Assembly (NCBI RefSeq): GCF_037055275.1
Contig: NZ_CP146343.1
Span: 2,762,501-2,826,500 of the forward strand
Source of the DNA: Pseudomonas sp. ML2-2023-3
GTDB lineage: Bacteria > Pseudomonadota > Gammaproteobacteria > Pseudomonadales > Pseudomonadaceae
Direction: 5' to 3'
Length of the DNA: 64,000 nt
Positions 1-64,000 of this stretch are shown here, one piece after another. Within the stretch, counting starts at the first letter, position 1, and every line of letters starts with the position of its first letter. The notes below the pieces were generated by a model. That model had not been told where the DNA came from. It saw only the letters and a list, made by a program, of their open reading frames with translations, and did not search any database. The position numbers and the translations under genes are program-made.

Positions 1-1053
1 GTGCGTAGAGTTCTGATTCCCAAACCCGACGGAGGCGAGCGCAAGCTGGGCATCCCAACGGTGACGGACAGATTGATTCAACAGGCGCTATTACAAGTTT
101 TGCAGCCTCTGTTGGACCCGGTATTCAGTGATCATAGCTATGGTTTTCGTCCCGGTCGCAGCGCTCATCAAGCGGTATTGGCAGCGCAGCAATATATTGA
201 TTCGGGGCGGGACACTGTGGTGGACGTTGATCTGGAGCAGTTCTTTGATCGCGTTGATCATGACCTGTTGATCGCTCGACTGAGCAGAAGGGTAACCGAC
301 CGAGGCGTTCTGCGTCTGGTCCGGGCCTACCTGAACAGCGGGACGTTGATCGACGGCATAGTGGTAGCCAGTAAACGAGGGACGCCGCAAGGCGGCCCAC
401 TCTCACCATTACTGGCCAATGTATTGCTGGACGAGGTGGACAAGGAGCTGGAGCGACGAGGCCATTGCTTCGTCAGGTACGCGGACGATGCGAACGTTTA
501 CGTACGCAGCCTGAAGGCCGGTCAACGGGTAATGGCAGTGCTCCGTCGCCTTTATGATCGACTTAGACTGCAAGTGAACGAGAGCAAGAGTGCGATTGCC
601 AGTGCGTTTGGCCGCAAGTTTCTGGGCTACGGCTTTTGGCTGTCTGCTCAAGGCGAGGTCAAACGCTGGGTGGCAAGCAAAGCGCTACAGGCGTTCAAAA
701 GCCGCATCCGTCAGCTGACTTCTCGTAATGGAGGACGAAGCATGTCGCAGGTGGTGGAAGGTCTGAGACTGTACCTGCTGGGTTGGAAAGCGTACTTCGG
801 TTTATCGCAAACGCCTCGCCTCTGGCACCGGTTCGATGAATGGATCCGCCGACGACTCAGGGCTATCCAGCTCAAACAATGGAGAACCGGAAGGAGGACG
901 TACCGTGAGCTACGCAAACTTGGAGCAGGACCTGACTTGGCAGCGGCGATAGCCAGCAACAGCCACAGGTTCTGGCACAACAGTGTCGGTCTGATCCATG
1001 GAGTGCTTACGGTGGCGTGGTCCGACCGGTTGGGTCTACCTCGACTCTGCTGA
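1..1053 (+). CDS. ltrA: Group II intron reverse transcriptase/maturase (5' truncated by the window)
   Basis: This intron-encoded protein splices and mobilises its own RNA by target-primed reverse transcription. The visible 350 residues begin inside the finger region with IPKPDGGERKLGIPT, so roughly 60-80 N-terminal residues of a full LtrA-type protein are missing and the GTG at base 1 is probably an internal valine. RT blocks follow in order: FRPGRSAHQA (about 49-58), GTPQGGPLSPLLAN (127-140) and the catalytic YADD (160-163). A maturase (X) domain spans about 230-310. No HNH endonuclease follows it, as the protein ends in GLPRLC, so mobility would depend on endonuclease-independent priming, as in other En-minus introns. 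The catalytic motif is intact. Whether the element is active depends on the part outside the window. Confidence 0.9.
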   Translation: MRRVLIPKPDGGERKLGIPTVTDRLIQQALLQVLQPLLDPVFSDHSYGFRPGRSAHQAVLAAQQYIDSGRDTVVDVDLEQFFDRVDHDLLIARLSRRVTDRGVLRLVRAYLNSGTLIDGIVVASKRGTPQGGPLSPLLANVLLDEVDKELERRGHCFVRYADDANVYVRSLKAGQRVMAVLRRLYDRLRLQVNESKSAIASAFGRKFLGYGFWLSAQGEVKRWVASKALQAFKSRIRQLTSRNGGRSMSQVVEGLRLYLLGWKAYFGLSQTPRLWHRFDEWIRRRLRAIQLKQWRTGRRTYRELRKLGAGPDLAAAIASNSHRFWHNSVGLIHGVLTVAWSDRLGLPRLC

Positions 1054-1065
1054 CCTCAACTTCTC

Positions 1066-1140
1066 GAACCGCCCGGTGCGGACCCGCATGCCGGGTGGTG
1101 TGGCAGGGGCGCGGCCAGATGGCCGTCCCCTATGCCGATT
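1066..1140 (+). ncRNA. Group II intron domains V and VI
   Basis: Domain V is visible as a hairpin at 1068-1099. ACCGCCCGG pairs with CCGGGTGGT (one G-U pair), then TGCG pairs with CGCA around a GACC loop, with a two-base TG bulge on the 3' side. Domain VI follows at 1106-1130, with GGGGC and GCGGCC pairing to GGCCGT and CCCC. The branch-point adenosine is expected in the short run just after it. This is the catalytic core plus branch domain, and it begins 15 bases after the maturase stop codon, as is usual. Confidence 0.75.
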
Positions 1141-1553
1141 TGTCAAACAGCCACAAAAGGAACCAAAAAGGCCTTGCCCTGGCGTACGGCCCTCGCTGCG
1201 CTCAGGTTCCCTCGTTCCGGCCCCGCTCCGTGGGCCCGCCGTGACGGGCCATCCATGGCCCAACACGGCTCTCCCGGCATCCATGCCGGTCGACCCACTA
1301 CGCAGCACCTCCTCTCGGCCTCCCGAGGGGCGGGTAGATCAAAATCCCGCCGAGGCGGCCGACCTGTTTGGTGCGCATCTACTGCGCCATCTTGTGTAGC
1401 CGCTCAGGAGCGTAGCGAGGCTGCGACGGGTTGCGCAGAACCCTTCTCCTTGACCAAAAGCGAAGGCCCTGCGGCAGCGGTTACAGGTTTGGTGATGACT
1501 GATCCCAATCACCCGGTTGAGGGCAACTGTTTGGGTGTGCTCGGCAGTTTCTG
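1141..1553. other. Gene-free spacer with dispersed-repeat character
   Basis: No convincing gene is present; the open frames here lack ribosome sites and family resemblance. The stretch 1150-1390 is GC-rich, has several short palindromes (for example ggcccgccgtgacgggcc and cggcatccatgccg) and resembles a dispersed intergenic repeat of pseudomonads. A second segment at 1397-1430 (gccgctcaggagcgtagcgaggctgc) closely matches the arm of the palindrome at 59363-59516. The final 100 bases before the insertion sequence show nothing recognisable. Confidence 0.4.
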
Positions 1554-1557
1554 TTAG

Positions 1558-2750
1558 GGAAACTCTGAAAAAGACTTCCATCTCTGGTGAAATACACGCC
1601 TCACACGAACTGAACGGCTGAGCCCCGATGAAACAGATGTCCTTCGCCGATGCCGAGTACGCCGGCAAACGTAAGCAGACCCGCCGCGAGCGTTTCCTGA
1701 TCGAGATGGATCAGGTCGTGCCCTGGAAGGGTTTGATTGCCTTGATCGAGCCGCATTATCCGAAGGGCGACGGTGGTCGTCCGGCGTATCCGTTGATGGC
1801 CATGCTGCGGGTTCATCTGATGCAGAACTGGTTCGGCTACAGCGATCCGGCGATGGAAGAAGCACTTTACGAGACGACGATTTTGCGCCAGTTTTCGGGG
1901 CTGCATCTGGATCGGATTCCTGACGAAACCACGATCCTTAACTTCCGACGTCTGTTGGAAAAACATGAGCTGGCCGGCGGGATTTTGCAGGTCATCAACG
2001 GCTATCTGGGCGACCGTGGTTTGATGCTGCGCCAAGGTACGGTGGTCGATGCGACGATCATTCATGCGCCAAGTTCGACCAAGAACAAGGACGGTAAGCG
2101 CGATCCCGAAATGCACCAGACGAAGAAAGGAAATCAGTATTTCTTCGGGATGAAAGCGCATATCGGCGTTGATGCCGAATCCGGCTTAGTGCATAGCCTG
2201 GTGGGCACGGCGGCCAATGTGGCGGACGTGACGCAGGTCGATCAGTTGCTGCATGGCGAGGAGTCTTACGTGTCTGGCGATGCCGGTTACACCGGCGTGG
2301 ACAAGCGTCCTGAGCATCAGAATCGCAAGATGATCTGGTCGATTGCGGCGCGGCCCAGCAGCTACAAAAAGCACGGAAAACAGAGTTTGATCGGTAGTCT
2401 GCGGCGCAAGATCGAATACGCCAAGGCCCAAGTACGCGCCAAGGTTGAACATCCGTTTCGGGTCATCAAGCGTCAGTTTGGCTATACGAAAGTGCGCTTT
2501 CGCGGCCTGATGAAAAACACCGCGCAACAGGCCACGCTATTTGCCCTGTCGAACCTGTGGATGATGCGAAAACGGCTGCTGGCTGCGGGAGAGGTGCGCC
2601 TGTAATGCGGGAAAAGCGCCTTGAAAAGGCGTTGTTCAAGGGTGAAACGATGAGTTAAGAACAGGAAAGGTCTGATTTCTGACCAAGCCAGCGTTTTTTG
2701 AACCTCAACCAAGGAGGGCATCAAAAATCGCTGACTACTTCAGACCTTCC
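1558..2750 (+). mobile_element. IS5-family insertion sequence, copy A (1193 bp)
   Basis: This is a complete insertion sequence with one transposase gene. The terminal repeats are imperfect: the left end reads GGAAACTCTGAA and the right end, on the other strand, GGAAGGTCTGAA. It is flanked on both sides by TTAG (1554-1557 and 2751-2754), the 4-bp YTAR-type target duplication used by the IS5 group. It appears base-for-base identical to copy B at an exact offset of 1197 bp. Confidence 0.92.
1628..2605 (+). CDS. IS5-family transposase (copy A)
   Basis: This DDE transposase of 325 aa is the usual length for the IS5 group. The catalytic residues are visible: D141 in VVDATII, D218 in GDAGYTG and E274 in the signature R-(3)-E-(6)-K (R270, E274, K281). 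The N-terminal region (residues 1-90) carries the IS5-type pre-domain with GGRPAYPLMAMLR. The start ATG lies 70 bases inside the left end with only a weak ribosome site, as is common for transposases. The protein is identical to the copy starting at 2825, and the frame is intact, so the element could be active. Confidence 0.95.
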   Translation: MKQMSFADAEYAGKRKQTRRERFLIEMDQVVPWKGLIALIEPHYPKGDGGRPAYPLMAMLRVHLMQNWFGYSDPAMEEALYETTILRQFSGLHLDRIPDETTILNFRRLLEKHELAGGILQVINGYLGDRGLMLRQGTVVDATIIHAPSSTKNKDGKRDPEMHQTKKGNQYFFGMKAHIGVDAESGLVHSLVGTAANVADVTQVDQLLHGEESYVSGDAGYTGVDKRPEHQNRKMIWSIAARPSSYKKHGKQSLIGSLRRKIEYAKAQVRAKVEHPFRVIKRQFGYTKVRFRGLMKNTAQQATLFALSNLWMMRKRLLAAGEVRL

Positions 2751-2754
2751 TTAG
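2751..2754. repeat. TTAG spacer shared between two tandem IS copies
   Basis: The same TTAG tetranucleotide occurs immediately left of copy A (1554-1557), between the copies (2751-2754) and immediately right of copy B (3948-3951). The tandem is therefore TTAG-IS-TTAG-IS-TTAG. This is what results if a second IS inserts at the TTAG duplication left by the first, or if a dimer forms by recombination. Confidence 0.9.
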
Positions 2755-3947
2755 GGAAACTCTGAAAAAGACTTCCATCTCTGGTGAAATACACGCCTCA
2801 CACGAACTGAACGGCTGAGCCCCGATGAAACAGATGTCCTTCGCCGATGCCGAGTACGCCGGCAAACGTAAGCAGACCCGCCGCGAGCGTTTCCTGATCG
2901 AGATGGATCAGGTCGTGCCCTGGAAGGGTTTGATTGCCTTGATCGAGCCGCATTATCCGAAGGGCGACGGTGGTCGTCCGGCGTATCCGTTGATGGCCAT
3001 GCTGCGGGTTCATCTGATGCAGAACTGGTTCGGCTACAGCGATCCGGCGATGGAAGAAGCACTTTACGAGACGACGATTTTGCGCCAGTTTTCGGGGCTG
3101 CATCTGGATCGGATTCCTGACGAAACCACGATCCTTAACTTCCGACGTCTGTTGGAAAAACATGAGCTGGCCGGCGGGATTTTGCAGGTCATCAACGGCT
3201 ATCTGGGCGACCGTGGTTTGATGCTGCGCCAAGGTACGGTGGTCGATGCGACGATCATTCATGCGCCAAGTTCGACCAAGAACAAGGACGGTAAGCGCGA
3301 TCCCGAAATGCACCAGACGAAGAAAGGAAATCAGTATTTCTTCGGGATGAAAGCGCATATCGGCGTTGATGCCGAATCCGGCTTAGTGCATAGCCTGGTG
3401 GGCACGGCGGCCAATGTGGCGGACGTGACGCAGGTCGATCAGTTGCTGCATGGCGAGGAGTCTTACGTGTCTGGCGATGCCGGTTACACCGGCGTGGACA
3501 AGCGTCCTGAGCATCAGAATCGCAAGATGATCTGGTCGATTGCGGCGCGGCCCAGCAGCTACAAAAAGCACGGAAAACAGAGTTTGATCGGTAGTCTGCG
3601 GCGCAAGATCGAATACGCCAAGGCCCAAGTACGCGCCAAGGTTGAACATCCGTTTCGGGTCATCAAGCGTCAGTTTGGCTATACGAAAGTGCGCTTTCGC
3701 GGCCTGATGAAAAACACCGCGCAACAGGCCACGCTATTTGCCCTGTCGAACCTGTGGATGATGCGAAAACGGCTGCTGGCTGCGGGAGAGGTGCGCCTGT
3801 AATGCGGGAAAAGCGCCTTGAAAAGGCGTTGTTCAAGGGTGAAACGATGAGTTAAGAACAGGAAAGGTCTGATTTCTGACCAAGCCAGCGTTTTTTGAAC
3901 CTCAACCAAGGAGGGCATCAAAAATCGCTGACTACTTCAGACCTTCC
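2755..3947 (+). mobile_element. IS5-family insertion sequence, copy B (1193 bp)
   Basis: This is the second complete copy, in the same orientation, with the same ends (GGAAACTCTGAA left; cttcagaccttcc right) and the same length as copy A. It ends in TTAG at 3948-3951, after which the AT-rich gene cluster begins. I saw no base difference between the copies, so the duplication is probably very recent. Confidence 0.92.
2825..3802 (+). CDS. IS5-family transposase (copy B)
   Basis: This 325-aa DDE transposase is identical to the one encoded in copy A, with D141, D218 and E274 conserved. Having two intact copies side by side means either could supply transposase, and the inner and outer ends together could act as a composite unit. 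The 3' end lies 145 bases before the right terminal repeat. Confidence 0.95.
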   Translation: MKQMSFADAEYAGKRKQTRRERFLIEMDQVVPWKGLIALIEPHYPKGDGGRPAYPLMAMLRVHLMQNWFGYSDPAMEEALYETTILRQFSGLHLDRIPDETTILNFRRLLEKHELAGGILQVINGYLGDRGLMLRQGTVVDATIIHAPSSTKNKDGKRDPEMHQTKKGNQYFFGMKAHIGVDAESGLVHSLVGTAANVADVTQVDQLLHGEESYVSGDAGYTGVDKRPEHQNRKMIWSIAARPSSYKKHGKQSLIGSLRRKIEYAKAQVRAKVEHPFRVIKRQFGYTKVRFRGLMKNTAQQATLFALSNLWMMRKRLLAAGEVRL

Positions 3948-3951
3948 TTAG

Positions 3952-4258
3952 AGGCGACTCAGTGATAGGAGGCGATTTATGCCCAACACTCTATTAATAC
4001 TTTGATTGCTGATGAATAAGTTTTACGGATTGTTTCCTGTGTTTAAAATTAAACTAAATGTTCTTGATTAAATATTTCGTCTGAACAGTGATTTAAGTGT
4101 GTCTTAAGGCTAGGTGTGTAGTCTGGTGTAGGGCGTTTCTATATATTTATTATTGTATTAATTATTGTGCTGGGGTAGGTTTTGGTGCGCTGATTGTAAT
4201 GATTGGTTGTGGTTTGAATGTTCTATATCGATCTTCTGCTAGGTGCTCGGAGGTTGAA
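3952..4258. other. AT-rich leader region of the biosynthetic cluster
   Basis: This is the 307-bp stretch between the insertion sequences and the PLP-enzyme gene. It is strikingly AT-rich against the GC-rich genome, with runs such as ttaaaattaaactaaat and tatatatttattattgt, and it probably holds the cluster promoter. I could not assign -35/-10 boxes with confidence. It contains one very good ribosome site followed by an 8-codon frame (see the entry at 3979). An in-frame upstream extension of the PLP enzyme from 4097 is rejected because it has no ribosome site and no family resemblance. Confidence 0.5.
3979..4005 (+). other. Candidate leader peptide (8 codons)
   Basis: A consensus AGGAGG (3967-3972) lies 6 bases before an ATG that opens the frame MPNTLLIL followed by TGA. 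Three of the eight codons are leucine, spelled CTA, TTA and CTT, with an adjacent ATA isoleucine; all are rare in Pseudomonas. This could be a short regulatory leader, or simply the start of a gene broken when the island rearranged. No attenuator hairpin was identified downstream. Confidence 0.2.
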
Positions 4259-5209
4259 ATGAATTTGGCCAGTATCGGTAATACACCGCTGGTGGAGCTA
4301 ACGAAGCTTGCCTTAAACGGAGGTCGCTTGTTTGCCAAGTGTGAACATATGAATCCCTCAGGTAGTCATAAGGACAGGACGTACTTAAATATTGTCACGG
4401 TGTTGGAAGGTGAAGGGGCTATTCATAAAGGTATGACCCTTGTTGATTGCTCCACTGGGAACGGTGGTGCCGCACTTGCCTGGATAGGTAGGGAGAAAGG
4501 GTATAAGGTTAAAATATTCATGCCTGAAGGGATGACGCAGGAGCGTAAGGATCAAATACATGCTTATGGCGCAAGCTTTATTGAAACGCCGAAAGAAACT
4601 TTTTTAATCGGAGCTGCCGATGCTGCTCGGGAGTATGTCCAGCGTCATTCTGACGGGCATATGTTCTTTCTAGATCAATCCAGTACGTTGCTAAACAAAT
4701 TTGCTTGGCATGCCTGTGGTGAAGAAATTGTCAGTGCCTTGAATAGAGTCTCTATGACGCCCGATTATTTTATTTGTTCAATCGGCACGGGCGGGACGTT
4801 TTGTGGTATTGCTGAGGTGTTGAAGCGGGATTACCCAATGATCAAGACTGTCGGCATTGAGGTTGACAGTTCTGCACCGTTGTATTCCGCCAGGCGAGGG
4901 TTGGAATTCGAGCACTGTCCTCATAATTTAATGGGGTTGGGTGCAGGGGAGGTGTCCATCAATACGGTGACTGAATTAATTGATGATGTAGTGGTAGTTG
5001 CAGGCGATGCTGCTTGGGATAGGATGAAAGCGTTTGTAGTCGAAGATGAGTTTGATATTGGTCCCACCTGTGGAGCCAATCTGATAGTGTGCGAGCATCT
5101 TGCGCAATTAAATCAGGGTAAAAACATAGTTACTGTTTTTTTTGATAATGCCTGGAAGTACAAAAGTCGTTGGGGTGGAGTGTATCCTGAGTACGTGGAG
5201 ATAAAATGA
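4259..5209 (+). CDS. Cysteine-synthase-like PLP-dependent beta-replacement enzyme
   Basis: This is a fold-type II PLP enzyme of the cysteine synthase/cystathionine beta-synthase family (316 aa, a normal length). Visible hallmarks are the Schiff-base lysine K38 in NPSGSHKDR, a substrate loop STGNGG (65-70; TSGNTG in ordinary CysK) and the phosphate-binding GTGGT (176-180). A GPTCGAN loop (268-274) stands where housekeeping enzymes have SSGAA. These deviations suggest a substrate other than O-acetylserine plus sulfide, for example making a beta-substituted alanine or 2,3-diaminopropionate-type product as SbnA-like enzymes do; that is inference. The start at 4259 is chosen for the GGAGG six bases upstream. 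The stop overlaps the next start (ATGA). The gene is AT-rich compared with the flanking chromosome. Confidence 0.8.
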   Translation: MNLASIGNTPLVELTKLALNGGRLFAKCEHMNPSGSHKDRTYLNIVTVLEGEGAIHKGMTLVDCSTGNGGAALAWIGREKGYKVKIFMPEGMTQERKDQIHAYGASFIETPKETFLIGAADAAREYVQRHSDGHMFFLDQSSTLLNKFAWHACGEEIVSALNRVSMTPDYFICSIGTGGTFCGIAEVLKRDYPMIKTVGIEVDSSAPLYSARRGLEFEHCPHNLMGLGAGEVSINTVTELIDDVVVVAGDAAWDRMKAFVVEDEFDIGPTCGANLIVCEHLAQLNQGKNIVTVFFDNAWKYKSRWGGVYPEYVEIK

Positions 5210-5772
5210 TGCTCCTTAAAGAAGTATACGAAAACGCCAAAGTTGTGAGTGCGAAGGGTATTTTGATAACGGTAAATGAATTCACGGATCAATTGCCCGC
5301 CTTGCGTCCAAAGGTACTTTTGGACGTTGCTCATGCTGTGATAAGGCTGATGGATCTGAGTGTCGATAAAATCGTAACGGAAGAGGACAAAGGTGCTCCG
5401 CTGGCAACGGCGATATCCATTTTGACGGGTATTCCCTTGGCAATGGCGCGATGGTACTCATACAGCCTTGACGAAGTGAATGATGTCTGTGTGGATATTC
5501 GCTCCGAATATTATGAAGGAAAACTCTATCTCAATGGTATTGAGCCTGGCGATAAGGTAGCTATTGTTGATGATACGCTAAGTACGGGTGGTGCCGTCAT
5601 TTCACTGGTAAATGCTGTAAGGAAAAGTGGTGCTGAAGTTGTTGACGTAGTTTGTGCGGTGGAAAAGGTTCAAAATATGGGGTGTCGTCATGTGCTCGAT
5701 AAGACCGGTATTACAGTTAAAACACTGATGAAGATCACATTGATGGAAAATCGAGTCAATGTGTTGGGTTGA
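5206..5772 (+). CDS. Type I phosphoribosyltransferase family protein
   Basis: This 188-aa protein carries the PRPP-binding signature VAIVDDTLSTGGA (118-130), where the two acidic residues bind the ribose hydroxyls of PRPP. The upstream segment (TEEDKGAPLATAISILTGIP, 58-77) resembles the core of purine phosphoribosyltransferases such as adenine or hypoxanthine types. The base or nucleophile is unknown. The first ATG overlaps the preceding stop (ATGA), indicating translational coupling with the PLP enzyme; GGAG lies 5 bases before it. Such an enzyme beside a beta-replacement enzyme and an ATP-grasp ligase is not a standard housekeeping arrangement. It could activate a heterocycle, add a ribosyl phosphate to the product, or salvage a by-product. 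Confidence 0.75.
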   Translation: MMLLKEVYENAKVVSAKGILITVNEFTDQLPALRPKVLLDVAHAVIRLMDLSVDKIVTEEDKGAPLATAISILTGIPLAMARWYSYSLDEVNDVCVDIRSEYYEGKLYLNGIEPGDKVAIVDDTLSTGGAVISLVNAVRKSGAEVVDVVCAVEKVQNMGCRHVLDKTGITVKTLMKITLMENRVNVLG

Positions 5773-5806
5773 TATCGGTTAACCAGTTATCATAGTGGTA
5801 TTGGTT

Positions 5807-6733
5807 ATGCATCCAATAAAAACAGGTGTGCTGCTCGGGTTGTTATTCTGTTTTATCAGTGCTGCGTTTGATGTGTACGTCGCCTTTGTGACGCAAACTC
5901 TCGATACTCTGGTGGTGATTTTATATTGCTTTGTCTCATCCATGCTGGTGTTTCTTGGGTGTAGCCTGTGGCGGGGCAGGCACTCGTTATTAATCAAGTG
6001 TCAACAGCATTGGCCATTAATCGTAGTGGCAAACATCTCGGTGCTGTTGAATTGGGGAGGCCTGTTTTATGCATTACGCTTTCTGGAGCCGGCAGTCGTT
6101 GGGGTTGCATCAGTGGCGTGTGGGCCGGCATTAACCTTGATTGTTTCTTCATTTATAAAAGGCATGGGCAGGGCTCGTAGTGTAGAAATAATTATCGCCA
6201 TCCTTGTATTGTTGTCGGTCGCTATCATGCTTTTCAACTCATTTCTCGGGGAAAGTGGTATTTCATCCATGTCAGTCGAGCAAAGAGTTATCGGTATTAT
6301 CAGTGTCGTATTGTGTGCATTGGGCACGGTGCTTTATACGATTGTGTCCAAAAAATTATTTAAGCACCATTGGCAGGTTTACGAAATCCTGGCGGTCAGG
6401 AACGTGTTGATAGTTGTGATCTGCAGTCTATTTGTTACGTTAAGTGATGTGTCGTACAGCCTCACCGTAGAGTGGGTGTTGCCTATGTTGGTGCTGGTCG
6501 TTGTCGGTCACCTTTTGCCCATCTATCTGATTCAAAAAACCATCTTTCATCTCAGCGCAATCAATGTGGCGTTTGTGTTGCTGACGTTGCCGGTTTTTAC
6601 CCTGCTGCTTCAATTTATGGATGCGCGCGTTTCATTTTCGATGCCTAGCATTGCAGCGGTTGGGATTATCGTGACGCTCTTGGCTTCGCTGACGCTGTTC
6701 AATCGACAGGCAAACAATCGAGGTCTGAAATGA
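5807..6733 (+). CDS. DMT-superfamily (EamA-type) exporter
   Basis: This is a polytopic inner-membrane protein of 308 aa with about ten hydrophobic segments in two EamA-like halves, the usual build of drug/metabolite exporters. The ATG at 5807 (MHPIKTGVLLGL) is preferred; a GTG at 5795 in the same frame is possible, and neither has a clear ribosome site. The gene begins 34 bases after the phosphoribosyltransferase and its stop overlaps the start of the ATP-grasp gene (ATGA). By context it probably exports the cluster's product or protects the producer. The substrate cannot be read from sequence. Confidence 0.8.
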   Translation: MHPIKTGVLLGLLFCFISAAFDVYVAFVTQTLDTLVVILYCFVSSMLVFLGCSLWRGRHSLLIKCQQHWPLIVVANISVLLNWGGLFYALRFLEPAVVGVASVACGPALTLIVSSFIKGMGRARSVEIIIAILVLLSVAIMLFNSFLGESGISSMSVEQRVIGIISVVLCALGTVLYTIVSKKLFKHHWQVYEILAVRNVLIVVICSLFVTLSDVSYSLTVEWVLPMLVLVVVGHLLPIYLIQKTIFHLSAINVAFVLLTLPVFTLLLQFMDARVSFSMPSIAAVGIIVTLLASLTLFNRQANNRGLK

Positions 6734-7980
6734 TCAGGGTCGTTGTGGTTGACGGTTTTTCTTCGGGTAAATTGCTGGCCAGAGAACTCCATGCGCAGGG
6801 TTGTCTTTTATTCCATATGGCGTCCAGCTCTACCATTGATGATTATTACTATGCAGGTTTTGAGTTTGGTATTTACCATGCGTTCATGACTCACGCGGAC
6901 AATGGCTCCACACTGTTGGCGATAAAGGATTTTGCCCCCGATTACATTGTCGCGGGGGCTGAAAGCGGGGTGCTGCTGGCCGACCAGTTGAATGAGCAGT
7001 TGGGGCTTGAATACACCAATGACTTTTCCAGGAGCCTGGCGCGCAGAAACAAGTTTCAGATGATCCAGTGCATTACCGATGCTGGTTTGCCCGCTCCAGC
7101 CCAGTGTGCGGTTGATACATGGAATGCGGGAAGAGACTGGGTTCAGGCTCGGGGCACGTTCCCGGTCGTGATCAAGCCCCTTGAGAGCGCAGGGGCGGAC
7201 GGGGTTTTTATTTGCCATGACCTCGCCGCTTGCGAACGTGCATTCACCCAACTGCTGGGCACGCGCAACAAGCTCAATATCGAGAACAGCCAAGTATTGT
7301 TTCAGGAGTACCTGGCGGGCACCGAGTATGTGATCAATATGGTGTCCCAAGGCGGGCATCAGTTAATCACTGAGGTGGTGAGGTACACCAAACGGGTGCT
7401 GGAGACCGGCAGCATTGTGTATGACATCGACCAACTGCTCGACGCCACGGTAGCGCCCTATGCAGAGCTCGTGGCCTACACCCGCAAGGTAGTGACGAGC
7501 CTCGGTATTCTCAATGGGCCCAGTCATGCTGAAGTCATGTACACCTCAGAAGGACCGAAACTGGTTGAAATTGCCGCCCGTACAGACGGGATCCTCAGAA
7601 CTGGAGTCAGTGCACAAACCACCCGCATGGGGCAGATCAATGCGTTCGCGCTGTCGATCACCCGTCCCCTTGAATTTGAACGGCTGCTGATGTGTGGCAC
7701 TGACTATGTACGGTTCAAGCACACCTACAATGTCAGCCTGATCAATCGTTCAGAAGGCCTGTTTACCAACGAAGCATTTATGGAAAAGTTGTCCGGACTG
7801 GCGTCGTTTTACGAGGTGGTTTTCTACGTCGTTAATGGACAGCACATTGCGAGTACAAAGGATGTGTTCAGCCAGCCGGGTACTGTGTATCTGGTTCATC
7901 CCGACCTCAACCAGATCGAGGTGGATTACGCCCGTATTCGCGAAATGGAGCAGGCCGGGATTTATTTGCAGAGCTCATAA
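6730..7980 (+). CDS. ATP-grasp ligase (amino acid/peptide ligase-like)
   Basis: This 416-aa protein has an N-terminal Rossmann-like domain, a central ATP-grasp fold and a C-terminal extension, similar in build to L-amino acid ligases. Visible ATP-grasp features are PVVIKPLESAGADGVF with K149, the adenine-hinge segment QEY (192-194), and metal-binding acidic residues E268 (HAEVMY) and E280 (VEIAAR). These enzymes form an acyl-phosphate and couple it to an amine, so the likely reaction is dipeptide or amide formation. Amino acid specificity cannot be told. The start overlaps the exporter stop (ATGA). The gene is less AT-rich than its three partners. It ends 4 bases before the convergent efflux operon, with no terminator visible. 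Confidence 0.82.
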   Translation: MIRVVVVDGFSSGKLLARELHAQGCLLFHMASSSTIDDYYYAGFEFGIYHAFMTHADNGSTLLAIKDFAPDYIVAGAESGVLLADQLNEQLGLEYTNDFSRSLARRNKFQMIQCITDAGLPAPAQCAVDTWNAGRDWVQARGTFPVVIKPLESAGADGVFICHDLAACERAFTQLLGTRNKLNIENSQVLFQEYLAGTEYVINMVSQGGHQLITEVVRYTKRVLETGSIVYDIDQLLDATVAPYAELVAYTRKVVTSLGILNGPSHAEVMYTSEGPKLVEIAARTDGILRTGVSAQTTRMGQINAFALSITRPLEFERLLMCGTDYVRFKHTYNVSLINRSEGLFTNEAFMEKLSGLASFYEVVFYVVNGQHIASTKDVFSQPGTVYLVHPDLNQIEVDYARIREMEQAGIYLQSS

Positions 7981-7984
7981 CGGG

Positions 7985-9400
7985 TTAATGATCGTTCCAA
8001 CCACCCCCCAACGCTGTCAACAATCCCACGCTGGCCTGCAACTGCCGGGTGCGAAGCGACTGCACCTGGCGCTGGGCTTGTAGCGCTGCCGTTTGTGCCG
8101 TCACCACATCCAGATAACTCACCGCCCCGGCCTCATAGCTGTTGGTGGCAATCACCTGGGTGTGTTTGGCGGCATTTGCTGCGGCTTGCTCGTCGAGGCT
8201 TTCCTGTTGCAAGTCGCGCAGTTGGGCAAGGTTGTCTTCGACTTCGCGTACCGCGTGCAGCACTTGCCCCCGGTAGTGGGCCGATGCTTCTTCAAATTCG
8301 GCCCTGGCCCGGCGCTCCTGGCCCTCGAGCCTGCCACCGTCAAAGACAGGCAGGCTGATCAGCGGCCCCAAGGCCCAGAAACGGTTACTGGCAGCCAGCA
8401 AATTGCCGCTGCCCTGGGTTTGCCCGCCCAGCAGGCCGGTCAAACTGAAGTCCGGATACCAGGCCGCTTTTGCCACGCCGATCGCCGCATTGGCGGCAAA
8501 CACCCGGCGCTCCGCAGCGGCAATATCAGGGCGGCGTTGCAGCAGGGTACTTGGCAGGGTTCGCGGCTGATCAGGCAGGTTCAGCATCTGCTCTCTGGCC
8601 GCCAGCTGGAAGTTGCTGGCGGGTTCGCCCATCAGTTCACCAATAGCGTGTTCGGTCAGGTTGCGCTGGGCACGGATGTCGTCCAGTTGGGCCTCGGCTT
8701 CGGCCAGCTGGCTCTGGGCGCGGGTAAGGTCCAGCTCGGAGGCTATTTGCCCCTGATATCGGGTACGGGTCAGTTGCAGGGCCTGGCTGTAATCATCCAG
8801 TGAGCTGGACAGGATGCGTCGCTGGGCGTCCAGTCCGTCAAGTTGAACATACAGGCTGGTCAGCTGACGCTGCAGGCTTAAACGGGCGACAGCCAGATCA
8901 TCCGCCGAGGCTTGTGCCTGGGCATCGCCAGCAACCACCTGATTGCGGATTTTCCCCCACAGGTCGAGGTCGAAATTCAACGCGAATCCTGCAGTGTTGC
9001 TGTTATAGACCGACGGTTGAGTCGTGCCGCGCAAGGGGCGGTTGTCCGATTGACGTTGGCGCAGCGGTTGCCCGCTGGCTGTTATTTGCGGGAAGAGTCC
9101 GGCGTGTAACTGGCTGGCATAAGCCTGCGCTGCATCGAAGTGGGCCAGCGCCGCTGCCAGGTCAGGGTTGGCCTTGAGCAACTGCTGTTGCAGGCTGTTC
9201 AGGTGCTCATCCTGATACACCCGCCACCACTGCGGTGACAGCTGGTCGGCAGGTTGGGCGCTGTGCCACGGGCCGTCACTGCTTTGCTCGCGGTAGTGCG
9301 CGGGCACGTCCAGCGTCGGGGTGTTGTAGGTGGGCGCCAGGGAGCAGCCCTGCAACGCCAGGGCCAGCAGCAGGGCCGCGCGCTTAAGCCTTGGTTGCAT
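7985..9400 (-). CDS. RND efflux outer-membrane factor lipoprotein (NodT/OprM family)
   Basis: This is the outer-membrane channel of a tripartite efflux pump (471 aa). The start at 9400 has a good AGGAG upstream and gives a lipoprotein signal with lipobox LALQGC, so the mature protein is anchored by an acylated cysteine. Two OEP repeat halves are present with the typical motifs RRPDI and AAWYPDFSLTG near the middle and DGGRLEGQ later. It is the last gene of an operon with the adaptor, whose stop it overlaps by 17 bases, and the pump upstream. An in-frame upstream extension to 9451 has no signal peptide at its start and is rejected. Confidence 0.9.
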   Translation of the reverse strand: MQPRLKRAALLLALALQGCSLAPTYNTPTLDVPAHYREQSSDGPWHSAQPADQLSPQWWRVYQDEHLNSLQQQLLKANPDLAAALAHFDAAQAYASQLHAGLFPQITASGQPLRQRQSDNRPLRGTTQPSVYNSNTAGFALNFDLDLWGKIRNQVVAGDAQAQASADDLAVARLSLQRQLTSLYVQLDGLDAQRRILSSSLDDYSQALQLTRTRYQGQIASELDLTRAQSQLAEAEAQLDDIRAQRNLTEHAIGELMGEPASNFQLAAREQMLNLPDQPRTLPSTLLQRRPDIAAAERRVFAANAAIGVAKAAWYPDFSLTGLLGGQTQGSGNLLAASNRFWALGPLISLPVFDGGRLEGQERRARAEFEEASAHYRGQVLHAVREVEDNLAQLRDLQQESLDEQAAANAAKHTQVIATNSYEAGAVSYLDVVTAQTAALQAQRQVQSLRTRQLQASVGLLTALGGGWNDH

Positions 9401-10550
9401 GGTCGGCTCCTGTTTCGGCCAGTTTGACCCTGTCGCCTTCGCGCAAAGCATCGGGTGGGTTGTCTATGACGGTATCACCTGCTTCAAGGCCCTGATCGAT
9501 CACCAGCCGCTCCCCAAGGTCGAGGCCGATATGGATGCTCTGCAAATGCACATGCTGCGCGCTGTCGAGCACGGCGACCTGGGTGCCCTGGGCGCGAAAG
9601 ATCAGCGCACTGGCCGGAATGCTGACGCCGTGAGTGTCCGGCGGGATGGCCAGGGTGGCTTCGGCGTAGTCCCCGGGCATCAGGGCGTCGCCGGGGTTTT
9701 GCGCCACAAACTGCGCCATGAGGGTGCCCGAGCGCGGGTCAACCGAGGTCGAGTTGCCGATCAGGCGGGCGCTGAACATGTGCCCCGGATGCTCCGGCAC
9801 GCTGAGCTGCACCTGCATGCCGGGGCGGATCACGCTGGCGTAGTTCTGTGGCACCGGCACATAGAGGCGCAGTTGGTGGGTGTCGGCTATGTCAAACAGC
9901 TCGGTGTCGCTGTCGGTATCGGCCTTGATCAACTGGCCAATGTCGGTGTGACGCGCGGTGATGGTTCCGGCGAAGGGCGCGCGTATGGTCTTGTAGGCTT
10001 CCAGCGTTGAAAGGCGTGCGTAGTCGGCTTCTGCGGCTTGGGCATTGGCGTGGGCCGCGGCGGCGTTGGAGTTTTTTTCGTCGGCCTCCTGGCGCGACAC
10101 CGAATGACTGGCCAGCAGGTTTTGCCAGCGTGTATCAGTGGTGGCCGCGAGCCTGGCATTGGCTTGCTCCTGCACCATGTGAGCGCGGGTTTGCGCCAGT
10201 TGCTGATCAAGATCGGGGCTGTCGATAACGGCCAGTATCTGACCCTCTTTGACCTTGCTGCCGATATCGGTTTGCCAGCTTTTCAGGTAGCCGTTGACCC
10301 GCGCATGAATGGGCGCCTTGCTCCAGGCTTCCAGGTGCGCGGGCAGGCGCAGGGTATCGCCGTGGGCGTTAGGCATGGGCTGAAACACGCTGACAATCGG
10401 CAGGGCCGCCGCTTCGGTCCATTGGCTCACCGCGTGTTCATGGCGGCTACGTGCTGCCAGGCCATTGGCGACCAGCAGGGCGGCCAGCGTCAGGCCACCG
10501 ATACCCAGGTACATCAAGCGCTTGCGCGAGGGTTTTTGATCAGACGACAT
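9384..10550 (-). CDS. RND efflux periplasmic adaptor (membrane fusion protein)
   Basis: This 388-aa adaptor of the HlyD/AcrA type has one N-terminal membrane anchor (about residues 13-32, LMYLGIGGLTLAALLVANGL). A biotinyl-lipoyl half (VKEGQILAVIDSPDLDQQLA), a short alpha-hairpin, the second lipoyl half (IRAPFAGTITARHTDIGQLI) and beta-barrel domains follow. It links the inner-membrane pump to the outer-membrane channel. The start at 10550 has GGAG upstream and overlaps the pump stop by 11 bases, so the three genes are translationally coupled. No specific substrate can be named. Confidence 0.9.
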   Translation of the reverse strand: MSSDQKPSRKRLMYLGIGGLTLAALLVANGLAARSRHEHAVSQWTEAAALPIVSVFQPMPNAHGDTLRLPAHLEAWSKAPIHARVNGYLKSWQTDIGSKVKEGQILAVIDSPDLDQQLAQTRAHMVQEQANARLAATTDTRWQNLLASHSVSRQEADEKNSNAAAAHANAQAAEADYARLSTLEAYKTIRAPFAGTITARHTDIGQLIKADTDSDTELFDIADTHQLRLYVPVPQNYASVIRPGMQVQLSVPEHPGHMFSARLIGNSTSVDPRSGTLMAQFVAQNPGDALMPGDYAEATLAIPPDTHGVSIPASALIFRAQGTQVAVLDSAQHVHLQSIHIGLDLGERLVIDQGLEAGDTVIDNPPDALREGDRVKLAETGADHATKA

Positions 10551-13500
10551 GGGGCGTTTCTCCAGCAGCAGGGCTATTTTTTTCACGGCCATGCACCAGG
10601 CTGAACACCACGGGCACGAACAGCAGGGTGGCAACGGTGGCCAGCATCAGACCGCCAATAACGGCGCGTCCGAGGGGGGCGTTCTGTTCTTCTGACAAGG
10701 CCAGCGGGAGCATGCCGATCATCATCGCCAGTGCGGTCATGCACACCGGTCTGAAGCGCGTGTAGCCCGCTTCGAGTGCCGCCTTGAGGGCGTCGCCATG
10801 TTCGGCCAGGCGTTCACGGCAAAAGCTCACCACCAGAATCGAGTTGGCCGTGGCCACACCCATGCACAAGATGGCCCCGGTCAAGGTGGGCACCGATAAC
10901 GAGGTGCCACTGAGAAAGAGCATCCACACAATCCCGGCCAGGGCGGCGGGCAGGGCGGTGATGATCACGAACGGATCGACCCACGACTGGAAGTTGACCA
11001 CGATCAGCAGGTAGATCAGCACCACCGCACCCAGCAAGCCCAGGCTCAGGCCACTGAAGGCTTCATGCAGGGCGTCGATCTGCCCGTGCAGGCTGACAAT
11101 TGCTCCTTTGGGCCGCAGGTCGGACGCGCCATCGATCACCTTTTGCACATCGGCTGCCACCGCGCCCAGATCGCGGCCCTGAATGTTGGCGTACAGGTCC
11201 AGCGTCGGCTGGATGTTGTAGTGGGTGACCACGGCCGGGCTCTCGACCCGGCTGATGGTCGCCAACCCGCCGAGGATTTGAGACTGGCCGTTGCTGCCCG
11301 TTACCGGCAAGGCTTCAAGGGCGGGCAGGCTGTCCAGGCGATATTGCGGCGTGGCGGCAACCACGCCGTAAGACACGCCGTTCTGCGGATTGAGCCAGAA
11401 GGTCGGAGCTACCTGGGAGCTGCCCGCCAGGGAGGCCACCATACTGTTGGTCACATCACGCTCGGTAATCCCCAGGCCATTGGCCCTCTGGCGATCCACA
11501 TTGACTTGCAGCGACGGGTAGCCCACCGATTGCTGAATCCGCAGGTCCGCAATCCCCGGCACATGCTGCAAGCGCCGTTGCAGTTCCAGTGCATAGGCGC
11601 GGTTGGCCGCGTCATCACGCCCGGAAATTTTCACGTCCAGAGGAGCAGGGGCGCCGAAGTTGAGAATCTGGGTGCTGATGTCGGCAGGCATAAACGCAAA
11701 CTGGCTGCCGGGGAAGCGCTCGGGCAGGACGTCACGCAAGCGTTTCACGTACTCGGCGGTGGGGCTGTGATCTGCCTTCAGGGCGACTTGAATATCGCCG
11801 TCCTGTGGGCCGATAGTGCCGCTGCTGCTGTAGGCCATATCGATGCCACTCAACGGAATCCCGATATTGTCGATGATGGTGTCCAGTTGATCGGCGGGGA
11901 TGATTTCCCGTATGCGCGATTCGATGCGATCGAAGTCGGCGGCGCTTTCTTCAATTCTGGTCCCCAGCGGCAAGCGCACGTGCAGGGCCAGGGCTCCGGC
12001 ATCGGTGGCCGGGAAAAAGTCCTGGCCCAGACTCGGCAGCAGCGCAAACGAGACCAGCACGCAGGTCATGAAACCCGCCAGAAAGCGTTTGCGATGGGCC
12101 AGTGCCAGCTCCAACACCCCGAAGTAGGCGTCACGAACGGCCGAAAAACGGCGCTCGAACCCGAGCTGGAAATTCAGCAGCGCGCGCACGGGCGCCGAGT
12201 GTTGGCGGGTGTGTTGATCGCCTTCGTGATGGTTGATGTAGCCGTCTTCCGGGTGATGCCCGGCACCTTGCTCCGGCACATGTGGCTTGAGCAGAAACAT
12301 TGCCAGGGTGGGTACCAGGGTTCGCGACAGAATGAACGAGCTGCCCATGGCGAAAATCACCGACAAGGCCATGGGGCGGAACAGGTATCCGGCAATGCCC
12401 TGCAACATGAACATCGGCACAAACACGATGCAGATACACAGCAGCGACACGAAGGCCGGGCCGACAATCTGTTTGGCACCGTCGAGAATCGCATCACGCA
12501 CCGACTTGCCTTGCTCAAGGTGCCAGTTGATGTTTTCGATGGTCACGGTTGCATCGTCCACCAGAATCCCCACCGCCAACGCCAGCCCGCCCAGGGTCAT
12601 GACGTTCAGGGTTTGGCCGCTGATGGCCAGCAGGGCAATGGCCGACAGCACGGCCAGCGGGATCGACACGGCAATGATCAGGGTGGAGCGCCAACTGCCC
12701 AGAAACAGCAAAATCATGGCGCTGGTCAGCAAGGCGGCAATGATCCCTTCCTGGGCCACGCTGCCCACCGATTGTTTGACGAACACCGAGGCGTCGCCCA
12801 GCAGTGAGGTCTTGAGGGAGGGCGGCAAGGTTTCATTGATGCGCGGCAGCATCCCGCGAATGCCGTCGACGATGGACAGGGTAGAGATAGTGCCGTTCTT
12901 CAACGCTGGCATCAGCACGGCGCGATGACCGTCGACACGCACGATATTGGTTTGCGGCGGCGAGCCGTCACGCACATGGGCCACCTGGCCGATGGTGATC
13001 AGCGCGCCATTGACGGTCTTGATGGGCAAGTCATTGAGTTCGTCGATGGCCTTGGGGCTGTTGTTGAGCAGCACCGTGTATTCATAGGTGCCGAGCTTTG
13101 CCGTGCCCACGGGAATAATCTGGTTTTGCGCCGCCAGTGCCGTGCCCACGTCCTGTGCCGACAGGCCTTTGGCCGCCAGCGCTTGGGGGTCAAGGTCGAG
13201 GGTGATCTGACGCTGCTTGCCGCCCATGGGCGTCGGCATGGCCAGACCGGGCAGGGCGCTGAGTGGCAGGCGAATGTTGTTCTGCACCAGGTCGCGGATT
13301 CTGGCTTCCGAGAGTGTCGGGCTGGAGAACGCCAGTTGCAGGATCGGCACCGTGGAGGCGCTGTAATTGAGGATCAGCGGGGGAGTGATGCCCGGCGGCA
13401 TTTGCTTGAGCACGGTTTGCGACACGGCGGTCACTTGCGCGTTGGCCGTACGGATATCGACACCGGGTTGAAAGAAGATTTTAACGATGCCCATGCCGGG

Positions 13501-13761
13501 CAATGACTGGGACTCGATATGTTCGATGTCGTTGACGGTGGTACTCAGCGAACGTTCGTAGGTGTAAATCACCCGTCCTGCCATATCGGCCGGTGCCAGG
13601 CCGGTGTACTGCCACACCACGGCGACCACCGGAATGCCAATGTCAGGGAACACATCAGTGGGGGTGCGTACAGCCGCCAGCGGCCCGATGATGCAGATGA
13701 AAATCGCCAGCACGATAAACGTGTAGGGCTTGTGCAGTGCGGTCTTTACCAGCCCGAGCAT
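10540..13761 (-). CDS. RND multidrug efflux transporter (AcrB/HAE-like)
   Basis: This proton-driven inner-membrane pump of 1073 aa has the normal 12-helix, two-large-loop layout. The paired acidic residues of TM4 are visible in GILVDDATVTIEN. The TM10 position that carries a lysine in AcrB (AKNAIL) reads TANSIL (about 971-976) here, so the usual proton-relay lysine is missing; this occurs in some RND subfamilies. The start at 13761 is chosen for GGAGG 10 bases upstream. It is the first gene of the pump-adaptor-channel operon. No regulator gene is adjacent; the nearest gene upstream is a divergent lipoprotein. Confidence 0.92.
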   Translation of the reverse strand: MLGLVKTALHKPYTFIVLAIFICIIGPLAAVRTPTDVFPDIGIPVVAVVWQYTGLAPADMAGRVIYTYERSLSTTVNDIEHIESQSLPGMGIVKIFFQPGVDIRTANAQVTAVSQTVLKQMPPGITPPLILNYSASTVPILQLAFSSPTLSEARIRDLVQNNIRLPLSALPGLAMPTPMGGKQRQITLDLDPQALAAKGLSAQDVGTALAAQNQIIPVGTAKLGTYEYTVLLNNSPKAIDELNDLPIKTVNGALITIGQVAHVRDGSPPQTNIVRVDGHRAVLMPALKNGTISTLSIVDGIRGMLPRINETLPPSLKTSLLGDASVFVKQSVGSVAQEGIIAALLTSAMILLFLGSWRSTLIIAVSIPLAVLSAIALLAISGQTLNVMTLGGLALAVGILVDDATVTIENINWHLEQGKSVRDAILDGAKQIVGPAFVSLLCICIVFVPMFMLQGIAGYLFRPMALSVIFAMGSSFILSRTLVPTLAMFLLKPHVPEQGAGHHPEDGYINHHEGDQHTRQHSAPVRALLNFQLGFERRFSAVRDAYFGVLELALAHRKRFLAGFMTCVLVSFALLPSLGQDFFPATDAGALALHVRLPLGTRIEESAADFDRIESRIREIIPADQLDTIIDNIGIPLSGIDMAYSSSGTIGPQDGDIQVALKADHSPTAEYVKRLRDVLPERFPGSQFAFMPADISTQILNFGAPAPLDVKISGRDDAANRAYALELQRRLQHVPGIADLRIQQSVGYPSLQVNVDRQRANGLGITERDVTNSMVASLAGSSQVAPTFWLNPQNGVSYGVVAATPQYRLDSLPALEALPVTGSNGQSQILGGLATISRVESPAVVTHYNIQPTLDLYANIQGRDLGAVAADVQKVIDGASDLRPKGAIVSLHGQIDALHEAFSGLSLGLLGAVVLIYLLIVVNFQSWVDPFVIITALPAALAGIVWMLFLSGTSLSVPTLTGAILCMGVATANSILVVSFCRERLAEHGDALKAALEAGYTRFRPVCMTALAMMIGMLPLALSEEQNAPLGRAVIGGLMLATVATLLFVPVVFSLVHGREKNSPAAGETPHVV

Positions 13762-13949
13762 GCCTGAACCTCCGGGGAGTGGAATTGCAAACCTCGGCAG
13801 TCTCACCGCCCACACCTAACGATCAGCTTTCAGCAACGTGAAGGATCCTTTAGGAATGGCCTGAAAATCCCTTCATTTTCATTCATTTGGCGCGGTGCAC
13901 GGTGCGCTTCAAGCTTGAGGCCTACTCATTGTTTCGAGGCGTACCTGCG

Positions 13950-14360
13950 ATGAACCTGAAACCGCTGTTGTTGATTCCATCTCTGAGCCTGGTGCTGTTG
14001 TTGTCAGCCTGCGCGGGGCCCATGCCCAAACAAGACCCGGGCGAAGCCTGGATCGGCCTGAAAGAAGAGGGCAACAGTGACCTGATGGCCGAGCGCGTAG
14101 ACGGTAAAAACATCAACGATGGACGCTATTTTGAAGTCACCCCCGGCGCCCACCGCCTGGACGTGACGTTGTACGAAGGCGCCACGGGCGATGAGAATCA
14201 GGTGGATTGCCAGGGCAAGGTCAATTACACCGGGTTCAGGGCCGGTGAGCGTTACGAGCTGATCGAGTCAAGCCTTGGGCCTGAAGTCAGCGCACGGCTG
14301 GTGGACGGGCATGGCAAGGAAGTGGCGCACACGGCTGATTTCACCTGTATGCCGGGGTAG
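13950..14360 (+). CDS. Small lipoprotein of unknown function
   Basis: This 136-aa protein has a clear lipoprotein signal: a positively charged start (MNLK), a hydrophobic run and the lipobox LLSACAG. The mature part contains a PGxHRLDVTLYEG segment, two conserved-looking cysteines (VDCQGK, FTCMPG) and no catalytic motif. It is probably a periplasm-facing membrane lipoprotein. The start at 13950 is preferred over an upstream in-frame ATG because it opens directly into the signal peptide and has CGAGG upstream. It is transcribed divergently from the efflux operon and followed by a REP palindrome. Confidence 0.7.
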   Translation: MNLKPLLLIPSLSLVLLLSACAGPMPKQDPGEAWIGLKEEGNSDLMAERVDGKNINDGRYFEVTPGAHRLDVTLYEGATGDENQVDCQGKVNYTGFRAGERYELIESSLGPEVSARLVDGHGKEVAHTADFTCMPG

Positions 14361-14372
14361 GTGCCTCTATAC

Positions 14373-14466
14373 CCTTGTGGGAGCGGGCTTGCTCGCGATG
14401 CAGGCAATGAGGTCTGTCTGATACGCCCTTGCGAACCTGTCGCGAGCAAGCCCGCTCCCACAAGGG
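14373..14466. repeat. REP palindrome pair
   Basis: The inverted halves cccttgtgggagcgggcttg (14373-14392 onward) and cgcgagcaagcccgctccca (14441-14460) form a long imperfect hairpin typical of Pseudomonas REP sequences. It lies between convergent genes and may limit read-through from both sides. Confidence 0.85.
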
Positions 14467-14473
14467 CTGTCGT

Positions 14474-15883
14474 CTAGAACGAACGCACGATCTTGCCCAG
14501 GGTTTCCATGGCCTTTTCGCTGGCTTCATCCCAGGGGCTGCCGTAGTTCAGGCGGATGCAGTTGCGAAAACGCTGGGTGGCCGAGAAGATCGGCCCCGGC
14601 GCGATGCTGATGCCCTGGGCAAGGGCCATCTGGAACAACTTGAGCGAGTCCATTTGCTCGGGCAGCTCGAGCCACAGAAAGTAGCCGCCCGAAGGCTGGC
14701 TGACACGGGGCTGGGCCGGGAAGTAACGGGCAATCGCCGCCAGCATCGCGCTCTGTTGTTCTTCCAGGGCATAGCGCAGTTTGCGCAGATGACGGTCGTA
14801 GCCGCCGTGCTGCAAGTAATCCGCAATGGCAGCCTGGGCGGGCATCGAGGCGCACAGCGAGGTCATCAGCTTTAGCCGTTCGATTTTCTGCGCGTATCGA
14901 CCCGCAGCCACCCAGCCGATGCGGTAGCCCGGCGCCAGGCTTTTGGCAAACGAGCCGCAATGCATCACCAGGCCTTCAGTATCAAACGCTTTGGCCGGTT
15001 TGGGAGCGTGCTGGCCGTAATACAGTTCGGCGTACACATCGTCCTCAATCAACGGCACCTGATGGCTGCGCAGCAACTCGACCAGGGCCTGCTTCTTGGC
15101 CTCGGGCATGGTCGCGCCAATCGGGTTCTGGAAACTGGTCATGCACCACACGGCCTTGATCGGGTGGCGTTCAAGGGTGTGTGCCAGCACGCCGAGATCG
15201 ATGCCATCACGCGGATGCACCGGAATCTCCACCGCCTTGAGCTTGAGCCGCTCAAGGACTTGCAGGCAGGCATAGAACGCCGGGGCTTCAATGGCCACCA
15301 GATCACCGGGCTCGGTGACGGCTTGCAGGCACAGGTTCAGGGCCTCCAGCGCACCATTGGTGATCAGCAGTTCTTCCATGGGCAGCATCAACCCGCCGAC
15401 CATGTAGCGCAGGGCGATTTGCCGGCGCAGTTGCGGGTTGCCGGGTGACATGTCGGTCACCACCATGCGCGGGTCCATCTCGCGGCTGGCGGTGGCCATC
15501 GAACGGGCAAGCCGCTGCAGCGGAAACAGCATGGGGCTTGGGAAGGCCGAGCCGAAGGGCACGGTGTGGGGGTCTTTGATCGAGTCCAGCACCGAGAACA
15601 CCAGGGCGCTGACATCCACCTGGGTGGACTCGGTGATATGGCTGCTGAACACCGGCTCGCAAAACGGACTCGGTGCATGGGTGTTGACGAAGTAGCCAGA
15701 GCGCGGCTTGGCCCGAATCAGGCCACGGCGCTCCAGCAGGTAATAGGCTTGAAACACGGTCGAAGGGCTGACCCCATAGGTCTGGCTGGCATAGCGCACC
15801 GACGGCACGCGCTGACCGGGGCCGAGCACCCCTGAGCGGATCAGTTCGGCAATATCGTCGGCGAATTTTTCGTAGCGTTTCAT
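14474..15883 (-). CDS. MocR-type transcriptional regulator (GntR HTH + aminotransferase-like domain)
   Basis: This is a PdxR/MocR-family protein of 469 aa. Residues 1-75 form a GntR winged-helix domain (PGQRVPSVRYASQTYGVSPS). The rest is a fold-type I aminotransferase-like domain with the conserved SFQNPIGATM and IEDDVYAELYYG motifs and the PLP lysine in GSFAKSLAPGYRIGW. Such proteins sense PLP or amino-acid derivatives and seldom act as aminotransferases. Its target is not evident, since the neighbouring genes (a lipoprotein and ccoG) are not obvious partners. A REP separates it from ccoG. Confidence 0.88.
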   Translation of the reverse strand: MKRYEKFADDIAELIRSGVLGPGQRVPSVRYASQTYGVSPSTVFQAYYLLERRGLIRAKPRSGYFVNTHAPSPFCEPVFSSHITESTQVDVSALVFSVLDSIKDPHTVPFGSAFPSPMLFPLQRLARSMATASREMDPRMVVTDMSPGNPQLRRQIALRYMVGGLMLPMEELLITNGALEALNLCLQAVTEPGDLVAIEAPAFYACLQVLERLKLKAVEIPVHPRDGIDLGVLAHTLERHPIKAVWCMTSFQNPIGATMPEAKKQALVELLRSHQVPLIEDDVYAELYYGQHAPKPAKAFDTEGLVMHCGSFAKSLAPGYRIGWVAAGRYAQKIERLKLMTSLCASMPAQAAIADYLQHGGYDRHLRKLRYALEEQQSAMLAAIARYFPAQPRVSQPSGGYFLWLELPEQMDSLKLFQMALAQGISIAPGPIFSATQRFRNCIRLNYGSPWDEASEKAMETLGKIVRSF

Positions 15884-15925
15884 GGGATAAGGCTCGGTCC
15901 GGCGTGAGTTTCAAACATCACGAAT

Positions 15926-16030
15926 CTGTGGGAGCAGGCGTGGCGTGTGAAGCGGGTTTGCTCGCGAGACAGGCGGCGCGGGGTCTCGGCGACAGCGCAG
16001 CGATCTTATCGCGAGCAAGCCCGCTCACAC
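15926..16030. repeat. REP-type palindrome
   Basis: The left half (tgtgggagcaggcg, then gcgggtttgctcgcgaga) and right half (tcgcgagcaagcccgctcac) face each other across about 30 bases. The element sits just after the ccoG stop and before the MocR gene. Confidence 0.7.
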
Positions 16031-16031
16031 A

Positions 16032-17453
16032 CTAACGATTAAGCGGTGCAACAAAACGGCTTTTGGCCACGCTGCGCACGTCTGGCTGATCGGTGTCGGT
16101 CACCACAAACTCGAGGGTCTGTGAACTGCTCTTCGGGCGATCGGCCAGCAAGGCAACAGACACCGGCACATCGACGATCTCACCCGGGGCCAGGCTCAGT
16201 TCGGTTTTACCCTGCAACTGGAAGTCCTCGCTGTTTTGCAACGACACTCGGTACTGCTGCGGCTCCTGAGTCTTGTTGATGATTTTAAGGCTGTAGATGT
16301 TCTCGATCTGGCCCTGGCTGTTCTCGCGGAACAGGCCCCGGTCCTTGATCACATCCAGGGACACCATCGTGCGCTGGTTCAGGGCCACCACCAGCGCCCC
16401 GATCATCACCACCAGCACCACGGCGTAGCCGATCAGGCGTGGGCGCGCCAGGTGGGTCTTGCCGCCTTGCAGTTCGTGCTCGGAGGTATAGCGTACCAGG
16501 CCCGGGGCATAGCCCATTTTCTCCATCACCGAGTCGCAGGCATCGATACAGGCTGCGCAACCGATGCATTCCATCTGCAAGCCATCGCGGATATCAATCC
16601 CTGTCGGGCACACCTGCACGCACATATAGCAGTCGATGCAATCGCCCAGGCCTTCTTGCTTGGGTGCAACCCCGCGTTTGCGCGGACCACGGTTTTCGCC
16701 ACGGGCCACGTCATAGGAAATGGCCAGGGTGTCTTTATCGAACATGACGCTTTGGAAGCGGGCATACGGGCACATATGCATGCACACCGCTTCACGCAGC
16801 CAGCCGGCGCTGATGTACGTGGCACCAGTGAAAAACAGCATCCAGAACAGGCTGATGCCGGCGATTTCCAGGGTCAGCAGTTCAGTGGCCAACGGCCGGA
16901 CCGGCGTGAAGTAACCGACAAATGTCAGCGCGGTCATTACGCTGATGGCCAGCCACAGCGTGTGCTTGGCGGTACGGCGCAGGATCTTGTTCAGGCGCCA
17001 GGGGGCTGCTTGCAGTTTTATGCGCTGGTTTCTGTCACCTTCAGTGATCTTTTCGCACCACATAAACAGCCAGGTCCAGCTGCTTTGCGGACAGGTGTAA
17101 CCACACCACACCCGCCCGGCAAAGACCGTGATCGCAAACAGCCCGAAGGCGGCAATGATCAGCAATGCCGACAGCAGGATGAAGTCCTGCGGCCAGAACG
17201 TTGCGCCGAAAATATGAAACTTGCTCTCAGACAAATCCCACAGGACTGCCTGCCGGCCATCCCAGTTCAGCCAGACCGTGCCAAAGAACAGCAAAAACAA
17301 AAAGCCTGTCCCCACTATTCGCAGTGTGCGAAACAGGCCAGTGAAGCTGCGGGTGTGGATCATGTTGTCGCTGGACTTGTTTTTATTTTTTGTGGCTCTG
17401 GGTCTAGAAGCCTCAAATGACTCAAGTATCTGGACGGGAATTTGTTCGCTCAT
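16032..17453 (-). CDS. ccoG: Cytochrome cbb3 oxidase assembly protein CcoG (RdxA/FixG)
   Basis: CcoG is an inner-membrane iron-sulfur protein that reduces copper for cbb3-oxidase maturation. The 473-aa sequence has the expected helices in its first half and the YTCPQSSWTW segment. A ferredoxin-like double cluster-binding region (CIDCYMCVQVCPTGID ... CIGCAACIDACD) follows, then a C-terminal periplasmic Ig-like FixG domain. The start at 17453 (MSEQIPVQ) matches the usual family N-terminus; an in-frame ATG at 17477 has no ribosome site. The gene stands alone here, without ccoNOQP or ccoI/ccoS. A possible ANR/FNR half-matching box lies about 200 bases upstream. Confidence 0.92.
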   Translation of the reverse strand: MSEQIPVQILESFEASRPRATKNKNKSSDNMIHTRSFTGLFRTLRIVGTGFLFLLFFGTVWLNWDGRQAVLWDLSESKFHIFGATFWPQDFILLSALLIIAAFGLFAITVFAGRVWCGYTCPQSSWTWLFMWCEKITEGDRNQRIKLQAAPWRLNKILRRTAKHTLWLAISVMTALTFVGYFTPVRPLATELLTLEIAGISLFWMLFFTGATYISAGWLREAVCMHMCPYARFQSVMFDKDTLAISYDVARGENRGPRKRGVAPKQEGLGDCIDCYMCVQVCPTGIDIRDGLQMECIGCAACIDACDSVMEKMGYAPGLVRYTSEHELQGGKTHLARPRLIGYAVVLVVMIGALVVALNQRTMVSLDVIKDRGLFRENSQGQIENIYSLKIINKTQEPQQYRVSLQNSEDFQLQGKTELSLAPGEIVDVPVSVALLADRPKSSSQTLEFVVTDTDQPDVRSVAKSRFVAPLNR

Positions 17454-17979
17454 GGTCTTTCGCTCATCAGCCTCCATCAGGCATGAGCACTATGCCCAGC
17501 GAACTGTTTGCATAACAGACTCAGTTATTTGAATAAAAACAGGATCAGATGGTGTTTTGAGACGGCCTGCGACAATGTGCTGCACCCTGGCCAATACCCC
17601 GTTGTCATTGGCTTTGTGCGCCTGTAACCGACGTCTGTTGAATACAGTGTGATCAAGGTCAAGCAAATCACCGAATCACGGCAGCCAGCCTTATCCCGGT
17701 TGAAATGAGCATGTGTCTTGCATTGATAACGGCCGTGATGTCCCTGAGTCTTTTTAGACCCGGGCTGGCTCTTGCAGTGACCTTAAAGCAACACATTGCA
17801 CTGTTAATGTGCGAAAAGAGTGCATCGGGCGTAAGCCCGTCACGGGTTATTTATGAATGGATACAGATTGTCTGACAACAGCTAGTCTTTGCTCTGTCTA
17901 TGAGTTAGAGGACACAGCTCATGTCGATGGCTAAAACGCGTGCTGGGTCAGACGTAACCTTTACCGGATGGAGAACAGC
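17454..17979. other. Divergent control region between ccoG and glgB
   Basis: This 526-bp spacer separates the divergently transcribed ccoG and glgB. I see no gene in it apart from a 20-codon frame at 17921-17983 ending at the glgB start (ATGA overlap). The segment at 17880-17940 (gctagtctttgctctgtctatgagttagaggacac) may contain the glgB leader. No unambiguous promoter boxes were identified. Confidence 0.4.
17649..17662 (-). promoter_or_regulatory. Possible ANR/FNR box for ccoG
   Basis: Read on the ccoG strand, the site is TTGAC-CTTG-ATCAC. It matches 8 of the 10 defined bases of the FNR/ANR consensus TTGAT-N4-ATCAA, with correct spacing. It lies 196 bases before the ccoG start. Low-oxygen control of ccoG would fit its function, but the match is imperfect. 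Confidence 0.3.
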
Positions 17980-20205
17980 ATGATTTCGAGCAAACAAACG
18001 GGTAAAGGTAAAGACTCGTTGTCACCCGCAGACCCGGATGTTGAGGCGTTGGCACGGGCAGAGCACTCCGATCCGTTTTCGGTATTGGGTCCCCATGGGG
18101 ATGGCGAGGGCGGGCAGTATATTCGGGCATTTCTGCCGGGCGCGGTGAGTGTGAATGTGCTTGCCCGCGATGACGGACAGCTGCTTGGCAGTCTTGAAGC
18201 TTCACAAGTGCCTGGCCTGTATACCGGGCATTTCGCACAAAGCCGGCCGTACCTGCTGCAGGTTGACTGGGGCGACGCTGTGCAAGTCAGCGAAGATCCC
18301 TACAGTTTTGGCCCGTTGCTGGGTGAGATGGATCTGTACCTGTTTGCCGAAGGCAATCATCGTGATCTGAGCAGTTGTTTCGGTGCGCAACTGATCCACG
18401 TTGAAGGCGTGCACGGCGTGCGTTTTGCGGTATGGGCCCCCAATGCGCGGCGGGTTTCGGTGGTCGGCGACTTCAATGGCTGGGACGGTCGTCGTCACCC
18501 CATGCGCCTGCGCCATCCGAGCGGAGTGTGGGAGCTGTTTGTTCCGCGCCTGCAAGCGGGTGAGGCGTATAAGTATGAAATTCTGGGCGAGCAGGGGATC
18601 TTGCCGCTCAAGGCCGATCCCGTGGCGCTGGCCACCCAGTTGCCGCCCGATACCGCCTCAAAGGTTGCCTCGCCCCTGAGCATCGACTGGCAAGACGATG
18701 ACTGGATGCACGCGCGTGCCCAACTGCAGCGTCATGATGCGCCGCTGTCCATCTACGAATTGCACGTGGGCTCATGGCAGTGTGAGGTCGATGATATCGG
18801 CGAGGTCGCGCGTCAGTACACCTGGCCTGAGCTGGCGGAGCGCCTGATTCCCTATGTGCAGCAACTGGGCTTCACCCACATCGAACTGATGCCGATCATG
18901 GAGCACCCGTTTGGCGGCTCCTGGGGCTACCAGCCCCTGTCGCAGTTTGCACCCACCGCCCGTTACGGCTCGCCCGATGATTTTGCGGCGTTCGTCAATG
19001 CCTGCCATGTGGCCGGGATCGGGGTGATTCTGGACTGGGTGCCCGCACACTTTCCCAACGATACCCACGGCCTGGCGCAATTTGATGGCACCGCGCTGTA
19101 CGAATACGCCAACCCCCTTGAAGGGTTTCATCAGGACTGGAACACCCTGATCTACAACCTGGGCCGCACCGAAGTGCACGGTTTTATGCTGGCGTCGGCC
19201 CTGCACTGGCTCAAGCACTTCCATATTGATGGCCTGCGGGTCGATGCCGTAGCGTCCATGCTGTACCGCGACTATTCGCGCAAATCAGGGGAGTGGGTGC
19301 CCAATCGTCACGGAGGCCGGGAAAACCTCGAGGCCATCGAGTTTTTGCGCCACCTCAACGATGTGGTTGCCCACGAGGTTCCGGGCGCCCTGGTGATTGC
19401 CGAAGAGTCCACGGCGTGGCCGGGGGTCAGTCAAAGCACCGACCAGGGTGGGCTGGGCTTTTCGTATAAATGGAACATGGGCTGGATGCATGATTCGCTG
19501 CATTACATTCAACAGGATCCGGTGTACCGCGCCCATCATCACAATGAGTTGAGCTTTGGCCTGGTGTACGCCTGGACCGAGCGTTTCATCCTGCCGATTT
19601 CCCATGATGAAGTGGTGCACGGCAAGCATTCGCTGATCGACAAAATGCCCGGTGATCGCTGGCAGAAATTCGCCAATCTACGGGCGTACCTGAGCTTCAT
19701 GTGGGCCCATCCGGGCAAGAAGCTGCTGTTCATGGGCTGCGAGTTCGGGCAATGGCGCGAGTGGAATCACGATCAGCAACTGGACTGGTATTTGCTGCAA
19801 TACCCCGAACACCGGGGTGTGCAGAAGCTGGTGAGCGACTTGAACCGCTTGTACCGCGAGCAACCTGCGCTCTATGAGCAGGACGACGTTGCGCAGGGGT
19901 TCCAATGGTTGATCGGTGATGATGCGGCCAACAGCGTTTACGCCTGGCTGCGCTGGAGCAAGGACGGTTCGCCCTTGCTGGTGGTGACCAACTTTACCCC
20001 GGTACCTCGCGCTGGCTACCGCATCGGCGTGCCGTTTGCCGGCACCTGGCAAGAGGTGATCAACAGCGATTCGGCCACCTATGCCGGTTCTGACTACGGC
20101 AATGGCGGCGGGGTAGTGACCGAAGACGTGCCCAGCCACGGGCAGAGCGTATCCCTGGCATTGAATCTGCCGCCGTTGGGGGTGTTGATACTGCGGCCGG
20201 TGTAA
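17980..20205 (+). CDS. glgB: 1,4-alpha-glucan branching enzyme GlgB
   Basis: GlgB makes the alpha-1,6 branches of glycogen. The 741-aa GH13 protein has an N1/CBM48 region ([20 protein letters not shown]), the catalytic barrel and a C-terminal beta-domain. Active-site segments are visible: the nucleophile aspartate in GLRVDAV, the acid/base glutamate in AEES, and HDEVVHG. The start at 17980 is chosen for GGAG six bases upstream; the upstream ATG at 17968 overlaps that ribosome site. In P. aeruginosa glgB follows glgE and treS; here neither is present, and the gene is monocistronic, ending in a REP. Confidence 0.95.
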
Positions 20206-20208
20206 GCC

Positions 20209-20297
20209 TGCGGGAGCGGGCTTGCTCGCGATGGGATCGACGCGATTCAACCGGGAAATCGCGCCGCCTGCATCGTGAGCAAGCCCACTCCCACAGA
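20209..20297. repeat. REP palindrome
   Basis: The halves cgggagcgggcttgctcgcg and gtgagcaagcccactcccac flank a central spacer. It lies between the convergent glgB and ybhP-like genes. Confidence 0.8.
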
Positions 20298-20326
20298 AGC
20301 ACCGCCAGCAACAGAGAGGCTCAGGC

Positions 20327-21130
20327 CTACAAATGCACCTCAACCGCCAGCGGCAAATGATCCGATAAATGCGTCCACGGCTTGTTGCCGAGGATCTTTG
20401 GGTCGTGGCTGGTGGCATTGCGCAAGTAGATGCGGTCCAGACGCAGCAGCGGCCAGCGCGCCGGGTAGGTTTTGGCCACCTGGCCATGATGGCGCTCGAA
20501 CACTTCGTGCAGGTCGTCCCGTTGGCGCAGGGCCGCATTGCCTTGTTGCTTCCAGTCGTTGAAGTCCCCGGCAATGATGACCGGCTCATCAGGCGGCAGG
20601 GATTTGAGCAGTTGGTTAAGCAGTACGATCTGTAGCTGGCGATGGCTTTCCAACAGGCTCAAATGCACGCAAATGGCGTGCACATTGCTATGGCCCGGCA
20701 CGTCCAGGACGCAATGCAGCAGGCCGCGCCGTTCAGGCCCGGTGATGGACACATCGAGATTGCGCGAGGCCTTGATCGGGTACTTGGACAGCAGGGCATT
20801 CCCGTGATGACCATCTGGATACACGGCGTTACGGCCGTAGGCGAAGTCGCTCCACATACTGTCGGCGAGAAACTCGTACTGCGAGGTGGCTGGCCAGTCT
20901 TCGTAGCGCGATGCGTGTTTGTCATGCTCGCCGAGCACTTCCTGCAGAAACACCAGGTCGGCGTCGGTACTGCGCACCGCTTCGCGCAGTTCAGGGAGGA
21001 TGAAGCGACGGTTGAAGACGGTGAATCCCTTGTGCGTATTGACCGTCAGTACCTTGATTTGATGGACAGCAGGCGCTGTTGCCGTAGTGGCAGATAAAAG
21101 TGTATTGCCGACAACATCTTCAGCGGGCAT
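20327..21130 (-). CDS. Endonuclease/exonuclease/phosphatase-family protein (YbhP-like)
   Basis: This 267-aa protein has the DNase I-like metallohydrolase fold. Visible landmarks are VLTVNTHKGF, the metal-binding VFLQEV, the catalytic GDFNDW and the final SDHLPL. YbhP-type members accompany cardiolipin synthase genes in many proteobacteria and may act on phospholipid or phosphodiester substrates. Here the usual clsB/ybhN partners are missing. The start at 21130 has GAGGAG upstream; longer in-frame extensions lack a ribosome site. It lies between glgB and glgX, as in the P. aeruginosa glycogen region. Confidence 0.8.
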   Translation of the reverse strand: MPAEDVVGNTLLSATTATAPAVHQIKVLTVNTHKGFTVFNRRFILPELREAVRSTDADLVFLQEVLGEHDKHASRYEDWPATSQYEFLADSMWSDFAYGRNAVYPDGHHGNALLSKYPIKASRNLDVSITGPERRGLLHCVLDVPGHSNVHAICVHLSLLESHRQLQIVLLNQLLKSLPPDEPVIIAGDFNDWKQQGNAALRQRDDLHEVFERHHGQVAKTYPARWPLLRLDRIYLRNATSHDPKILGNKPWTHLSDHLPLAVEVHL

Positions 21131-21224
21131 GGTCACTCCTCTGTCAGTGGCAGTTCTGAGCGGCAAGCTCAAGGCTGTAGTCTGCCGCTTTTGATGGGGG
21201 TGGACTTGATGTTTATCAATACAT

Positions 21225-23378
21225 TCACGACACCTCGGTGTGTTGCAGCTCAAACATCACCAGCGATCGTCCCGTGACCTCGTAGGGCTTGTTGAATGGC
21301 AGATGCTGGGGGCCTTTGATGCTCGGGTCTGTGGTGTCGAGCTTGCACGACCAACTGATGCCGTGGGGCACTTTGGGCAAGTTGAAGTTGATCGAGTCGT
21401 GGTTAGCGTTGACGACGATCAGCAGTGACGCGTCATCCCCGGCCCGTTGAACCCCGGACACTTGCGCCCGGCCATCCAGCAGCATGCCCAGGCACCGGGC
21501 CTGACCGTCATGCCACTGCTCGATGGTCATCTCGTTGCCGTCGGGTGCCAGCCAGGTGACGTCTTTAACCCCGGGGGTTTCGCTGGAGTGCCCCTCCAGA
21601 AACAGGCCACGACGCAAGATGGGGTAGTGCAGGCGCAGCTTGATCAGGCGTTTGACAAACGCCAGCAGCGATTTGCCGGGCTTGTTCAGTTCCCAGTTGA
21701 TCCAGCCGATTTCGCTGTCCTGACAGTAGGCGTTGTTGTTGCCGTGCTGGGTGCGGGCGAATTCGTCGCCGGCCACCAGCATCGGCGTGCCTTGGGCCAG
21801 GAGCAGGGTGGCCATGAAGTTGCGCATCTGGCGCTGGCGCAGCGCATTGATGTCGGGATCGTCGGTTGGGCCTTCGACTCCGTGGTTCCACGAAATGTTG
21901 TTGTTGCTGCCGTCCTGGTTGTTTTCCTCGTTGGCTTCGTTGTGCTTGTCGTTGTAGGACACCAGGTCGTGCAAGGTGAAGCCGTCATGGGCAGTGATGA
22001 AGTTGACCGAACTGTAGGGCCTGCGGCCACGGTGATTGAACAGATCGGCAGAGCCGGTCATGCGTCCGGCAAAGTCGGCCAACTGGCCTTCGTCGCCTTT
22101 CCAGAAGGCGCGCACGGTGTCGCGAAAGCGATCGTTCCACTCCGCCCAGCCGGGCGGGAAACCACCGACCTGATAGCCTCCGGGCCCGCAATCCCAGGGT
22201 TCGGCGATCATTTTGACCCGGCGCAACAGCGGGTCCTGGCGGCACGCCACCAAAAAGCTGTGCCGTTCGTTAAAACCGTCGTGATAACGCCCCAGAATGG
22301 TCGCCAGATCGAAGCGGAAACCATCGACGTGCATTTCCCGGGCCCAGTAGCGCAGCGAGTCGGTGACCATCTGCAAGACGCACGGGTGGCTCAGGTCCAG
22401 GGTGTTGCCGGTGCCGGAATCGTTGATGTAGAAACGTTTTTCTTCGGGCATCAGCCGATAGTACGAAGCGTTGTCGATGCCGCGCATGGACAGGGTCGGG
22501 CCCTGCTCGTTGCCTTCGGCGGTGTGGTTGTAGACCACGTCCAGAATCACTTCCAGCCCGGCCTTGTGCAGGCGTGCGACCATTTCCTTGAACTCGGCGA
22601 TCTTGCCGCTGGCCAGGTAGCGCGGGTCCGGGGCGAAAAAGGCGATGCTGTTGTAGCCCCAATAATTGGTCATGCCTTTTTGCAGCAGGTGCTGGTCGTT
22701 GACGAACCCGTGGACCGGCAACAGCTCGATGCTGGTGACGCCCAGGCCGGTGATGTGCTCGACCACTTCATCCACCATCAACCCGGCAAAGGTGCCCCGC
22801 ACCGTATCCGGTACGGCGGGGTGGCGCATGCTGATGCCGCGCACGTGGGCCTCGTAGAAAATGGTGCGGTCCCAGGGCACGTTGAGCCGATGGTCATGGC
22901 CCCAGGTGTGCGCCGGGTCGATGACCTTGCATTTGGGTACAAACGGCGCGCTGTCGCGCTCGTCAAAACTCAGGTCGGCGTCCGGGTGGCCGATGGTGTA
23001 GCCAAACAGGGCTTCGGACCATTTGAGCTCCCCCACAAGCTGCTTGGCGTAGGGATCGATCAGCAATTTATGGTGGTTGAAGCGGTGGCCGTTTTCCGGG
23101 TCGTACGGGCCGTACACGCGATAGCCGTAAACCTGGCCGGGGTGTGCGTCTGGCAAGTAACCGTGAAATGTCTCGTCGGTGTACTCGGGCAGTTCGATAC
23201 GTTCCAGCTCGACTTCACCGGCGGCGTCGAACAGGCACAGTTCGACTTTGGTGGCGTTGGCTGAGAACAGGGCGAAGTTGACGCCCAACCCATCCCAGGT
23301 GGCACCCAGGGGGAAGGGCAGCCCTTCGCGGATGCGCAAGGGGTCGCCAGTGGGCGCGGCTGACGTGTGTTTACTCAT
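21225..23378 (-). CDS. glgX: Glycogen debranching enzyme GlgX
   Basis: GlgX hydrolyses the alpha-1,6 bonds of limit dextrins. The 717-aa sequence shows an N-terminal CBM48 region, the GH13 barrel with DVVYNHTAEGN, the nucleophile region GFRFDLATILGR, the acid/base region AEPWDCGPGGYQ and the FITAHDGFTL segment. A C-terminal beta-domain follows. The ribosome site GCAGGAG precedes the ATG at 23378. It is the last gene of the glgA-malQ-DUF2934-glgX group on the minus strand; 147 bases separate it from the DUF2934 gene. Confidence 0.95.
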   Translation of the reverse strand: MSKHTSAAPTGDPLRIREGLPFPLGATWDGLGVNFALFSANATKVELCLFDAAGEVELERIELPEYTDETFHGYLPDAHPGQVYGYRVYGPYDPENGHRFNHHKLLIDPYAKQLVGELKWSEALFGYTIGHPDADLSFDERDSAPFVPKCKVIDPAHTWGHDHRLNVPWDRTIFYEAHVRGISMRHPAVPDTVRGTFAGLMVDEVVEHITGLGVTSIELLPVHGFVNDQHLLQKGMTNYWGYNSIAFFAPDPRYLASGKIAEFKEMVARLHKAGLEVILDVVYNHTAEGNEQGPTLSMRGIDNASYYRLMPEEKRFYINDSGTGNTLDLSHPCVLQMVTDSLRYWAREMHVDGFRFDLATILGRYHDGFNERHSFLVACRQDPLLRRVKMIAEPWDCGPGGYQVGGFPPGWAEWNDRFRDTVRAFWKGDEGQLADFAGRMTGSADLFNHRGRRPYSSVNFITAHDGFTLHDLVSYNDKHNEANEENNQDGSNNNISWNHGVEGPTDDPDINALRQRQMRNFMATLLLAQGTPMLVAGDEFARTQHGNNNAYCQDSEIGWINWELNKPGKSLLAFVKRLIKLRLHYPILRRGLFLEGHSSETPGVKDVTWLAPDGNEMTIEQWHDGQARCLGMLLDGRAQVSGVQRAGDDASLLIVVNANHDSINFNLPKVPHGISWSCKLDTTDPSIKGPQHLPFNKPYEVTGRSLVMFELQHTEVS

Positions 23379-23525
23379 GACCTGCTCCTGCGTATTAAGG
23401 ACTTGAGGCGCGTGCGCGCGCTATCACCACTGATTGAAGGGCCTCATGTTGCGTAGCAGTTGCCGCAGCCTGCGCCAGCTGCTACGGGTTTATAGGCACC
23501 TCAACTCTCCTGCAGCGCAGTGTTC

Positions 23526-23753
23526 TCAAGATGAGGCAGGTTTGCGCGGTGCCCGTGGCTTCTTCTCGGCAGCAGGCTTTGGCGCTGCCTTGGCCTTGGC
23601 AGCCCGTGGTTGGGCTTTGGACGGAGCAAGGGCTTGTGCCTGGGCCAGTTTGTGAGCCATGTCCCAGTGGCGTGCCTCCTGGCCATCGGGGCGCCCTTCG
23701 GACTCCCAGATCTGGTAGGCAAACTCACGAATGTGTTTGTCGTCGTTACTCAT
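23526..23753 (-). CDS. DUF2934 small protein
   Basis: This 75-aa protein has an N-terminal DUF2934 core (IREFAYQIWESEGRPDGQEARHWDMA is the conserved pattern) and a lysine/alanine/proline-rich, probably disordered C-terminal tail. The family is found in pseudomonad glycogen operons; its biochemical role is unknown. AAGGAG lies 7 bases before the ATG. It follows malQ by 27 bases, in the place where treY stands between them in P. aeruginosa. Confidence 0.85.
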   Translation of the reverse strand: MSNDDKHIREFAYQIWESEGRPDGQEARHWDMAHKLAQAQALAPSKAQPRAAKAKAAPKPAAEKKPRAPRKPASS

Positions 23754-23780
23754 GGCGAAGCTCCTTGACTCATGGGTGAA

Positions 23781-25862
23781 TTATCGGTCTCTTTCGTGGG
23801 CTTGCTGGCGGGCGCAGGCCAGCAGTTCGAAGCGTTGCGTTGCATCAATCGCGTCCAGCAACGTGTTGCAATCACCCGGCATTCGGCGGCGCCAGTTGGG
23901 ATGGCCGCTGACGGTGCCGGGCAAGTTGGCTTGCTCCTCAAGTCCCAGGGCATCCTCGATCGGCAGCAGCACCAGGGGAGCACGGGTGTGCCCCAGAAAA
24001 CGGATGCTGGCGTCCAGCGTCGGGGCGTTGCCCTGGGCTTCTTCCTGAAAGTTCTGTGGGTCCTGGCGCAAGGCCCGGTCCAGGCCTTCGCACTCGCGCT
24101 GGCGTTCCTCGCGCCAGCGTTGCGCGGCCACCGGGTCGACTAGGTTCAGGCGTTCGTTCCAGTCGATATCGCGCCCGTGCAGCCAGCCGGTGAGCGTGGG
24201 CAGGTCGTGGGTGCTGGTGGTGGCCAGGGCGTCGTCGGGCCAGTCCAGGATCGGTTTGAAGCGCGCGCCGTAGTCCTGCTCGAACAGCAGCACGCGAATA
24301 CCGAGGATGGCCCGTTCGCTGAGCTTTTCCCGCAGTCCGTCAGGCACGGTGCCCAGGTCTTCACCGAGTACGATGGCCTGGTGGCGCACCGATTCAAGGC
24401 AGACCAGACGCAGCAGATCGTCGATCGGGTAATACAGATAGGCCCCTTCGTCGGCCGAGGCCCCCAGGGGGATCACCCACAGGCGCTGCAAGCCCAGCAC
24501 ATGGTCGATGCGCAGCCCACCGGCATGGGCAAAGTTGGCGCGCAGCATCTCGATGAAGGCGCGAAAGCCATTGCGCTTGAGACCCTCGGGGGAAAACGCG
24601 GAAATCCCCCAGCCCTGGCCTGCACGGTTGAGAGCGTCCGGCGGTGCGCCTACGGTCAACTGGGCCAGCATTTCGTCCTGGCGACACCAGGCCTGGCTGC
24701 CTGCACCATCGGCGCCCACGGCCAGGTCGGCGATCAGGCCGATGGCCATGCCGCTGGCCCGCGCGGCCGTTTGTGCACGGCCCAGGCAGCGATCCATCAA
24801 CCACTGACAAAACGCGTAGTAAGCGATGACATGCTGATGTTCTTCGGCGAACTGCAGTAACGCCGGGCTGTCGGGGTTGCGCCATTGCTCGGGCCAGTCA
24901 CGCCAGTCCAGGCTGTGATGCTCGGTCACACACGACTCTTGCAAGGCTTCGAAGCGGCAGTGGTTTTCCAGGGCTTCGCCGCCCCGCTGGCGAAAACCCT
25001 TGAAGTCGTCATGGAGCGGGTGTTCGTTCTGCACAAAGTCGTTATAGAGCTGGCGCAGCAGTGTCTGCTTGGCCTGGGTCACGGCAGGCCAGTCGATCAG
25101 AGGCAGTTGTTCAAGCCGGTGGAGTTCGTCTTTAAGACCGGTAGCATCAATGGCCCTGTGCAGGGCTTCCTGTCCCAGGATGCTGGCGGGAGCGGCGTAC
25201 AGGCTGTTGAGAAATAAACGGCTGGACGGTGAATAAGGGCTGTAGTGCTTGGGGGCGCTGCTGAACATGGCGTGCAACGGGCTGATCGCCAGTGCGTCGG
25301 CGCCGCGTTCACCGAGTGCCTGCAGCAGGGTTTCCAGTGCCTGGGTATCGCCAAACCCGCCATCGCCGTGGCGATGCAGCGAGTACAGCTGAACGCTCAC
25401 CCCCCACGCGCGTGGAGCAGACTGGTGCAAGGCATCGGCAATGCTGAAGCACTTTGTCGGGGCCACGGCCAGGGTGAACTGCTGGTCGTCCAGCTGTACC
25501 CGGTGGTAGCCGATGGGAATCATGCCCGGCAGCACGGCGTCTGCATCCAGCTGGATCGGCAGCGCATCACCGCTTTCCAGGTGCACGATGCACTGGCTGT
25601 GGGGGTGGAAATAGCGTGACAAGTCCAGGGCCTTGCCGACGTCTGCGGTCAACAAGGGCGGCAGACGTTTGTTCTGTTGCTCCAGTTGCAGGTTCAGCAA
25701 GCTGGTTTCAATGGCCTCGGCGCTGTCGGCGGGTAATCCCAACCCCGCCAGAATGGCCTCCAGCACCTTGGGTGTGACCCTTTGCGGTTGGCCGTTGGCA
25801 TCAATCCAGTCAACGGCCAGGCCGGCTCGGCCGGCGAGTACTTCGAGTTGCGCTTCGCTCAT
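23781..25862 (-). CDS. malQ: 4-alpha-glucanotransferase (amylomaltase) MalQ
   Basis: This GH77 disproportionating enzyme transfers maltooligosyl units between glucan chains. It has 693 aa, normal for the long bacterial type with an N-terminal extension. Visible motifs include LAVGADGAG, the nucleophile region GGLRIDHVLGLQRLW, the acid/base region VLGEDLGTVP and TSTHDLPTLTGW. AGGGAG precedes the ATG at 25862. It is the second gene of the glgA operon; the 59 bases after glgA hold a 19-codon frame instead of the treZ gene found here in P. aeruginosa. Confidence 0.95.
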   Translation of the reverse strand: MSEAQLEVLAGRAGLAVDWIDANGQPQRVTPKVLEAILAGLGLPADSAEAIETSLLNLQLEQQNKRLPPLLTADVGKALDLSRYFHPHSQCIVHLESGDALPIQLDADAVLPGMIPIGYHRVQLDDQQFTLAVAPTKCFSIADALHQSAPRAWGVSVQLYSLHRHGDGGFGDTQALETLLQALGERGADALAISPLHAMFSSAPKHYSPYSPSSRLFLNSLYAAPASILGQEALHRAIDATGLKDELHRLEQLPLIDWPAVTQAKQTLLRQLYNDFVQNEHPLHDDFKGFRQRGGEALENHCRFEALQESCVTEHHSLDWRDWPEQWRNPDSPALLQFAEEHQHVIAYYAFCQWLMDRCLGRAQTAARASGMAIGLIADLAVGADGAGSQAWCRQDEMLAQLTVGAPPDALNRAGQGWGISAFSPEGLKRNGFRAFIEMLRANFAHAGGLRIDHVLGLQRLWVIPLGASADEGAYLYYPIDDLLRLVCLESVRHQAIVLGEDLGTVPDGLREKLSERAILGIRVLLFEQDYGARFKPILDWPDDALATTSTHDLPTLTGWLHGRDIDWNERLNLVDPVAAQRWREERQRECEGLDRALRQDPQNFQEEAQGNAPTLDASIRFLGHTRAPLVLLPIEDALGLEEQANLPGTVSGHPNWRRRMPGDCNTLLDAIDATQRFELLACARQQAHERDR

Positions 25863-25921
25863 TGGCGGGCTCCCTTGGCGAGAAACGGTCGGGCGTCAGG
25901 CAGATCCGCAGGTTGCATCAC

Positions 25922-27493
25922 TCACGGCTTCACGGAGCGAAGCAATGACTTGGCAACCAGTTGTTCATAAAGCTCTGCATAGGGTTCAACGGCCTTGCAC
26001 CAGTTAAACGGTGCGGCCATTGCGCGGCAGCGCATGGCGTTGAAGAGTGCCGGGTAACTGAAGACTTTGAATGCCCGTTTCAGGGCTTGCTCGTAACTGG
26101 CTACGGTGGACTCATCGAACAGGAAGCCGGTGACGCCATTCTCGATGGTGTCGGCCAGGCCGCCCGTATTGCGAGCCACGGGCAGCGAGCCGAAGCGTTG
26201 TGCATACATCTGGCTCAACCCGCAGGGTTCGTAGCGCGAGGGCATTAACAGGAAATCGCTGCCCGCGAACATGCGCCGGGCATCGGTTTCATTGAAGCCA
26301 ATGCGCACCCCGATCTGCCCCGGAAAACGCAGGGCCAGTTCGCGCATGGTCTGTTCTTCTTCGGGCTCGCCGCGCCCGATGATGCAAATCTGACCACCGT
26401 TGGCCACGATAAAAGCCGCCACGGCTTCTGTCAGGTCCAGGCCTTTTTGGTACACCAGACGCGAAACCACGGCGAACAGGGGGCCCTTGGACGGTTTCAG
26501 GCCGAACAGGGTGCGCACATGGGCGGTGTTCAAGGCCCTTGCATCCCAGTCACCGATGCCGAACGGGGCAACCAGATGGGGGTCGGTCGTGGCTTCCCAG
26601 CTTTCATCGATGCCATTGGGGATGCCGCTCAGCAGTCCTTGCTGGGTCTTGCTGGCCAGAAAGCCATCCAGCCCGCACCCAAAGGCCGGGGTCGTGATTT
26701 CTGCGGCGTAGGTGGCGCTGACGGTGGTGATATGGCTGGCGTAGGCCATGCCCGCTTTCAGGAACGACAACTTGCCATAAAATTCCATGCCGTCCTGCTG
26801 CAGGGCATGGTGCGGAATACCCAGCTCCGGGCAGCAGGCGCGGCTGAATACGCCCTGGTAGGCCAGGTTGTGGATGGTGAACAGTGTCGGGGTACGCTGG
26901 CCGCGCCAATGCATATAGGCCGGCGCCAGGCCGGCGGGCCAGTCGTGGGCGTGTACCAGATCGGGTTGCCAGTGAATCTGCGCCAGATTGGCCGCAATAT
27001 CGGCCGCTGCCAGCCCCAGGCGGGCGAAGCGAATATGGTTGTCAGGCCAGTCGCGGCCGTTATTGGCGCCGTAGGGGCTGCCTTCGCGCTCATACAGTTC
27101 GGGGCAAATCAGCACGTAGATGACCAGCCCGTCCTTCAAGTCCATGCGGCCGATCTTGCAGGGGGGCAGGGCAGCATGGCCGCCGAGTTCGCCGATGATA
27201 TGAATGGGGTTGTCGCTGTTGAGTACTTGCGGGTAGCCCGGGATCAAGACACGCACATCATGCAAGTGACGCATGGCCCGCGGAAGAGCGGCCGACACAT
27301 CCCCCAGACCGCCGGTTTTAACCAGGTCGGCCAGTTCGGACGTGACAAACAGCACTTTCTTTTTGTTGGGATTGGCACTTGCCTGCGGCAGTTCGGGCCT
27401 TCCCGCAGGGGCCAGGTCTGGCAGGGACAACAGCTCAGTCACCACTTGCGGGGTCAGACGTTCTTCTTGATGTGGCGCAGCCGCACTGATCAT
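25922..27493 (-). CDS. glgA: Glycogen synthase GlgA
   Basis: This GT5 enzyme extends alpha-1,4-glucan from ADP-glucose. The 523-aa sequence shows the ADP-glucose-binding loop KTGGLGDV near residue 60, the HAHDW motif and the C-terminal SRYEPCGLSQMYAQRFG with the conserved glutamate. It has about 40 extra N-terminal residues (rich in Ala, Pro and Glu) ahead of the catalytic domain. GGGAGA precedes the ATG at 27493. It leads the operon glgA-malQ-DUF2934-glgX. No glgC is present in the window, so ADP-glucose must be supplied from elsewhere. Confidence 0.95.
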   Translation of the reverse strand: MISAAAPHQEERLTPQVVTELLSLPDLAPAGRPELPQASANPNKKKVLFVTSELADLVKTGGLGDVSAALPRAMRHLHDVRVLIPGYPQVLNSDNPIHIIGELGGHAALPPCKIGRMDLKDGLVIYVLICPELYEREGSPYGANNGRDWPDNHIRFARLGLAAADIAANLAQIHWQPDLVHAHDWPAGLAPAYMHWRGQRTPTLFTIHNLAYQGVFSRACCPELGIPHHALQQDGMEFYGKLSFLKAGMAYASHITTVSATYAAEITTPAFGCGLDGFLASKTQQGLLSGIPNGIDESWEATTDPHLVAPFGIGDWDARALNTAHVRTLFGLKPSKGPLFAVVSRLVYQKGLDLTEAVAAFIVANGGQICIIGRGEPEEEQTMRELALRFPGQIGVRIGFNETDARRMFAGSDFLLMPSRYEPCGLSQMYAQRFGSLPVARNTGGLADTIENGVTGFLFDESTVASYEQALKRAFKVFSYPALFNAMRCRAMAAPFNWCKAVEPYAELYEQLVAKSLLRSVKP

Positions 27494-28022
27494 GAATTTC
27501 TCCCGTTATATTTATTGATCCACTTACGGCCACCCGGCCGGTACTTCCCCACTTGCGATTGGCCATGTCATCCATGGCGTAAATGCTCAAAAGATGAATA
27601 AGGCATTGCAAGGAATGCACCAATAATGGCAACCCCAGCCTTAGGTAGACCTACCACGGGCGAAGAAAATTCGATTGTCTGATTACGGCAATTAGACGCC
27701 GTAGACACGACAGCGTTGAGTGTAGGAGAGATACTTCAAGGTGTTAGGTGTATGAGGTGTTTTTTTGTAGGACAAAGATAATTATCGCGTAGGAAAAATA
27801 TCTATCACGGGATGTGTGTCACTGTTATTTCAGTGCCGGGTGATGCGTCGCATCTTTGTGGTCGCTGCCGAGGAATGAAGGCTGCGAGCTCTTGATCGTG
27901 CGAACGGGACAATAAAGCTCGCAGCCTTCGTTCCTCGGCAGCGACTACAGGTCAGTTAATGCTCCAGAGGATTTCAAAAGCAATACGGGGCGCACCATTG
28001 CGGTGCGCTGCGTGCTGAAATC
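27494..28022. other. Intergenic region upstream of glgA
   Basis: This 529-bp stretch has no credible gene. The part next to glgA (27494-27800) is more AT-rich and presumably holds its promoter. The part next to the DUF411 gene holds the large palindrome at 27861-27945. I could not assign promoter boxes. Confidence 0.45.
27861..27945. repeat. Large inverted repeat
   Basis: Two 30-base arms (27861-27890 and 27916-27945) are almost perfect inverted copies. They carry gtcgctgccgaggaatgaag and its complement, around a 25-base spacer. The arm sequence recurs, modified, at 39898-40010, so it is a dispersed element of this genome and not a simple terminator. Confidence 0.8.
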
Positions 28023-28469
28023 TCAGTTGCCGGGATACTCGGCCACCACCTGATCACTGCCATCGTTGCGCAGGCCGATAACCTGATACGCGTCCTTGCG
28101 GTCACCCATTTCCATTCCCGGCGAACCCATAGGCATGCCCGGTACCGCAATCCCCTTGAGGTCATTGCGCTTGGTCAATGCCACCACTTGCTCGGCCGGG
28201 ACATGGCCTTCAACGAATTTGCCGTTGATCACGCCGGTATGGCACGAAGCCAGGCGCGGCTGGACACCGAGGCGCTGCTTGACACTGCTCATGTCGGCTT
28301 CGACATGGTCATTGACCTTGAAACCATTGGTTTCAAGGTGGGAGATCCAGGCTTTGCAGCAGCCGCAGTTGGCATCGCGGTGCACATCAATGGTCAGTTG
28401 TTCGGCGGCCTGAGCCAGCGAGGACAACAGCAGGGCCGAGAGTGCGACAAGGCGCAATGGGGTTTTCAT
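28023..28469 (-). CDS. DUF411 periplasmic metal-binding protein
   Basis: This 148-aa secreted protein has a signal peptide ending near LAQAAEQ, a CGCCKAW motif and a further cysteine in ASCHTG, as in DUF411 proteins. The family is commonly found with copper or silver resistance genes and is thought to bind metal. A methionine-rich stretch (PGMPMGSPGMEMG) near the C-terminus fits copper(I)/silver binding. GAGGAA precedes the ATG at 28469. No metal-resistance operon adjoins it here. Confidence 0.82.
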   Translation of the reverse strand: MKTPLRLVALSALLLSSLAQAAEQLTIDVHRDANCGCCKAWISHLETNGFKVNDHVEADMSSVKQRLGVQPRLASCHTGVINGKFVEGHVPAEQVVALTKRNDLKGIAVPGMPMGSPGMEMGDRKDAYQVIGLRNDGSDQVVAEYPGN

Positions 28470-28573
28470 CGAGTTCCTCAATACGTAAAAAATGTGAGCC
28501 TGATCATTAACGACTGTCAGGTAACTGATGACCAGATGACAATTTTGTCAGGTTGGAGCTGCCTTGCTGCTTT

Positions 28574-29104
28574 TCAAGGCGTCAGTCGCAAGCTTGCACG
28601 GATGCCCTGGACCTCGGGTTCGTTGGCTTTGTAGCCGTCTGCCGGACCTGCGTAGGAAAGGGCGTAGGCGCTGTTGCCCTGAGTGGCGGCCACCAGGGTC
28701 TGGGTGATGACGTGGTTGCCGTTCTGGGTGATTTTGCAGGTGGTTTGCAAGGCGTCCAGGCCCCCCAGGGTGCTGCTGTTGATTTTGCTGCAAGCGCTCT
28801 GATAACCGCCTTTGGCGAAGTTTTGCTGCAGGGTTTTGCGCATCTGCAGCAAAACGGCCTCCATATTCACCTTGTGTTCAGGCACCAGGGTCGACTGGGT
28901 CAGCTCCATGACCATCTGCGGATCGCCATTGGCATCGTTCTTCACGGCCCGCTGGCGCACGCTGCTGTCGTCGGGCTCAGGGGGGATGGTCTGAATCTCC
29001 CAGCCTGCTGGCCAGGTAATTGTCAGTCCGTCGGCATGGGCCAGGGGGAGCCCGACAAGCAGGCATAAACCGATAAAAACGGGGAAACGGCGGGCAACGT
29101 GCAT
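28574..29104 (-). CDS. DUF4946 exported protein
   Basis: This 176-aa protein begins with a clear cleavable signal (FPVFIGLCLLVGLPLAHADG) and resembles the DUF4946 proteins of pseudomonads. The mature part has two cysteines that could pair (SACSKI and TTCKI) and no recognised catalytic motif. The start at 29104 opens directly into the signal peptide; a longer in-frame version from 29197 would bury it. It lies upstream of the DUF411 gene in the same direction, 104 bases apart. Function is unknown. Confidence 0.7.
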   Translation of the reverse strand: MHVARRFPVFIGLCLLVGLPLAHADGLTITWPAGWEIQTIPPEPDDSSVRQRAVKNDANGDPQMVMELTQSTLVPEHKVNMEAVLLQMRKTLQQNFAKGGYQSACSKINSSTLGGLDALQTTCKITQNGNHVITQTLVAATQGNSAYALSYAGPADGYKANEPEVQGIRASLRLTP

Positions 29105-29332
29105 AGGTCTCGGGCCTTTTGGGCAGGATTTTGGCAGTAATAGTGTATCAATAGGTGTCGAAGTCTTGCTTTGCAGCCTGACATCATTTTCGACCATTGC
29201 TCAGCTAAACCTTTGCTTCTTATGTCTAATCCCGGACAATCGCGCCCCTCTTATGGCCGGGGCGATGTCAGCAAGGTGTTTCTTGTCCGCTCCGGCTGCG
29301 TGGTAACGACCGGCTAGCGGAGATTCGACCGG

Positions 29333-30610
29333 ATGAATGACCAGGCTAACAGCGTCGACGAACGCTTCGACGAGACCCCGGCGACCTTAAGTCGCTGGAA
29401 CCGTCATGACACCACCTGGATGCTGGGCCTGTTCGGCACAGCGATTGGCGCAGGTACCTTGTTCTTGCCCATCAACGCAGGGCTTGGCGGCTTTTGGCCG
29501 TTATTGATCCTGGCGCTGTTGGCGTTCCCGATGACCTTTTACGCACACCGTGGCTTGACCCGCTTCGTACTCTCCGGGCGCGAAGGCTCAGATATCACGG
29601 ATGTGGTGGAAGAGCATTTTGGCCTTAGCGCCGGTTCCCTGATCACGCTGCTGTACTTCCTGGCGATTTTCCCGATTCTGCTGATCTACAGCGTAGCGCT
29701 GACCAACACGGTTGGCAGCTTTATGCTCAATCAAATGCACATCACGCCACCGCCACGGGCAATCCTGGCGTTGGTACTGATTCTGGGCTTGCTGATTGTT
29801 GTGCGCTGCGGCGAACAAGTGATCGTCAAGGCCATGAGCATGATGGTCTACCCGTTCATTGTGGCCTTGCTGTTTTTGGCGGTGTTTCTGATTCCGCACT
29901 GGAATGGCGGCATTCTGAGTACCGCGACCACGCTGCCTGAACCTACTGCATTGCTGCACACCTTGTGGCTGGCGATTCCGGTGATGGTGTTCTCCTTTAA
30001 CCATTCGCCCATCATCTCGGCCTTCGCCGTGGATCAGAAGCGCCGCTATGGTGCCAACGCCGATGAGCGCAGCTCGCAGATCCTGTCCCGCGCCCACCTG
30101 CTGATGGTGGTGATGGTGCTGTTCTTCGTGTTCAGCTGTGTGCTCACGCTCTCGCCTGAGCAACTGCTTGAGGCCAAGACGCAGAACCTGTCGATCCTGT
30201 CCTACCTGGCCAACCACTTCAGCAACCCGACCATCGCTTTTGCTGCGCCGCTGATTGCGTTTGTGGCCATTGCCAAGTCGTTCCTGGGCCACTACATCGG
30301 CGCCAGTGAAGGCCTTAAAGGCCTGGTACTGAAAACCGGCAAGCGCCCTGCAGCGAAAAACCTCGACCGCATGACTGCAGCGTTCATGCTGGTGGTGTGC
30401 TGGGCGGTGGCCACGCTTAACCCGAGCATCCTGGGCATGATCGAAACCATGGGCGGGCCGGTCATTGCAGCCATCCTGTTCCTGATGCCGATGTACGCGA
30501 TTCGTCGGGTCCCGGCCATGCGCCAGTATTCGGGCCAGATCTCCAACGTGTTCGTCACGGTTGTGGGCCTGATCGCGATCTCGTCGCTGGTGTACTCCCT
30601 GATCCCTTGA
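29333..30610 (+). CDS. HAAAP-family serine/threonine permease (SdaC-like)
   Basis: This 425-aa inner-membrane transporter has about eleven hydrophobic segments and the family-typical opening TTWMLGLFGTAIGAGTLFLP. It probably imports L-serine or L-threonine with protons or sodium, as SdaC does. No serine deaminase gene is adjacent. CGGAG lies upstream of the ATG. A small hairpin (30622-30645) without a T-tract follows the stop. Confidence 0.85.
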   Translation: MNDQANSVDERFDETPATLSRWNRHDTTWMLGLFGTAIGAGTLFLPINAGLGGFWPLLILALLAFPMTFYAHRGLTRFVLSGREGSDITDVVEEHFGLSAGSLITLLYFLAIFPILLIYSVALTNTVGSFMLNQMHITPPPRAILALVLILGLLIVVRCGEQVIVKAMSMMVYPFIVALLFLAVFLIPHWNGGILSTATTLPEPTALLHTLWLAIPVMVFSFNHSPIISAFAVDQKRRYGANADERSSQILSRAHLLMVVMVLFFVFSCVLTLSPEQLLEAKTQNLSILSYLANHFSNPTIAFAAPLIAFVAIAKSFLGHYIGASEGLKGLVLKTGKRPAAKNLDRMTAAFMLVVCWAVATLNPSILGMIETMGGPVIAAILFLMPMYAIRRVPAMRQYSGQISNVFVTVVGLIAISSLVYSLIP

Positions 30611-30621
30611 GCCTTGTCCCT

Positions 30622-30645
30622 GTCGCCGCCGTTCTGTGCGGCGAC
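30622..30645 (+). terminator. Hairpin after the serine permease
   Basis: An 8-bp stem (GTCGCCGC/GCGGCGAC) with an 8-base loop lies 12 bases after the stop. It lacks a T-run, so termination would be weak or Rho-dependent. Confidence 0.35.
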
Positions 30646-30695
30646 ACTGCGTGATTGACCCTCGCAAGCCGCCCAAGGCTTGAGTCTGGCCAGTA

Positions 30696-30730
30696 CTGCG
30701 AATATGATTGCGACCCATTCCTATTCGCAG
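30696..30730. promoter_or_regulatory. Inverted repeat upstream of the sigma-factor gene
   Basis: The arms CTGCGAATA (30696-30704) and TATTCGCAG (30722-30730) form a perfect 9-bp inverted repeat with a 17-base spacer, 30 bases before the GTG start of the sigma factor. The AT-rich core (aatatgattg) suggests an iron-regulated (Fur) operator by context, but it does not match the 19-bp Fur consensus well. Confidence 0.35.
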
Positions 30731-30759
30731 TGTGCTGACAGCACGTCCCGAGGGTTCCC

Positions 30760-31284
30760 GTGTCGCCATCCCCGTCGAACCCACCGTTGCTGCATGCACA
30801 CGTGCATAACCTGTATAGCGATCACCACGGCTGGCTGGTGAACTGGCTGCGGCGGCGTTTGCGTGATACCGACAATGCTGCCGACATGGCGCAGGACACC
30901 TTCCTTTATGTATTGGGCAAACCGGAGCAGGTTGCGCAGTTGCGTGAGCCGCGTGCCTGGCTGAGCACGATCGCCAAGGGTTTGTTGATAGACCGCTTTC
31001 GTCGCCAGAAGGTCGAGCAGGCGTATCTGCTTGCGATTGCCCATTTGCCCGAGCAGGAAATGCCTGCCCCTGAAGAACGGTTGATCCTCCTTGAAACCCT
31101 GACCCGAATCGACGCGTTGCTCGACGGCCTGAAGCCCGCGGTGCGAACCGCCTTTTTGCTTTCGCGCCTCGAGGGGCTTGGCTATCAGGCGATTGCCGAG
31201 CGCCTTGGGGTTAGCGTCAGTTCGGTGGAAAAGTACATGGCTACGGCCATCCGTCATTGTTTTCTCGCCCGTAGCGCCCTGTGA
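30760..31284 (+). CDS. FecI-like ECF sigma factor
   Basis: This 174-aa sigma factor has region 2 (DAADMAQDTFLYVLGK-type, here DNAADMAQDTFLYVLG) and region 4 (GYQAIAERLGVSVSSVEKYM). It directs RNA polymerase to the receptor promoter when the cognate siderophore is bound. The start is a GTG at 30760 with GAGGG upstream. Its stop overlaps the GTG start of the anti-sigma gene, so both are co-translated. The sigma/anti-sigma/receptor order is the classical FecIR-FecA layout. Confidence 0.92.
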   Translation: MSPSPSNPPLLHAHVHNLYSDHHGWLVNWLRRRLRDTDNAADMAQDTFLYVLGKPEQVAQLREPRAWLSTIAKGLLIDRFRRQKVEQAYLLAIAHLPEQEMPAPEERLILLETLTRIDALLDGLKPAVRTAFLLSRLEGLGYQAIAERLGVSVSSVEKYMATAIRHCFLARSAL

Positions 31285-32264
31285 GCGGGGGGCCCTCGAC
31301 GGTCGAATTTGCACCCCATGTGCTTGACCAGGCCATTGACTGGCTGGTGAAAACCCAGTCCGGTGCGGCTCAACCCCATGTGTTTGCTGCGTGCAAGCAG
31401 TGGCGCGCCGCCGATGCCAGTCATGAAGCGGCCTGGCAAGCCCTGCAACTGACCGAGACGACCTTGCGTCAGGCCTCGTTGCTGCCCGGTCGCGTTGCAC
31501 TGGACACCCTGGCCGGCAGTGGCCGTATTCGCTCGCGCCGCCAGGCACTCAAGATACTGGGCTTGGGCATGCTGGGCGCCGGGGCGGGCGCATTGGCGAT
31601 CCAGCAGCAACCGTGGCGTCATTTTGGTGCCGACTACGGGACCGGGGTGGGTGAGCGGCGGTTGTACAACCTGGTCGACGGTACGGGTTTGCAGCTCAAT
31701 ACCGACAGTTCTGCTGATGTGCTGTTCACTGCGCAGCAGCGACTGATTGTTTTGCGCGCTGGCGAAATTTTTATCCGCACTGGCCAAGACCCAGTATCCG
31801 TCAGCGGCCGCCGACCGTTTTGGGTTCACACCCGTGAGGCTCGGTTGCAAGCCATCGGCACAGCCTTCGATGTACGCCAGGAGTCCGGGCGTACCCGGTT
31901 GATGGTCGAGGAGGGGGTGGTGGCGATTCATCTGCCGGACTCCCTGCCAGTTCGGGTGCAGGCGGGCCATGAGTACCTGATTGACGCTCATTCGGCGCAG
32001 CCCCAAACCGCTTCAGCGTTCTCTGCCAGTGGCTGGGCCAGTGGCGTGCTGGTAGCCAGGCAGATGCGTTTGCAGGACCTGACGCAAGAGCTGGCACGCT
32101 ATCGCCATGGCTGGTTGCAGTGCGATCCGGCGGTCAGTGACTTGCGGGTATCGGGGGTGTTTCAGCTCGATGGTATCGAGCATGCGCTGGAAGGCCTGAG
32201 CCAGTCGCTGCCGGTTCGAATCGAGCACAGAACACGGTTCTGGACACGGATTGTGGCGGTTTAA
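31281..32264 (+). CDS. FecR-like anti-sigma factor/sensor
   Basis: This 327-aa inner-membrane protein has an N-terminal cytoplasmic sigma-binding region with the DUF4880 pattern (AIDWLVKTQSG ... WRAADASHEAAWQ). A single membrane helix follows near residues 90-106 (LKILGLGMLGAGAGALAI), then a periplasmic FecR domain (VDGTGLQLNTDSSADV, LQAIGTAFDVR). It passes the receptor's signal to the sigma factor. The GTG start overlaps the sigma-factor stop. The helix carries a twin-arginine-like RSRRQALK segment just before it, as many FecR proteins do. Confidence 0.9.
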   Translation: MSGGPSTVEFAPHVLDQAIDWLVKTQSGAAQPHVFAACKQWRAADASHEAAWQALQLTETTLRQASLLPGRVALDTLAGSGRIRSRRQALKILGLGMLGAGAGALAIQQQPWRHFGADYGTGVGERRLYNLVDGTGLQLNTDSSADVLFTAQQRLIVLRAGEIFIRTGQDPVSVSGRRPFWVHTREARLQAIGTAFDVRQESGRTRLMVEEGVVAIHLPDSLPVRVQAGHEYLIDAHSAQPQTASAFSASGWASGVLVARQMRLQDLTQELARYRHGWLQCDPAVSDLRVSGVFQLDGIEHALEGLSQSLPVRIEHRTRFWTRIVAV

Positions 32265-32380
32265 GGTTCAGCAGACGCTTGAATCTACAAATACGAATAA
32301 TTATCAAATTTCTTTGCGGGTTTACACGAGTCCTTCGACAGATAGGCATAAGACTTATTTATTGCAGGAGCCCCGCGCCA

Positions 32381-34819
32381 ATGTCCCGTGTTTATCGCAA
32401 TTCTTCATTGCCTTCCCGCAGCCGCCTGGCCATCGCTTTGCAGATCGTTTTACTGGGCGCCGTCGCACAACCGTTATCGCTGGTCAGCGCCGCCTCCATC
32501 AGCGTTCAGCACAGTTTCGACGTGCCAGCCAGCGATCTGGAGTTGGCGTTAAACCGTTTCGCCCAGCAGGCCAATATTTCCCTGCCCTATGACCCGACCC
32601 TGGTTAAAAGCAAGCAGGCGCCAGCACTCAAGGGGCGTTATGAGGTGGCTCAGGGCCTGATGCAATTGCTCAAGGGCAGTGGTCTGACGGCCACCGAAGG
32701 TGCCAATGGGGTCTGGGTACTCTATCCGTTGACCTCCGACGGAGCGCAATTGCAACTGCAAGCCACCAGCGTCACGGGGCTCGGGCTGGGCAGCACCACT
32801 GAGGACAGCCATTCCTACACCACGGGTGAGACCCGTACGGCGACTAAATTGCCACTTTCGCTGCGCGAAACACCGCAATCGGTCACGGTAATGACCCGTC
32901 AGCAGATGACCGATCAAGGCTTGGGCAGTATCGCTCAGGTACTGGCGCAAACCCCTGGCATCACGGTGATGCATGACGACAGCGAGCGGTACAACTTCTA
33001 CTCCCGCGGGTTCACCCTGGACAACTTTCAGTACGACGGCGTGCCGACCTCGGACTTCACCACCAATACCAACGGCCTGGGCATGCGGGACATGGCCATT
33101 TACGACCGTGTAGAGGTGGTACGCGGCGCCACCGGCCTGATGAGCGGGGTGGGCAGCCCGTCAGGCGCGGTGAACCTGGTGCGCAAGCGTCCTACCAAGG
33201 AGTTTCAGGGTTATGTCTCAGGCAGCGGCGGGTCATGGGATCGCTATCGCAGCGAACTGGATCTGTCCGGGCCGCTCACTGAAAACGGTGCGCTGCGTGG
33301 CCGCGTGGTTGCAGCACGCGAAGATGGCCGCTCTTTCATCGATCGCTATTCCTCTATCAAGGACGTGTTCTATGCCATCGGTGAAGCAGATGTGAGCGAC
33401 GACACTACCGCTTATGCCGGTATCGACTATCAGCGGATTAACTCCAACGGCTCAAGTTTTGGTCAGTTGCCGCTGTATTACAGCGATGGCAGCCGAACCC
33501 ACTTCAGCCGCTCGATGAACCCTGCAGCCAAGTGGGCATATGCCGACAGCGAAAGCACCAAATACTTCGCGGGCATTGAGCAGCGTTTTGACAACGACTG
33601 GTTACTCAAAGTCGAGGCCAGCCACTGGAAGGGCAATACCGAGCAGTTGCAGGGGAATCTGGTGGGGTGGGGACCTTTCCCGGATAAAGCCACGGGAGAA
33701 GCTCAATTCATGAGCGGTACCAAAACCTTCAAGATCAATACCGATACCCTGGACGCCTATGCGACCGGGCCATTCGAGCTTTTGGGCCGGACCCATGAGC
33801 TGGTGGTGGGGATGAATGTCAGCGATGGTCGTACGGACTATCTGGCAATGAATGCCGAGGATTTGACCGTCAACTATGAAAACTGGAACAACGACGCGCC
33901 TCGTCCCACGGACTTGAGCCGGGGCTTGAAGCAGAAGTACAAGACCAAAGAGTCAGCGGCCTACGCGGCGTTGCGTCTCAAGCCGATAGATGATCTGTCC
34001 GTGATCCTGGGCACCCGAGTGGTGAATTACGATCGCAAGGGAACAATGACCTACAACGCAGCGCAAACCACCCCGGATACGGATAACAGTAAAAAAACCG
34101 GGAAAATGATTCCTTATGCAGGGATCGTCTATGACGTGACGGAAAATCACTCGGTCTATGCCAGCTATACCGACATCTTCACTCCCCAAAGCTACTTCGA
34201 CCGCGACAACAAAGTGCTCGCTCCCGTAACCGGGCAAAGCTACGAAACTGGCCTTAAGTCGGAGTACTTCGGCGGTGCCCTGAACACCAGTTTTGCCCTG
34301 TTTCTGATCAAGCAGGACAACTACGCCGAATACGACGGTATGCGCGCCGATGGCCAGGATGCCTACAAGGCAGTCAGTGGCATCAAGACCAAAGGCTTTG
34401 AGGCTGAAATTTCCGGCGAAGTCATGAGCGGCTGGCAATTGCTTGCGGGTTATACCTACGCCCAGCCACGGGACAAGGACGGCAAGCGGATCAACAGCAA
34501 CCACCCCGAGCAGTTGTTCAAACTGGCCACCAACTACCAGCTGACAGGGGATCTCAAAGACCTGAACGTGGGCGGCAACCTGACGTGGCAAGGCTCGACC
34601 TACAGCGAGCTCGATTCATCGATCAAAGCCGAGACCAAGGAAGGCAGCTTCGCGGTGGTCGGCTTGATGGCCCGCTATGACATCAATAAAAACCTGAGTG
34701 CCTCGGTCAATCTCAACAACGTGTTCGACCGCGAATACCTCAGCGGATATGGCCTGTATTCGACCTATTACTATGGCGACCCGCGCAACCTGATGCTGGG
34801 GATGAAGTACCGCTTCTGA
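32381..34819 (+). CDS. TonB-dependent siderophore receptor with signalling domain
   Basis: This outer-membrane receptor (812 aa) has a signal peptide and an N-terminal STN signalling domain at about residues 45-115 (FDVPASDLELALNRFAQQAN). The plug (ETPQSVTVMTRQQM ... LAQTPGITV) and a 22-strand barrel follow, ending in the typical aromatic GMKYRF. The STN domain shows it is a transducer acting through the FecR/FecI pair upstream. It resembles the FpvA/FoxA-type ferric-siderophore receptors, but the ligand cannot be told. The start at 32381 has CAGGAG ten bases upstream. An AT-rich tract (aatacgaataattatcaaat) 75-95 bases upstream may be a Fur-controlled promoter. Confidence 0.93.
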   Translation: MSRVYRNSSLPSRSRLAIALQIVLLGAVAQPLSLVSAASISVQHSFDVPASDLELALNRFAQQANISLPYDPTLVKSKQAPALKGRYEVAQGLMQLLKGSGLTATEGANGVWVLYPLTSDGAQLQLQATSVTGLGLGSTTEDSHSYTTGETRTATKLPLSLRETPQSVTVMTRQQMTDQGLGSIAQVLAQTPGITVMHDDSERYNFYSRGFTLDNFQYDGVPTSDFTTNTNGLGMRDMAIYDRVEVVRGATGLMSGVGSPSGAVNLVRKRPTKEFQGYVSGSGGSWDRYRSELDLSGPLTENGALRGRVVAAREDGRSFIDRYSSIKDVFYAIGEADVSDDTTAYAGIDYQRINSNGSSFGQLPLYYSDGSRTHFSRSMNPAAKWAYADSESTKYFAGIEQRFDNDWLLKVEASHWKGNTEQLQGNLVGWGPFPDKATGEAQFMSGTKTFKINTDTLDAYATGPFELLGRTHELVVGMNVSDGRTDYLAMNAEDLTVNYENWNNDAPRPTDLSRGLKQKYKTKESAAYAALRLKPIDDLSVILGTRVVNYDRKGTMTYNAAQTTPDTDNSKKTGKMIPYAGIVYDVTENHSVYASYTDIFTPQSYFDRDNKVLAPVTGQSYETGLKSEYFGGALNTSFALFLIKQDNYAEYDGMRADGQDAYKAVSGIKTKGFEAEISGEVMSGWQLLAGYTYAQPRDKDGKRINSNHPEQLFKLATNYQLTGDLKDLNVGGNLTWQGSTYSELDSSIKAETKEGSFAVVGLMARYDINKNLSASVNLNNVFDREYLSGYGLYSTYYYGDPRNLMLGMKYRF

Positions 34820-34967
34820 AGCCATGCTTCATGTTGTGCCTGCCCTGCGTCGACTATGGTTAAAAACCACGAAAACCCGGGCCGGCATGACGTTTGACCT
34901 GCATCAATGCGGGTGCGCCGCACAGGCTTAGTCTGGGGTCAATCCATGTTCCAGGAGGTTGCCATAG

Positions 34968-35957
34968 ATGAGCATCATCGTGACCGGGGCTGCCGGGTTT
35001 ATCGGCAGCAATCTGGTAAAGGCGCTTAATCGGCGCGGCGAGCGCGACATCATCGCCGTGGACGATCTGACCGATGGCGACAAGTGCCGCAACCTGGCGG
35101 ATTGCGATATCGCCGATTACTTCGACAGGCGCGAGTTCGTGCAACGCTTCGTCACCCATCAGTTGGGTGAAGTGCGGGCCGTGCTGCATCAAGGGGCCTG
35201 CTCCAGCACGGTCGAAAGTGATGGCCGGTTGATGATGGACAACAATTATCGTTACAGCTGCGATGTGTTGCAGGCCTGTCAGGAGCAGTCGGTGCCTCTG
35301 CTGTATGCCTCTTCGGCGGCGGTCTACGGGGCCGGCAGGGATTTTCGCGAAGCCCGTGAGCATGAGCGGCCCTTGAATGTGTATGCCTACTCCAAATGCC
35401 TGTTCGACCAGCGCGTGCGCCAGATATTGCCCAAGTCGCGCAGCCAGATCGTCGGTTTGCGTTACTTCAATGTCTACGGCCCCCGTGAGCAGCATAAGGG
35501 GCCCATGGCTTCGATGGTCTGGCACTGTTTCAACCAGTACCGCGATCGTGGCCATGTCGAGTTGTTTGGCGAGTATGGCGGCTACCCGGCGGGCGGGCAT
35601 GAGCGGGATTTTGTGTCGGTGGAGGATGTGGTCAAGGTCAACCTGCACTGGCTGGATCACCCGCAAACCAGCGGTATATTCAACCTGGGCACCGGGCGGG
35701 CCCGTTCATTCAATGATCTGGCGCTGGCAACGATCAACAGCGTGCGCTGTGCCGAGGATCGACCGCCTTTGACCCTTGAAACGGCCATTCTGGACGGCGT
35801 TTTGCGCTACTGCGAATTTCCGCAGGGGCTCAAGCACAAGTATCAGGTGTATACCTGCGCCGATTTGGGGCAGTTGCGCGAGGCGGGCTATCGCGAGCCG
35901 ATGATGGGACTGGAGGAAGGGGTGGAGCGGTATTGCGCGCAGCTGCTGGCCCGTTGA
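34968..35957 (+). CDS. hldD: ADP-L-glycero-D-manno-heptose-6-epimerase HldD (RfaD)
   Basis: HldD makes ADP-L-glycero-D-manno-heptose for the LPS inner core. It is a short-chain dehydrogenase-type epimerase of 329 aa with the nucleotide loop TGAAGFIGSN, the catalytic YAYSK and the family-specific GGHERDFVSVEDVV. The ATG has GGAGGT upstream. It stands alone between the iron-uptake genes and a REP, away from other LPS core genes, as is usual in Pseudomonas. Confidence 0.95.
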   Translation: MSIIVTGAAGFIGSNLVKALNRRGERDIIAVDDLTDGDKCRNLADCDIADYFDRREFVQRFVTHQLGEVRAVLHQGACSSTVESDGRLMMDNNYRYSCDVLQACQEQSVPLLYASSAAVYGAGRDFREAREHERPLNVYAYSKCLFDQRVRQILPKSRSQIVGLRYFNVYGPREQHKGPMASMVWHCFNQYRDRGHVELFGEYGGYPAGGHERDFVSVEDVVKVNLHWLDHPQTSGIFNLGTGRARSFNDLALATINSVRCAEDRPPLTLETAILDGVLRYCEFPQGLKHKYQVYTCADLGQLREAGYREPMMGLEEGVERYCAQLLAR

Positions 35958-35973
35958 AGCCTGAGTACGGGTT

Positions 35974-36058
35974 GCGGGAGCGGGCTTGCTCGCGATGGGC
36001 GCACCCCGGTTTAACGGATAAACCGGGTTGTCTGAGTCGTGAACAAGCCCGCACCTGC
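35974..36058. repeat. REP palindrome
   Basis: The halves gcgggagcgggcttgctcgc and gtgaacaagcccgcacctgc flank a smaller inner palindrome (ccccggtttaacggataaaccggg). It lies between the convergent hldD and tal. Confidence 0.75.
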
Positions 36059-36063
36059 AGGTA

Positions 36064-36987
36064 TCACTTGTGGCTGAGCAGTGCTTCCAGTTTTTCCTGG
36101 TCACGGGCGAACTGACGAATGCCTTCGGCCAGTTTCTCGGTGGCCATTGCATCTTCGTTGGAGGCCCAGCGGAATTGCGACTCGTCCAGCACCAAGCGGG
36201 GTTCGCCTGCGTGGCCAGGGGCCAGTTTGCGTTCCAGCTTGCCTTCGTCCAGAGCCAGTTTTTCCAGCAGGTCGGGGCTGATGGTCAGACGGTCGCAGCC
36301 GGCCAGTTGCTCGATCTGGTTGAGGTTGCGGAAGCTGGCGCCCATGACCACGGTGTTGTAGGCATTGGCTTTGTAGTAGTTGTAGATGCGGGTTACGGAC
36401 TGCACGCCCGGGTCATCGGAGCCGGTGTAGTCAACGCCGGTGGACTTCTTGTACCAGTCGTAAATTCGACCCACAAACGGCGAGATCAAAAACACCCCGG
36501 CATCGGCACAGGCAGCCGCCTGGGCGAACGAGAACAACAGGGTCAGGTTGGTTTGAATGCCGTCCTTTTCCAGTTTCTCTGCAGCGCGGATGCCTTCCCA
36601 GGTCGAGGCCAGCTTGATCAGCACGCGGTCGCGGCCTACACCGGCCTTGTCGTAAAGCTCGATCAACTGGTTGGCTTTTCTCAGCAGGGCGGGTTCGTCA
36701 AACGACAGGCGGGCGTCGACTTCAGTCGAAATACGGCCTGGAATCACGTTCAAGATACCGCTACCTACCGATACCGCGAAATGATCGCAGGCCAGGCCCA
36801 CATCGCCTTTGGCGTGGCTGATGGCATTTTTCAGCAGCTCGGCATAGCCGGGCATCGCTGCAGCCTTGAGCAGCAGCGACGGGTTGGTGGTTGCGTCCAC
36901 AGGTTTGAGACGGGTAATTGCGTCGAGGTCGCCGGTGTCTGCGACCACGGTGGTGAACTGCTTGAGTTGTTCCAGCTTGGAAGTCAT
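36064..36987 (-). CDS. tal: Transaldolase
   Basis: Transaldolase of the pentose phosphate pathway (307 aa, the TalB length) transfers a dihydroxyacetone unit through a Schiff-base lysine. Visible landmarks are [12 protein letters not shown] near the N-terminus, the catalytic lysine in [11 protein letters not shown] (about residue 130) and [16 protein letters not shown] precedes the ATG. It is monocistronic; the REP lies downstream. Confidence 0.95.
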
Positions 36988-37142
36988 GAGCGTCTCTGTC
37001 GAAAAGGTAGTAATGGCAGTACAGATTGATTGCGTCTTCGATCATTAGTTCGTTGAACGTAGAGTGGCAGAATGCCGCTGAACACGCCCGCAGTGCAACC
37101 AATGGTGCAGATTTAATCTGTCGCAGTGCCATTACCCCAACG

Positions 37143-37373
37143 TCAAATCTCCATCTTGCCCCACCCTGGCTTGCGCGGCTCTGGCTCGCAGATCTGCACC
37201 GCATTGACGGTTTTGCCGGTGGCGAGTTCAACCCTGCGTGCCACCTCCGGGTCGTCGGCAAACGGGATCAGGCTGGCTTCGTCGATGTCTTTCTCGGTTT
37301 TGTGCTTCAAGCACCAGCTGACGGCGCAGTAAATGCTGATCACTGCGCAGCTGTTGAGGGCTATTTCGAGCAT
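37143..37373 (-). CDS. Small membrane protein paired with orphan CcoN (CcoQ4-like)
   Basis: This 76-aa protein has one N-terminal membrane helix (MLEIALNSCAVISIYCAVSW) followed by a charged cytoplasmic tail. It lies 58 bases after the orphan ccoN in the same direction. In P. aeruginosa a small gene (PA4134, ccoQ4) likewise accompanies the orphan ccoN4 (PA4133), so the same role is inferred. AAGGAG precedes the ATG at 37373; an in-frame upstream extension overlapping ccoN is rejected because it lacks a ribosome site. Confidence 0.7.
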   Translation of the reverse strand: MLEIALNSCAVISIYCAVSWCLKHKTEKDIDEASLIPFADDPEVARRVELATGKTVNAVQICEPEPRKPGWGKMEI

Positions 37374-37431
37374 GTGCAACGCTCCTTGCTGGAGGGCAAG
37401 CGCAAGCCTTGTGGCCTGCGCTGCAACGGGA

Positions 37432-38859
37432 TCAGGCAATCCGGGCGGTCAGTTCGGCCTGTTTGAGGTTGGCCACACGCACCGTGCGCCATACGTTCCA
37501 GGCCATCAGCAACATGCCGCACAGGAAGAACAGCCCGCCCACTAGGCGTACGACAAAGCCCGGGTGGCTGGCCTGTAATGACTCGACAAACGAGTAGGTC
37601 AGGGTGCCGTCATCGTTGATCGCTCGCCACATCAGGCCCTGGGTGATGCCGTTGACCCACATCGACGCGATGTAGAGCACCGTGCCGATGGTGGCCAGCC
37701 AGAAGTGCAGGTTGATCAGCGCGATACTGTGCATCTGCTCACGGCCGAAGATTTTCGGGATCATGTGGTACAGCGCCCCGAAGGTAATCATCGCCACCCA
37801 GCCCAAAGCCCCGGCGTGTACGTGGCCGATGGTCCAGTCGGTGTAGTGGGAGAGGGCGTTGACGGTCTTGATCGCCATCATCGGGCCTTCAAAGGTCGAC
37901 ATGCCGTAGAACGCCAGAGACAGCACCAGAAAGCGCAGGATCGGGTCGGTACGCAACTTATGCCAGGCCCCCGAGAGGGTCATCATGCCGTTGATCATGC
38001 CGCCCCAGCTGGGTGCCAGGAGGATGATCGACATTGCCATGCCCAGTGATTGCGCCCAGTCCGGCAGCGCGGTGTAGTGCAAGTGATGAGGGCCTGCCCA
38101 TATATAAAGCGTGATCAGTGCCCAGAAATGCACGATGGACAGGCGATAAGAGTAGATCGGCTTGCCGACTTGCTTGGGTACGAAGTAGTACATCATTCCG
38201 AGAAAGCCGGTGGTCAGGAAGAAACCTACGGCGTTGTGCCCATACCACCACTGCACCATGGCATCGGTGGCGCCGGAGTACACCGGATACGACTTGAACC
38301 AGTCCACTGGAATGGCCAGGTGGTTGACCACATGGAGCATGGCAATCACCAGAATGAAGGCGCCGAAAAACCAGTTGCCGACGTAAATATGTTTCGTTTT
38401 TCGTTGTACCACTGTGGTGAAGAAGACGATGGCGTAGGCCACCCAGACCACGGTCATCCAGACGGCGCCGGTGAACTCGATTTCGGCGTATTCCTTGGTC
38501 GTGGTGTAGCCCAGTGGCAGTGTGATCAGCATGATCACGATCACTGACTGCCAGCCCCAAAAAGTGAAGGCAGCGAGCTTGTCAGAGAACAGCCGCACGT
38601 TGCAGGTGCGCTGCACGGCGTAATAACTGGCGGCAAATTGCGCGCTGCCGGCAAAGCCGAAAATCACCAGGCTGGTGTGCAGCGGCCGCAGTCGCCCGAA
38701 GGTGGTCCAGGGCAGGTCCAGGTTCATTTGCGGCCAGGCCAGTTGCGAGGCGATCCACACGCCCATGGCCATGCCGATAACACCCCACACCACGGTCATG
38801 ATGGCGAATTGGCGGACGACCTTATAGTTATAGGCCTGCCCGTTCAGTGCTGTGCTCAT
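37432..38859 (-). CDS. ccoN: Orphan cbb3-type cytochrome oxidase catalytic subunit CcoN (CcoN4-like)
   Basis: This is the haem-copper catalytic subunit of cbb3 oxidase (475 aa, 12 helices). Haem and copper ligand histidines are visible in [28 protein letters not shown] and the [17 protein letters not shown] segment. No ccoO or ccoP gene is adjacent, so the protein must join CcoO/CcoP made elsewhere, as shown for the orphan CcoN isoforms of P. aeruginosa. The start at 38859 ([11 protein letters not shown]) has GGAAGA nine bases upstream; a GTG at 38874 is also possible. It is followed by the small CcoQ4-like gene. Confidence 0.92.
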
Positions 38860-39196
38860 GCTCAAGTCTTCCACGGTTCAAAGTCCTGCCAGGCCTCGTG
38901 GTCTGGCGCAGATTGAACTTTAGGAAGCTTGAGTTAAACAAGACAGATTCAGAAAATCAGAATTTATGCGGATCAGATTTTATCGGGTGTTTATGCCGAT
39001 TTTATCTAATCTGATCTGGTTTTTCAGATATTCACGAAATTTAAATCCAACTGAGCTGTAAGACCAGGCCCCATGTGTAGTGCGGGTTCGATCACATTCA
39101 TCGTGGGATAGAACAGGCTTGTGCGGTGATTCTCCAAGGCTTGGCTATACCTATATGGGCGCGTTCCTACGGTTGCCCCCCTACAGGAGTTACAGA
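38860..39196. other. Divergent region between ccoN and the DUF3313 gene
   Basis: This 337-bp, partly AT-rich spacer presumably holds the promoters of both genes. It contains several repeats of cagat/atctg (38945-39030, for example tttatctaatctgatctggt). No full ANR box was found. No gene is seen. Confidence 0.4.
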
Positions 39197-39865
39197 ATGA
39201 AGCTTGGTTTAATGATCGGTACGTTGTGCATCGCCTCAATCGGGATGGTCGGTTGTGCGAGCAAGGTCCAGCAGCCGGATGAATACTCTGGTTTCCTGAA
39301 GGATTACAGCCGCCTCAAAGAGGCCAAGTCGCCCTCTGGTGCAGAGGTGATGCGTTGGGTTGACCCAAAACTGAAGGTGAATAAATACACCAGTGTGTAT
39401 ATCGAGCCGACTCAGCTGTACCCGGCACCCAAACCGACAGAGAAGATTCCACAGAGTACGTTGAACGGAATCACCAACTACTACGATCAGGCCCTTAAAC
39501 GTGAACTGAGCAAATCCTTGCCGTTGGCCAGCGCCCCCGGACCGGGTGTAATTGTAGTGCGGGCAGCCATCACCGCAGTCAGCAGCGAGACCGAGAGCCT
39601 GGCACCCTATGAGTACATTCCGGTAGCCCTGGTGGCTGCGGCGGTGAGCACGGCCTCGGGCATCCGGGATCAGGAAACCCAACTGGCCACCGAAGCCGTC
39701 TTTATCGACGGGCAAAGCCAGGATGTTGTGGCCCAGGTCGTGCGCAAAGGCACCGGCAAGCCACTGGCGAACAGCAGCCAGGCAATGAAGGCCGATGACG
39801 TGAAAAACGTGATTGATACCTGGGCTTCGGACTTGCATCAGTCGTACTTGAAGCTCAAGAAATAA
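39197..39865 (+). CDS. DUF3313 lipoprotein
   Basis: This 222-aa lipoprotein has a signal peptide ending in the lipobox GMVGCAS. The mature part fits the DUF3313 family (YSGFLKDYSRL, then VYIEPTQLYPAP, and a glycine/alanine stretch VALVAAAVSTASGIRD). It is probably anchored in the outer membrane; the function is unknown. The ATG at 39197 has AGGAGT seven bases upstream. A repeat-bearing palindrome follows. Confidence 0.8.
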   Translation: MKLGLMIGTLCIASIGMVGCASKVQQPDEYSGFLKDYSRLKEAKSPSGAEVMRWVDPKLKVNKYTSVYIEPTQLYPAPKPTEKIPQSTLNGITNYYDQALKRELSKSLPLASAPGPGVIVVRAAITAVSSETESLAPYEYIPVALVAAAVSTASGIRDQETQLATEAVFIDGQSQDVVAQVVRKGTGKPLANSSQAMKADDVKNVIDTWASDLHQSYLKLKK

Positions 39866-39897
39866 GCTAAACGCGCGCGAATGCATGCGCAAATGGT

Positions 39898-40010
39898 AGT
39901 CGCTGCCGCAGGCTGCGAAGGGTTGCGAAGCAACCCGTTTCCCCGAAGCCTGCGCGATCCCGATCCCGATCCCGATCCCGATCGCAGCCTTCGGCAGCGA
40001 CTACAGCATC
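39898..40010. repeat. Palindromic element containing a hexanucleotide repeat
   Basis: The outer arms gtagtcgctgccgcaggctg and cagccttcggcagcgactac are inverted copies of a dispersed element also seen at 27861-27945. Its right arm contains GATCCC four times in a row (39956-39979) followed by GATCG. This looks like slippage expansion within the element. Confidence 0.8.
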
Positions 40011-40016
40011 TTCTCC

Positions 40017-40809
40017 CTACTTGCCGAAAGTGACGCTGATCCCGGCAAACAGGGTGAACTGAGGCAGGTTGTCCCCCTTGCGCTCCACGGTCCATTGCGG
40101 CTCAACGAAGGCGTTCAAAATATTGCTTCCTGCTTTCCAGGCCTTGCCTGCACCCAGCCCGATGGGGATGTAGTGGGTGTTGTTTTTCAGGTCGTAGGTC
40201 CAGGTGCCCGTGGAGCGCAGGTACCAGCCCTTGGGCAGGTTGTGGATGATGAACGGTTGAAAGGTCGCGCTCTCCACATGCTGGCGGTCGCTGTCACCGG
40301 CGAACGAGCTTTGATACTGCACCAGCGCGCCCAGCAGGCCCTGGGGGGGATGCGTCGATGGCGACAGCGGCGAAGCCTGCCTGCCATTTGCCGGTACCCA
40401 GTTCGTCATGCTCGGCAGTCGGAGCGGTGATCTGCGGGCCGATGCCCAACTGCACACCCTCGGTTTTAAGCAGGAAAATATCAAACAGGTTGAGGTCGCC
40501 AATCCCCGTGCTGTAGCCAGTGTGCGGGTCAGGGCGGGTGCTGATCGGCAGCGTGGCGCGCAGCAGTTGCGGTACGCCAATGAAATCGTTCGGCGCCACG
40601 GGCAGGGTGCCGCGCAGCAGGGCGTCGTTGGTGTGGATATTGCTGTCGTACACCTGTGGCGTGTAGTAGTCCTGAAGGTTGGCTCCCGGGGCCAGGTTCA
40701 ACGGGTTGTTGCTCTTGTTGGCGGTCTCGGCGTTATCCGCCAGCGCATCCGTGACCGGGTACAGGGCGAGGGTAAGCAAGAAACCTGAGGCAAGGCGGGT
40801 GATTGGCAT
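40017..40809 (-). pseudogene. Outer-membrane beta-barrel protein gene with a frameshift in a C7 tract
   Basis: The 5' frame starts at 40809 (MPITRLASGFLL, signal peptide ending in DALAD) and reads a conserved-looking exported protein up to AVAIDAS. The continuation, LLGALVQYQSSFAGD to the C-terminal SVTFGK, lies in another frame that ends at 40017. The frames meet at a run of seven C on the coding strand (genomic G7, 40343-40349). Six C would restore IDASPQGLLGAL. The restored protein (about 263 aa) ends in a barrel-like strand and resembles pseudomonad proteins often labelled transporter or 'neuromedin U'. The shift may be a real mutation, a slippage-controlled switch or a sequencing error. 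Confidence 0.75.
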
Positions 40810-41061
40810 GGCGATCCTGATCCTTGGGCGCAAGTTGTATACGCTAGCAGTCGGTCGAGAGTTGGCCCGTTTGCCGGCGCATCTTTTAGCGGTTCTGCGC
40901 TCCAGCACACAGAAACAGGTCATGCCTGCAGGGTGTGAAGGGCTGTGGGAATAGTCTTTTTGTAGCGAGAATCGTGAGATTTTACGATCAGGTCATAGGT
41001 CGTCCACCTGATTCATGTTTAACTTCGGCCTCTTCAAAAACTGTTAAGAAGGACATCGTTC

Positions 41062-41562
41062 ATGGCTCAAGTGACGCTTAAAGGCAACCCTGTTCAAGTC
41101 AACGGCGAACTGCCTGCAGTAGGTTCCAAGGCGCCAGCGTTTTCGCTGGTTGCAGGTAATTTGTCCGACGCAACACTGGCGAGCTTTGCTGGTAAGCGTA
41201 AAGTGCTGAACATCTTCCCAAGCGTAGATACCCCGACTTGCGCCACTTCGGTGCGCAAGTTCAACGCAGAAGCCAATGCCCTGCCGAACACCGTTGTATT
41301 GAACATTTCGGCTGACCTGCCATTCGCGCAAGCCCGATTCTGCGGCGCCGAAGGTCTGGAAAACGTGCAAAACCTGTCGACCCTGCGCGGCCGCGAGTTC
41401 ATCGAGAACTACGGCGTAGCCATTGCTGACGGCCCGTTGGCTGGCCTGACTGCGCGTGCGGTCGTGGTTCTGGATGAAAACGACAACGTGCTGCACAGCG
41501 AGCTGGTCAAAGAAATCGCTGAAGAGCCGAACTACGAAGCAGCCCTGGCTGTTTTGAAGTAA
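41062..41562 (+). CDS. tpx: Thiol peroxidase Tpx
   Basis: This atypical 2-Cys peroxiredoxin (166 aa) reduces lipid and hydrogen peroxides with thioredoxin. The peroxidatic cysteine is in [14 protein letters not shown] and the resolving cysteine in [14 protein letters not shown] precedes the ATG. A strong terminator follows 21 bases after the stop, so it is monocistronic. Confidence 0.95.
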
Positions 41563-41583
41563 GTCGTACTGCAAGACTCAAAG

Positions 41584-41619
41584 CGGCCTGGCACCGAGAG
41601 GTGCCAGGCCGTTTTTTTT
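41584..41619 (+). terminator. Rho-independent terminator of tpx
   Basis: A 12-bp stem (CGGCCTGGCACC/GGTGCCAGGCCG) with a short GAGA loop is followed by eight T (41612-41619). Confidence 0.95.
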
Positions 41620-41645
41620 GCGTTCCAATCTGTCATCCGCCAACC

Positions 41646-41727
41646 CTTGTGGGAGCAGGCTTGCTCGCGATTGGGGCGCTGCGGTGCATCGGTACAGCTG
41701 CGGTGATGCCATCGCAGGCAAGCCAGC
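41646..41727. repeat. REP element interrupted by an IS110-family element
   Basis: The left half reads ttgtgggagcaggcttgctc and the right half begins atcgcaggcaagccagc, then breaks off. Its missing end, ctcccacagg, resumes at 43009-43018, just beyond the insertion sequence. The REP was therefore the insertion target. Confidence 0.75.
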
Positions 41728-43008
41728 TTGTGTCTTCAAGGTCTCTTAAACTCAGAAGGGTGAGAGCAGTGGATGGCAGACTGAAAGCCAGCGGTGCTTA
41801 AAGCACGAGTGGGAGCCAAGTCGCCATCCACCTCTCACTCTGACCAGAAGCCCGAACAGTTGGATGAGCGGCAAACTCGAAATCACAAGCTAGGGATAGG
41901 TCAGAGTGCTCTCACTTCTTGAGTGTAAGAGGACTTGGCGATGATTTCCTACTACGTTGGTCTCGATGTTTCGAAAGCGACTGTGGATGTGGGGTTTCTT
42001 CCTGCAAATTACCCACAGTTTCAGGTCAGTAATGACCTTGAGGGCTTCACTCGGCTGATCACATGCCTGAACGAGCTTGAGGTGGGGCGGATCTTGCTTG
42101 AAGCCACCGGCGGCTATGAAAGGGCATTGCTCAGAGCCTTGCGGTTGGAGGGTTTGAATGTCTTTCGCGTCAATCCCAAACGCGCTCGCGACTATGCGAG
42201 AGCTATGGGCAAGATAGCTAAAACCGATAAGATCGATGCTCAGATGCTGGCGAAGTTTGCGAGAGATTTCGAGGACTTGCCGCATGTTGAACCGAATAAG
42301 GATCGGGATGAGCTGGGCGAATTGCTCAAGCTGCGAGGCAGCTTGGTCAAGAGCCGGGACAGCGACAAGCGCCGGATGAAGCAAACCACATGCGCTAAAG
42401 CCATATCCACTTACACCGATCACATCGCTTACCTGGAGGGCCAGATCAAGTCATTGGGTAAGGAGATTGAAGATGCCTCGACCGTGCTGGATCAGGAGAA
42501 AGCCAGGCGACTGAGGTCGGTGAAAGGGATCGGAGCCATCACCTGCGCAACGCTCTTGGCATTTCTTCCTGAGCTCGGAACCGTGTCGGGACGCAAGATT
42601 GCGGCTTTGGCAGGGTTAGCGCCCTACAACAACGATAGTGGCAAGAAGAGCGGCCCCAGATCAATCGAGGGCGGGCGCTATACAGTGCGTGGCGCAACCT
42701 ATATGTCGACCTGGTCAATGGTTCAGCACGATCCGCAAGTCAAAGCCGAATATGAGGCTCTGCGAGCGCGAGGCAAGCTTGCGAAGGTCGCTGTTGTGGC
42801 ATGCATGTGCAAGCTATTGATTCGTCTTAACGCAATGCTGCGAGATGGCACGGGTTGGAGAGAGAAGAAATCTCAGGCCCCGCATTTTGATAACAAATGA
42901 GGGGCACTTTACTGAAGCGCGGTCTTCGCCAGTAATACCGCTACGCGGTATCGCTGGCGAAGCCATGTCCGAAAGGATTATTTGAAAATGAATCCTCAAA
43001 GACAGTTG
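41728..43008 (+). mobile_element. IS110-family insertion sequence in a REP
   Basis: The ends are placed where the REP sequence is interrupted (gccagc|ttgtgtc at left, cagttg|ctcccac at right), giving about 1.28 kb. There are no obvious long terminal inverted repeats and no clear target duplication, as expected of IS110 elements. The 200-base segment before the transposase has palindromes (gtggatggc ... gccatccac) that may form the guide RNA now known to bridge target and donor in this family. Exact ends are uncertain by a few bases. Confidence 0.75.
41941..42900 (+). CDS. IS110-family transposase (DEDD recombinase)
   Basis: This 319-aa transposase has the N-terminal RuvC-like DEDD domain with D9 (VGLDVSK), E54 (LLEATGG), and D96 and D99 (KTDKIDAQ). 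A C-terminal transposase-20 domain includes SVKGIGAITCATLLAFLP and the serine-containing NNDSGKKSG. AGAGGAC lies before the ATG at 41941; a TTG at 41935 in frame is less likely. The frame is intact. Members of this family in P. putida (ISPpu9/ISPpu10 type) are known to target REP sequences, which matches the context here. Confidence 0.93.
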   Translation: MISYYVGLDVSKATVDVGFLPANYPQFQVSNDLEGFTRLITCLNELEVGRILLEATGGYERALLRALRLEGLNVFRVNPKRARDYARAMGKIAKTDKIDAQMLAKFARDFEDLPHVEPNKDRDELGELLKLRGSLVKSRDSDKRRMKQTTCAKAISTYTDHIAYLEGQIKSLGKEIEDASTVLDQEKARRLRSVKGIGAITCATLLAFLPELGTVSGRKIAALAGLAPYNNDSGKKSGPRSIEGGRYTVRGATYMSTWSMVQHDPQVKAEYEALRARGKLAKVAVVACMCKLLIRLNAMLRDGTGWREKKSQAPHFDNK

Positions 43009-43181
43009 CTCCCACAGGTAGTGTGGCGCCCTGCAGATCTGAATCCTGGCAAGCCAGCCTCTACAATGGCTGTCATCTTTTGCTCATGAACCCTCTATAA
43101 CGTAAATAGCCGGTAAAGAGCCTTTTCATAACGCCCCGCACTGCTTATCGTTCGTCCTCCTGTAAATTATCGCTCGCGCTA

Positions 43182-44495
43182 ATGGTTGATCACTCCATGC
43201 AATCCTCTGTTTCCCACAAATCCCGTTTCTGGCTGTTTGGCCTGCTGGTCTTGCTGATAGTCCTTGGCCTGTGTTGGTGGCTTTGGCCATCTGCCCCGAA
43301 AAAGGCCGCGACTGATCAGCCCGCCGGGCACACCAGCCGCTCGGGGATGATGCGTCCCGGATTTGGCGGGTCTACTCAGCCCGTTCCGGTGCGGGTGTCG
43401 GAAGTAGTACAGGGCAATTTCCCGGTGTACTTCAAGGCCCTGGGTACTGTGACGGCACTCAACACGATCAACGTGCGCAGCCGGGTGGCAGGGGAGCTGG
43501 TCAAGATCTATTTCAAGGAAGGGCAGATGGTCAAGGCGGGTGAGCTGCTGGCCGAAATCGACCCGCGCAGCTATCAGAACGCGCTGCTGCAAGCCGAAGG
43601 CACGCTGCTGCAGAACCAGGCTCAACTGAAAAACGCCCAGGTTGATGTGCAGCGCTATCGTGGCCTGTATGCCGAAGACAGCATCGCCAAGCAGACCCTG
43701 GATACAGCCGAAGCACTGGTCAGCCAATATCAGGGCACGGTCAAGACCAATCAGGCAGCCGTCAATGATGCCAAGCTGAACCTGGACTTCACCAAGATCC
43801 GGGCACCGATCAGTGGCCGTGTGGGCTTGCGTCAACTGGATGTCGGCAATCTGGTCGCAGCCAACGACACCACGGCCCTGGTTGTGATCACCCAGACCGA
43901 GCCGATCGTGGTCGCCTTCACCTTGCCCGAGACCAATCTGGCGCTGGTGCTTGAGCGATATCGCAGCGGCGCAAAAATGCCGGTGCAGGCCTGGAACCGG
44001 GGTGACACCAAAGAACTGGCAGTGGGTGTGTTGAGCAGCATCGACAACCAGATTGATATCACCACCGGTACCCTGAAATTCAAGGCGCTGTTCGAGAACC
44101 GCGATCAGGTGCTGTTCCCCAACCAGTTCGTCAATGTCCGCCTGCTGGCAGACACCCTTCAAAACGTGGTGCTGGCGCCGACAGCGGCCATTCAGTTCGG
44201 CACCAACGGCTCGTTCGTGTATGCAATGGACGGCGACAACAAGGTCAAGATCCGCACCATTAAAGTGGGTGCCACCGACGGCGACGTGACGGTGATCGAA
44301 GACGGCCTGGCCCCAGGCAATCGTGTGGTGCTCGAAGGCACCGACCGTCTGCGCGACGGTGGTGCAGTCGAAGTGGTCAATGACAGTGTTGAAGTGCCAA
44401 CAACGGCCGCAGGGCAACTGCTGGACGGCGGCCCTGACACCGATACAGCTCCGGCCCCGGCCCCTGACAAAGCCAAGACCAAGGCCCGCGAATGA
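43182..44495 (+). CDS. muxA: RND efflux adaptor MuxA (MdtA)
   Basis: This periplasmic adaptor of the MuxABC-OpmB pump has 437 aa. It has an N-terminal membrane anchor ([20 protein letters not shown]), the lipoyl halves ([39 protein letters not shown]), a beta-barrel and a Pro/Ala-rich tail. The start may be 43182 or the ATG at 43197; neither has a good ribosome site. Its stop overlaps the muxB start (ATGA). In P. aeruginosa this system exports aztreonam, novobiocin, macrolides and tetracycline and affects virulence. Confidence 0.92.
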
Positions 44496-47400
44496 ATCTG
44501 TCGCGACTGTTTATCCTGCGCCCGGTCGCAACCACGCTGTGCATGCTGGCCATCGTGTTGTCCGGGATCATCGCCTATCGCTTGTTGCCGGTGTCGGCCT
44601 TGCCTCAGGTCGACTACCCGACTATCCGCGTGATGACGCTGTATCCCGGGGCCAGTCCGGATGTCATGACCAGTGCCGTGACGGCGCCGCTTGAGCGTCA
44701 GTTCGGGCAAATGCCGGGCCTGACGCAAATGGCCTCCACCAGTTCCGGTGGCGCATCGGTGCTGACGTTGCGCTTTAACCTCGACATCAATATGGATGTC
44801 GCCGAGCAACAGGTGCAGGCCGCGATCAACGCCGCCAGCAACCTGCTGCCCAAGGATTTACCGGCACCGCCGGTGTACAACAAGGTCAACCCTGCGGATA
44901 CCCCGGTGCTGACCCTGGCGATCAGTTCCAAAACCATGCCGCTGCCCAAGCTCAATGACCTGGTCGATACGCGCATGGCGCAAAAAATTGCCCAGATCAG
45001 CGGCGTTGGTATGGTCAGCATTGCCGGCGGTCAACGCCAGGCCGTGCGGATCAAGGTCAACCCCGAAGCGCTGGCTGCCAATGGCCTGAACCTGTCGGAT
45101 GTGCGCACCCTGATCGGGGCGTCCAACGTCAACCAGCCCAAGGGTAACTTTGACGGCCCGACCCGGGTATCGATGCTGGACGCCAATGACCAGTTGAAAA
45201 CCCCTGAGGAATACGCCGAACTGATCCTGGCGTACAACAACGGCGCGCCACTGCGACTCAAGGACGTGGCTGAAATTGTCGATGGCGCCGAAAACGAGCG
45301 TCTTGCCGCCTGGGCCAACGAAAACCAGGCTGTGCTGCTCAACATCCAGCGCCAGCCCGGTGCCAACGTGATTGAGGTGGTCGACCGGATCAAGGCACTG
45401 CTGCCGAGCATCACCGACAACCTGCCGGCCGGTATCGACGTCACAGTGCTGACCGACCGCACCCAAACCATCCGCGCCTCGGTGCGCGATGTGCAATACG
45501 AATTGCTGATCGCCATCGCGCTGGTGGTGATGGTGACATTCCTGTTTCTGCGTCGCGCCAGCGCCACCCTCATTCCATCGATTGCCGTACCGCTCTCGCT
45601 GGTCGGTACTTTTGGCGTGATGTACCTGGCCGGGTTCTCGATCAACAACCTGACGCTGATGGCCCTGACCATCGCCACCGGCTTTGTGGTGGATGACGCC
45701 ATCGTCATGCTCGAAAACATTTCGCGCTATATCGAAGAAGGCGACAGCCCGATGCAGGCCTCGCTCAAGGGCGCCAAGCAAATCGGCTTTACCCTGATCT
45801 CGCTGACCCTGTCGCTGATTGCGGTACTGATTCCGCTGCTGTTCATGGCCGACGTGGTGGGGCGTTTGTTCCGCGAGTTTGCGATCACCCTGGCGGTGGC
45901 GATCCTGATCTCGCTGGTGGTCTCGCTGACCCTGACGCCCATGATGTGCGCACGCTTGCTCAAGGCAGAACCCAAGCCGCAAGAGCAGGGGCGCTTCTAC
46001 CGTGCCAGCGGCGCGGTGATTGACTGGATGATTGCCGAGTACGGGCGCATGTTGCAGTGGGTGCTCAAGCACCAGCCGCTGACCCTGCTGGTGGCTATCG
46101 GTACCCTGGCGTTGACCGTGTTCTTGTACATGGTGGTGCCCAAGGGCTTCTTCCCGGTGCAGGATACCGGGGTTATCCAGGGCATTTCAGAGGCGCCGCA
46201 GTCGATTTCGTTCAGCGCCATGAGCCAGCGTCAGCAGGAGCTGGGCCAGATCATTCTGCAAGACCCGGATGTTGAAAGCCTGTCGTCGTATATCGGGGTG
46301 GACGGTGATAACCCGACGCTCAACAGCGGGCGCATGCTGATCAACCTCAAGCCACACAGCGAGCGTAGCGACAGTGCTTCCCAGGTGATTGCGCGCCTGC
46401 AACCGCAACTCGACAAGCTGGCGGGCATTCGCCTGTTTATGCAGCCGGTGCAGGACTTGACCATCGAGGACCGTGTGAGCCGCACCCAGTACCAGTTCAG
46501 CCTGTCTTCACCGGATGCCGAGTTGCTGAGCACCTGGAGCCAGAATCTGGTCACGGCGCTGTCCAATCAACCCGAGTTGGCCGATGTGGCCAGCGATCTG
46601 CAGGACAAGGGCTTGCAGGTGTATCTGGTGATTGACCGCGATGCAGCCTCGCGCCTTGGGGTGTCGGTCGCCAATATCACGGACGCGCTGTACGACGCCT
46701 TTGGCCAGCGCCAGATCTCCACCATCTACACCCAGGCCAGCCAGTACCGTGTGGTGCTGCAGGCCAAGGATGGCGAGAAAATAGGCCCGCAAGCACTGGA
46801 CCAGATCCATGTCAAAACCACCGACGGCGGCCAGGTACGGCTGTCGAGCCTGGCCAGGGTCGAAGAGCGTCAGGCGCAACTGGCGATTTCCCATATCGGC
46901 CAGTTCCCTTCGGTCATGGTCTCTTTCAACTTGGCCCCCGGGGTTGCTCTGGGTCAGGCCGTCGAACTGATCGATCAAGTGCAAAAAGACATCGGCATGC
47001 CGTTGGGGGTCAAGACCGAGTTCCAGGGCGCTGCACAGGCGTTCCAGGCGTCGCTGTCGAGCACCTTGCTGCTGATTCTGGCGGCGGTGGTCACCATGTA
47101 CATCGTGCTGGGCGTGCTCTACGAGAGCTACATCCACCCGATCACCATCCTGTCGACCCTGCCTTCGGCGGCGGTGGGTGCCTTGCTGGCGCTGATTCTC
47201 AGCGGTAATGACCTGGGGATGATTGCGATTATCGGCATCATTCTGCTGATCGGTATCGTGAAGAAGAACGCGATCATGATGATCGACTTCGCCCTCGATG
47301 CCGAACGTAACCAGGGCATGGCCCCCGAGCAGGCGATCTATCAAGCCGCGTTGCTGCGTTTTCGGCCGATTTTGATGACCACCCTGGCGGCCTTGTTTGG

Positions 47401-47593
47401 TGCCATACCGCTGATGCTGGCCACCGGTTCAGGGGCTGAATTGCGCCAGCCCCTGGGCCTGGTGATGGTCGGTGGTTTGCTGGTGAGCCAGGTGCTGACC
47501 CTGTTCACCACACCCGTGATCTACCTGTACTTCGATCGACTGGGTCGTCGCTGGCGCGGTGATGCTGTCCAGGCCGGGCAGGCGCCGGTATGA
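44492..47593 (+). CDS. muxB: RND efflux transporter MuxB (MdtB)
   Basis: This is the first of two different RND pump subunits that form a heterotrimer with MuxC (1033 aa). TM4 acidic residues are in [13 protein letters not shown], and the TM10 lysine is present in [13 protein letters not shown]. Normal family length, and both porter domains are complete. Start and stop overlap muxA and muxC by ATGA, so the operon is translationally coupled. Confidence 0.95.
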
Positions 47594-50500
47594 ACCTGTC
47601 CGGTCCGTTCATCAAGCGCCCGGTAGCCACCATGCTCCTGAGCCTGGCAATCATGTTGCTGGGCGGCGTGAGTTTTGGTTTGTTGCCGGTGTCGCCGCTG
47701 CCCCAAATGGACTTCCCGGTCATCGTGGTCTCGGCCAACTTGCCGGGGGCCAGCCCCGAGGTCATGGCGTCTACCGTGGCCACGCCGCTGGAGCGATCTT
47801 TCGGCGCGATCGCCGGGATCAACACCATGAGCAGCAACTCCAGCCAGGGCTCGACCCGGGTGATTTTGCAGTTCGATCAGGACCGCGACATCAACGGTGC
47901 AGCACGGGAAGTGCAAGCGGCAATCAACGCTTCGCGCAACCTGCTGCCCAGTGGCATGAAAAGCATGCCGACCTACAAAAAGATCAACCCGTCACAAGCG
48001 CCGATCATGGTGTTGTCGCTGACTTCCGAGGTGCTCTCCAAGGGCCAGCTGTACGACCTGGCCTCCACCATCCTCTCCCAAAGCCTGTCCCAGGTGCCGG
48101 GTGTGGGCGAAGTGCAGATTGGCGGCAGTTCGTTGCCTGCGGTGCGTATCGAGCTGGAGCCGCAACTGCTCAACCAGTACGGTGTTTCCCTGGATGACGT
48201 GCGCAGCACCATTGCCAATGCCAACGTGCGTCGCCCCAAGGGCGCGGTGTCCGACGGTGATCGCAACTGGCAGATCCAGGCCAACGACCAGCTGGAAAAA
48301 GCCAAGGACTACGAGCCGCTGATCATCCGTTACCAGGATGGCGCAGCCCTGCGACTGAGCCACGTGGCCAAGGTCAAGGACAGTGTCGAAGACCGCTACA
48401 ACAGTGGCTTTTTCAATAACGATGCAGCGGTGCTGCTCGTGGTCAACCGTCAGGCCGGGGCCAACATCATCGAGACCGTGAACGCGATCAAGGCCCAGTT
48501 GCCGGCCCTGCAGGCGGTGCTGCCGGCCAGTGTCCAGCTGAACCTGGCGATGGACCGTTCGCCCGTGATCAAGGCCACCTTGCATGAAGCCGAAATGACC
48601 CTGCTGATTGCCGTGGCACTGGTGATTCTGGTGGTGTTCCTGTTCCTCGGCAATTTCCGTGCGTCGCTGATTCCGACGCTGGCGGTACCGGTTTCATTGG
48701 TGGGCACCTTCGCGATCATGTACCTGTACGGGTTCTCGCTGAACAACCTGTCGCTGATGGCCCTGATTCTGGCCACCGGGCTGGTGGTGGATGACGCCAT
48801 CGTGGTGCTGGAGAACATCTCGCGCCACATCGATGCCGGTATTGCTCCCATGAAAGCCGCGTACCTGGGGGCCAAGGAAGTCGGATTCACCTTGCTCTCG
48901 ATGAACGTGTCGCTGGTAGCGGTGTTCCTGTCGATCTTGTTCATGGGCGGGATTGTCGAAAGCCTGTTCCGCGAGTTTTCCATCACCCTGACAGCGTCCA
49001 TTGTAGTGTCGCTGGTGGTGTCGTTGACCCTGACGCCGATGCTGTGTGCACGTTGGCTCAAGCCCCATGTGCCGGGCACTGAAAACGCCATGCAGCGCTG
49101 GAGCATCCGCCTCAACGAGCGCATGGTCAGTGGCTATGCCCGCAGCCTGGACTGGGTGTTGCGCCACAAGCGCCTGACGCTGTTCAGCCTGCTGGTGACC
49201 ATTGGCGTCAACGTTGCACTGTATGTGGTGGCACCGAAAACCTTCATGCCGCAACAGGACACCGGGCAACTGATCGGTTTTGTTCGCGGTGACGATGGCC
49301 TGTCGTTCAGCGTGATGCAGCCGAAGATGGAAATCTTCCGCAAGGCGGTGCTGGCCGACCCTGCGGTCGAGAGCGTCGCGGGTTTTATTGGCGGTAACGG
49401 CGGTACCAACAATGCGTTCATGATCGTGCGCCTCAAGCCGATTTCAGAGCGCAAGGTGTCTGCACAAAAGGTCATCGAGCGCTTGCGCGAAAACATGCCC
49501 AAAGTCCCCGGTGGCCGCCTGATGCTGATGGCCGACCAGGACCTGCAGTTTGGCGGCGGGCGTGATCAGACCAGCTCGCAATACTCGTACATCCTGCAAA
49601 GTGGCGACCTCGGCCAATTGCGCACCTGGTATCCGAAAGTGGTGGCCGCGCTCAAGGAGCTGCCGGAACTGACGGCCATCGATGCCCGCGAAGGTCGCGG
49701 CGCACAACAGGTGACGCTGGTGGTTGACCGCGACCAGGCCAAACGCCTGGGGGTGGACATGGACATGGTCACGGCCGTGCTCAACAACGCCTACAGCCAG
49801 CGGCAGATTTCCACCATCTATGACAGCCTGAACCAGTATCAGGTGGTGATGGAGGTCAATCCCAAATACGCCCAGGACCCTGAAACCCTGAATCAGGTGC
49901 AGGTAATTACCGCCGAGGGTCAGCGCATCCCGCTGTCGACCATTGCCCATTACGAGAACAGCCTGCAGAACGACCGGGTCTCCCACGAAGGCCAGTTCGC
50001 TTCGGAGACCATTGCGTTTGACATGGCACCCGGGGTCTCGCTGGAGCAGGGCACTGCGGCCATTGAACGGGCTATCGCAAAACTCGGCTTGCCCGAGGAA
50101 GTGATCGTGAAAATGGCCGGTACGGGAGATGCCTTTGCCGCCACACAAAAAAGCCAGCCGTTCATGATTCTGGGTGCGTTGGTGGCGGTGTATCTGGTGC
50201 TGGGGATTCTCTATGAGAGTTACATCCACCCGCTGACCATTCTGTCGACCTTGCCGTCGGCCGGTGTCGGCGCGCTGCTGAGTATCTACCTCACGGGCGG
50301 CGAATTCAGCCTGATCTCGCTGCTCGGTTTGTTCTTGCTGATCGGTGTGGTGAAGAAAAACGCGATCTTGATGATCGATCTTGCGCTGCAACTGGAGCGG
50401 CACTCGGGCCTTGCGCCGCAGGAGTCGATCCGCAGTGCGTGCCTGCAACGTTTAAGGCCGATTTTGATGACCACCCTGGCGGCCATTCTCGGCGCCTTGC

Positions 50501-50697
50501 CGTTGATGCTGAGCACCGCTGAAGGTGCAGAAATGCGCCAGCCCCTGGGCCTGACCATTATCGGCGGGCTGATTTTCAGCCAGATCCTGACCCTTTACAC
50601 CACCCCGGTGGTTTACCTCTATCTCGACCGTCTGCGCCATCGTTTCAACAAGTGGCGTGGCGTGCGCACTGATGCTGCTCTGGAAACTCCGCTATGA
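47590..50697 (+). CDS. muxC: RND efflux transporter MuxC (MdtC)
   Basis: This is the partner pump subunit of MuxB (1035 aa). TM4 carries [13 protein letters not shown] and TM10 carries [13 protein letters not shown], so the proton-relay residues are intact. The gene overlaps muxB upstream and opmB downstream by ATGA. The two pumps are clearly paralogous, as in E. coli MdtB/MdtC. Confidence 0.95.
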
Positions 50698-52136
50698 CCT
50701 CTCGTTTGTTTCTCCTTGCCCCGGCATTGTCCGTTGCGCTGCTCAGTGCCTGTGCAATCGGCCCGGACTACCAGCGCCCGCAAACCTCAGCGCCCCTTGA
50801 GTACAAAGAGGCCGCCGGCTGGACTCAGGCCAACCCGAGCGATTCATTGGCCCGTGGTGCCTGGTGGGAGTTGTACGGTGATCAGCAGCTCAACGGGCTG
50901 GTTGAAAAACTCAACAGTTCCAACCAGACCATTGCGCAGTCCGAAGCCCAGTTCCGTCAGGCCCAGGCATTGGTGCGCAGCGCGCGCGGGGCCTTTTTGC
51001 CCAGCGCCGACTTGAGCGTGGGCAAAACCCGCTCCAGCCAGGGCACCGGTAGCTCCAACTCAAGCCTGACCAGTTCCAGCAGCGGTATTCGTGACACCTT
51101 GAATGCCCAGGTCGGGGTGAGTTGGGAGGCTGATGTGTGGGGCAAACTGCGTCGCGGCCTGGAAGCCAACGAGGCCAGTGCCGAAGCCAGCCTGGCCGAT
51201 CTGGCCGCCATGCGCCTGAGCCAGCAATCGGAACTGGTGCAGAACTACCTGCAGCTACGGGTTATCGATGAGCAAAAGCGCTTGCTGGAAGCCACGGTCG
51301 AGGCGTATCAGCGTTCGCTGAAAATGAGCGAAAACCAGTACCGTGCGGGGATTTCCGGCAAGGATGCGGTGGCTCAGGCGCAAACCCAGTTGCGCAATAC
51401 ACAGGCCAGCCTGATCGACTTGATCTGGCAGCGCGCACAGTTTGAAAACGCGATCGCGGTACTCACCGGGCAGGCACCAGCGGGGTTCAACCTGGCTGAA
51501 ATGGCAGACGTGCCCAAGCTGCCGCAGATCCCGGTCAGCCTGCCTTCACAACTGCTGGAAAGACGTCCTGATATCGCCTCGGCGGAGCGTTCGGTTATCG
51601 CTGCCAATGCCAATATCGGCGTCGCCAAAGCGGCTTACTACCCGGACTTCAGCCTGAGCCTGTCGGGCGGTTACAGCAGCAGCCAGTATCAGGACTGGAT
51701 CAGCGTGCCGAACCGTTTCTGGTCGGTGGGGCCGAAAATTTCCCTGCCGCTGTTTGATGGCGGCCAGCGATCGGCAGAAGTGGACCGTAACGAAGCCGTC
51801 TACGACCAGACCGTGGCCAAGTACCGCCAGACCGTGCTCGACGGTTTACGGGAAGTGGAAAACTACATGGTGCAGTTGAAGGTGCTGGGGGATGAGTCTG
51901 TGGTGCAGGAACAGGCACTGGAATCGGCCCGCGAATCGCTGCGCTTGACCAGCAACCAGTACAAGGCGGGCCTGATTGCTTATCTGGACGTGGTCTCGGT
52001 ACAAACCACCGCCCTGAGCACCGAGCGCAGCGTGCTCAACCTGCTGCAAAGCCGACTGATTGCCAGCGTGCAGTTGATCGCGGCGTTGGGTGGCGGTTGG
52101 GATGGAAGCACTGACCTGAGTGCTCAGGAACAATAA
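50694..52136 (+). CDS. opmB: Outer-membrane channel OpmB of the Mux pump
   Basis: This TolC/OprM-type lipoprotein channel (480 aa) has a lipobox LLSACAI followed by the family signature GPDYQRP. Repeat halves contain RRPDIASAER and YYPDFSLSLSGG. A serine-rich insert (SSNSSLTSSSSG, about 118-129) precedes the first repeat. It is the last gene of muxABC-opmB; a REP follows. Confidence 0.93.
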   Translation: MTSRLFLLAPALSVALLSACAIGPDYQRPQTSAPLEYKEAAGWTQANPSDSLARGAWWELYGDQQLNGLVEKLNSSNQTIAQSEAQFRQAQALVRSARGAFLPSADLSVGKTRSSQGTGSSNSSLTSSSSGIRDTLNAQVGVSWEADVWGKLRRGLEANEASAEASLADLAAMRLSQQSELVQNYLQLRVIDEQKRLLEATVEAYQRSLKMSENQYRAGISGKDAVAQAQTQLRNTQASLIDLIWQRAQFENAIAVLTGQAPAGFNLAEMADVPKLPQIPVSLPSQLLERRPDIASAERSVIAANANIGVAKAAYYPDFSLSLSGGYSSSQYQDWISVPNRFWSVGPKISLPLFDGGQRSAEVDRNEAVYDQTVAKYRQTVLDGLREVENYMVQLKVLGDESVVQEQALESARESLRLTSNQYKAGLIAYLDVVSVQTTALSTERSVLNLLQSRLIASVQLIAALGGGWDGSTDLSAQEQ

Positions 52137-52180
52137 AATCTGCCTCGATGGCGCTCACCAAACCTGATGGTTGCAGCGCC

Positions 52181-52252
52181 TTTGTGGGAGCGGGCTTGCT
52201 CGCGATGGAAGCACTGCGGTCGTTCGAATACACCTCGGCACCTGTATCGCGA
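52181..52252. repeat. REP-type element
   Basis: The left half tttgtgggagcgggcttgct is canonical; the right half is short (ctgtatcgcgagtcgg). It lies between the convergent opmB and diguanylate cyclase genes. Confidence 0.65.
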
Positions 52253-52260
52253 GTCGGTCT

Positions 52261-53337
52261 CTACTGATAAACACTGAACCGGTCCTTGCCGCTGTGCTTG
52301 GATGCGTACAACGCCTTGTCTGCATTGGCCAGGGCCTGGTTCAGGGTGTCGTCATCGCCCACCCGGGCCAGGCCGATGCTGACAGTCACCGGGTGCGAAT
52401 GGGGGGCTTCACGCACCTGTCGGCACAACGTATCCATCAGCGTCTCGGCGTCGCTGCGACGTACACCGGCCAGGTACACGGCAAACTCTTCTCCGCCCAG
52501 TCGCGCGTATTCATGGTCGGCCATCACTCCCTTGATGATGTCGGCAGTACGCTTGAGCACTTCATCGCCAATATCATGGCCAAACTGGTCGTTGACCTTC
52601 TTGAAGTTATCGATATCGATCATCGCGAGATAGTGGTCGTGTTCCCGGGGCAGGGCCTGTAACTCATGGCCTGCCTGGAGCATGAAGGAGCGCCGGTTGG
52701 GAATCTCGGTCAGGGCATCCAGATAAGCCTGGGCCACCAGCAATTTGGACATTGTGTAGTTGTGCAGTTTGACCCGGCGTAGTTTGAAAAAGCTGTAGAT
52801 CGTCAGGCTGCACAAAAAGGCGAAGTAGCACAGGATCAAGAGGCCGCGCAGATCCATGATCGACGCCTGGGTCATCAGGAAAGGGTTGAGCATCACGCAG
52901 TTGATGGCCGCAACGCTGAGAAAGGCCCAGCGGCTCAGGGGCAAAACCGATGCGCTGTAAAGAATGCTGGAACTGGCAAGTGCCAGCCAGATGGGCTGTG
53001 TCTCTGCAGGCAGGCCAAAGATGATCAGGCGCAGGCCGAGCGTGATGAACAGGACGAAAATCAGGTTGAGTACTTCGAAGTGCCGGTAGTTGTGAATAAA
53101 GCCAAGAATGACAGTCAGCCCCACCATGACGCTGATAAACAGCAGGGAAAGGCCGGTAAAACCCTGGCCGCCCTTGGTGCTGACAATAAGGTTGAACAGC
53201 AACCAGATCGCAATGCTCGTGATGTAGGTCAGGCGGCAAAAGTTGCGCAGTTTTTCGAAATCGTGTTGGGCAAATTCGGCTTGCAAGGCAGGGGGGGCAG
53301 CTTGTTTCGAAATCGCTGATTCAATGGTTTTGAGCAT
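52261..53337 (-). CDS. Membrane-bound diguanylate cyclase (GGDEF)
   Basis: This 358-aa protein has six hydrophobic segments between about residues 35 and 185 and a C-terminal GGDEF domain from about 195, with the active-site GGEEF at 281-285. It should make cyclic di-GMP. The inhibitory I-site (RxxD five residues before GGEEF) reads MADH here, so product inhibition is probably absent. The sensory membrane part is not a recognised named domain; its ligand is unknown. It stands alone, downstream of a gene-poor stretch. The ATG at 53337 is used, with no strong ribosome site. Confidence 0.9.
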   Translation of the reverse strand: MLKTIESAISKQAAPPALQAEFAQHDFEKLRNFCRLTYITSIAIWLLFNLIVSTKGGQGFTGLSLLFISVMVGLTVILGFIHNYRHFEVLNLIFVLFITLGLRLIIFGLPAETQPIWLALASSSILYSASVLPLSRWAFLSVAAINCVMLNPFLMTQASIMDLRGLLILCYFAFLCSLTIYSFFKLRRVKLHNYTMSKLLVAQAYLDALTEIPNRRSFMLQAGHELQALPREHDHYLAMIDIDNFKKVNDQFGHDIGDEVLKRTADIIKGVMADHEYARLGGEEFAVYLAGVRRSDAETLMDTLCRQVREAPHSHPVTVSIGLARVGDDDTLNQALANADKALYASKHSGKDRFSVYQ

Positions 53338-53479
53338 CGCGCGCCTTGATCACTGTCGGATGACGGTATCCGGGGGGATCAAGTGTTCCACAATTTTCTC
53401 CCCGGAGTTGCCCGGATAACCCTAGCAGGAGTTGGCGGCTTATCGAAACCGGGCAAGCCAATAGTGCCCGGTATCCGCA

Positions 53480-54196
53480 TCAGCCCTCGTGGGCGAAGAC
53501 TTCGCCGATGCTGCGACGGCGCGCATGTTGTTCGCTGGCCCTGATCAGCTCTTCAAGATCTTCTGGGGTGACGTCGATGAACGCGTCCATTTGCTGCAAT
53601 GCATGTTGCAAGTCCTGGGCGGTAATGCCCGGGTCAACGGGGGCCTGATCAGCAATCACCAGCGGGTTCGCCTCGGCCGATTTTTTTGGGTAACGCACAC
53701 GGGTCAGATTGTTGTAGGCCAGCGCCGCAATCAGCATGCTCACTGCGCTGAGCATCACCGGGGCGAGCATGCCCCACCCCAGGCTGGCACTGTCCGGGTC
53801 AGCCAGCACCACCAGTAACGCCAGCGCACCGGCAGGCGGGTGCAGGCAGCGCAGCAGGCACATGCACAGCATGGCGATGCCGACGGCGAGGCAGGCGCTG
53901 TCCAGGCCGCGCCCAAAAAAGTACACCACTCCCAGAGACACCACCGTTGCACACAGGTAGCCGCCGACAATCGACCAGGGTTGTGCCAGCGCACCTGAAG
54001 ACACGGCAAACAGCAAAATGGCCGAAGCACCCAGCGGGCCAATCAAATGCATGGCCACGGGCAGACCAAAGAACAGGCTGCACACCCAGACGCTGAACAG
54101 CGTGCCAAGGGATACGCCTACGGCTGCGCGGCTCCATTCAGTGGGACGGGTGTTCGTAGCCGCAGGCAATAGGCGGCTGATCCAGCGGTTTTGCAT
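53480..54196 (-). CDS. HPP-family membrane protein
   Basis: This 238-aa protein has an HPP domain of four or five helices with the naming motif in CLHPPAGALALLVV and GPLGASAILLFAV earlier. A cytoplasmic C-terminal tail of about 70 residues follows. HPP proteins include a cyanobacterial nitrite transporter, but the role in Pseudomonas is not established. The start at 54196 (MQNRWISR) is preferred; a long upstream in-frame extension is unlike the family and has no ribosome site. Confidence 0.82.
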   Translation of the reverse strand: MQNRWISRLLPAATNTRPTEWSRAAVGVSLGTLFSVWVCSLFFGLPVAMHLIGPLGASAILLFAVSSGALAQPWSIVGGYLCATVVSLGVVYFFGRGLDSACLAVGIAMLCMCLLRCLHPPAGALALLVVLADPDSASLGWGMLAPVMLSAVSMLIAALAYNNLTRVRYPKKSAEANPLVIADQAPVDPGITAQDLQHALQQMDAFIDVTPEDLEELIRASEQHARRRSIGEVFAHEG

Positions 54197-54368
54197 GGTC
54201 AGGACAATCCGGTGTTGTGGAGCGGGGAGGTAAAAAAAGGGCCTGACGGGATTACCGGCAAGCCCTTGAAATGTCCCTTCATTTGGGGGAGGAACGGGTG
54301 CAGTCTGCCCCGTAATGGGGCAGTCCGCAAATGCATAATAATGCTTGTTAAGTGCATTATTTTTGATG

Positions 54369-54620
54369 TTAGCCGCGATTATCAGCGGCAAGCTTGCCCA
54401 GAACGCGCTCATACACCTCGTTGTTCAATAGACGCTGCTCTATAAAGGTGCGTGCGGCAGGGCTCTTGGCCAGCGGACCTTTTAGAACAATCAATGCATC
54501 CCGCAGTTTCAGCAGCTTGCACAGTGTCAGCACGCACGTGTCGTCTGCGCATCCTTGCGCCTGGGAACACAGGTCCTGCTCGGGGCAGTGGTCAGCATTG
54601 GCAAGCAAGGATTCATTCAT
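54369..54620 (-). CDS. Small cysteine-rich protein of unknown function
   Basis: This 83-aa protein has five cysteines in its first 34 residues (CPEQDLCSQAQGCADDTC, then LC), spaced so that they could bind metal or form disulfides. A helical, charged C-terminal half follows (FIEQRLLNNEVYERVLGKLA). No signal peptide is visible. The start at 54620 has GGAG nine bases upstream; longer in-frame starts lack a site. I do not recognise the family. It lies 172 bases upstream of the HPP gene in the same direction. Confidence 0.55.
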   Translation of the reverse strand: MNESLLANADHCPEQDLCSQAQGCADDTCVLTLCKLLKLRDALIVLKGPLAKSPAARTFIEQRLLNNEVYERVLGKLAADNRG

Positions 54621-55030
54621 CACGTTGTGCTCCATATAGGCAGGGTATGGATGGACGCATAGAGGGTATTGTCGCCAATGCCATGTATCAGGATACAAGC
54701 AGTGACATAACGCTTGTTTACTCAGCTGGCGATCTAGGATTAGCGGCAATGATTGTAAAGTTTCAAAACTGCGGGGTGTTGTAAGGTAATGCGTAGCTAA
54801 GAGATAAGGTTTACGGAGAAAACTGTAGGATTGTTCGATGTGGTCGGTGAGGTATGAGGGATCGTGAAATCACTCATGAATATGAGCTCAGTCGCGCTTT
54901 TACTGATGTGGTTTCATGCTGAAGCTGGCATCAGTAGTTAAAAGTAGAAATACTTTATGCGAGCGTTGTCAGCCCCTGCTCAAGATGACTTTGCGTGCCC
55001 ATCAAACCCGACTTCCAGGACGCATCCCTA
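54621..55030. other. Intergenic region
   Basis: This 410-bp region separates the divergent small cysteine-rich gene and the NTF2-like gene. It is moderately AT-rich (tactgatgtggtttcatgct and similar). No gene, strong promoter match or repeat was recognised. Confidence 0.4.
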
Positions 55031-55561
55031 ATGCCGAACATCGCTGGTTCGATTGAAAAGTACATTTTTGCCAAGGATTCAAACCGTCCTGACCTTTTGC
55101 GCCAAGCCTTCACTGCAGATGCAACCCTTGAAATGGTTGTACGCACCGGTGTCATTTCATTTCCCCCTCAGGTCAGCGGTCGAGCAGGTATCGCCGATGT
55201 GCTGGTGCGCCGCTTTGGCCAGAGTTATGAAAACGTCTATACATTTTGTCTGGGTGAGCCACCCAAGGCAGGCGCCAATACCCATGCCTGCAAATGGCTG
55301 GTGGGAATGTCTGTCAAAGAGACTCGCGAATTACGCATAGGTTGCGGCGAATATCACTGGCGATTTGCGCCGCAGTCGGGACTGGCAGAGCATCTGTGCA
55401 TCACGATCGAGCACATGCAGGTTTGTCCGTCGCAATTCCTTGAACCTGTAATGAATTGGCTGCAGAGTCTGGATTACCCGTGGTGCCTGCCTGGCGAGAT
55501 GATTGAGAGGGCGCCACAGCTCAGCAACATTGCCCCTGTCATTGAGTATCTTCAAACCTGA
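55031..55561 (+). CDS. NTF2/SnoaL-like protein
   Basis: This 176-aa protein has an N-terminal pattern typical of the NTF2-like cone fold (SIEKYIFAKDSNRPDLLRQA, then FTADATLEM), seen in SnoaL-type and scytalone dehydratase-like proteins. The substrate is unknown. The ATG at 55031 is preferred over a GTG at 54995; AGGAC lies ten bases upstream. A hairpin follows the stop. No partner genes adjoin it. Confidence 0.6.
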   Translation: MPNIAGSIEKYIFAKDSNRPDLLRQAFTADATLEMVVRTGVISFPPQVSGRAGIADVLVRRFGQSYENVYTFCLGEPPKAGANTHACKWLVGMSVKETRELRIGCGEYHWRFAPQSGLAEHLCITIEHMQVCPSQFLEPVMNWLQSLDYPWCLPGEMIERAPQLSNIAPVIEYLQT

Positions 55562-55890
55562 GCCTTGGCTCGCGGCCTGTAATTACAGATCCATGCGCAC
55601 ACCACGTCTTAGCACGTGATGTGTGCATTTTCAGCCTGGCCATTGAATTTCTTGCTATAAACGCACTCCATTAGCCCCCGGCGAACACGTTTTTCAGCGA
55701 TTTTCAGGTTTTGCTGGACAATAGGTGCTTTTTCGGTTGCTGAGTCGATAAGTCGGCCTTAGACTGCCGCCCCTCGTAAATTGAGTGCCGGGTGGCGCTT
55801 GAAATAGATGGCACCTAACGGGTTGGGATCAAAATCGGTCAGAACGCTCCCTAATTAGCCTTAATGCACGTATTTTTTATAGAGAAATCA
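55562..55890. other. Intergenic region upstream of the DksA paralogue
   Basis: This 329-bp region contains the hairpin at 55594-55627 and otherwise nothing recognised. A Zur-type operator was looked for, because zinc-free DksA paralogues are often Zur-controlled, and no convincing site was found. Confidence 0.4.
55594..55627 (+). terminator. Hairpin after the NTF2-like gene
   Basis: TGCGCACACCACGT pairs with ACGTGATGTGTGCA at 12 of 14 positions around a short loop and is followed by TTTT. It is a plausible weak terminator. Confidence 0.45.
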
Positions 55891-56295
55891 ATGACAAAGG
55901 ATAAGTTGCTGGCCATGCCGGCGGATGACTACATGAATGCCGAGCAACATGCTTTTTTCAGCGAGCTGTTGCAAAACATGAAGGTTGAAACCCACGAGCG
56001 TATCGAGCAGAACCGCATCGCGATCGAGAGCCTGGACACTCCGGCCGACCCTGCAGACGCCGCTTCGGTTGAAGAAGAGCGCACCTGGCTGGTGAACGCA
56101 ATCGACCGTGACCAGCGCATGCTGCCTCAGCTTGAGCAAGCACTTGAGCGTATCAAGGACGACAGCTTCGGCTGGTGTGATGACAGTGGCGATGCAATCG
56201 GCCTCAAGCGCCTGCTGATCAGCCCTACCACCAAGTACTGCATCGAAGCTCAAGAGCGTCACGAGCAAATCGACAAGCATCAGCGTCAGGCCTAA
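55891..56295 (+). CDS. DksA/TraR-family protein lacking the zinc finger (DksA2-like)
   Basis: This secondary-channel regulator of RNA polymerase has 134 aa, the length of P. aeruginosa DksA2. The coiled-coil tip motif DPADAA (53-58) is intact. The zinc-finger positions are C96, S99, C117 and A120, so only two of the four cysteines remain and zinc binding is not expected. Such paralogues replace DksA under zinc limitation or oxidative stress. The ATG at 55891 is preferred over one at 55864 because it gives the family length. Confidence 0.85.
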   Translation: MTKDKLLAMPADDYMNAEQHAFFSELLQNMKVETHERIEQNRIAIESLDTPADPADAASVEEERTWLVNAIDRDQRMLPQLEQALERIKDDSFGWCDDSGDAIGLKRLLISPTTKYCIEAQERHEQIDKHQRQA

Positions 56296-56308
56296 GCGCC
56301 TGTCCTTG

Positions 56309-56333
56309 CCGGAACCGCGCCATGCGGTTTCGG
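56309..56333 (+). terminator. Hairpin after the DksA paralogue
   Basis: CCGGAACCGC pairs with GCGGTTTCGG around a five-base loop, 13 bases after the stop. There is no T-run, so its strength as a terminator is doubtful. Confidence 0.35.
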
Positions 56334-56490
56334 TAGCTTGGGCTCTGCAGTCGTTCCCATTGCAAGCCTCTCCCCCGCAGCAATTCCCGCTAAAATTTTA
56401 AATAGACGTTTGGCTGAGTGTCCTGGTGATGTCCCTTTATATTCGGCACGGCGTTTTTGCGCGAAGCTGAATTAATCGAGGGTCAGAGTC

Positions 56491-57825
56491 ATGAGTCGCT
56501 CAAGCAATACGGAGCGTGTATTGCGTGTCGGTATCTTTTTCGATGGCACAGCCAATAACCAGTTCAACCTTCTGCTGGGCCAGGAGCGTCAGGCCCAGGG
56601 CCTGAAGGTCGATCCCGCCAGCAGTTATGCCGGCACCCCGACCAATATCGCCCGTCTGCACCGCCATTACCCTGTGCAAACGACGTTCAGCGATGCGCGA
56701 GCGCAGACATCGCTTTACGTCAGCGGAATTGGCACCACCACCGCTGCGGCGGATACCGCGTTTCCGGGCCTGAGCTATGGCCGTGGCCGCACCGGTGTGC
56801 TGGGCAAGGCCGATGAGGCCCAGGCGCTGCTGAGCCAATGTCTGGGGCGATTTGTCCGGCTTGCTCCCCCCAACACCCTGGGTCGTTTGCAGCTGGATAT
56901 CTTTGGCTTCAGTCGGGGCGCGGCAGCAGCCCGGCACTTCGCCAACCAAGTGCGCACCCTCCCTTTTAAAAAACAGTTTGCCCTGGCGCCCGACTTCACA
57001 TGCTCCATTGAGTTTATTGGTTTGTTCGATACCGTCGCGGCGATGGGCGGGTTGGAGGACCTGGGTGATGTGGGGGATGAGATCAACCCGGGGCTCAATC
57101 TGTATCTGGGGCCTGACTGTGCGCAACAAGTGGTGCAGTTGTGCGCCCGGGATGAATACCGGCGCAATTTTTCCCTGACCCGCATTGCGCCGCAATGGCC
57201 GCTGGATATTTTTCTGCCGGGTGCCCATGCCGATCTGGGGGGTGGTTATCCGGTCGAGATGCAAGAGCAGGTGCAGTTGACGCGCTGGCAAAGCAATCTG
57301 GTCAGCCCGTCCACACCCGTCAGGCTGACCCGGGCCTGGAAGCTGACTCAAGCGCAATGGCTGGACTGGCAGGAGAAGGACTTGATTGATCCGCTGGCGC
57401 CGGACGATTTTTTGCAGGTGCGCACTGAGGAGCGCAAGGCAGGCACTCGCCAGGATCCGATGAAGAGGGTCCAGGCCGCTGTCTTTATGCAACGCCGCCT
57501 GTACGGCCAGCTTTCACGCCTGTATTTACGCATGATGCACAGGCTGGCGTGTGAGCACGGGGTGCCCTTTGCTGCCCTGAGCGACGCACAGGACGCCTTG
57601 CCTGACGAACTGATCCCCATTGCTGCAAGGCTGGAGGGTCAGGTGCCGAAAAATGCGATCAAGCTGACTAATGCCCAGGAGCGTTTACTGCGCCAGCGCT
57701 ACGTGCATCATTCGGCCAACTGGAATGCCAATGTGGGTGAGGGGCTCGGGGTGCTGGACAAGGGATTCTTCAACATACCGCAAGAGGGTGGGCGCTCTGT
57801 GTTCGACCAGAAGGCACCGGTCTGA
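56491..57825 (+). CDS. DUF2235 alpha/beta-hydrolase (Tle1-like phospholipase candidate)
   Basis: This 444-aa protein opens with the DUF2235 signature VGIFFDGTANNQ. It has the nucleophile elbow GFSRG (139-143, in FGFSRGAAAAR), a FDT aspartate motif (179-181) and the catalytic histidine region PGAHADLGGGY (H246). DUF2235 includes the type VI lipase effectors Tle1, which attack membrane phospholipids of rival cells. No VgrG, PAAR or Hcp gene is adjacent, so delivery is not shown. Two small unknown genes follow, which could include an immunity partner. GAGGG precedes the ATG. Confidence 0.8.
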   Translation: MSRSSNTERVLRVGIFFDGTANNQFNLLLGQERQAQGLKVDPASSYAGTPTNIARLHRHYPVQTTFSDARAQTSLYVSGIGTTTAAADTAFPGLSYGRGRTGVLGKADEAQALLSQCLGRFVRLAPPNTLGRLQLDIFGFSRGAAAARHFANQVRTLPFKKQFALAPDFTCSIEFIGLFDTVAAMGGLEDLGDVGDEINPGLNLYLGPDCAQQVVQLCARDEYRRNFSLTRIAPQWPLDIFLPGAHADLGGGYPVEMQEQVQLTRWQSNLVSPSTPVRLTRAWKLTQAQWLDWQEKDLIDPLAPDDFLQVRTEERKAGTRQDPMKRVQAAVFMQRRLYGQLSRLYLRMMHRLACEHGVPFAALSDAQDALPDELIPIAARLEGQVPKNAIKLTNAQERLLRQRYVHHSANWNANVGEGLGVLDKGFFNIPQEGGRSVFDQKAPV

Positions 57826-57956
57826 GCGTAGGTGACACGGATATTGTTACAGCTGATGCAATGGAGCTATGCAGGGCATGGCTTTTTCCATCGAGCGTTA
57901 CTCTTTAAGATGGCCGACATCGTTAGGTGACTAACTAAATAGGTGGAGTAACCATC

Positions 57957-58175
57957 ATGTCTAACCGGGTTGATGTCGCCGTGATGATTGGCAGCGGTGT
58001 GCCCGAAGGGTTACGGGCCACGGGGCAGAAGGCTTGCTGGGTTGTGCTGGTCAATGGTGAGCAGCGGGGTACGGCGTTCTCGAGCCGCCTGGAAGCGGAG
58101 GAGTGTCGCTCTGCCTGGATGGCGCAGTTGAGCGCCACCCAATGGGCAGCGCACGGTCGGGCGCAGCGCGCTTGA
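57957..58175 (+). CDS. Small protein of unknown function
   Basis: This 72-aa protein has a strong ribosome site (GGTGGAG) before the ATG. It contains one WVVLVNGEQRGTAFSS strand-rich segment and a C-terminal amphipathic helix; no membrane helix or signal peptide. It starts 131 bases after the DUF2235 gene. I do not recognise its family, but the ribosome site and codon use support a real gene. Confidence 0.55.
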   Translation: MSNRVDVAVMIGSGVPEGLRATGQKACWVVLVNGEQRGTAFSSRLEAEECRSAWMAQLSATQWAAHGRAQRA

Positions 58176-58207
58176 TTCGGGTCTGCCGGGTTCCCGTATT
58201 GGAGGGG

Positions 58208-58438
58208 CTAGGCGTTAAGGGCGCCTGCGTCCACCGCCTGTTTTAATTCAAGTGCCGAACTCTTGGCTGCAATTTCTGCCTGCTCGGCGGTCTTGAACCA
58301 GCGGTCTTTCTCGACCTGATGGTAAGTCACCGTTTTTAGCGGTGGCTTGGCGCGCATGACAATCACTGCCTGAAACTCACCGTCGACTTCTTTGGACTCG
58401 CCGCGGATAAAAAATTCGCCAATATCAAATTCCGTCAC
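58208..58438 (-). CDS. Small conserved-looking protein of unknown function
   Basis: This 76-aa protein starts at a GTG with AAGGGA nine bases upstream. It has a beta-rich first half (FDIGEFFIRG, FQAVIVMRAKPP) and a helical second half (TAEQAEIAAKSSALELKQAV). It is cytoplasmic by appearance. It converges with the small gene at 57957. Function is unknown. Confidence 0.55.
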   Translation of the reverse strand: MTEFDIGEFFIRGESKEVDGEFQAVIVMRAKPPLKTVTYHQVEKDRWFKTAEQAEIAAKSSALELKQAVDAGALNA

Positions 58439-58879
58439 GTGTCACTTTCCCTTCGAGGTAATGGAGCCCAGACAACCCGGCGGCATGGGCCAGGTCGATT
58501 TTTGCGCAAGTATGGCAGTTGTTGACACCCAGCGGCGCAGTTAACGTGTCCGGGCGACGAAAGCGCTATTTCACGGTCAGCAAACGAAGTAAAAATAGCG
58601 GTTTGCCCGATTGAGAAGTGGATGTGTATACCCAATCTCGGGCATGAGTCGGTAGAATGGCACTCCGGTTGTATTTTTTAGCCTGTTTTTTGCTGATGCA
58701 GGCCCGGGTTGATGCCCATTAACCTGCGGTAATCGTCGGTCTTTGTTACATGCCACTCCCGACTCCAGCAGTCCGGAGATTTTGTTGTATCCGGTTTTTA
58801 TATAAGTGGGCTGAGGCCTTTTTTCTGCTGCCTGTCATTTGTTCTGGTAGCTCCACTTCACGTTTTCGAGGGTTTTTCG
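58439..58879. other. Intergenic region
   Basis: In this 441-bp spacer no gene is supported; a possible frame at 58750-59010 overlaps the next gene in another frame and has no ribosome site. The T-rich segment 58665-58700 (tccggttgtattttttagcctgttttttgctg) may belong to the promoter of the following gene. Confidence 0.4.
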
Positions 58880-59350
58880 TTGGCAGTCAGCAATCTGGAG
58901 ATGCATGCGTTATTTGTTCTTGGCGATTTGCGGGCGCGGTTGGTCAAACTGTTCCAGTCCCGCTTTGTGTACATCACCGAGCAGAACGCAGAAGGTATTT
59001 ACATCGCTGAAATCGATACAGAAGCAGCGTTGGTAGTCGATGACAAGCCAGGCCTGGGGCTCAAGGTTGGCGATCATTTTCGCGCTGCGGTCCTGCCCAG
59101 CCGTGAAGGTGGCAAGTTCGAAATCAAATTCCGCGACATCAAGATGACCATCTACGGCATCGGCGATTACGCCTATGTCAGCTCACCTCTGGGCGAAGGC
59201 ATCGTATTCAAGGAAGGTCAGACCGTGATGTTGATCTTCGCCGCCCAGGAGCAGCTCAAGGAAGGCCTGAGCAAAACCCTGAAGGCCGTCACTGCCAAAG
59301 CCGCCAAATGGCCCAAGGGCGAGTTGACGTTCAAGGCCAGTAAAGAGTGA
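58880..59350 (+). CDS. Conserved protein of unknown function with a TTG start
   Basis: This 156-aa soluble protein is beta-rich in the middle (VYITEQNAEGIYIAEIDTEA; FEIKFRDIKMTIYGIGDYAY), with a lysine-rich helical tail. The start at TTG 58880 is chosen because GAGGG lies nine bases upstream. The ATG at 58901 has GGAG too close for use. I recognise it only as a pseudomonad protein without an assigned role. Confidence 0.6.
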   Translation: MAVSNLEMHALFVLGDLRARLVKLFQSRFVYITEQNAEGIYIAEIDTEAALVVDDKPGLGLKVGDHFRAAVLPSREGGKFEIKFRDIKMTIYGIGDYAYVSSPLGEGIVFKEGQTVMLIFAAQEQLKEGLSKTLKAVTAKAAKWPKGELTFKASKE

Positions 59351-59362
59351 CAAGAGATACCC

Positions 59363-59516
59363 TGTAGTCGCTGAGGAGCGTAGCGAGGCTGCTATGGGGA
59401 TGGTGCGCCACTGCGACGCTGCCACCGTGAGCTCAGGCTACGCGCAATAACGAATACTCAGGTTTACGGCCGCTGCGCAGCCGATCGCAGCCTCGCTGCG
59501 CTCCTCAGCGGCTACA
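59363..59516. repeat. Long inverted repeat
   Basis: The arms gtagtcgctgaggagcgtag and ctgcgctcctcagcggctac lie at the two ends of a 154-bp element with further inner symmetry. A single arm-like copy is at 1397-1430. It is a dispersed palindrome family different from the REP at 14373. Confidence 0.75.
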
Positions 59517-59648
59517 TATTCAAGGCGCTGGCTTTAAGCTTTTGCGCAGTCCATCCCTCAAACAGCATAACCCTTATGGACGATGTTCAAGGGGCGGGGC
59601 CGTTTGATTATCGCGATCACCTAAACGAGTGTGCGAGGGACCGCGAGC

Positions 59649-62006
59649 ATGGGCATGCAGCGCTTTGTAAACAACTGCGCCGAGCAATTGATGGCCCGGC
59701 GCAATGTCCTGCTTGGCTTTTTTCTGCTGGTAACCCTGGCCTTGGGCTACAGCGCCACCCACGTACGGCTGGACCCCGGATTCAACAAGCAGATTCCGGT
59801 GCGTCATGCCTACATGCTCAACTTCCTGGACTTCAGCCGTATCTTCACCGGCGCCAATCGCCTGCTGGTCAGCGTGCACTGGAAAGGCCAGGGCGATCTC
59901 TACAACCCCGAGTTCCTCCAGACCCTGCAGAACGTCACCGACGACGTGTTTTACATCTCCGGGGTCAGCCGCCCCAGCGTGACCTCGCTGTTTACCCCCA
60001 ACGTGCGTTACATCGAAATCACTGAAGACGGTTATGTCGGTGATCTGGTGGTGCCGCCGCAATATGCCGCCACGCCCGAAGACTTGCAGCAAGTGCGCAG
60101 TAATGCCGCGCGCTCAGGACAGATCGGCCGCTTGCTGGCCAACGATCTGAAATCGGCGATGGTGCGCGCCGACCTGCAGGACATCGACCCCAAAACCGGG
60201 CAACCGGTGAGCTACGTGCAGATCGCCCAGCGCCTGGAAGATATCCGCACCAAATACAGCAGTGCCGATATCGAAATCAACATCGTCGGCTTTGCCAAGC
60301 TGGTGGGCGACGTGGTCGAAGGCCTGAATACGGTGATGGGCTTTTTCGCCATCGCATTCCTGATTACCGGTGTGCTGTTGTGGGTGTATTCGCGCTCGTG
60401 GCGCCTGACGCTGGTGGCGCTGTTTGTCGCCTTGCTGCCGGTCATCTGGCTGCTCGGCCTGTTGCCATTGCTGGGTCTTGGGATCGATCCAATGTCGATT
60501 CTGGTACCGTTCCTGATCTTCTCCATTGGCGTGTCCCACGCCGTGCAAATGACCAACGCCTGGAAGCAGGAAGTGCTGGCCGGCAGTGACTCGGTCACTG
60601 CCGCCAAGGCGGCGTTCAGCAAGATATTTATCCCCGGTGCCCTGGCGTTGCTGATGAACGCCCTGGGTTTCGGGGTGATCATGCTGATCGATATCCCCAT
60701 CGTTCACGAGCTGGGTGTTACGGCCTGCATCGGCGTGATGCTGATGATCATCACTAACAAGGTCATGCTGCCGCTCATCATCGCGCATCTGCGACTTGAA
60801 CCGCGCTTGATGACGGCAAAGGCGAACGTGTCTAACCAGCGCCACCCGCTGTGGTGGCGGGTATCAGCGCTGGCCACACCGGGCCCGGCCCTGTGGGTGT
60901 TCGCCCTGAGTCTGGTGCTATTGGCGGTGGGGGCTATCAAGGCCCGTGAGCTGGCGACCGGTGACATCGGTTCAGGTGCGCCGGAGCTGCGTGCCGACTC
61001 GCGCTACAACCAGGACAACCAGAAAATCATCAGCAATTACTCCATCGGGCTGGATGTGTTGTCGGTGTTCCTGACTATTAGTGATCGCAGTGAAGCCTGT
61101 CTGGATCCGGCGGTCATGCGGGCAGTGGAAACTTTCGACTACAAAATGCGCGAAGTGCCCGGTGTGCAATCGGTGCAAAGCGTGGCGGGCATGAGCAAGC
61201 AAGTGATTGCCGGCAACAATGAAGGCAATCCTCGCTGGGCAGCCATTCCGGGTTCGTCCCAGGGCTTGCAGCAGGGCGCCTATGCCTATTCGCCGGACTC
61301 GGGGCTGGTGACTGACGGCTGTCAGCAGATGCAGATTCTGGTGTTTTTGACCGACCATGAAGGCGCCACCGTGGCCCATGTACTGGACGAGGCCAAGCGC
61401 ATCATCGCTGCCATCCAGGTGCCGGGCGTGGAGTTCAAACTGGCGGGCGGTAACATCGGTGTCATGGCCGCGTCCAACGAAGCGGTCAAACACGCCGAGG
61501 TGGTGATGCTCGCAGCGTTGTTCTTCTCGGTGGCGCTGTTTTGCCTGCTGACCTTTCGCTCGGTGCGAGCCGTGTTGTGCATCCTGGTGCCTCTGGCGAT
61601 CGTCGCCGTGTTGTGCAATGCCCTGATGGCGCTGCTGGGCATTGGCCTCAAGGTGGCCACGCTGCCGGTGATGGCGCTGGGCGTGGGAGTAGGGGTGGAC
61701 TACGGGATCTACCTTTACGAGCGCATCGAGCATGAAATGGCCGATGGGCAGGACCTGCGCGAAGCCTTCTACCGCGCCATGTGCCAGCGCGGCACCGCCG
61801 CGGTTTTTACCGCACTGACCATGTCGCTGGGTGTGTGTACCTGGGTGTTCGCCCCCCTCAAGTTCCAGGCCGACATGGGCCTGCTGCTGGCCTTCATGTT
61901 TATGGTCAACGTGCTGGGCGCGATCTTCCTGCTTCCGGCGCTGGCCGCGTGGTTCAACCTGGGCAAGCCGTTGGTGGAGTCCGCTCCCACACGAGCATTT
62001 GCATGA
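59649..62006 (+). CDS. MMPL/RND-superfamily transporter
   Basis: This 785-aa inner-membrane protein has two similar halves, each with a long periplasmic loop and about six helices (for example AFLITGVLLWVYSRSWRLTLVALF; LGVGVGVDYGIYLYERIEHE). That is the single-gene layout of MMPL/HpnN-type lipid exporters. It leads an apparent operon with DUF1329 and DUF1302 proteins, a set known in many pseudomonads and linked to hydrophobic compounds. The start at 59649 has GAGGGA nine bases upstream; ATG 59655 and GTG 59631 are alternatives. Confidence 0.85.
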   Translation: MGMQRFVNNCAEQLMARRNVLLGFFLLVTLALGYSATHVRLDPGFNKQIPVRHAYMLNFLDFSRIFTGANRLLVSVHWKGQGDLYNPEFLQTLQNVTDDVFYISGVSRPSVTSLFTPNVRYIEITEDGYVGDLVVPPQYAATPEDLQQVRSNAARSGQIGRLLANDLKSAMVRADLQDIDPKTGQPVSYVQIAQRLEDIRTKYSSADIEINIVGFAKLVGDVVEGLNTVMGFFAIAFLITGVLLWVYSRSWRLTLVALFVALLPVIWLLGLLPLLGLGIDPMSILVPFLIFSIGVSHAVQMTNAWKQEVLAGSDSVTAAKAAFSKIFIPGALALLMNALGFGVIMLIDIPIVHELGVTACIGVMLMIITNKVMLPLIIAHLRLEPRLMTAKANVSNQRHPLWWRVSALATPGPALWVFALSLVLLAVGAIKARELATGDIGSGAPELRADSRYNQDNQKIISNYSIGLDVLSVFLTISDRSEACLDPAVMRAVETFDYKMREVPGVQSVQSVAGMSKQVIAGNNEGNPRWAAIPGSSQGLQQGAYAYSPDSGLVTDGCQQMQILVFLTDHEGATVAHVLDEAKRIIAAIQVPGVEFKLAGGNIGVMAASNEAVKHAEVVMLAALFFSVALFCLLTFRSVRAVLCILVPLAIVAVLCNALMALLGIGLKVATLPVMALGVGVGVDYGIYLYERIEHEMADGQDLREAFYRAMCQRGTAAVFTALTMSLGVCTWVFAPLKFQADMGLLLAFMFMVNVLGAIFLLPALAAWFNLGKPLVESAPTRAFA

Positions 62007-62027
62007 CCAATAAAAAAGGAGAACTCC

Positions 62028-63410
62028 ATGGGACGCATCACCCACATGGGCGGCTGGCTGTCAGTCGCACTGGTTTTACACGGTTATAGCGGGCTAGCAC
62101 TGGCCCAGGCACCTGCGGATCAGATCGCCCGGCTGGGCAAGGATCTGACCTGCGTCGGCGCACAGCAGGCGGGCAATGCCGAAGGCACAATCCCGGCGTT
62201 TGGCGGTCAATGGCTGGGTGCGGCGCCCGGGATGAAGTTCGAGGGCACGGGCAAGCATCCTGTGGATCCGTACCCCACCGAAAAGCCGCTGTTTGTGATC
62301 ACCGCGCAAAACCTGAGTCAGTACGACGCCCATTTGTCCGAGGGGCAGAAAGCCCTGTTCAAGCTCTATCCGCAGACCTTTCGCATGCCGGTTTATCCTT
62401 CGCACCGCGACTTCCGTTTCTCTGACACCGTGTGCAAAGCCACCCTGGAAAATGCTTCGGTCGCCAAGCTGGTCGATGACGGTGAGGGCGTGGTTGCTCG
62501 CACCGGCGGTGTGGCATTCCCTATCCCGCAAAACGGTATCGAGCTGCTGAAAAACGCCTCGCTGTTTACCGTGCGGGCATGGACCGAGGAGTACACGTCA
62601 GACAACGCCTATGTGCTCAAGGACGGCAACATCAACTGGGGCCGTGTGCATTCGCGCAACATGGCGCCGGGCCTTGAGCCAGGCAAAATAGGTGATACCA
62701 CCGGCAACTCATCGTTCTATCTCAACGAGACCCTGCTGCCACAGCGCGACAAGGGTGAAATCAATACCGGTACCGAGTACTGGAACGACAAGACCGAGCC
62801 GCGCCAGAGCTGGCGCTACGACCCCGGCACGCGTCGCGTTCGCCAATCCCCGGGTTACGGTTTCGACATGGCATTCCCGGGCTCCGGTGGTTCCATCACG
62901 GTCGACGAAGTTCGAATCTTCAACGGCTCTGCCCAGCGCTACAACTGGAATATCGTCGGCAAGAAAGAGCTGTATATCCCGTACAACACGGCGCGCTTGC
63001 ATGACAGCAACCTCAAGTACGCCAACCTGCTGACCCCGGGCCATATCAACCCCGACAACATGCGCTATGAGCTGCACCGCGTATGGGTGCTCGAAGGCGT
63101 ACTCAAACCCGGCAACCGCCATCTGTATGGCAAGCGCACGATGTACATCGACGAAGACAGCTGGTTCCCGATCATGGGCGACAACTACGACAACCGTGGC
63201 GAGCTGTGGCGCACCTCGATGGTCAACTACTTCTATGCCCCGGAGACACAGACCTGGCAGGCGGGTGTTGGCCTGTATCACGACTTGAATGCGGGCAGCT
63301 ACCTGGCGTTCAACCTGATCAACGAACAACGTAACGGCTATGTGCTGAACAAAGGCGGATTTGCGCCGGGGGATTTCGGTCCTGAAGCAGCACGCCGGGC
63401 CGGCAAGTAA
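62028..63410 (+). CDS. DUF1329 periplasmic/outer-membrane-associated protein
   Basis: This 460-aa exported protein has a signal peptide ending near ALAQAPAD. The DUF1329 family folds like the lipoprotein carriers LolA/LolB and is thought to move lipids or hydrophobic molecules through the periplasm; this role is inferred. Typical family segments include PGTRRVRQSPGYGFD and NYFYAPETQTWQAGV. AGGAGA precedes the ATG, 22 bases after the transporter gene. Confidence 0.88.
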   Translation: MGRITHMGGWLSVALVLHGYSGLALAQAPADQIARLGKDLTCVGAQQAGNAEGTIPAFGGQWLGAAPGMKFEGTGKHPVDPYPTEKPLFVITAQNLSQYDAHLSEGQKALFKLYPQTFRMPVYPSHRDFRFSDTVCKATLENASVAKLVDDGEGVVARTGGVAFPIPQNGIELLKNASLFTVRAWTEEYTSDNAYVLKDGNINWGRVHSRNMAPGLEPGKIGDTTGNSSFYLNETLLPQRDKGEINTGTEYWNDKTEPRQSWRYDPGTRRVRQSPGYGFDMAFPGSGGSITVDEVRIFNGSAQRYNWNIVGKKELYIPYNTARLHDSNLKYANLLTPGHINPDNMRYELHRVWVLEGVLKPGNRHLYGKRTMYIDEDSWFPIMGDNYDNRGELWRTSMVNYFYAPETQTWQAGVGLYHDLNAGSYLAFNLINEQRNGYVLNKGGFAPGDFGPEAARRAGK

Positions 63411-63509
63411 ACCTGTAACGCCCTGACTCCATCCAGCTGTCTGCCACGGGCCTTGCCTGTGCGCAGGCGGCTGGGCGGGGCAAAAAAAAACAATAACAAG
63501 GAGCAAGGC

Positions 63510-64000
63510 ATGTTCAAGCAATACACGCGTTTTGTGGGGACCGGTTTGTTGTCGGGGTTAAGCGGCCTGGCGCTGGCTGCGCCAACCATCGAGCTGGGTG
63601 AAAACACCACGCTCGACTCATCGCTGACCGTGAACTACACGGCTTCGATGCGTACCGAAAAGCCTGATCACGAATACCTCAATAACATCAACTACGACGA
63701 CGCCACGCGCAACTTCAAGCGCGGTTCACTGATCAATAATCGGGTCAGTGTGTTTGGCGAGCTGATGCTCAAGCACGACAACCTCGGCGCCGTGGTACGC
63801 GGCAGTCACTTTTATGACGAGGTCTACCGTCAGCGCAACGACAACGATTCACCGGATACGGTCAACAAGACCGGACGCTACAACGACTTCAGCCAGGACA
63901 CGCGCAAACTCAGTGGCAGCAAGGCGCGGCTGCTGGACGCCTACGTGTACGGCGACTTTACGGTCAATGACGACCAGTATTTATCCCTCAAGGCCGGGCG
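63510..64000 (+). CDS. DUF1302 outer-membrane protein (3' end beyond the window)
   Basis: Only the first 163 residues or so are visible. They show a signal peptide (VGTGLLSGLSGLALA), then ELGENTTLDSSLTVNYTASM and RGSLINNRVSVFGEL, typical of the DUF1302 beta-barrel family. AAGGAGC precedes the ATG at 63510, 99 bases after the DUF1329 stop. DUF1302 proteins always occur near DUF1329 proteins and are thought to form an outer-membrane path for hydrophobic substrates; this is not proven. Confidence 0.85.
   Translation, partial: MFKQYTRFVGTGLLSGLSGLALAAPTIELGENTTLDSSLTVNYTASMRTEKPDHEYLNNINYDDATRNFKRGSLINNRVSVFGELMLKHDNLGAVVRGSHFYDEVYRQRNDNDSPDTVNKTGRYNDFSQDTRKLSGSKARLLDAYVYGDFTVNDDQYLSLKAG

Follow-up and report, generated by a model that had tools for sequence, protein, structure and literature searches.

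Plant nucleobase- and azole-alanine synthases yield willardiine, lupinic acid and pyrazolylalanine, and we know of no phosphoribosyltransferase (PRT), ligase or exporter that partners them. Among phosphoribosyltransferases, XPRT binds its base through a lysine and an asparagine that can be aligned with the PRT described here. In Pseudomonas syringae, the small amino-acid compounds mangotoxin and tabtoxin are built by free-standing ATP-grasp ligases, and the mangotoxin text mentions neither phosphoribosyl nor cysteine synthase (PMC13185094, PMC13338154).

Here we describe a gene cluster from a window of Pseudomonas sp. ML2-2023-3 (the whole stretch of DNA analyzed, 64,000 nucleotides) in which a PLP enzyme and a PRT are followed by a predicted EamA exporter and an ATP-grasp ligase. 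Comparison of related loci supports the four genes being a conserved, patchily distributed operon. A literature search found no description of this four-gene set or of the PLP-PRT enzyme pair, and no characterized match, in keeping with the sequence-only reading, which knew of no described pathway with exactly these genes. The PLP-PRT unit thus appears to be undescribed, while the ligase is of a kind already known.

Gene content of the locus

Open reading frames and Pfam cut-offs agree on the four same-strand genes that had been proposed at 4259-7980, with each protein scoring above the cut-off of its own family (PF00291, PF00156, PF00892 and PF13535). The features are as follows.

3948..4258, + strand: AT-rich leader ahead of the PLP gene; 3948-4156 is 80% identical to 7773-7981 of locus L002
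4259..5209, + strand: PLP enzyme (cysteine-synthase-like, fold type II), 316 aa, PF00291; loop CSTGNGG, own subfamily
5206..5772, + strand: type I phosphoribosyltransferase (PRT), 188 aa, PF00156; intact PRPP motif DDTLSTGG
5807..6733, + strand: predicted EamA/DMT-family exporter, PF00892; GTG 5795 is an alternative start
6730..7980, + strand: ATP-grasp ligase of the L-amino-acid-ligase type, 416 aa, PF13535

The PLP reading frame is open from 4097, and its start is placed at ATG 4259 because this codon aligns with the starts of relatives. EamA begins either at GTG 5795, separated from the PRT gene by 22 bases, or at ATG 5807, the latter judged by eye. The two ATGA overlaps seen earlier correspond to 4-base overlaps at the PLP/PRT and EamA/ligase junctions. 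The cluster is a compact 3.7 kb gene set that would be easy to clone. Base composition bears out the AT-richness claimed for at least the first three genes, with a GC content of 0.46 for PLP, 0.44 for PRT and 0.46 for EamA versus 0.60 in 7.4 kb of flanking DNA; the ligase gene, at 0.53, is less AT-rich than the other three. Mobile elements do lie alongside, as had been claimed: a 1.2 kb element in two exact tandem copies (1554-2754 and 2751-3951), presumably transposase-bearing, and an ORF at 1-1053 that we take to be reverse-transcriptase-like, both types being assigned by eye. The 5' two thirds of the leader (3948-4156) also precede the operon of L002, which has no PLP-PRT pair. An Rfam scan gave one match, outside the four-gene cluster.

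Inspection of the PLP enzyme reveals CSTGNGG in place of the CysK loop PTSGNTG, which substantiates the altered substrate loop of the sequence-only reading. STGNGG recurs in 105/109 separate and 11/11 fused PLP homologues, and K38, the Schiff-base lysine, is invariant in alignment A3. The predicted structure (pLDDT 93.7) has CysK as its nearest solved fold (TM 0.88). The enzyme falls below the cut-off for all 25 NCBIfam models among the matches listed, including CysK (194 versus 350.95 bits), CysM (155.3 versus 394.2) and CysKM (200.9 versus 344.15).

The PRT passes the model NF009211 PRK12560 (adenine phosphoribosyltransferase) with 253.6 bits against a cut-off of 188. Its predicted structure (pLDDT 90.6) lies nearest to B. 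subtilis XPRT (TM 0.80-0.83), with the XPRT GMP complex among the nearest folds and APRTs ranking next. Since the two proteins are only ~25% identical, the likeness to XPRT gives a hint, and no more, as to the PRT substrate; residues mapped onto XPRT weakly suggest a 6-oxopurine-like ring. For this comparison, 4 of the 10 candidate rows are XPRT-like (L084, L097, L148 and L149), and the other six, wrong-frame ORFs, were ignored.

The ligase scores 45.4 bits against 27 for PF13535, and its best PDB match is the L-amino acid ligase 30vh (residues 4-409, E 8e-57). The sole NCBIfam model that it passes is NF005543 PRK07206, a 'hypothetical protein' (468.6 versus 302 bits). These matches place it with the ATP-grasp L-amino-acid ligases, in support of the ATP-grasp ligase first proposed.

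Conservation and modularity

Co-occurrence, which had been proposed beforehand as a check, was tabulated across 31 loci carrying a close relative of the ligase. All four genes are present in the same order in 20/31, within differing flanks, and because of this conserved order they stand together more often than chance would place them; a two-gene form is also common. The four-gene loci come from Pseudomonas, Yersinia, Photorhabdus, Vibrio, Pantoea and one record titled Martelella (six genera by record title), and the set has a patchy presence among some bacteria associated with insects, fish and plants. The count includes Pantoea L030, which is split over two contigs; L113, whose sequence piece starts inside the PRT gene, was likewise treated as a four-gene locus. 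L030 and L031 hold one additional gene between PRT and EamA. EamA adjoins the ligase in 29/31 loci. Trees of PLP+PRT and of EamA+ligase, built from 19 loci (a script filter left out L018), have 15/16 splits in common, versus a mean of 0.22 and a maximum of 3 for relabelled trees (n=2000). The conserved set holds no resistance or regulatory gene in the loci compared. Plasmid searches gave no match with the whole cluster DNA or with the PLP enzyme, and six records with the PRT (haloarchaea and one Rhizobium), all at ≤45% identity. A viral-contig scan found no PRT relative.

The PLP enzyme and the PRT form one unit. They are both present or both missing in 31/31 loci, and 11 of 120 listed PLP homologues are fused PRT-PLP proteins bearing both sets of signatures, which occur in other bacteria, actinobacteria among them. 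Further homologues come from Ruminiclostridium, Acinetobacter and Sorangium. In 41 genomes with distant ligases, and in 85 genomes of the order to which the Nocardiopsis locus L068 belongs, neither fusions nor actinobacterial PRTs came to light, an empty result of a kind that carries no weight. The cluster is also modular, with PLP-PRT separable from the ligase. In 11/31 loci the pair is missing and the ligase is retained, with EamA or alone; these loci are scattered over the ligase tree, and the 10 genomes that hold them have no close PRT elsewhere. One belongs to a nearly identical strain, and DNA of strains differing by the PLP-PRT pair is otherwise 99.6-99.7% identical, which provides a natural comparison. 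Two other Pseudomonadaceae genomes (L109 and L110) carry PLP-PRT with a YggS-like gene and a different EamA, and no adjoining ligase. The ligase without PLP-PRT keeps 119-122 of 122 invariant residues in 10/11 cases and is under purifying selection by dN/dS for pairs chosen by hand; its retention with these residues indicates that it is independent of the PLP-PRT product. The proposal of one pathway from four genes is therefore upheld as to a conserved operon, and not as to an obligatory line, since the PLP-PRT pair can be separated from the rest.

A possible pathway and its alternatives

As the best explanation, we tentatively propose, as a real possibility somewhat short of probable, that the PLP enzyme and PRT yield a purine-like or ribosylated alanine, to which the ligase adds an amino acid before export by EamA. 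The PLP enzyme and PRT would act on one shared intermediate. On activated serine, the PLP enzyme would place a nucleophile at the beta-carbon; the PRT would use PRPP on this same ring, purine-like in character, or on the corresponding ribotide. The ligase would then couple the resulting alanine, with its purine-like or ribosylated side group, to another amino acid, and the product, perhaps an antimetabolite, would leave through EamA. Where PLP-PRT is missing, the ligase would couple some other amino acid. We infer the substrates, the order of the PLP and PRT steps, the ligation partner, export and biological role from the conserved four-gene order, the way PLP and PRT pair and fuse, the agreement of the trees, a PRT nearest to XPRT, a CysK fold with an altered carboxylate loop, low GC and patchy distribution. 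In this explanation a compact operon has spread horizontally and serves an exported specialized metabolite, and it is probable that the four genes produce and export an unusual amino-acid compound. The gene set thereby points to a probable metabolite of pseudomonads, several enterobacteria and vibrios, and the chemistry of the PRT-PLP pair is directly assayable. Counted against the pathway are the 11/31 loci missing PLP-PRT, the two genomes missing a ligase beside it, a PRT only ~25% identical to XPRT, the fit of this PRT to an ordinary adenine-PRT model, and the lack of a resistance or regulatory gene.

Distinctly unlikely, in our estimate, is that PLP and PRT constitute a bacterial nucleobase-amino-acid synthase whose purinyl-alanine or ribotide passes through the ligase into an exported dipeptide delivering a base analogue. 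The PRT would take a purine-like base from the nucleotide pool or give it back there. The PLP enzyme would join the base to activated serine, and the fused PRT-PLP proteins would then be single-protein versions.

The same data may be read as two independent modules under one promoter, with EamA and ligase making and exporting a dipeptide built from ordinary amino acids and PLP and PRT making a separate product. Each half does exist alone (EamA+ligase or ligase in 11/31 loci, PLP-PRT in L109 and L110), the invariant ligase residues are the same with or without PLP-PRT, and one DNA motif precedes whichever gene stands first in 14/14 P. fluorescens-type loci, the motif being derived from those same 14. 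Two modules nonetheless sit poorly with agreement between the halves in 15/16 tree splits and with their union in one tight operon across six genera by record title, and we consider this arrangement somewhat unlikely. That the PRT and PLP genes serve ordinary purine salvage and cysteine synthesis, next to a ligase by accident, is disfavoured and very improbable: sources do name the PLP enzyme cysteine synthase and NCBIfam names the PRT adenine phosphoribosyltransferase, but six genera keep the gene order, the trees agree, PRT and PLP are fused in some proteins, occurrence is patchy, and separate generic PRTs are present in the same genomes.

Some metallophore exporters are EamA proteins, and EamA could here export a small metal-binding compound built from a beta-substituted alanine. 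In Yersinia similis (L028), genes downstream of the operon encode a FecCD-type permease and an iron-siderophore-type binding protein, and in L006, L007, L019, L027 and L074 the operon has a FetAB-like ABC pair next to it. This ABC pair does not reach the FetA and FetB cut-offs, however, and siderophore genes occur at only 1/8 downstream neighbourhoods, themselves annotated in part, where dipeptide transporters, dehydrogenases or a transposase make up the remaining neighbours. The conserved genes include no receptor gene, and a metallophore is improbable. Least credible is a dapdiamide-like route, where an SbnA-like enzyme makes 2,3-diaminopropionate and a DdaF-like enzyme ligates it. SbnA is one of the families matching the PLP enzyme and the DdaF model matches the ligase along its length, yet neither cut-off is reached (SbnA, TIGR03945, 118.4 versus 349.95 bits; DdaF, dapdiamide A synthase, NF041595, 225.5 versus 840 bits). 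The operons hold no further conserved gene and thus no SbnB-like partner, as judged by clustering and by family scans of chosen neighbours.

Comparison with known systems

The mangotoxin and tabtoxin clusters of P. syringae share free-standing ATP-grasp ligases in pseudomonads with our locus and differ in their tailoring enzymes (PMC13185094, PMC13338154). The L-amino-acid ligases (PRK07206, DdaF and 30vh) are alike in full-length sequence, ATP-grasp residues and a small cluster with an exporter, whereas the ligase described here scores far under the DdaF cut-off and has a PLP-PRT unit alongside. With CysK/CysM and beta-cyanoalanine synthase, the PLP enzyme shares fold type II, the Schiff-base lysine in SHKDR and the GTGGT phosphate loop. 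It departs from them in its carboxylate loop, a C-terminal WKYxSRW motif and a PRT partner, and it scores below the CysK and CysM cut-offs. The plant nucleobase- and azole-alanine synthases may offer an analogy, as cysteine-synthase-like enzymes that join a ring nitrogen to the beta-carbon of activated serine. Finally, the PRT shares its type I fold and PRPP motif with B. subtilis XPRT and the PRK12560 APRTs, and its E-K pair aligns with XPRT. In contrast to these enzymes, it carries signatures of its own (NEFTDQLPALRP, EEDKG, ARWY and SEYxxGxLYLNG) and is fused to or stands beside a PLP enzyme.

Gene order and surroundings of the cluster

Re-examination of the window (G000:C1:2762501-2826500, in a 5.4 Mb host genome) confirmed the motifs, gene overlaps and base composition described in the sequence-only reading. 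All four genes of the cluster are co-directional:

4259-5209, + strand: cysteine-synthase-like PLP enzyme (PLP)
5206-5772, + strand: type I phosphoribosyltransferase (PRT)
about 5807-6733, + strand: EamA, a DMT-family exporter
6730-7980, + strand: ATP-grasp ligase

When genome contigs were scanned by ligase alignment, the best 80 of 123 confirmed stretches corresponded to 77 distinct loci. Ligase identity to the window's protein reaches 45% or more in 31 of these (L002-L031 and L074). Tabulating which genomes keep all four genes upheld the grouping first proposed from sequence, with PLP, PRT, EamA and ligase found in this order at 20 of the 31 close-ligase loci (19 on one contig, and Pantoea L030 split over two). 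Nine others hold EamA and ligase only, and in the remaining two, L019 and L027, a FetAB-like ABC pair precedes the ligase and EamA is absent, as if one exporter replaced another. PLP without PRT, or PRT without PLP, was never seen in the 31. For the other 46 loci, where the ligase is 30-38% identical, neither gene was found at E 1e-8 in the DNA examined.

Next to the operon, Photorhabdus and P. karstica carry dipeptide ABC transporters, Yersinia similis an iron-siderophore permease and Y. ruckeri a transposase. Since neighbors outside the operon vary by genus, the conserved operon ends with the ligase; in the window it is followed by open reading frames judged by eye to be of RND efflux type. 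The four genes of the record titled Martelella alba BGMRC 2031 (L025) fall among Yersinia similis, Vibrio and Erwiniaceae sequences, at odds with the record's alphaproteobacterial name; either a recent transfer or a misnamed record would account for this.

Inspection of the upstream DNA reveals a 1.2 kb transposase-bearing element present twice at 1554-3951, in exact head-to-tail copies, 310 bases upstream of the first gene; the nearly identical strain Pseudomonas sp. NKUCC02_KPG (L002) lacks the element at this position. On the reverse strand, 1232-1296 matches the Rfam TwoAYGGAY RNA (51.5 bits versus a cut-off of 43). The stretch recurs near the same place in L002 and L020, and is possibly a dispersed repeat instead of this RNA. 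The motif CCTA[ATG]CC[GAC]TT[TC][GAT]G[CT][CT]AG occurs once in each of the 14 P. fluorescens-type loci and nowhere in 1.21 Mb of other loci; as it was derived from those 14, its uniqueness is informative and its presence is not. The first gene follows it at a distance of 76-88 bases (44 in L007, where the assigned gene start may be too early) and is PLP in five loci, EamA in seven and the ligase in two. The motif is missing from the window, L002, L003, L004, L005 and L020, and so is not general.

One route or two modules

We propose that PLP and PRT would build an unusual amino acid whose side group is purine-like or ribosylated; the ligase would couple it to another amino acid for export by EamA. 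Among the 120 PLP homologues listed, of 7176 above threshold, 11 carry a fused PRT domain, N-terminal to PLP in reverse of the operon order (Pfam domains were checked on five). PLP signatures are present in all 11, and the PRT signatures NE[FL]xDQxPALRP, EEDKG and ARWYxY in the nine full-length proteins. Paired trees of PLP+PRT and EamA+ligase for 19 loci (window included, L018 dropped) have 15 of 16 splits in common, whereas 2000 relabellings gave 0.22 on average and never more than 3; the sole discordant split is the placement of Y. ruckeri. Taken together, the fusions, the pairing and the common splits make it very probable that PLP and PRT act in a single reaction sequence, and indicate that the four genes have stayed together. 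A single route from PLP-PRT product through ligase to EamA is the most likely reading of these sequences. The rival reading treats EamA+ligase and PLP+PRT as two independent modules behind one promoter, and its main argument is that a ligase lacking PLP-PRT would have to use some other amino acid.

The loci without PLP-PRT bear on both readings. On a ligase tree of 33 rows, the four-gene state requires five changes, at least three of them forced by well-supported branches; taken with the congruent trees, these changes point to repeated loss of PLP-PRT. L002, which lacks the pair, is 99.7% identical to the window genome over 6.7 kb upstream and 99.56% over 11.2 kb from the EamA start onward. 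Its leader is only 80% identical, which favors recombinational exchange over a simple deletion from the allele of the window. In the 10 genomes that carry the 11 PLP-PRT-less loci, the best PRT match elsewhere is not close (27% identity, E 5.5e-9). Judged by substitution patterns, the ligases of these loci are under constraint, with dN/dS of 0.09-0.20 in five chosen pairs versus 0.13-0.28 in four-gene pairs. Of the 122 positions invariant across 22 four-gene rows, ten of the 11 keep 119-122. The exception is L019, where P. kairouanensis has a second ligase copy; this one keeps 110, having lost 12, and may be decaying or changing.

PLP-PRT also occurs with other partners. In two further genera of the family, loci L109 and L110 combine it with a YggS-like gene and an unrelated EamA; the 12 and 18 kb examined contain no ligase. 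In Vibrio L031 and Pantoea L030, PLP-PRT, YggS-like, EamA and ligase genes are all present. The two-gene Erwinia locus L029 retains a YggS-like remnant, and four of five Photorhabdus loci have a second EamA upstream, behind a PLP or PRT remnant. YggS is a PLP-binding family, and the L031 and L109 proteins score above the TIGR00044 cut-off; our guess is that the YggS-like protein may protect against a PLP-trapping product. In L109, LuxR- and LuxI-like genes (7016-8753) follow the PLP-PRT-YggS-EamA operon at 1-3 kb on its downstream side, making quorum-sensing control possible.

Enzyme families, distribution and known systems

The predicted PLP model (pLDDT 93.7) has cysteine synthase (CysK) as its nearest solved fold (TM 0.88), whereas the CysK loop PTSGNTG reads CSTGNGG in the window's enzyme; it scores below the cut-off of each of the 25 NCBIfam models listed. 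The PRT model (pLDDT 90.6) lies nearest to B. subtilis xanthine phosphoribosyltransferase (XPRT), including its GMP complex (TM 0.80-0.83). Adenine phosphoribosyltransferases rank close behind, and PRT passes the NCBIfam model of that name. Its PRPP motif is intact, and in alignment with four XPRT rows E153-K154 matches EK and D28 the asparagine of FLN, residues with which XPRT binds its base. This XPRT-like fold and the aligned residues hint at a purine-like ring substrate, perhaps 6-oxopurine-like. The ligase is classed by sequence as an L-amino-acid ligase; dapdiamide synthase (DdaF) was rejected by NCBIfam comparison.

Counting the window's own genome each time, 9 of 398 Pseudomonas-genus genomes have the ligase at 57% identity or more, and 3 of 298 family genomes have PRT at 60% or more. 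PRT at E 1e-25 was found in 1 of 369 class genomes (own), 1 of 275 of Pantoea's order and 1 of 118 of the genus Vibrio (the known one in each), and PLP at E 1e-90 in 1 of 398 phylum genomes (own). By source names, relatives of PLP, PRT or ligase, taken as single proteins, also come from Dickeya, Musicola, Erwinia, Salmonella, Acinetobacter, Enterobacter, Edwardsiella, Marinomonas, Ruminiclostridium, Streptomyces and Sorangium. Such scattered occurrence fits an accessory function moving between genomes.

PRT relatives also appear in other settings. On a Rhizobium phaseoli plasmid (L146, 4572-12586), one of 41% identity follows a phosphoribosylanthranilate isomerase domain in a fusion protein and adjoins TrpD-like PRT, isochorismatase, luciferase-like monooxygenase, UbiD and UbiX-like genes, by gene content an unusual anthranilate-type cluster. 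An apparently decayed fragment of the Rhizobium type (49% identical to the window's PRT across 68 residues) lies in Pseudomonas genome G254 (L111, 7970-8317). A Haloferax larsenii plasmid (L145, 5342-10983) carries a PRT of 44% identity that has the subfamily signatures and is flanked by UbiA prenyltransferases and a geranylgeranyl reductase, with no PLP enzyme among its 17 annotated neighbors.

No description of the four-gene set appears in the titles or abstract openings of the papers listed by full-text searches on the set or its enzymes (in one search, 20 of 128 matches), in literature mostly outside subscription journals. Small clusters built on an ATP-grasp amino-acid ligase are an already known type, and the novelty of this cluster rests on its PRT-PLP unit.
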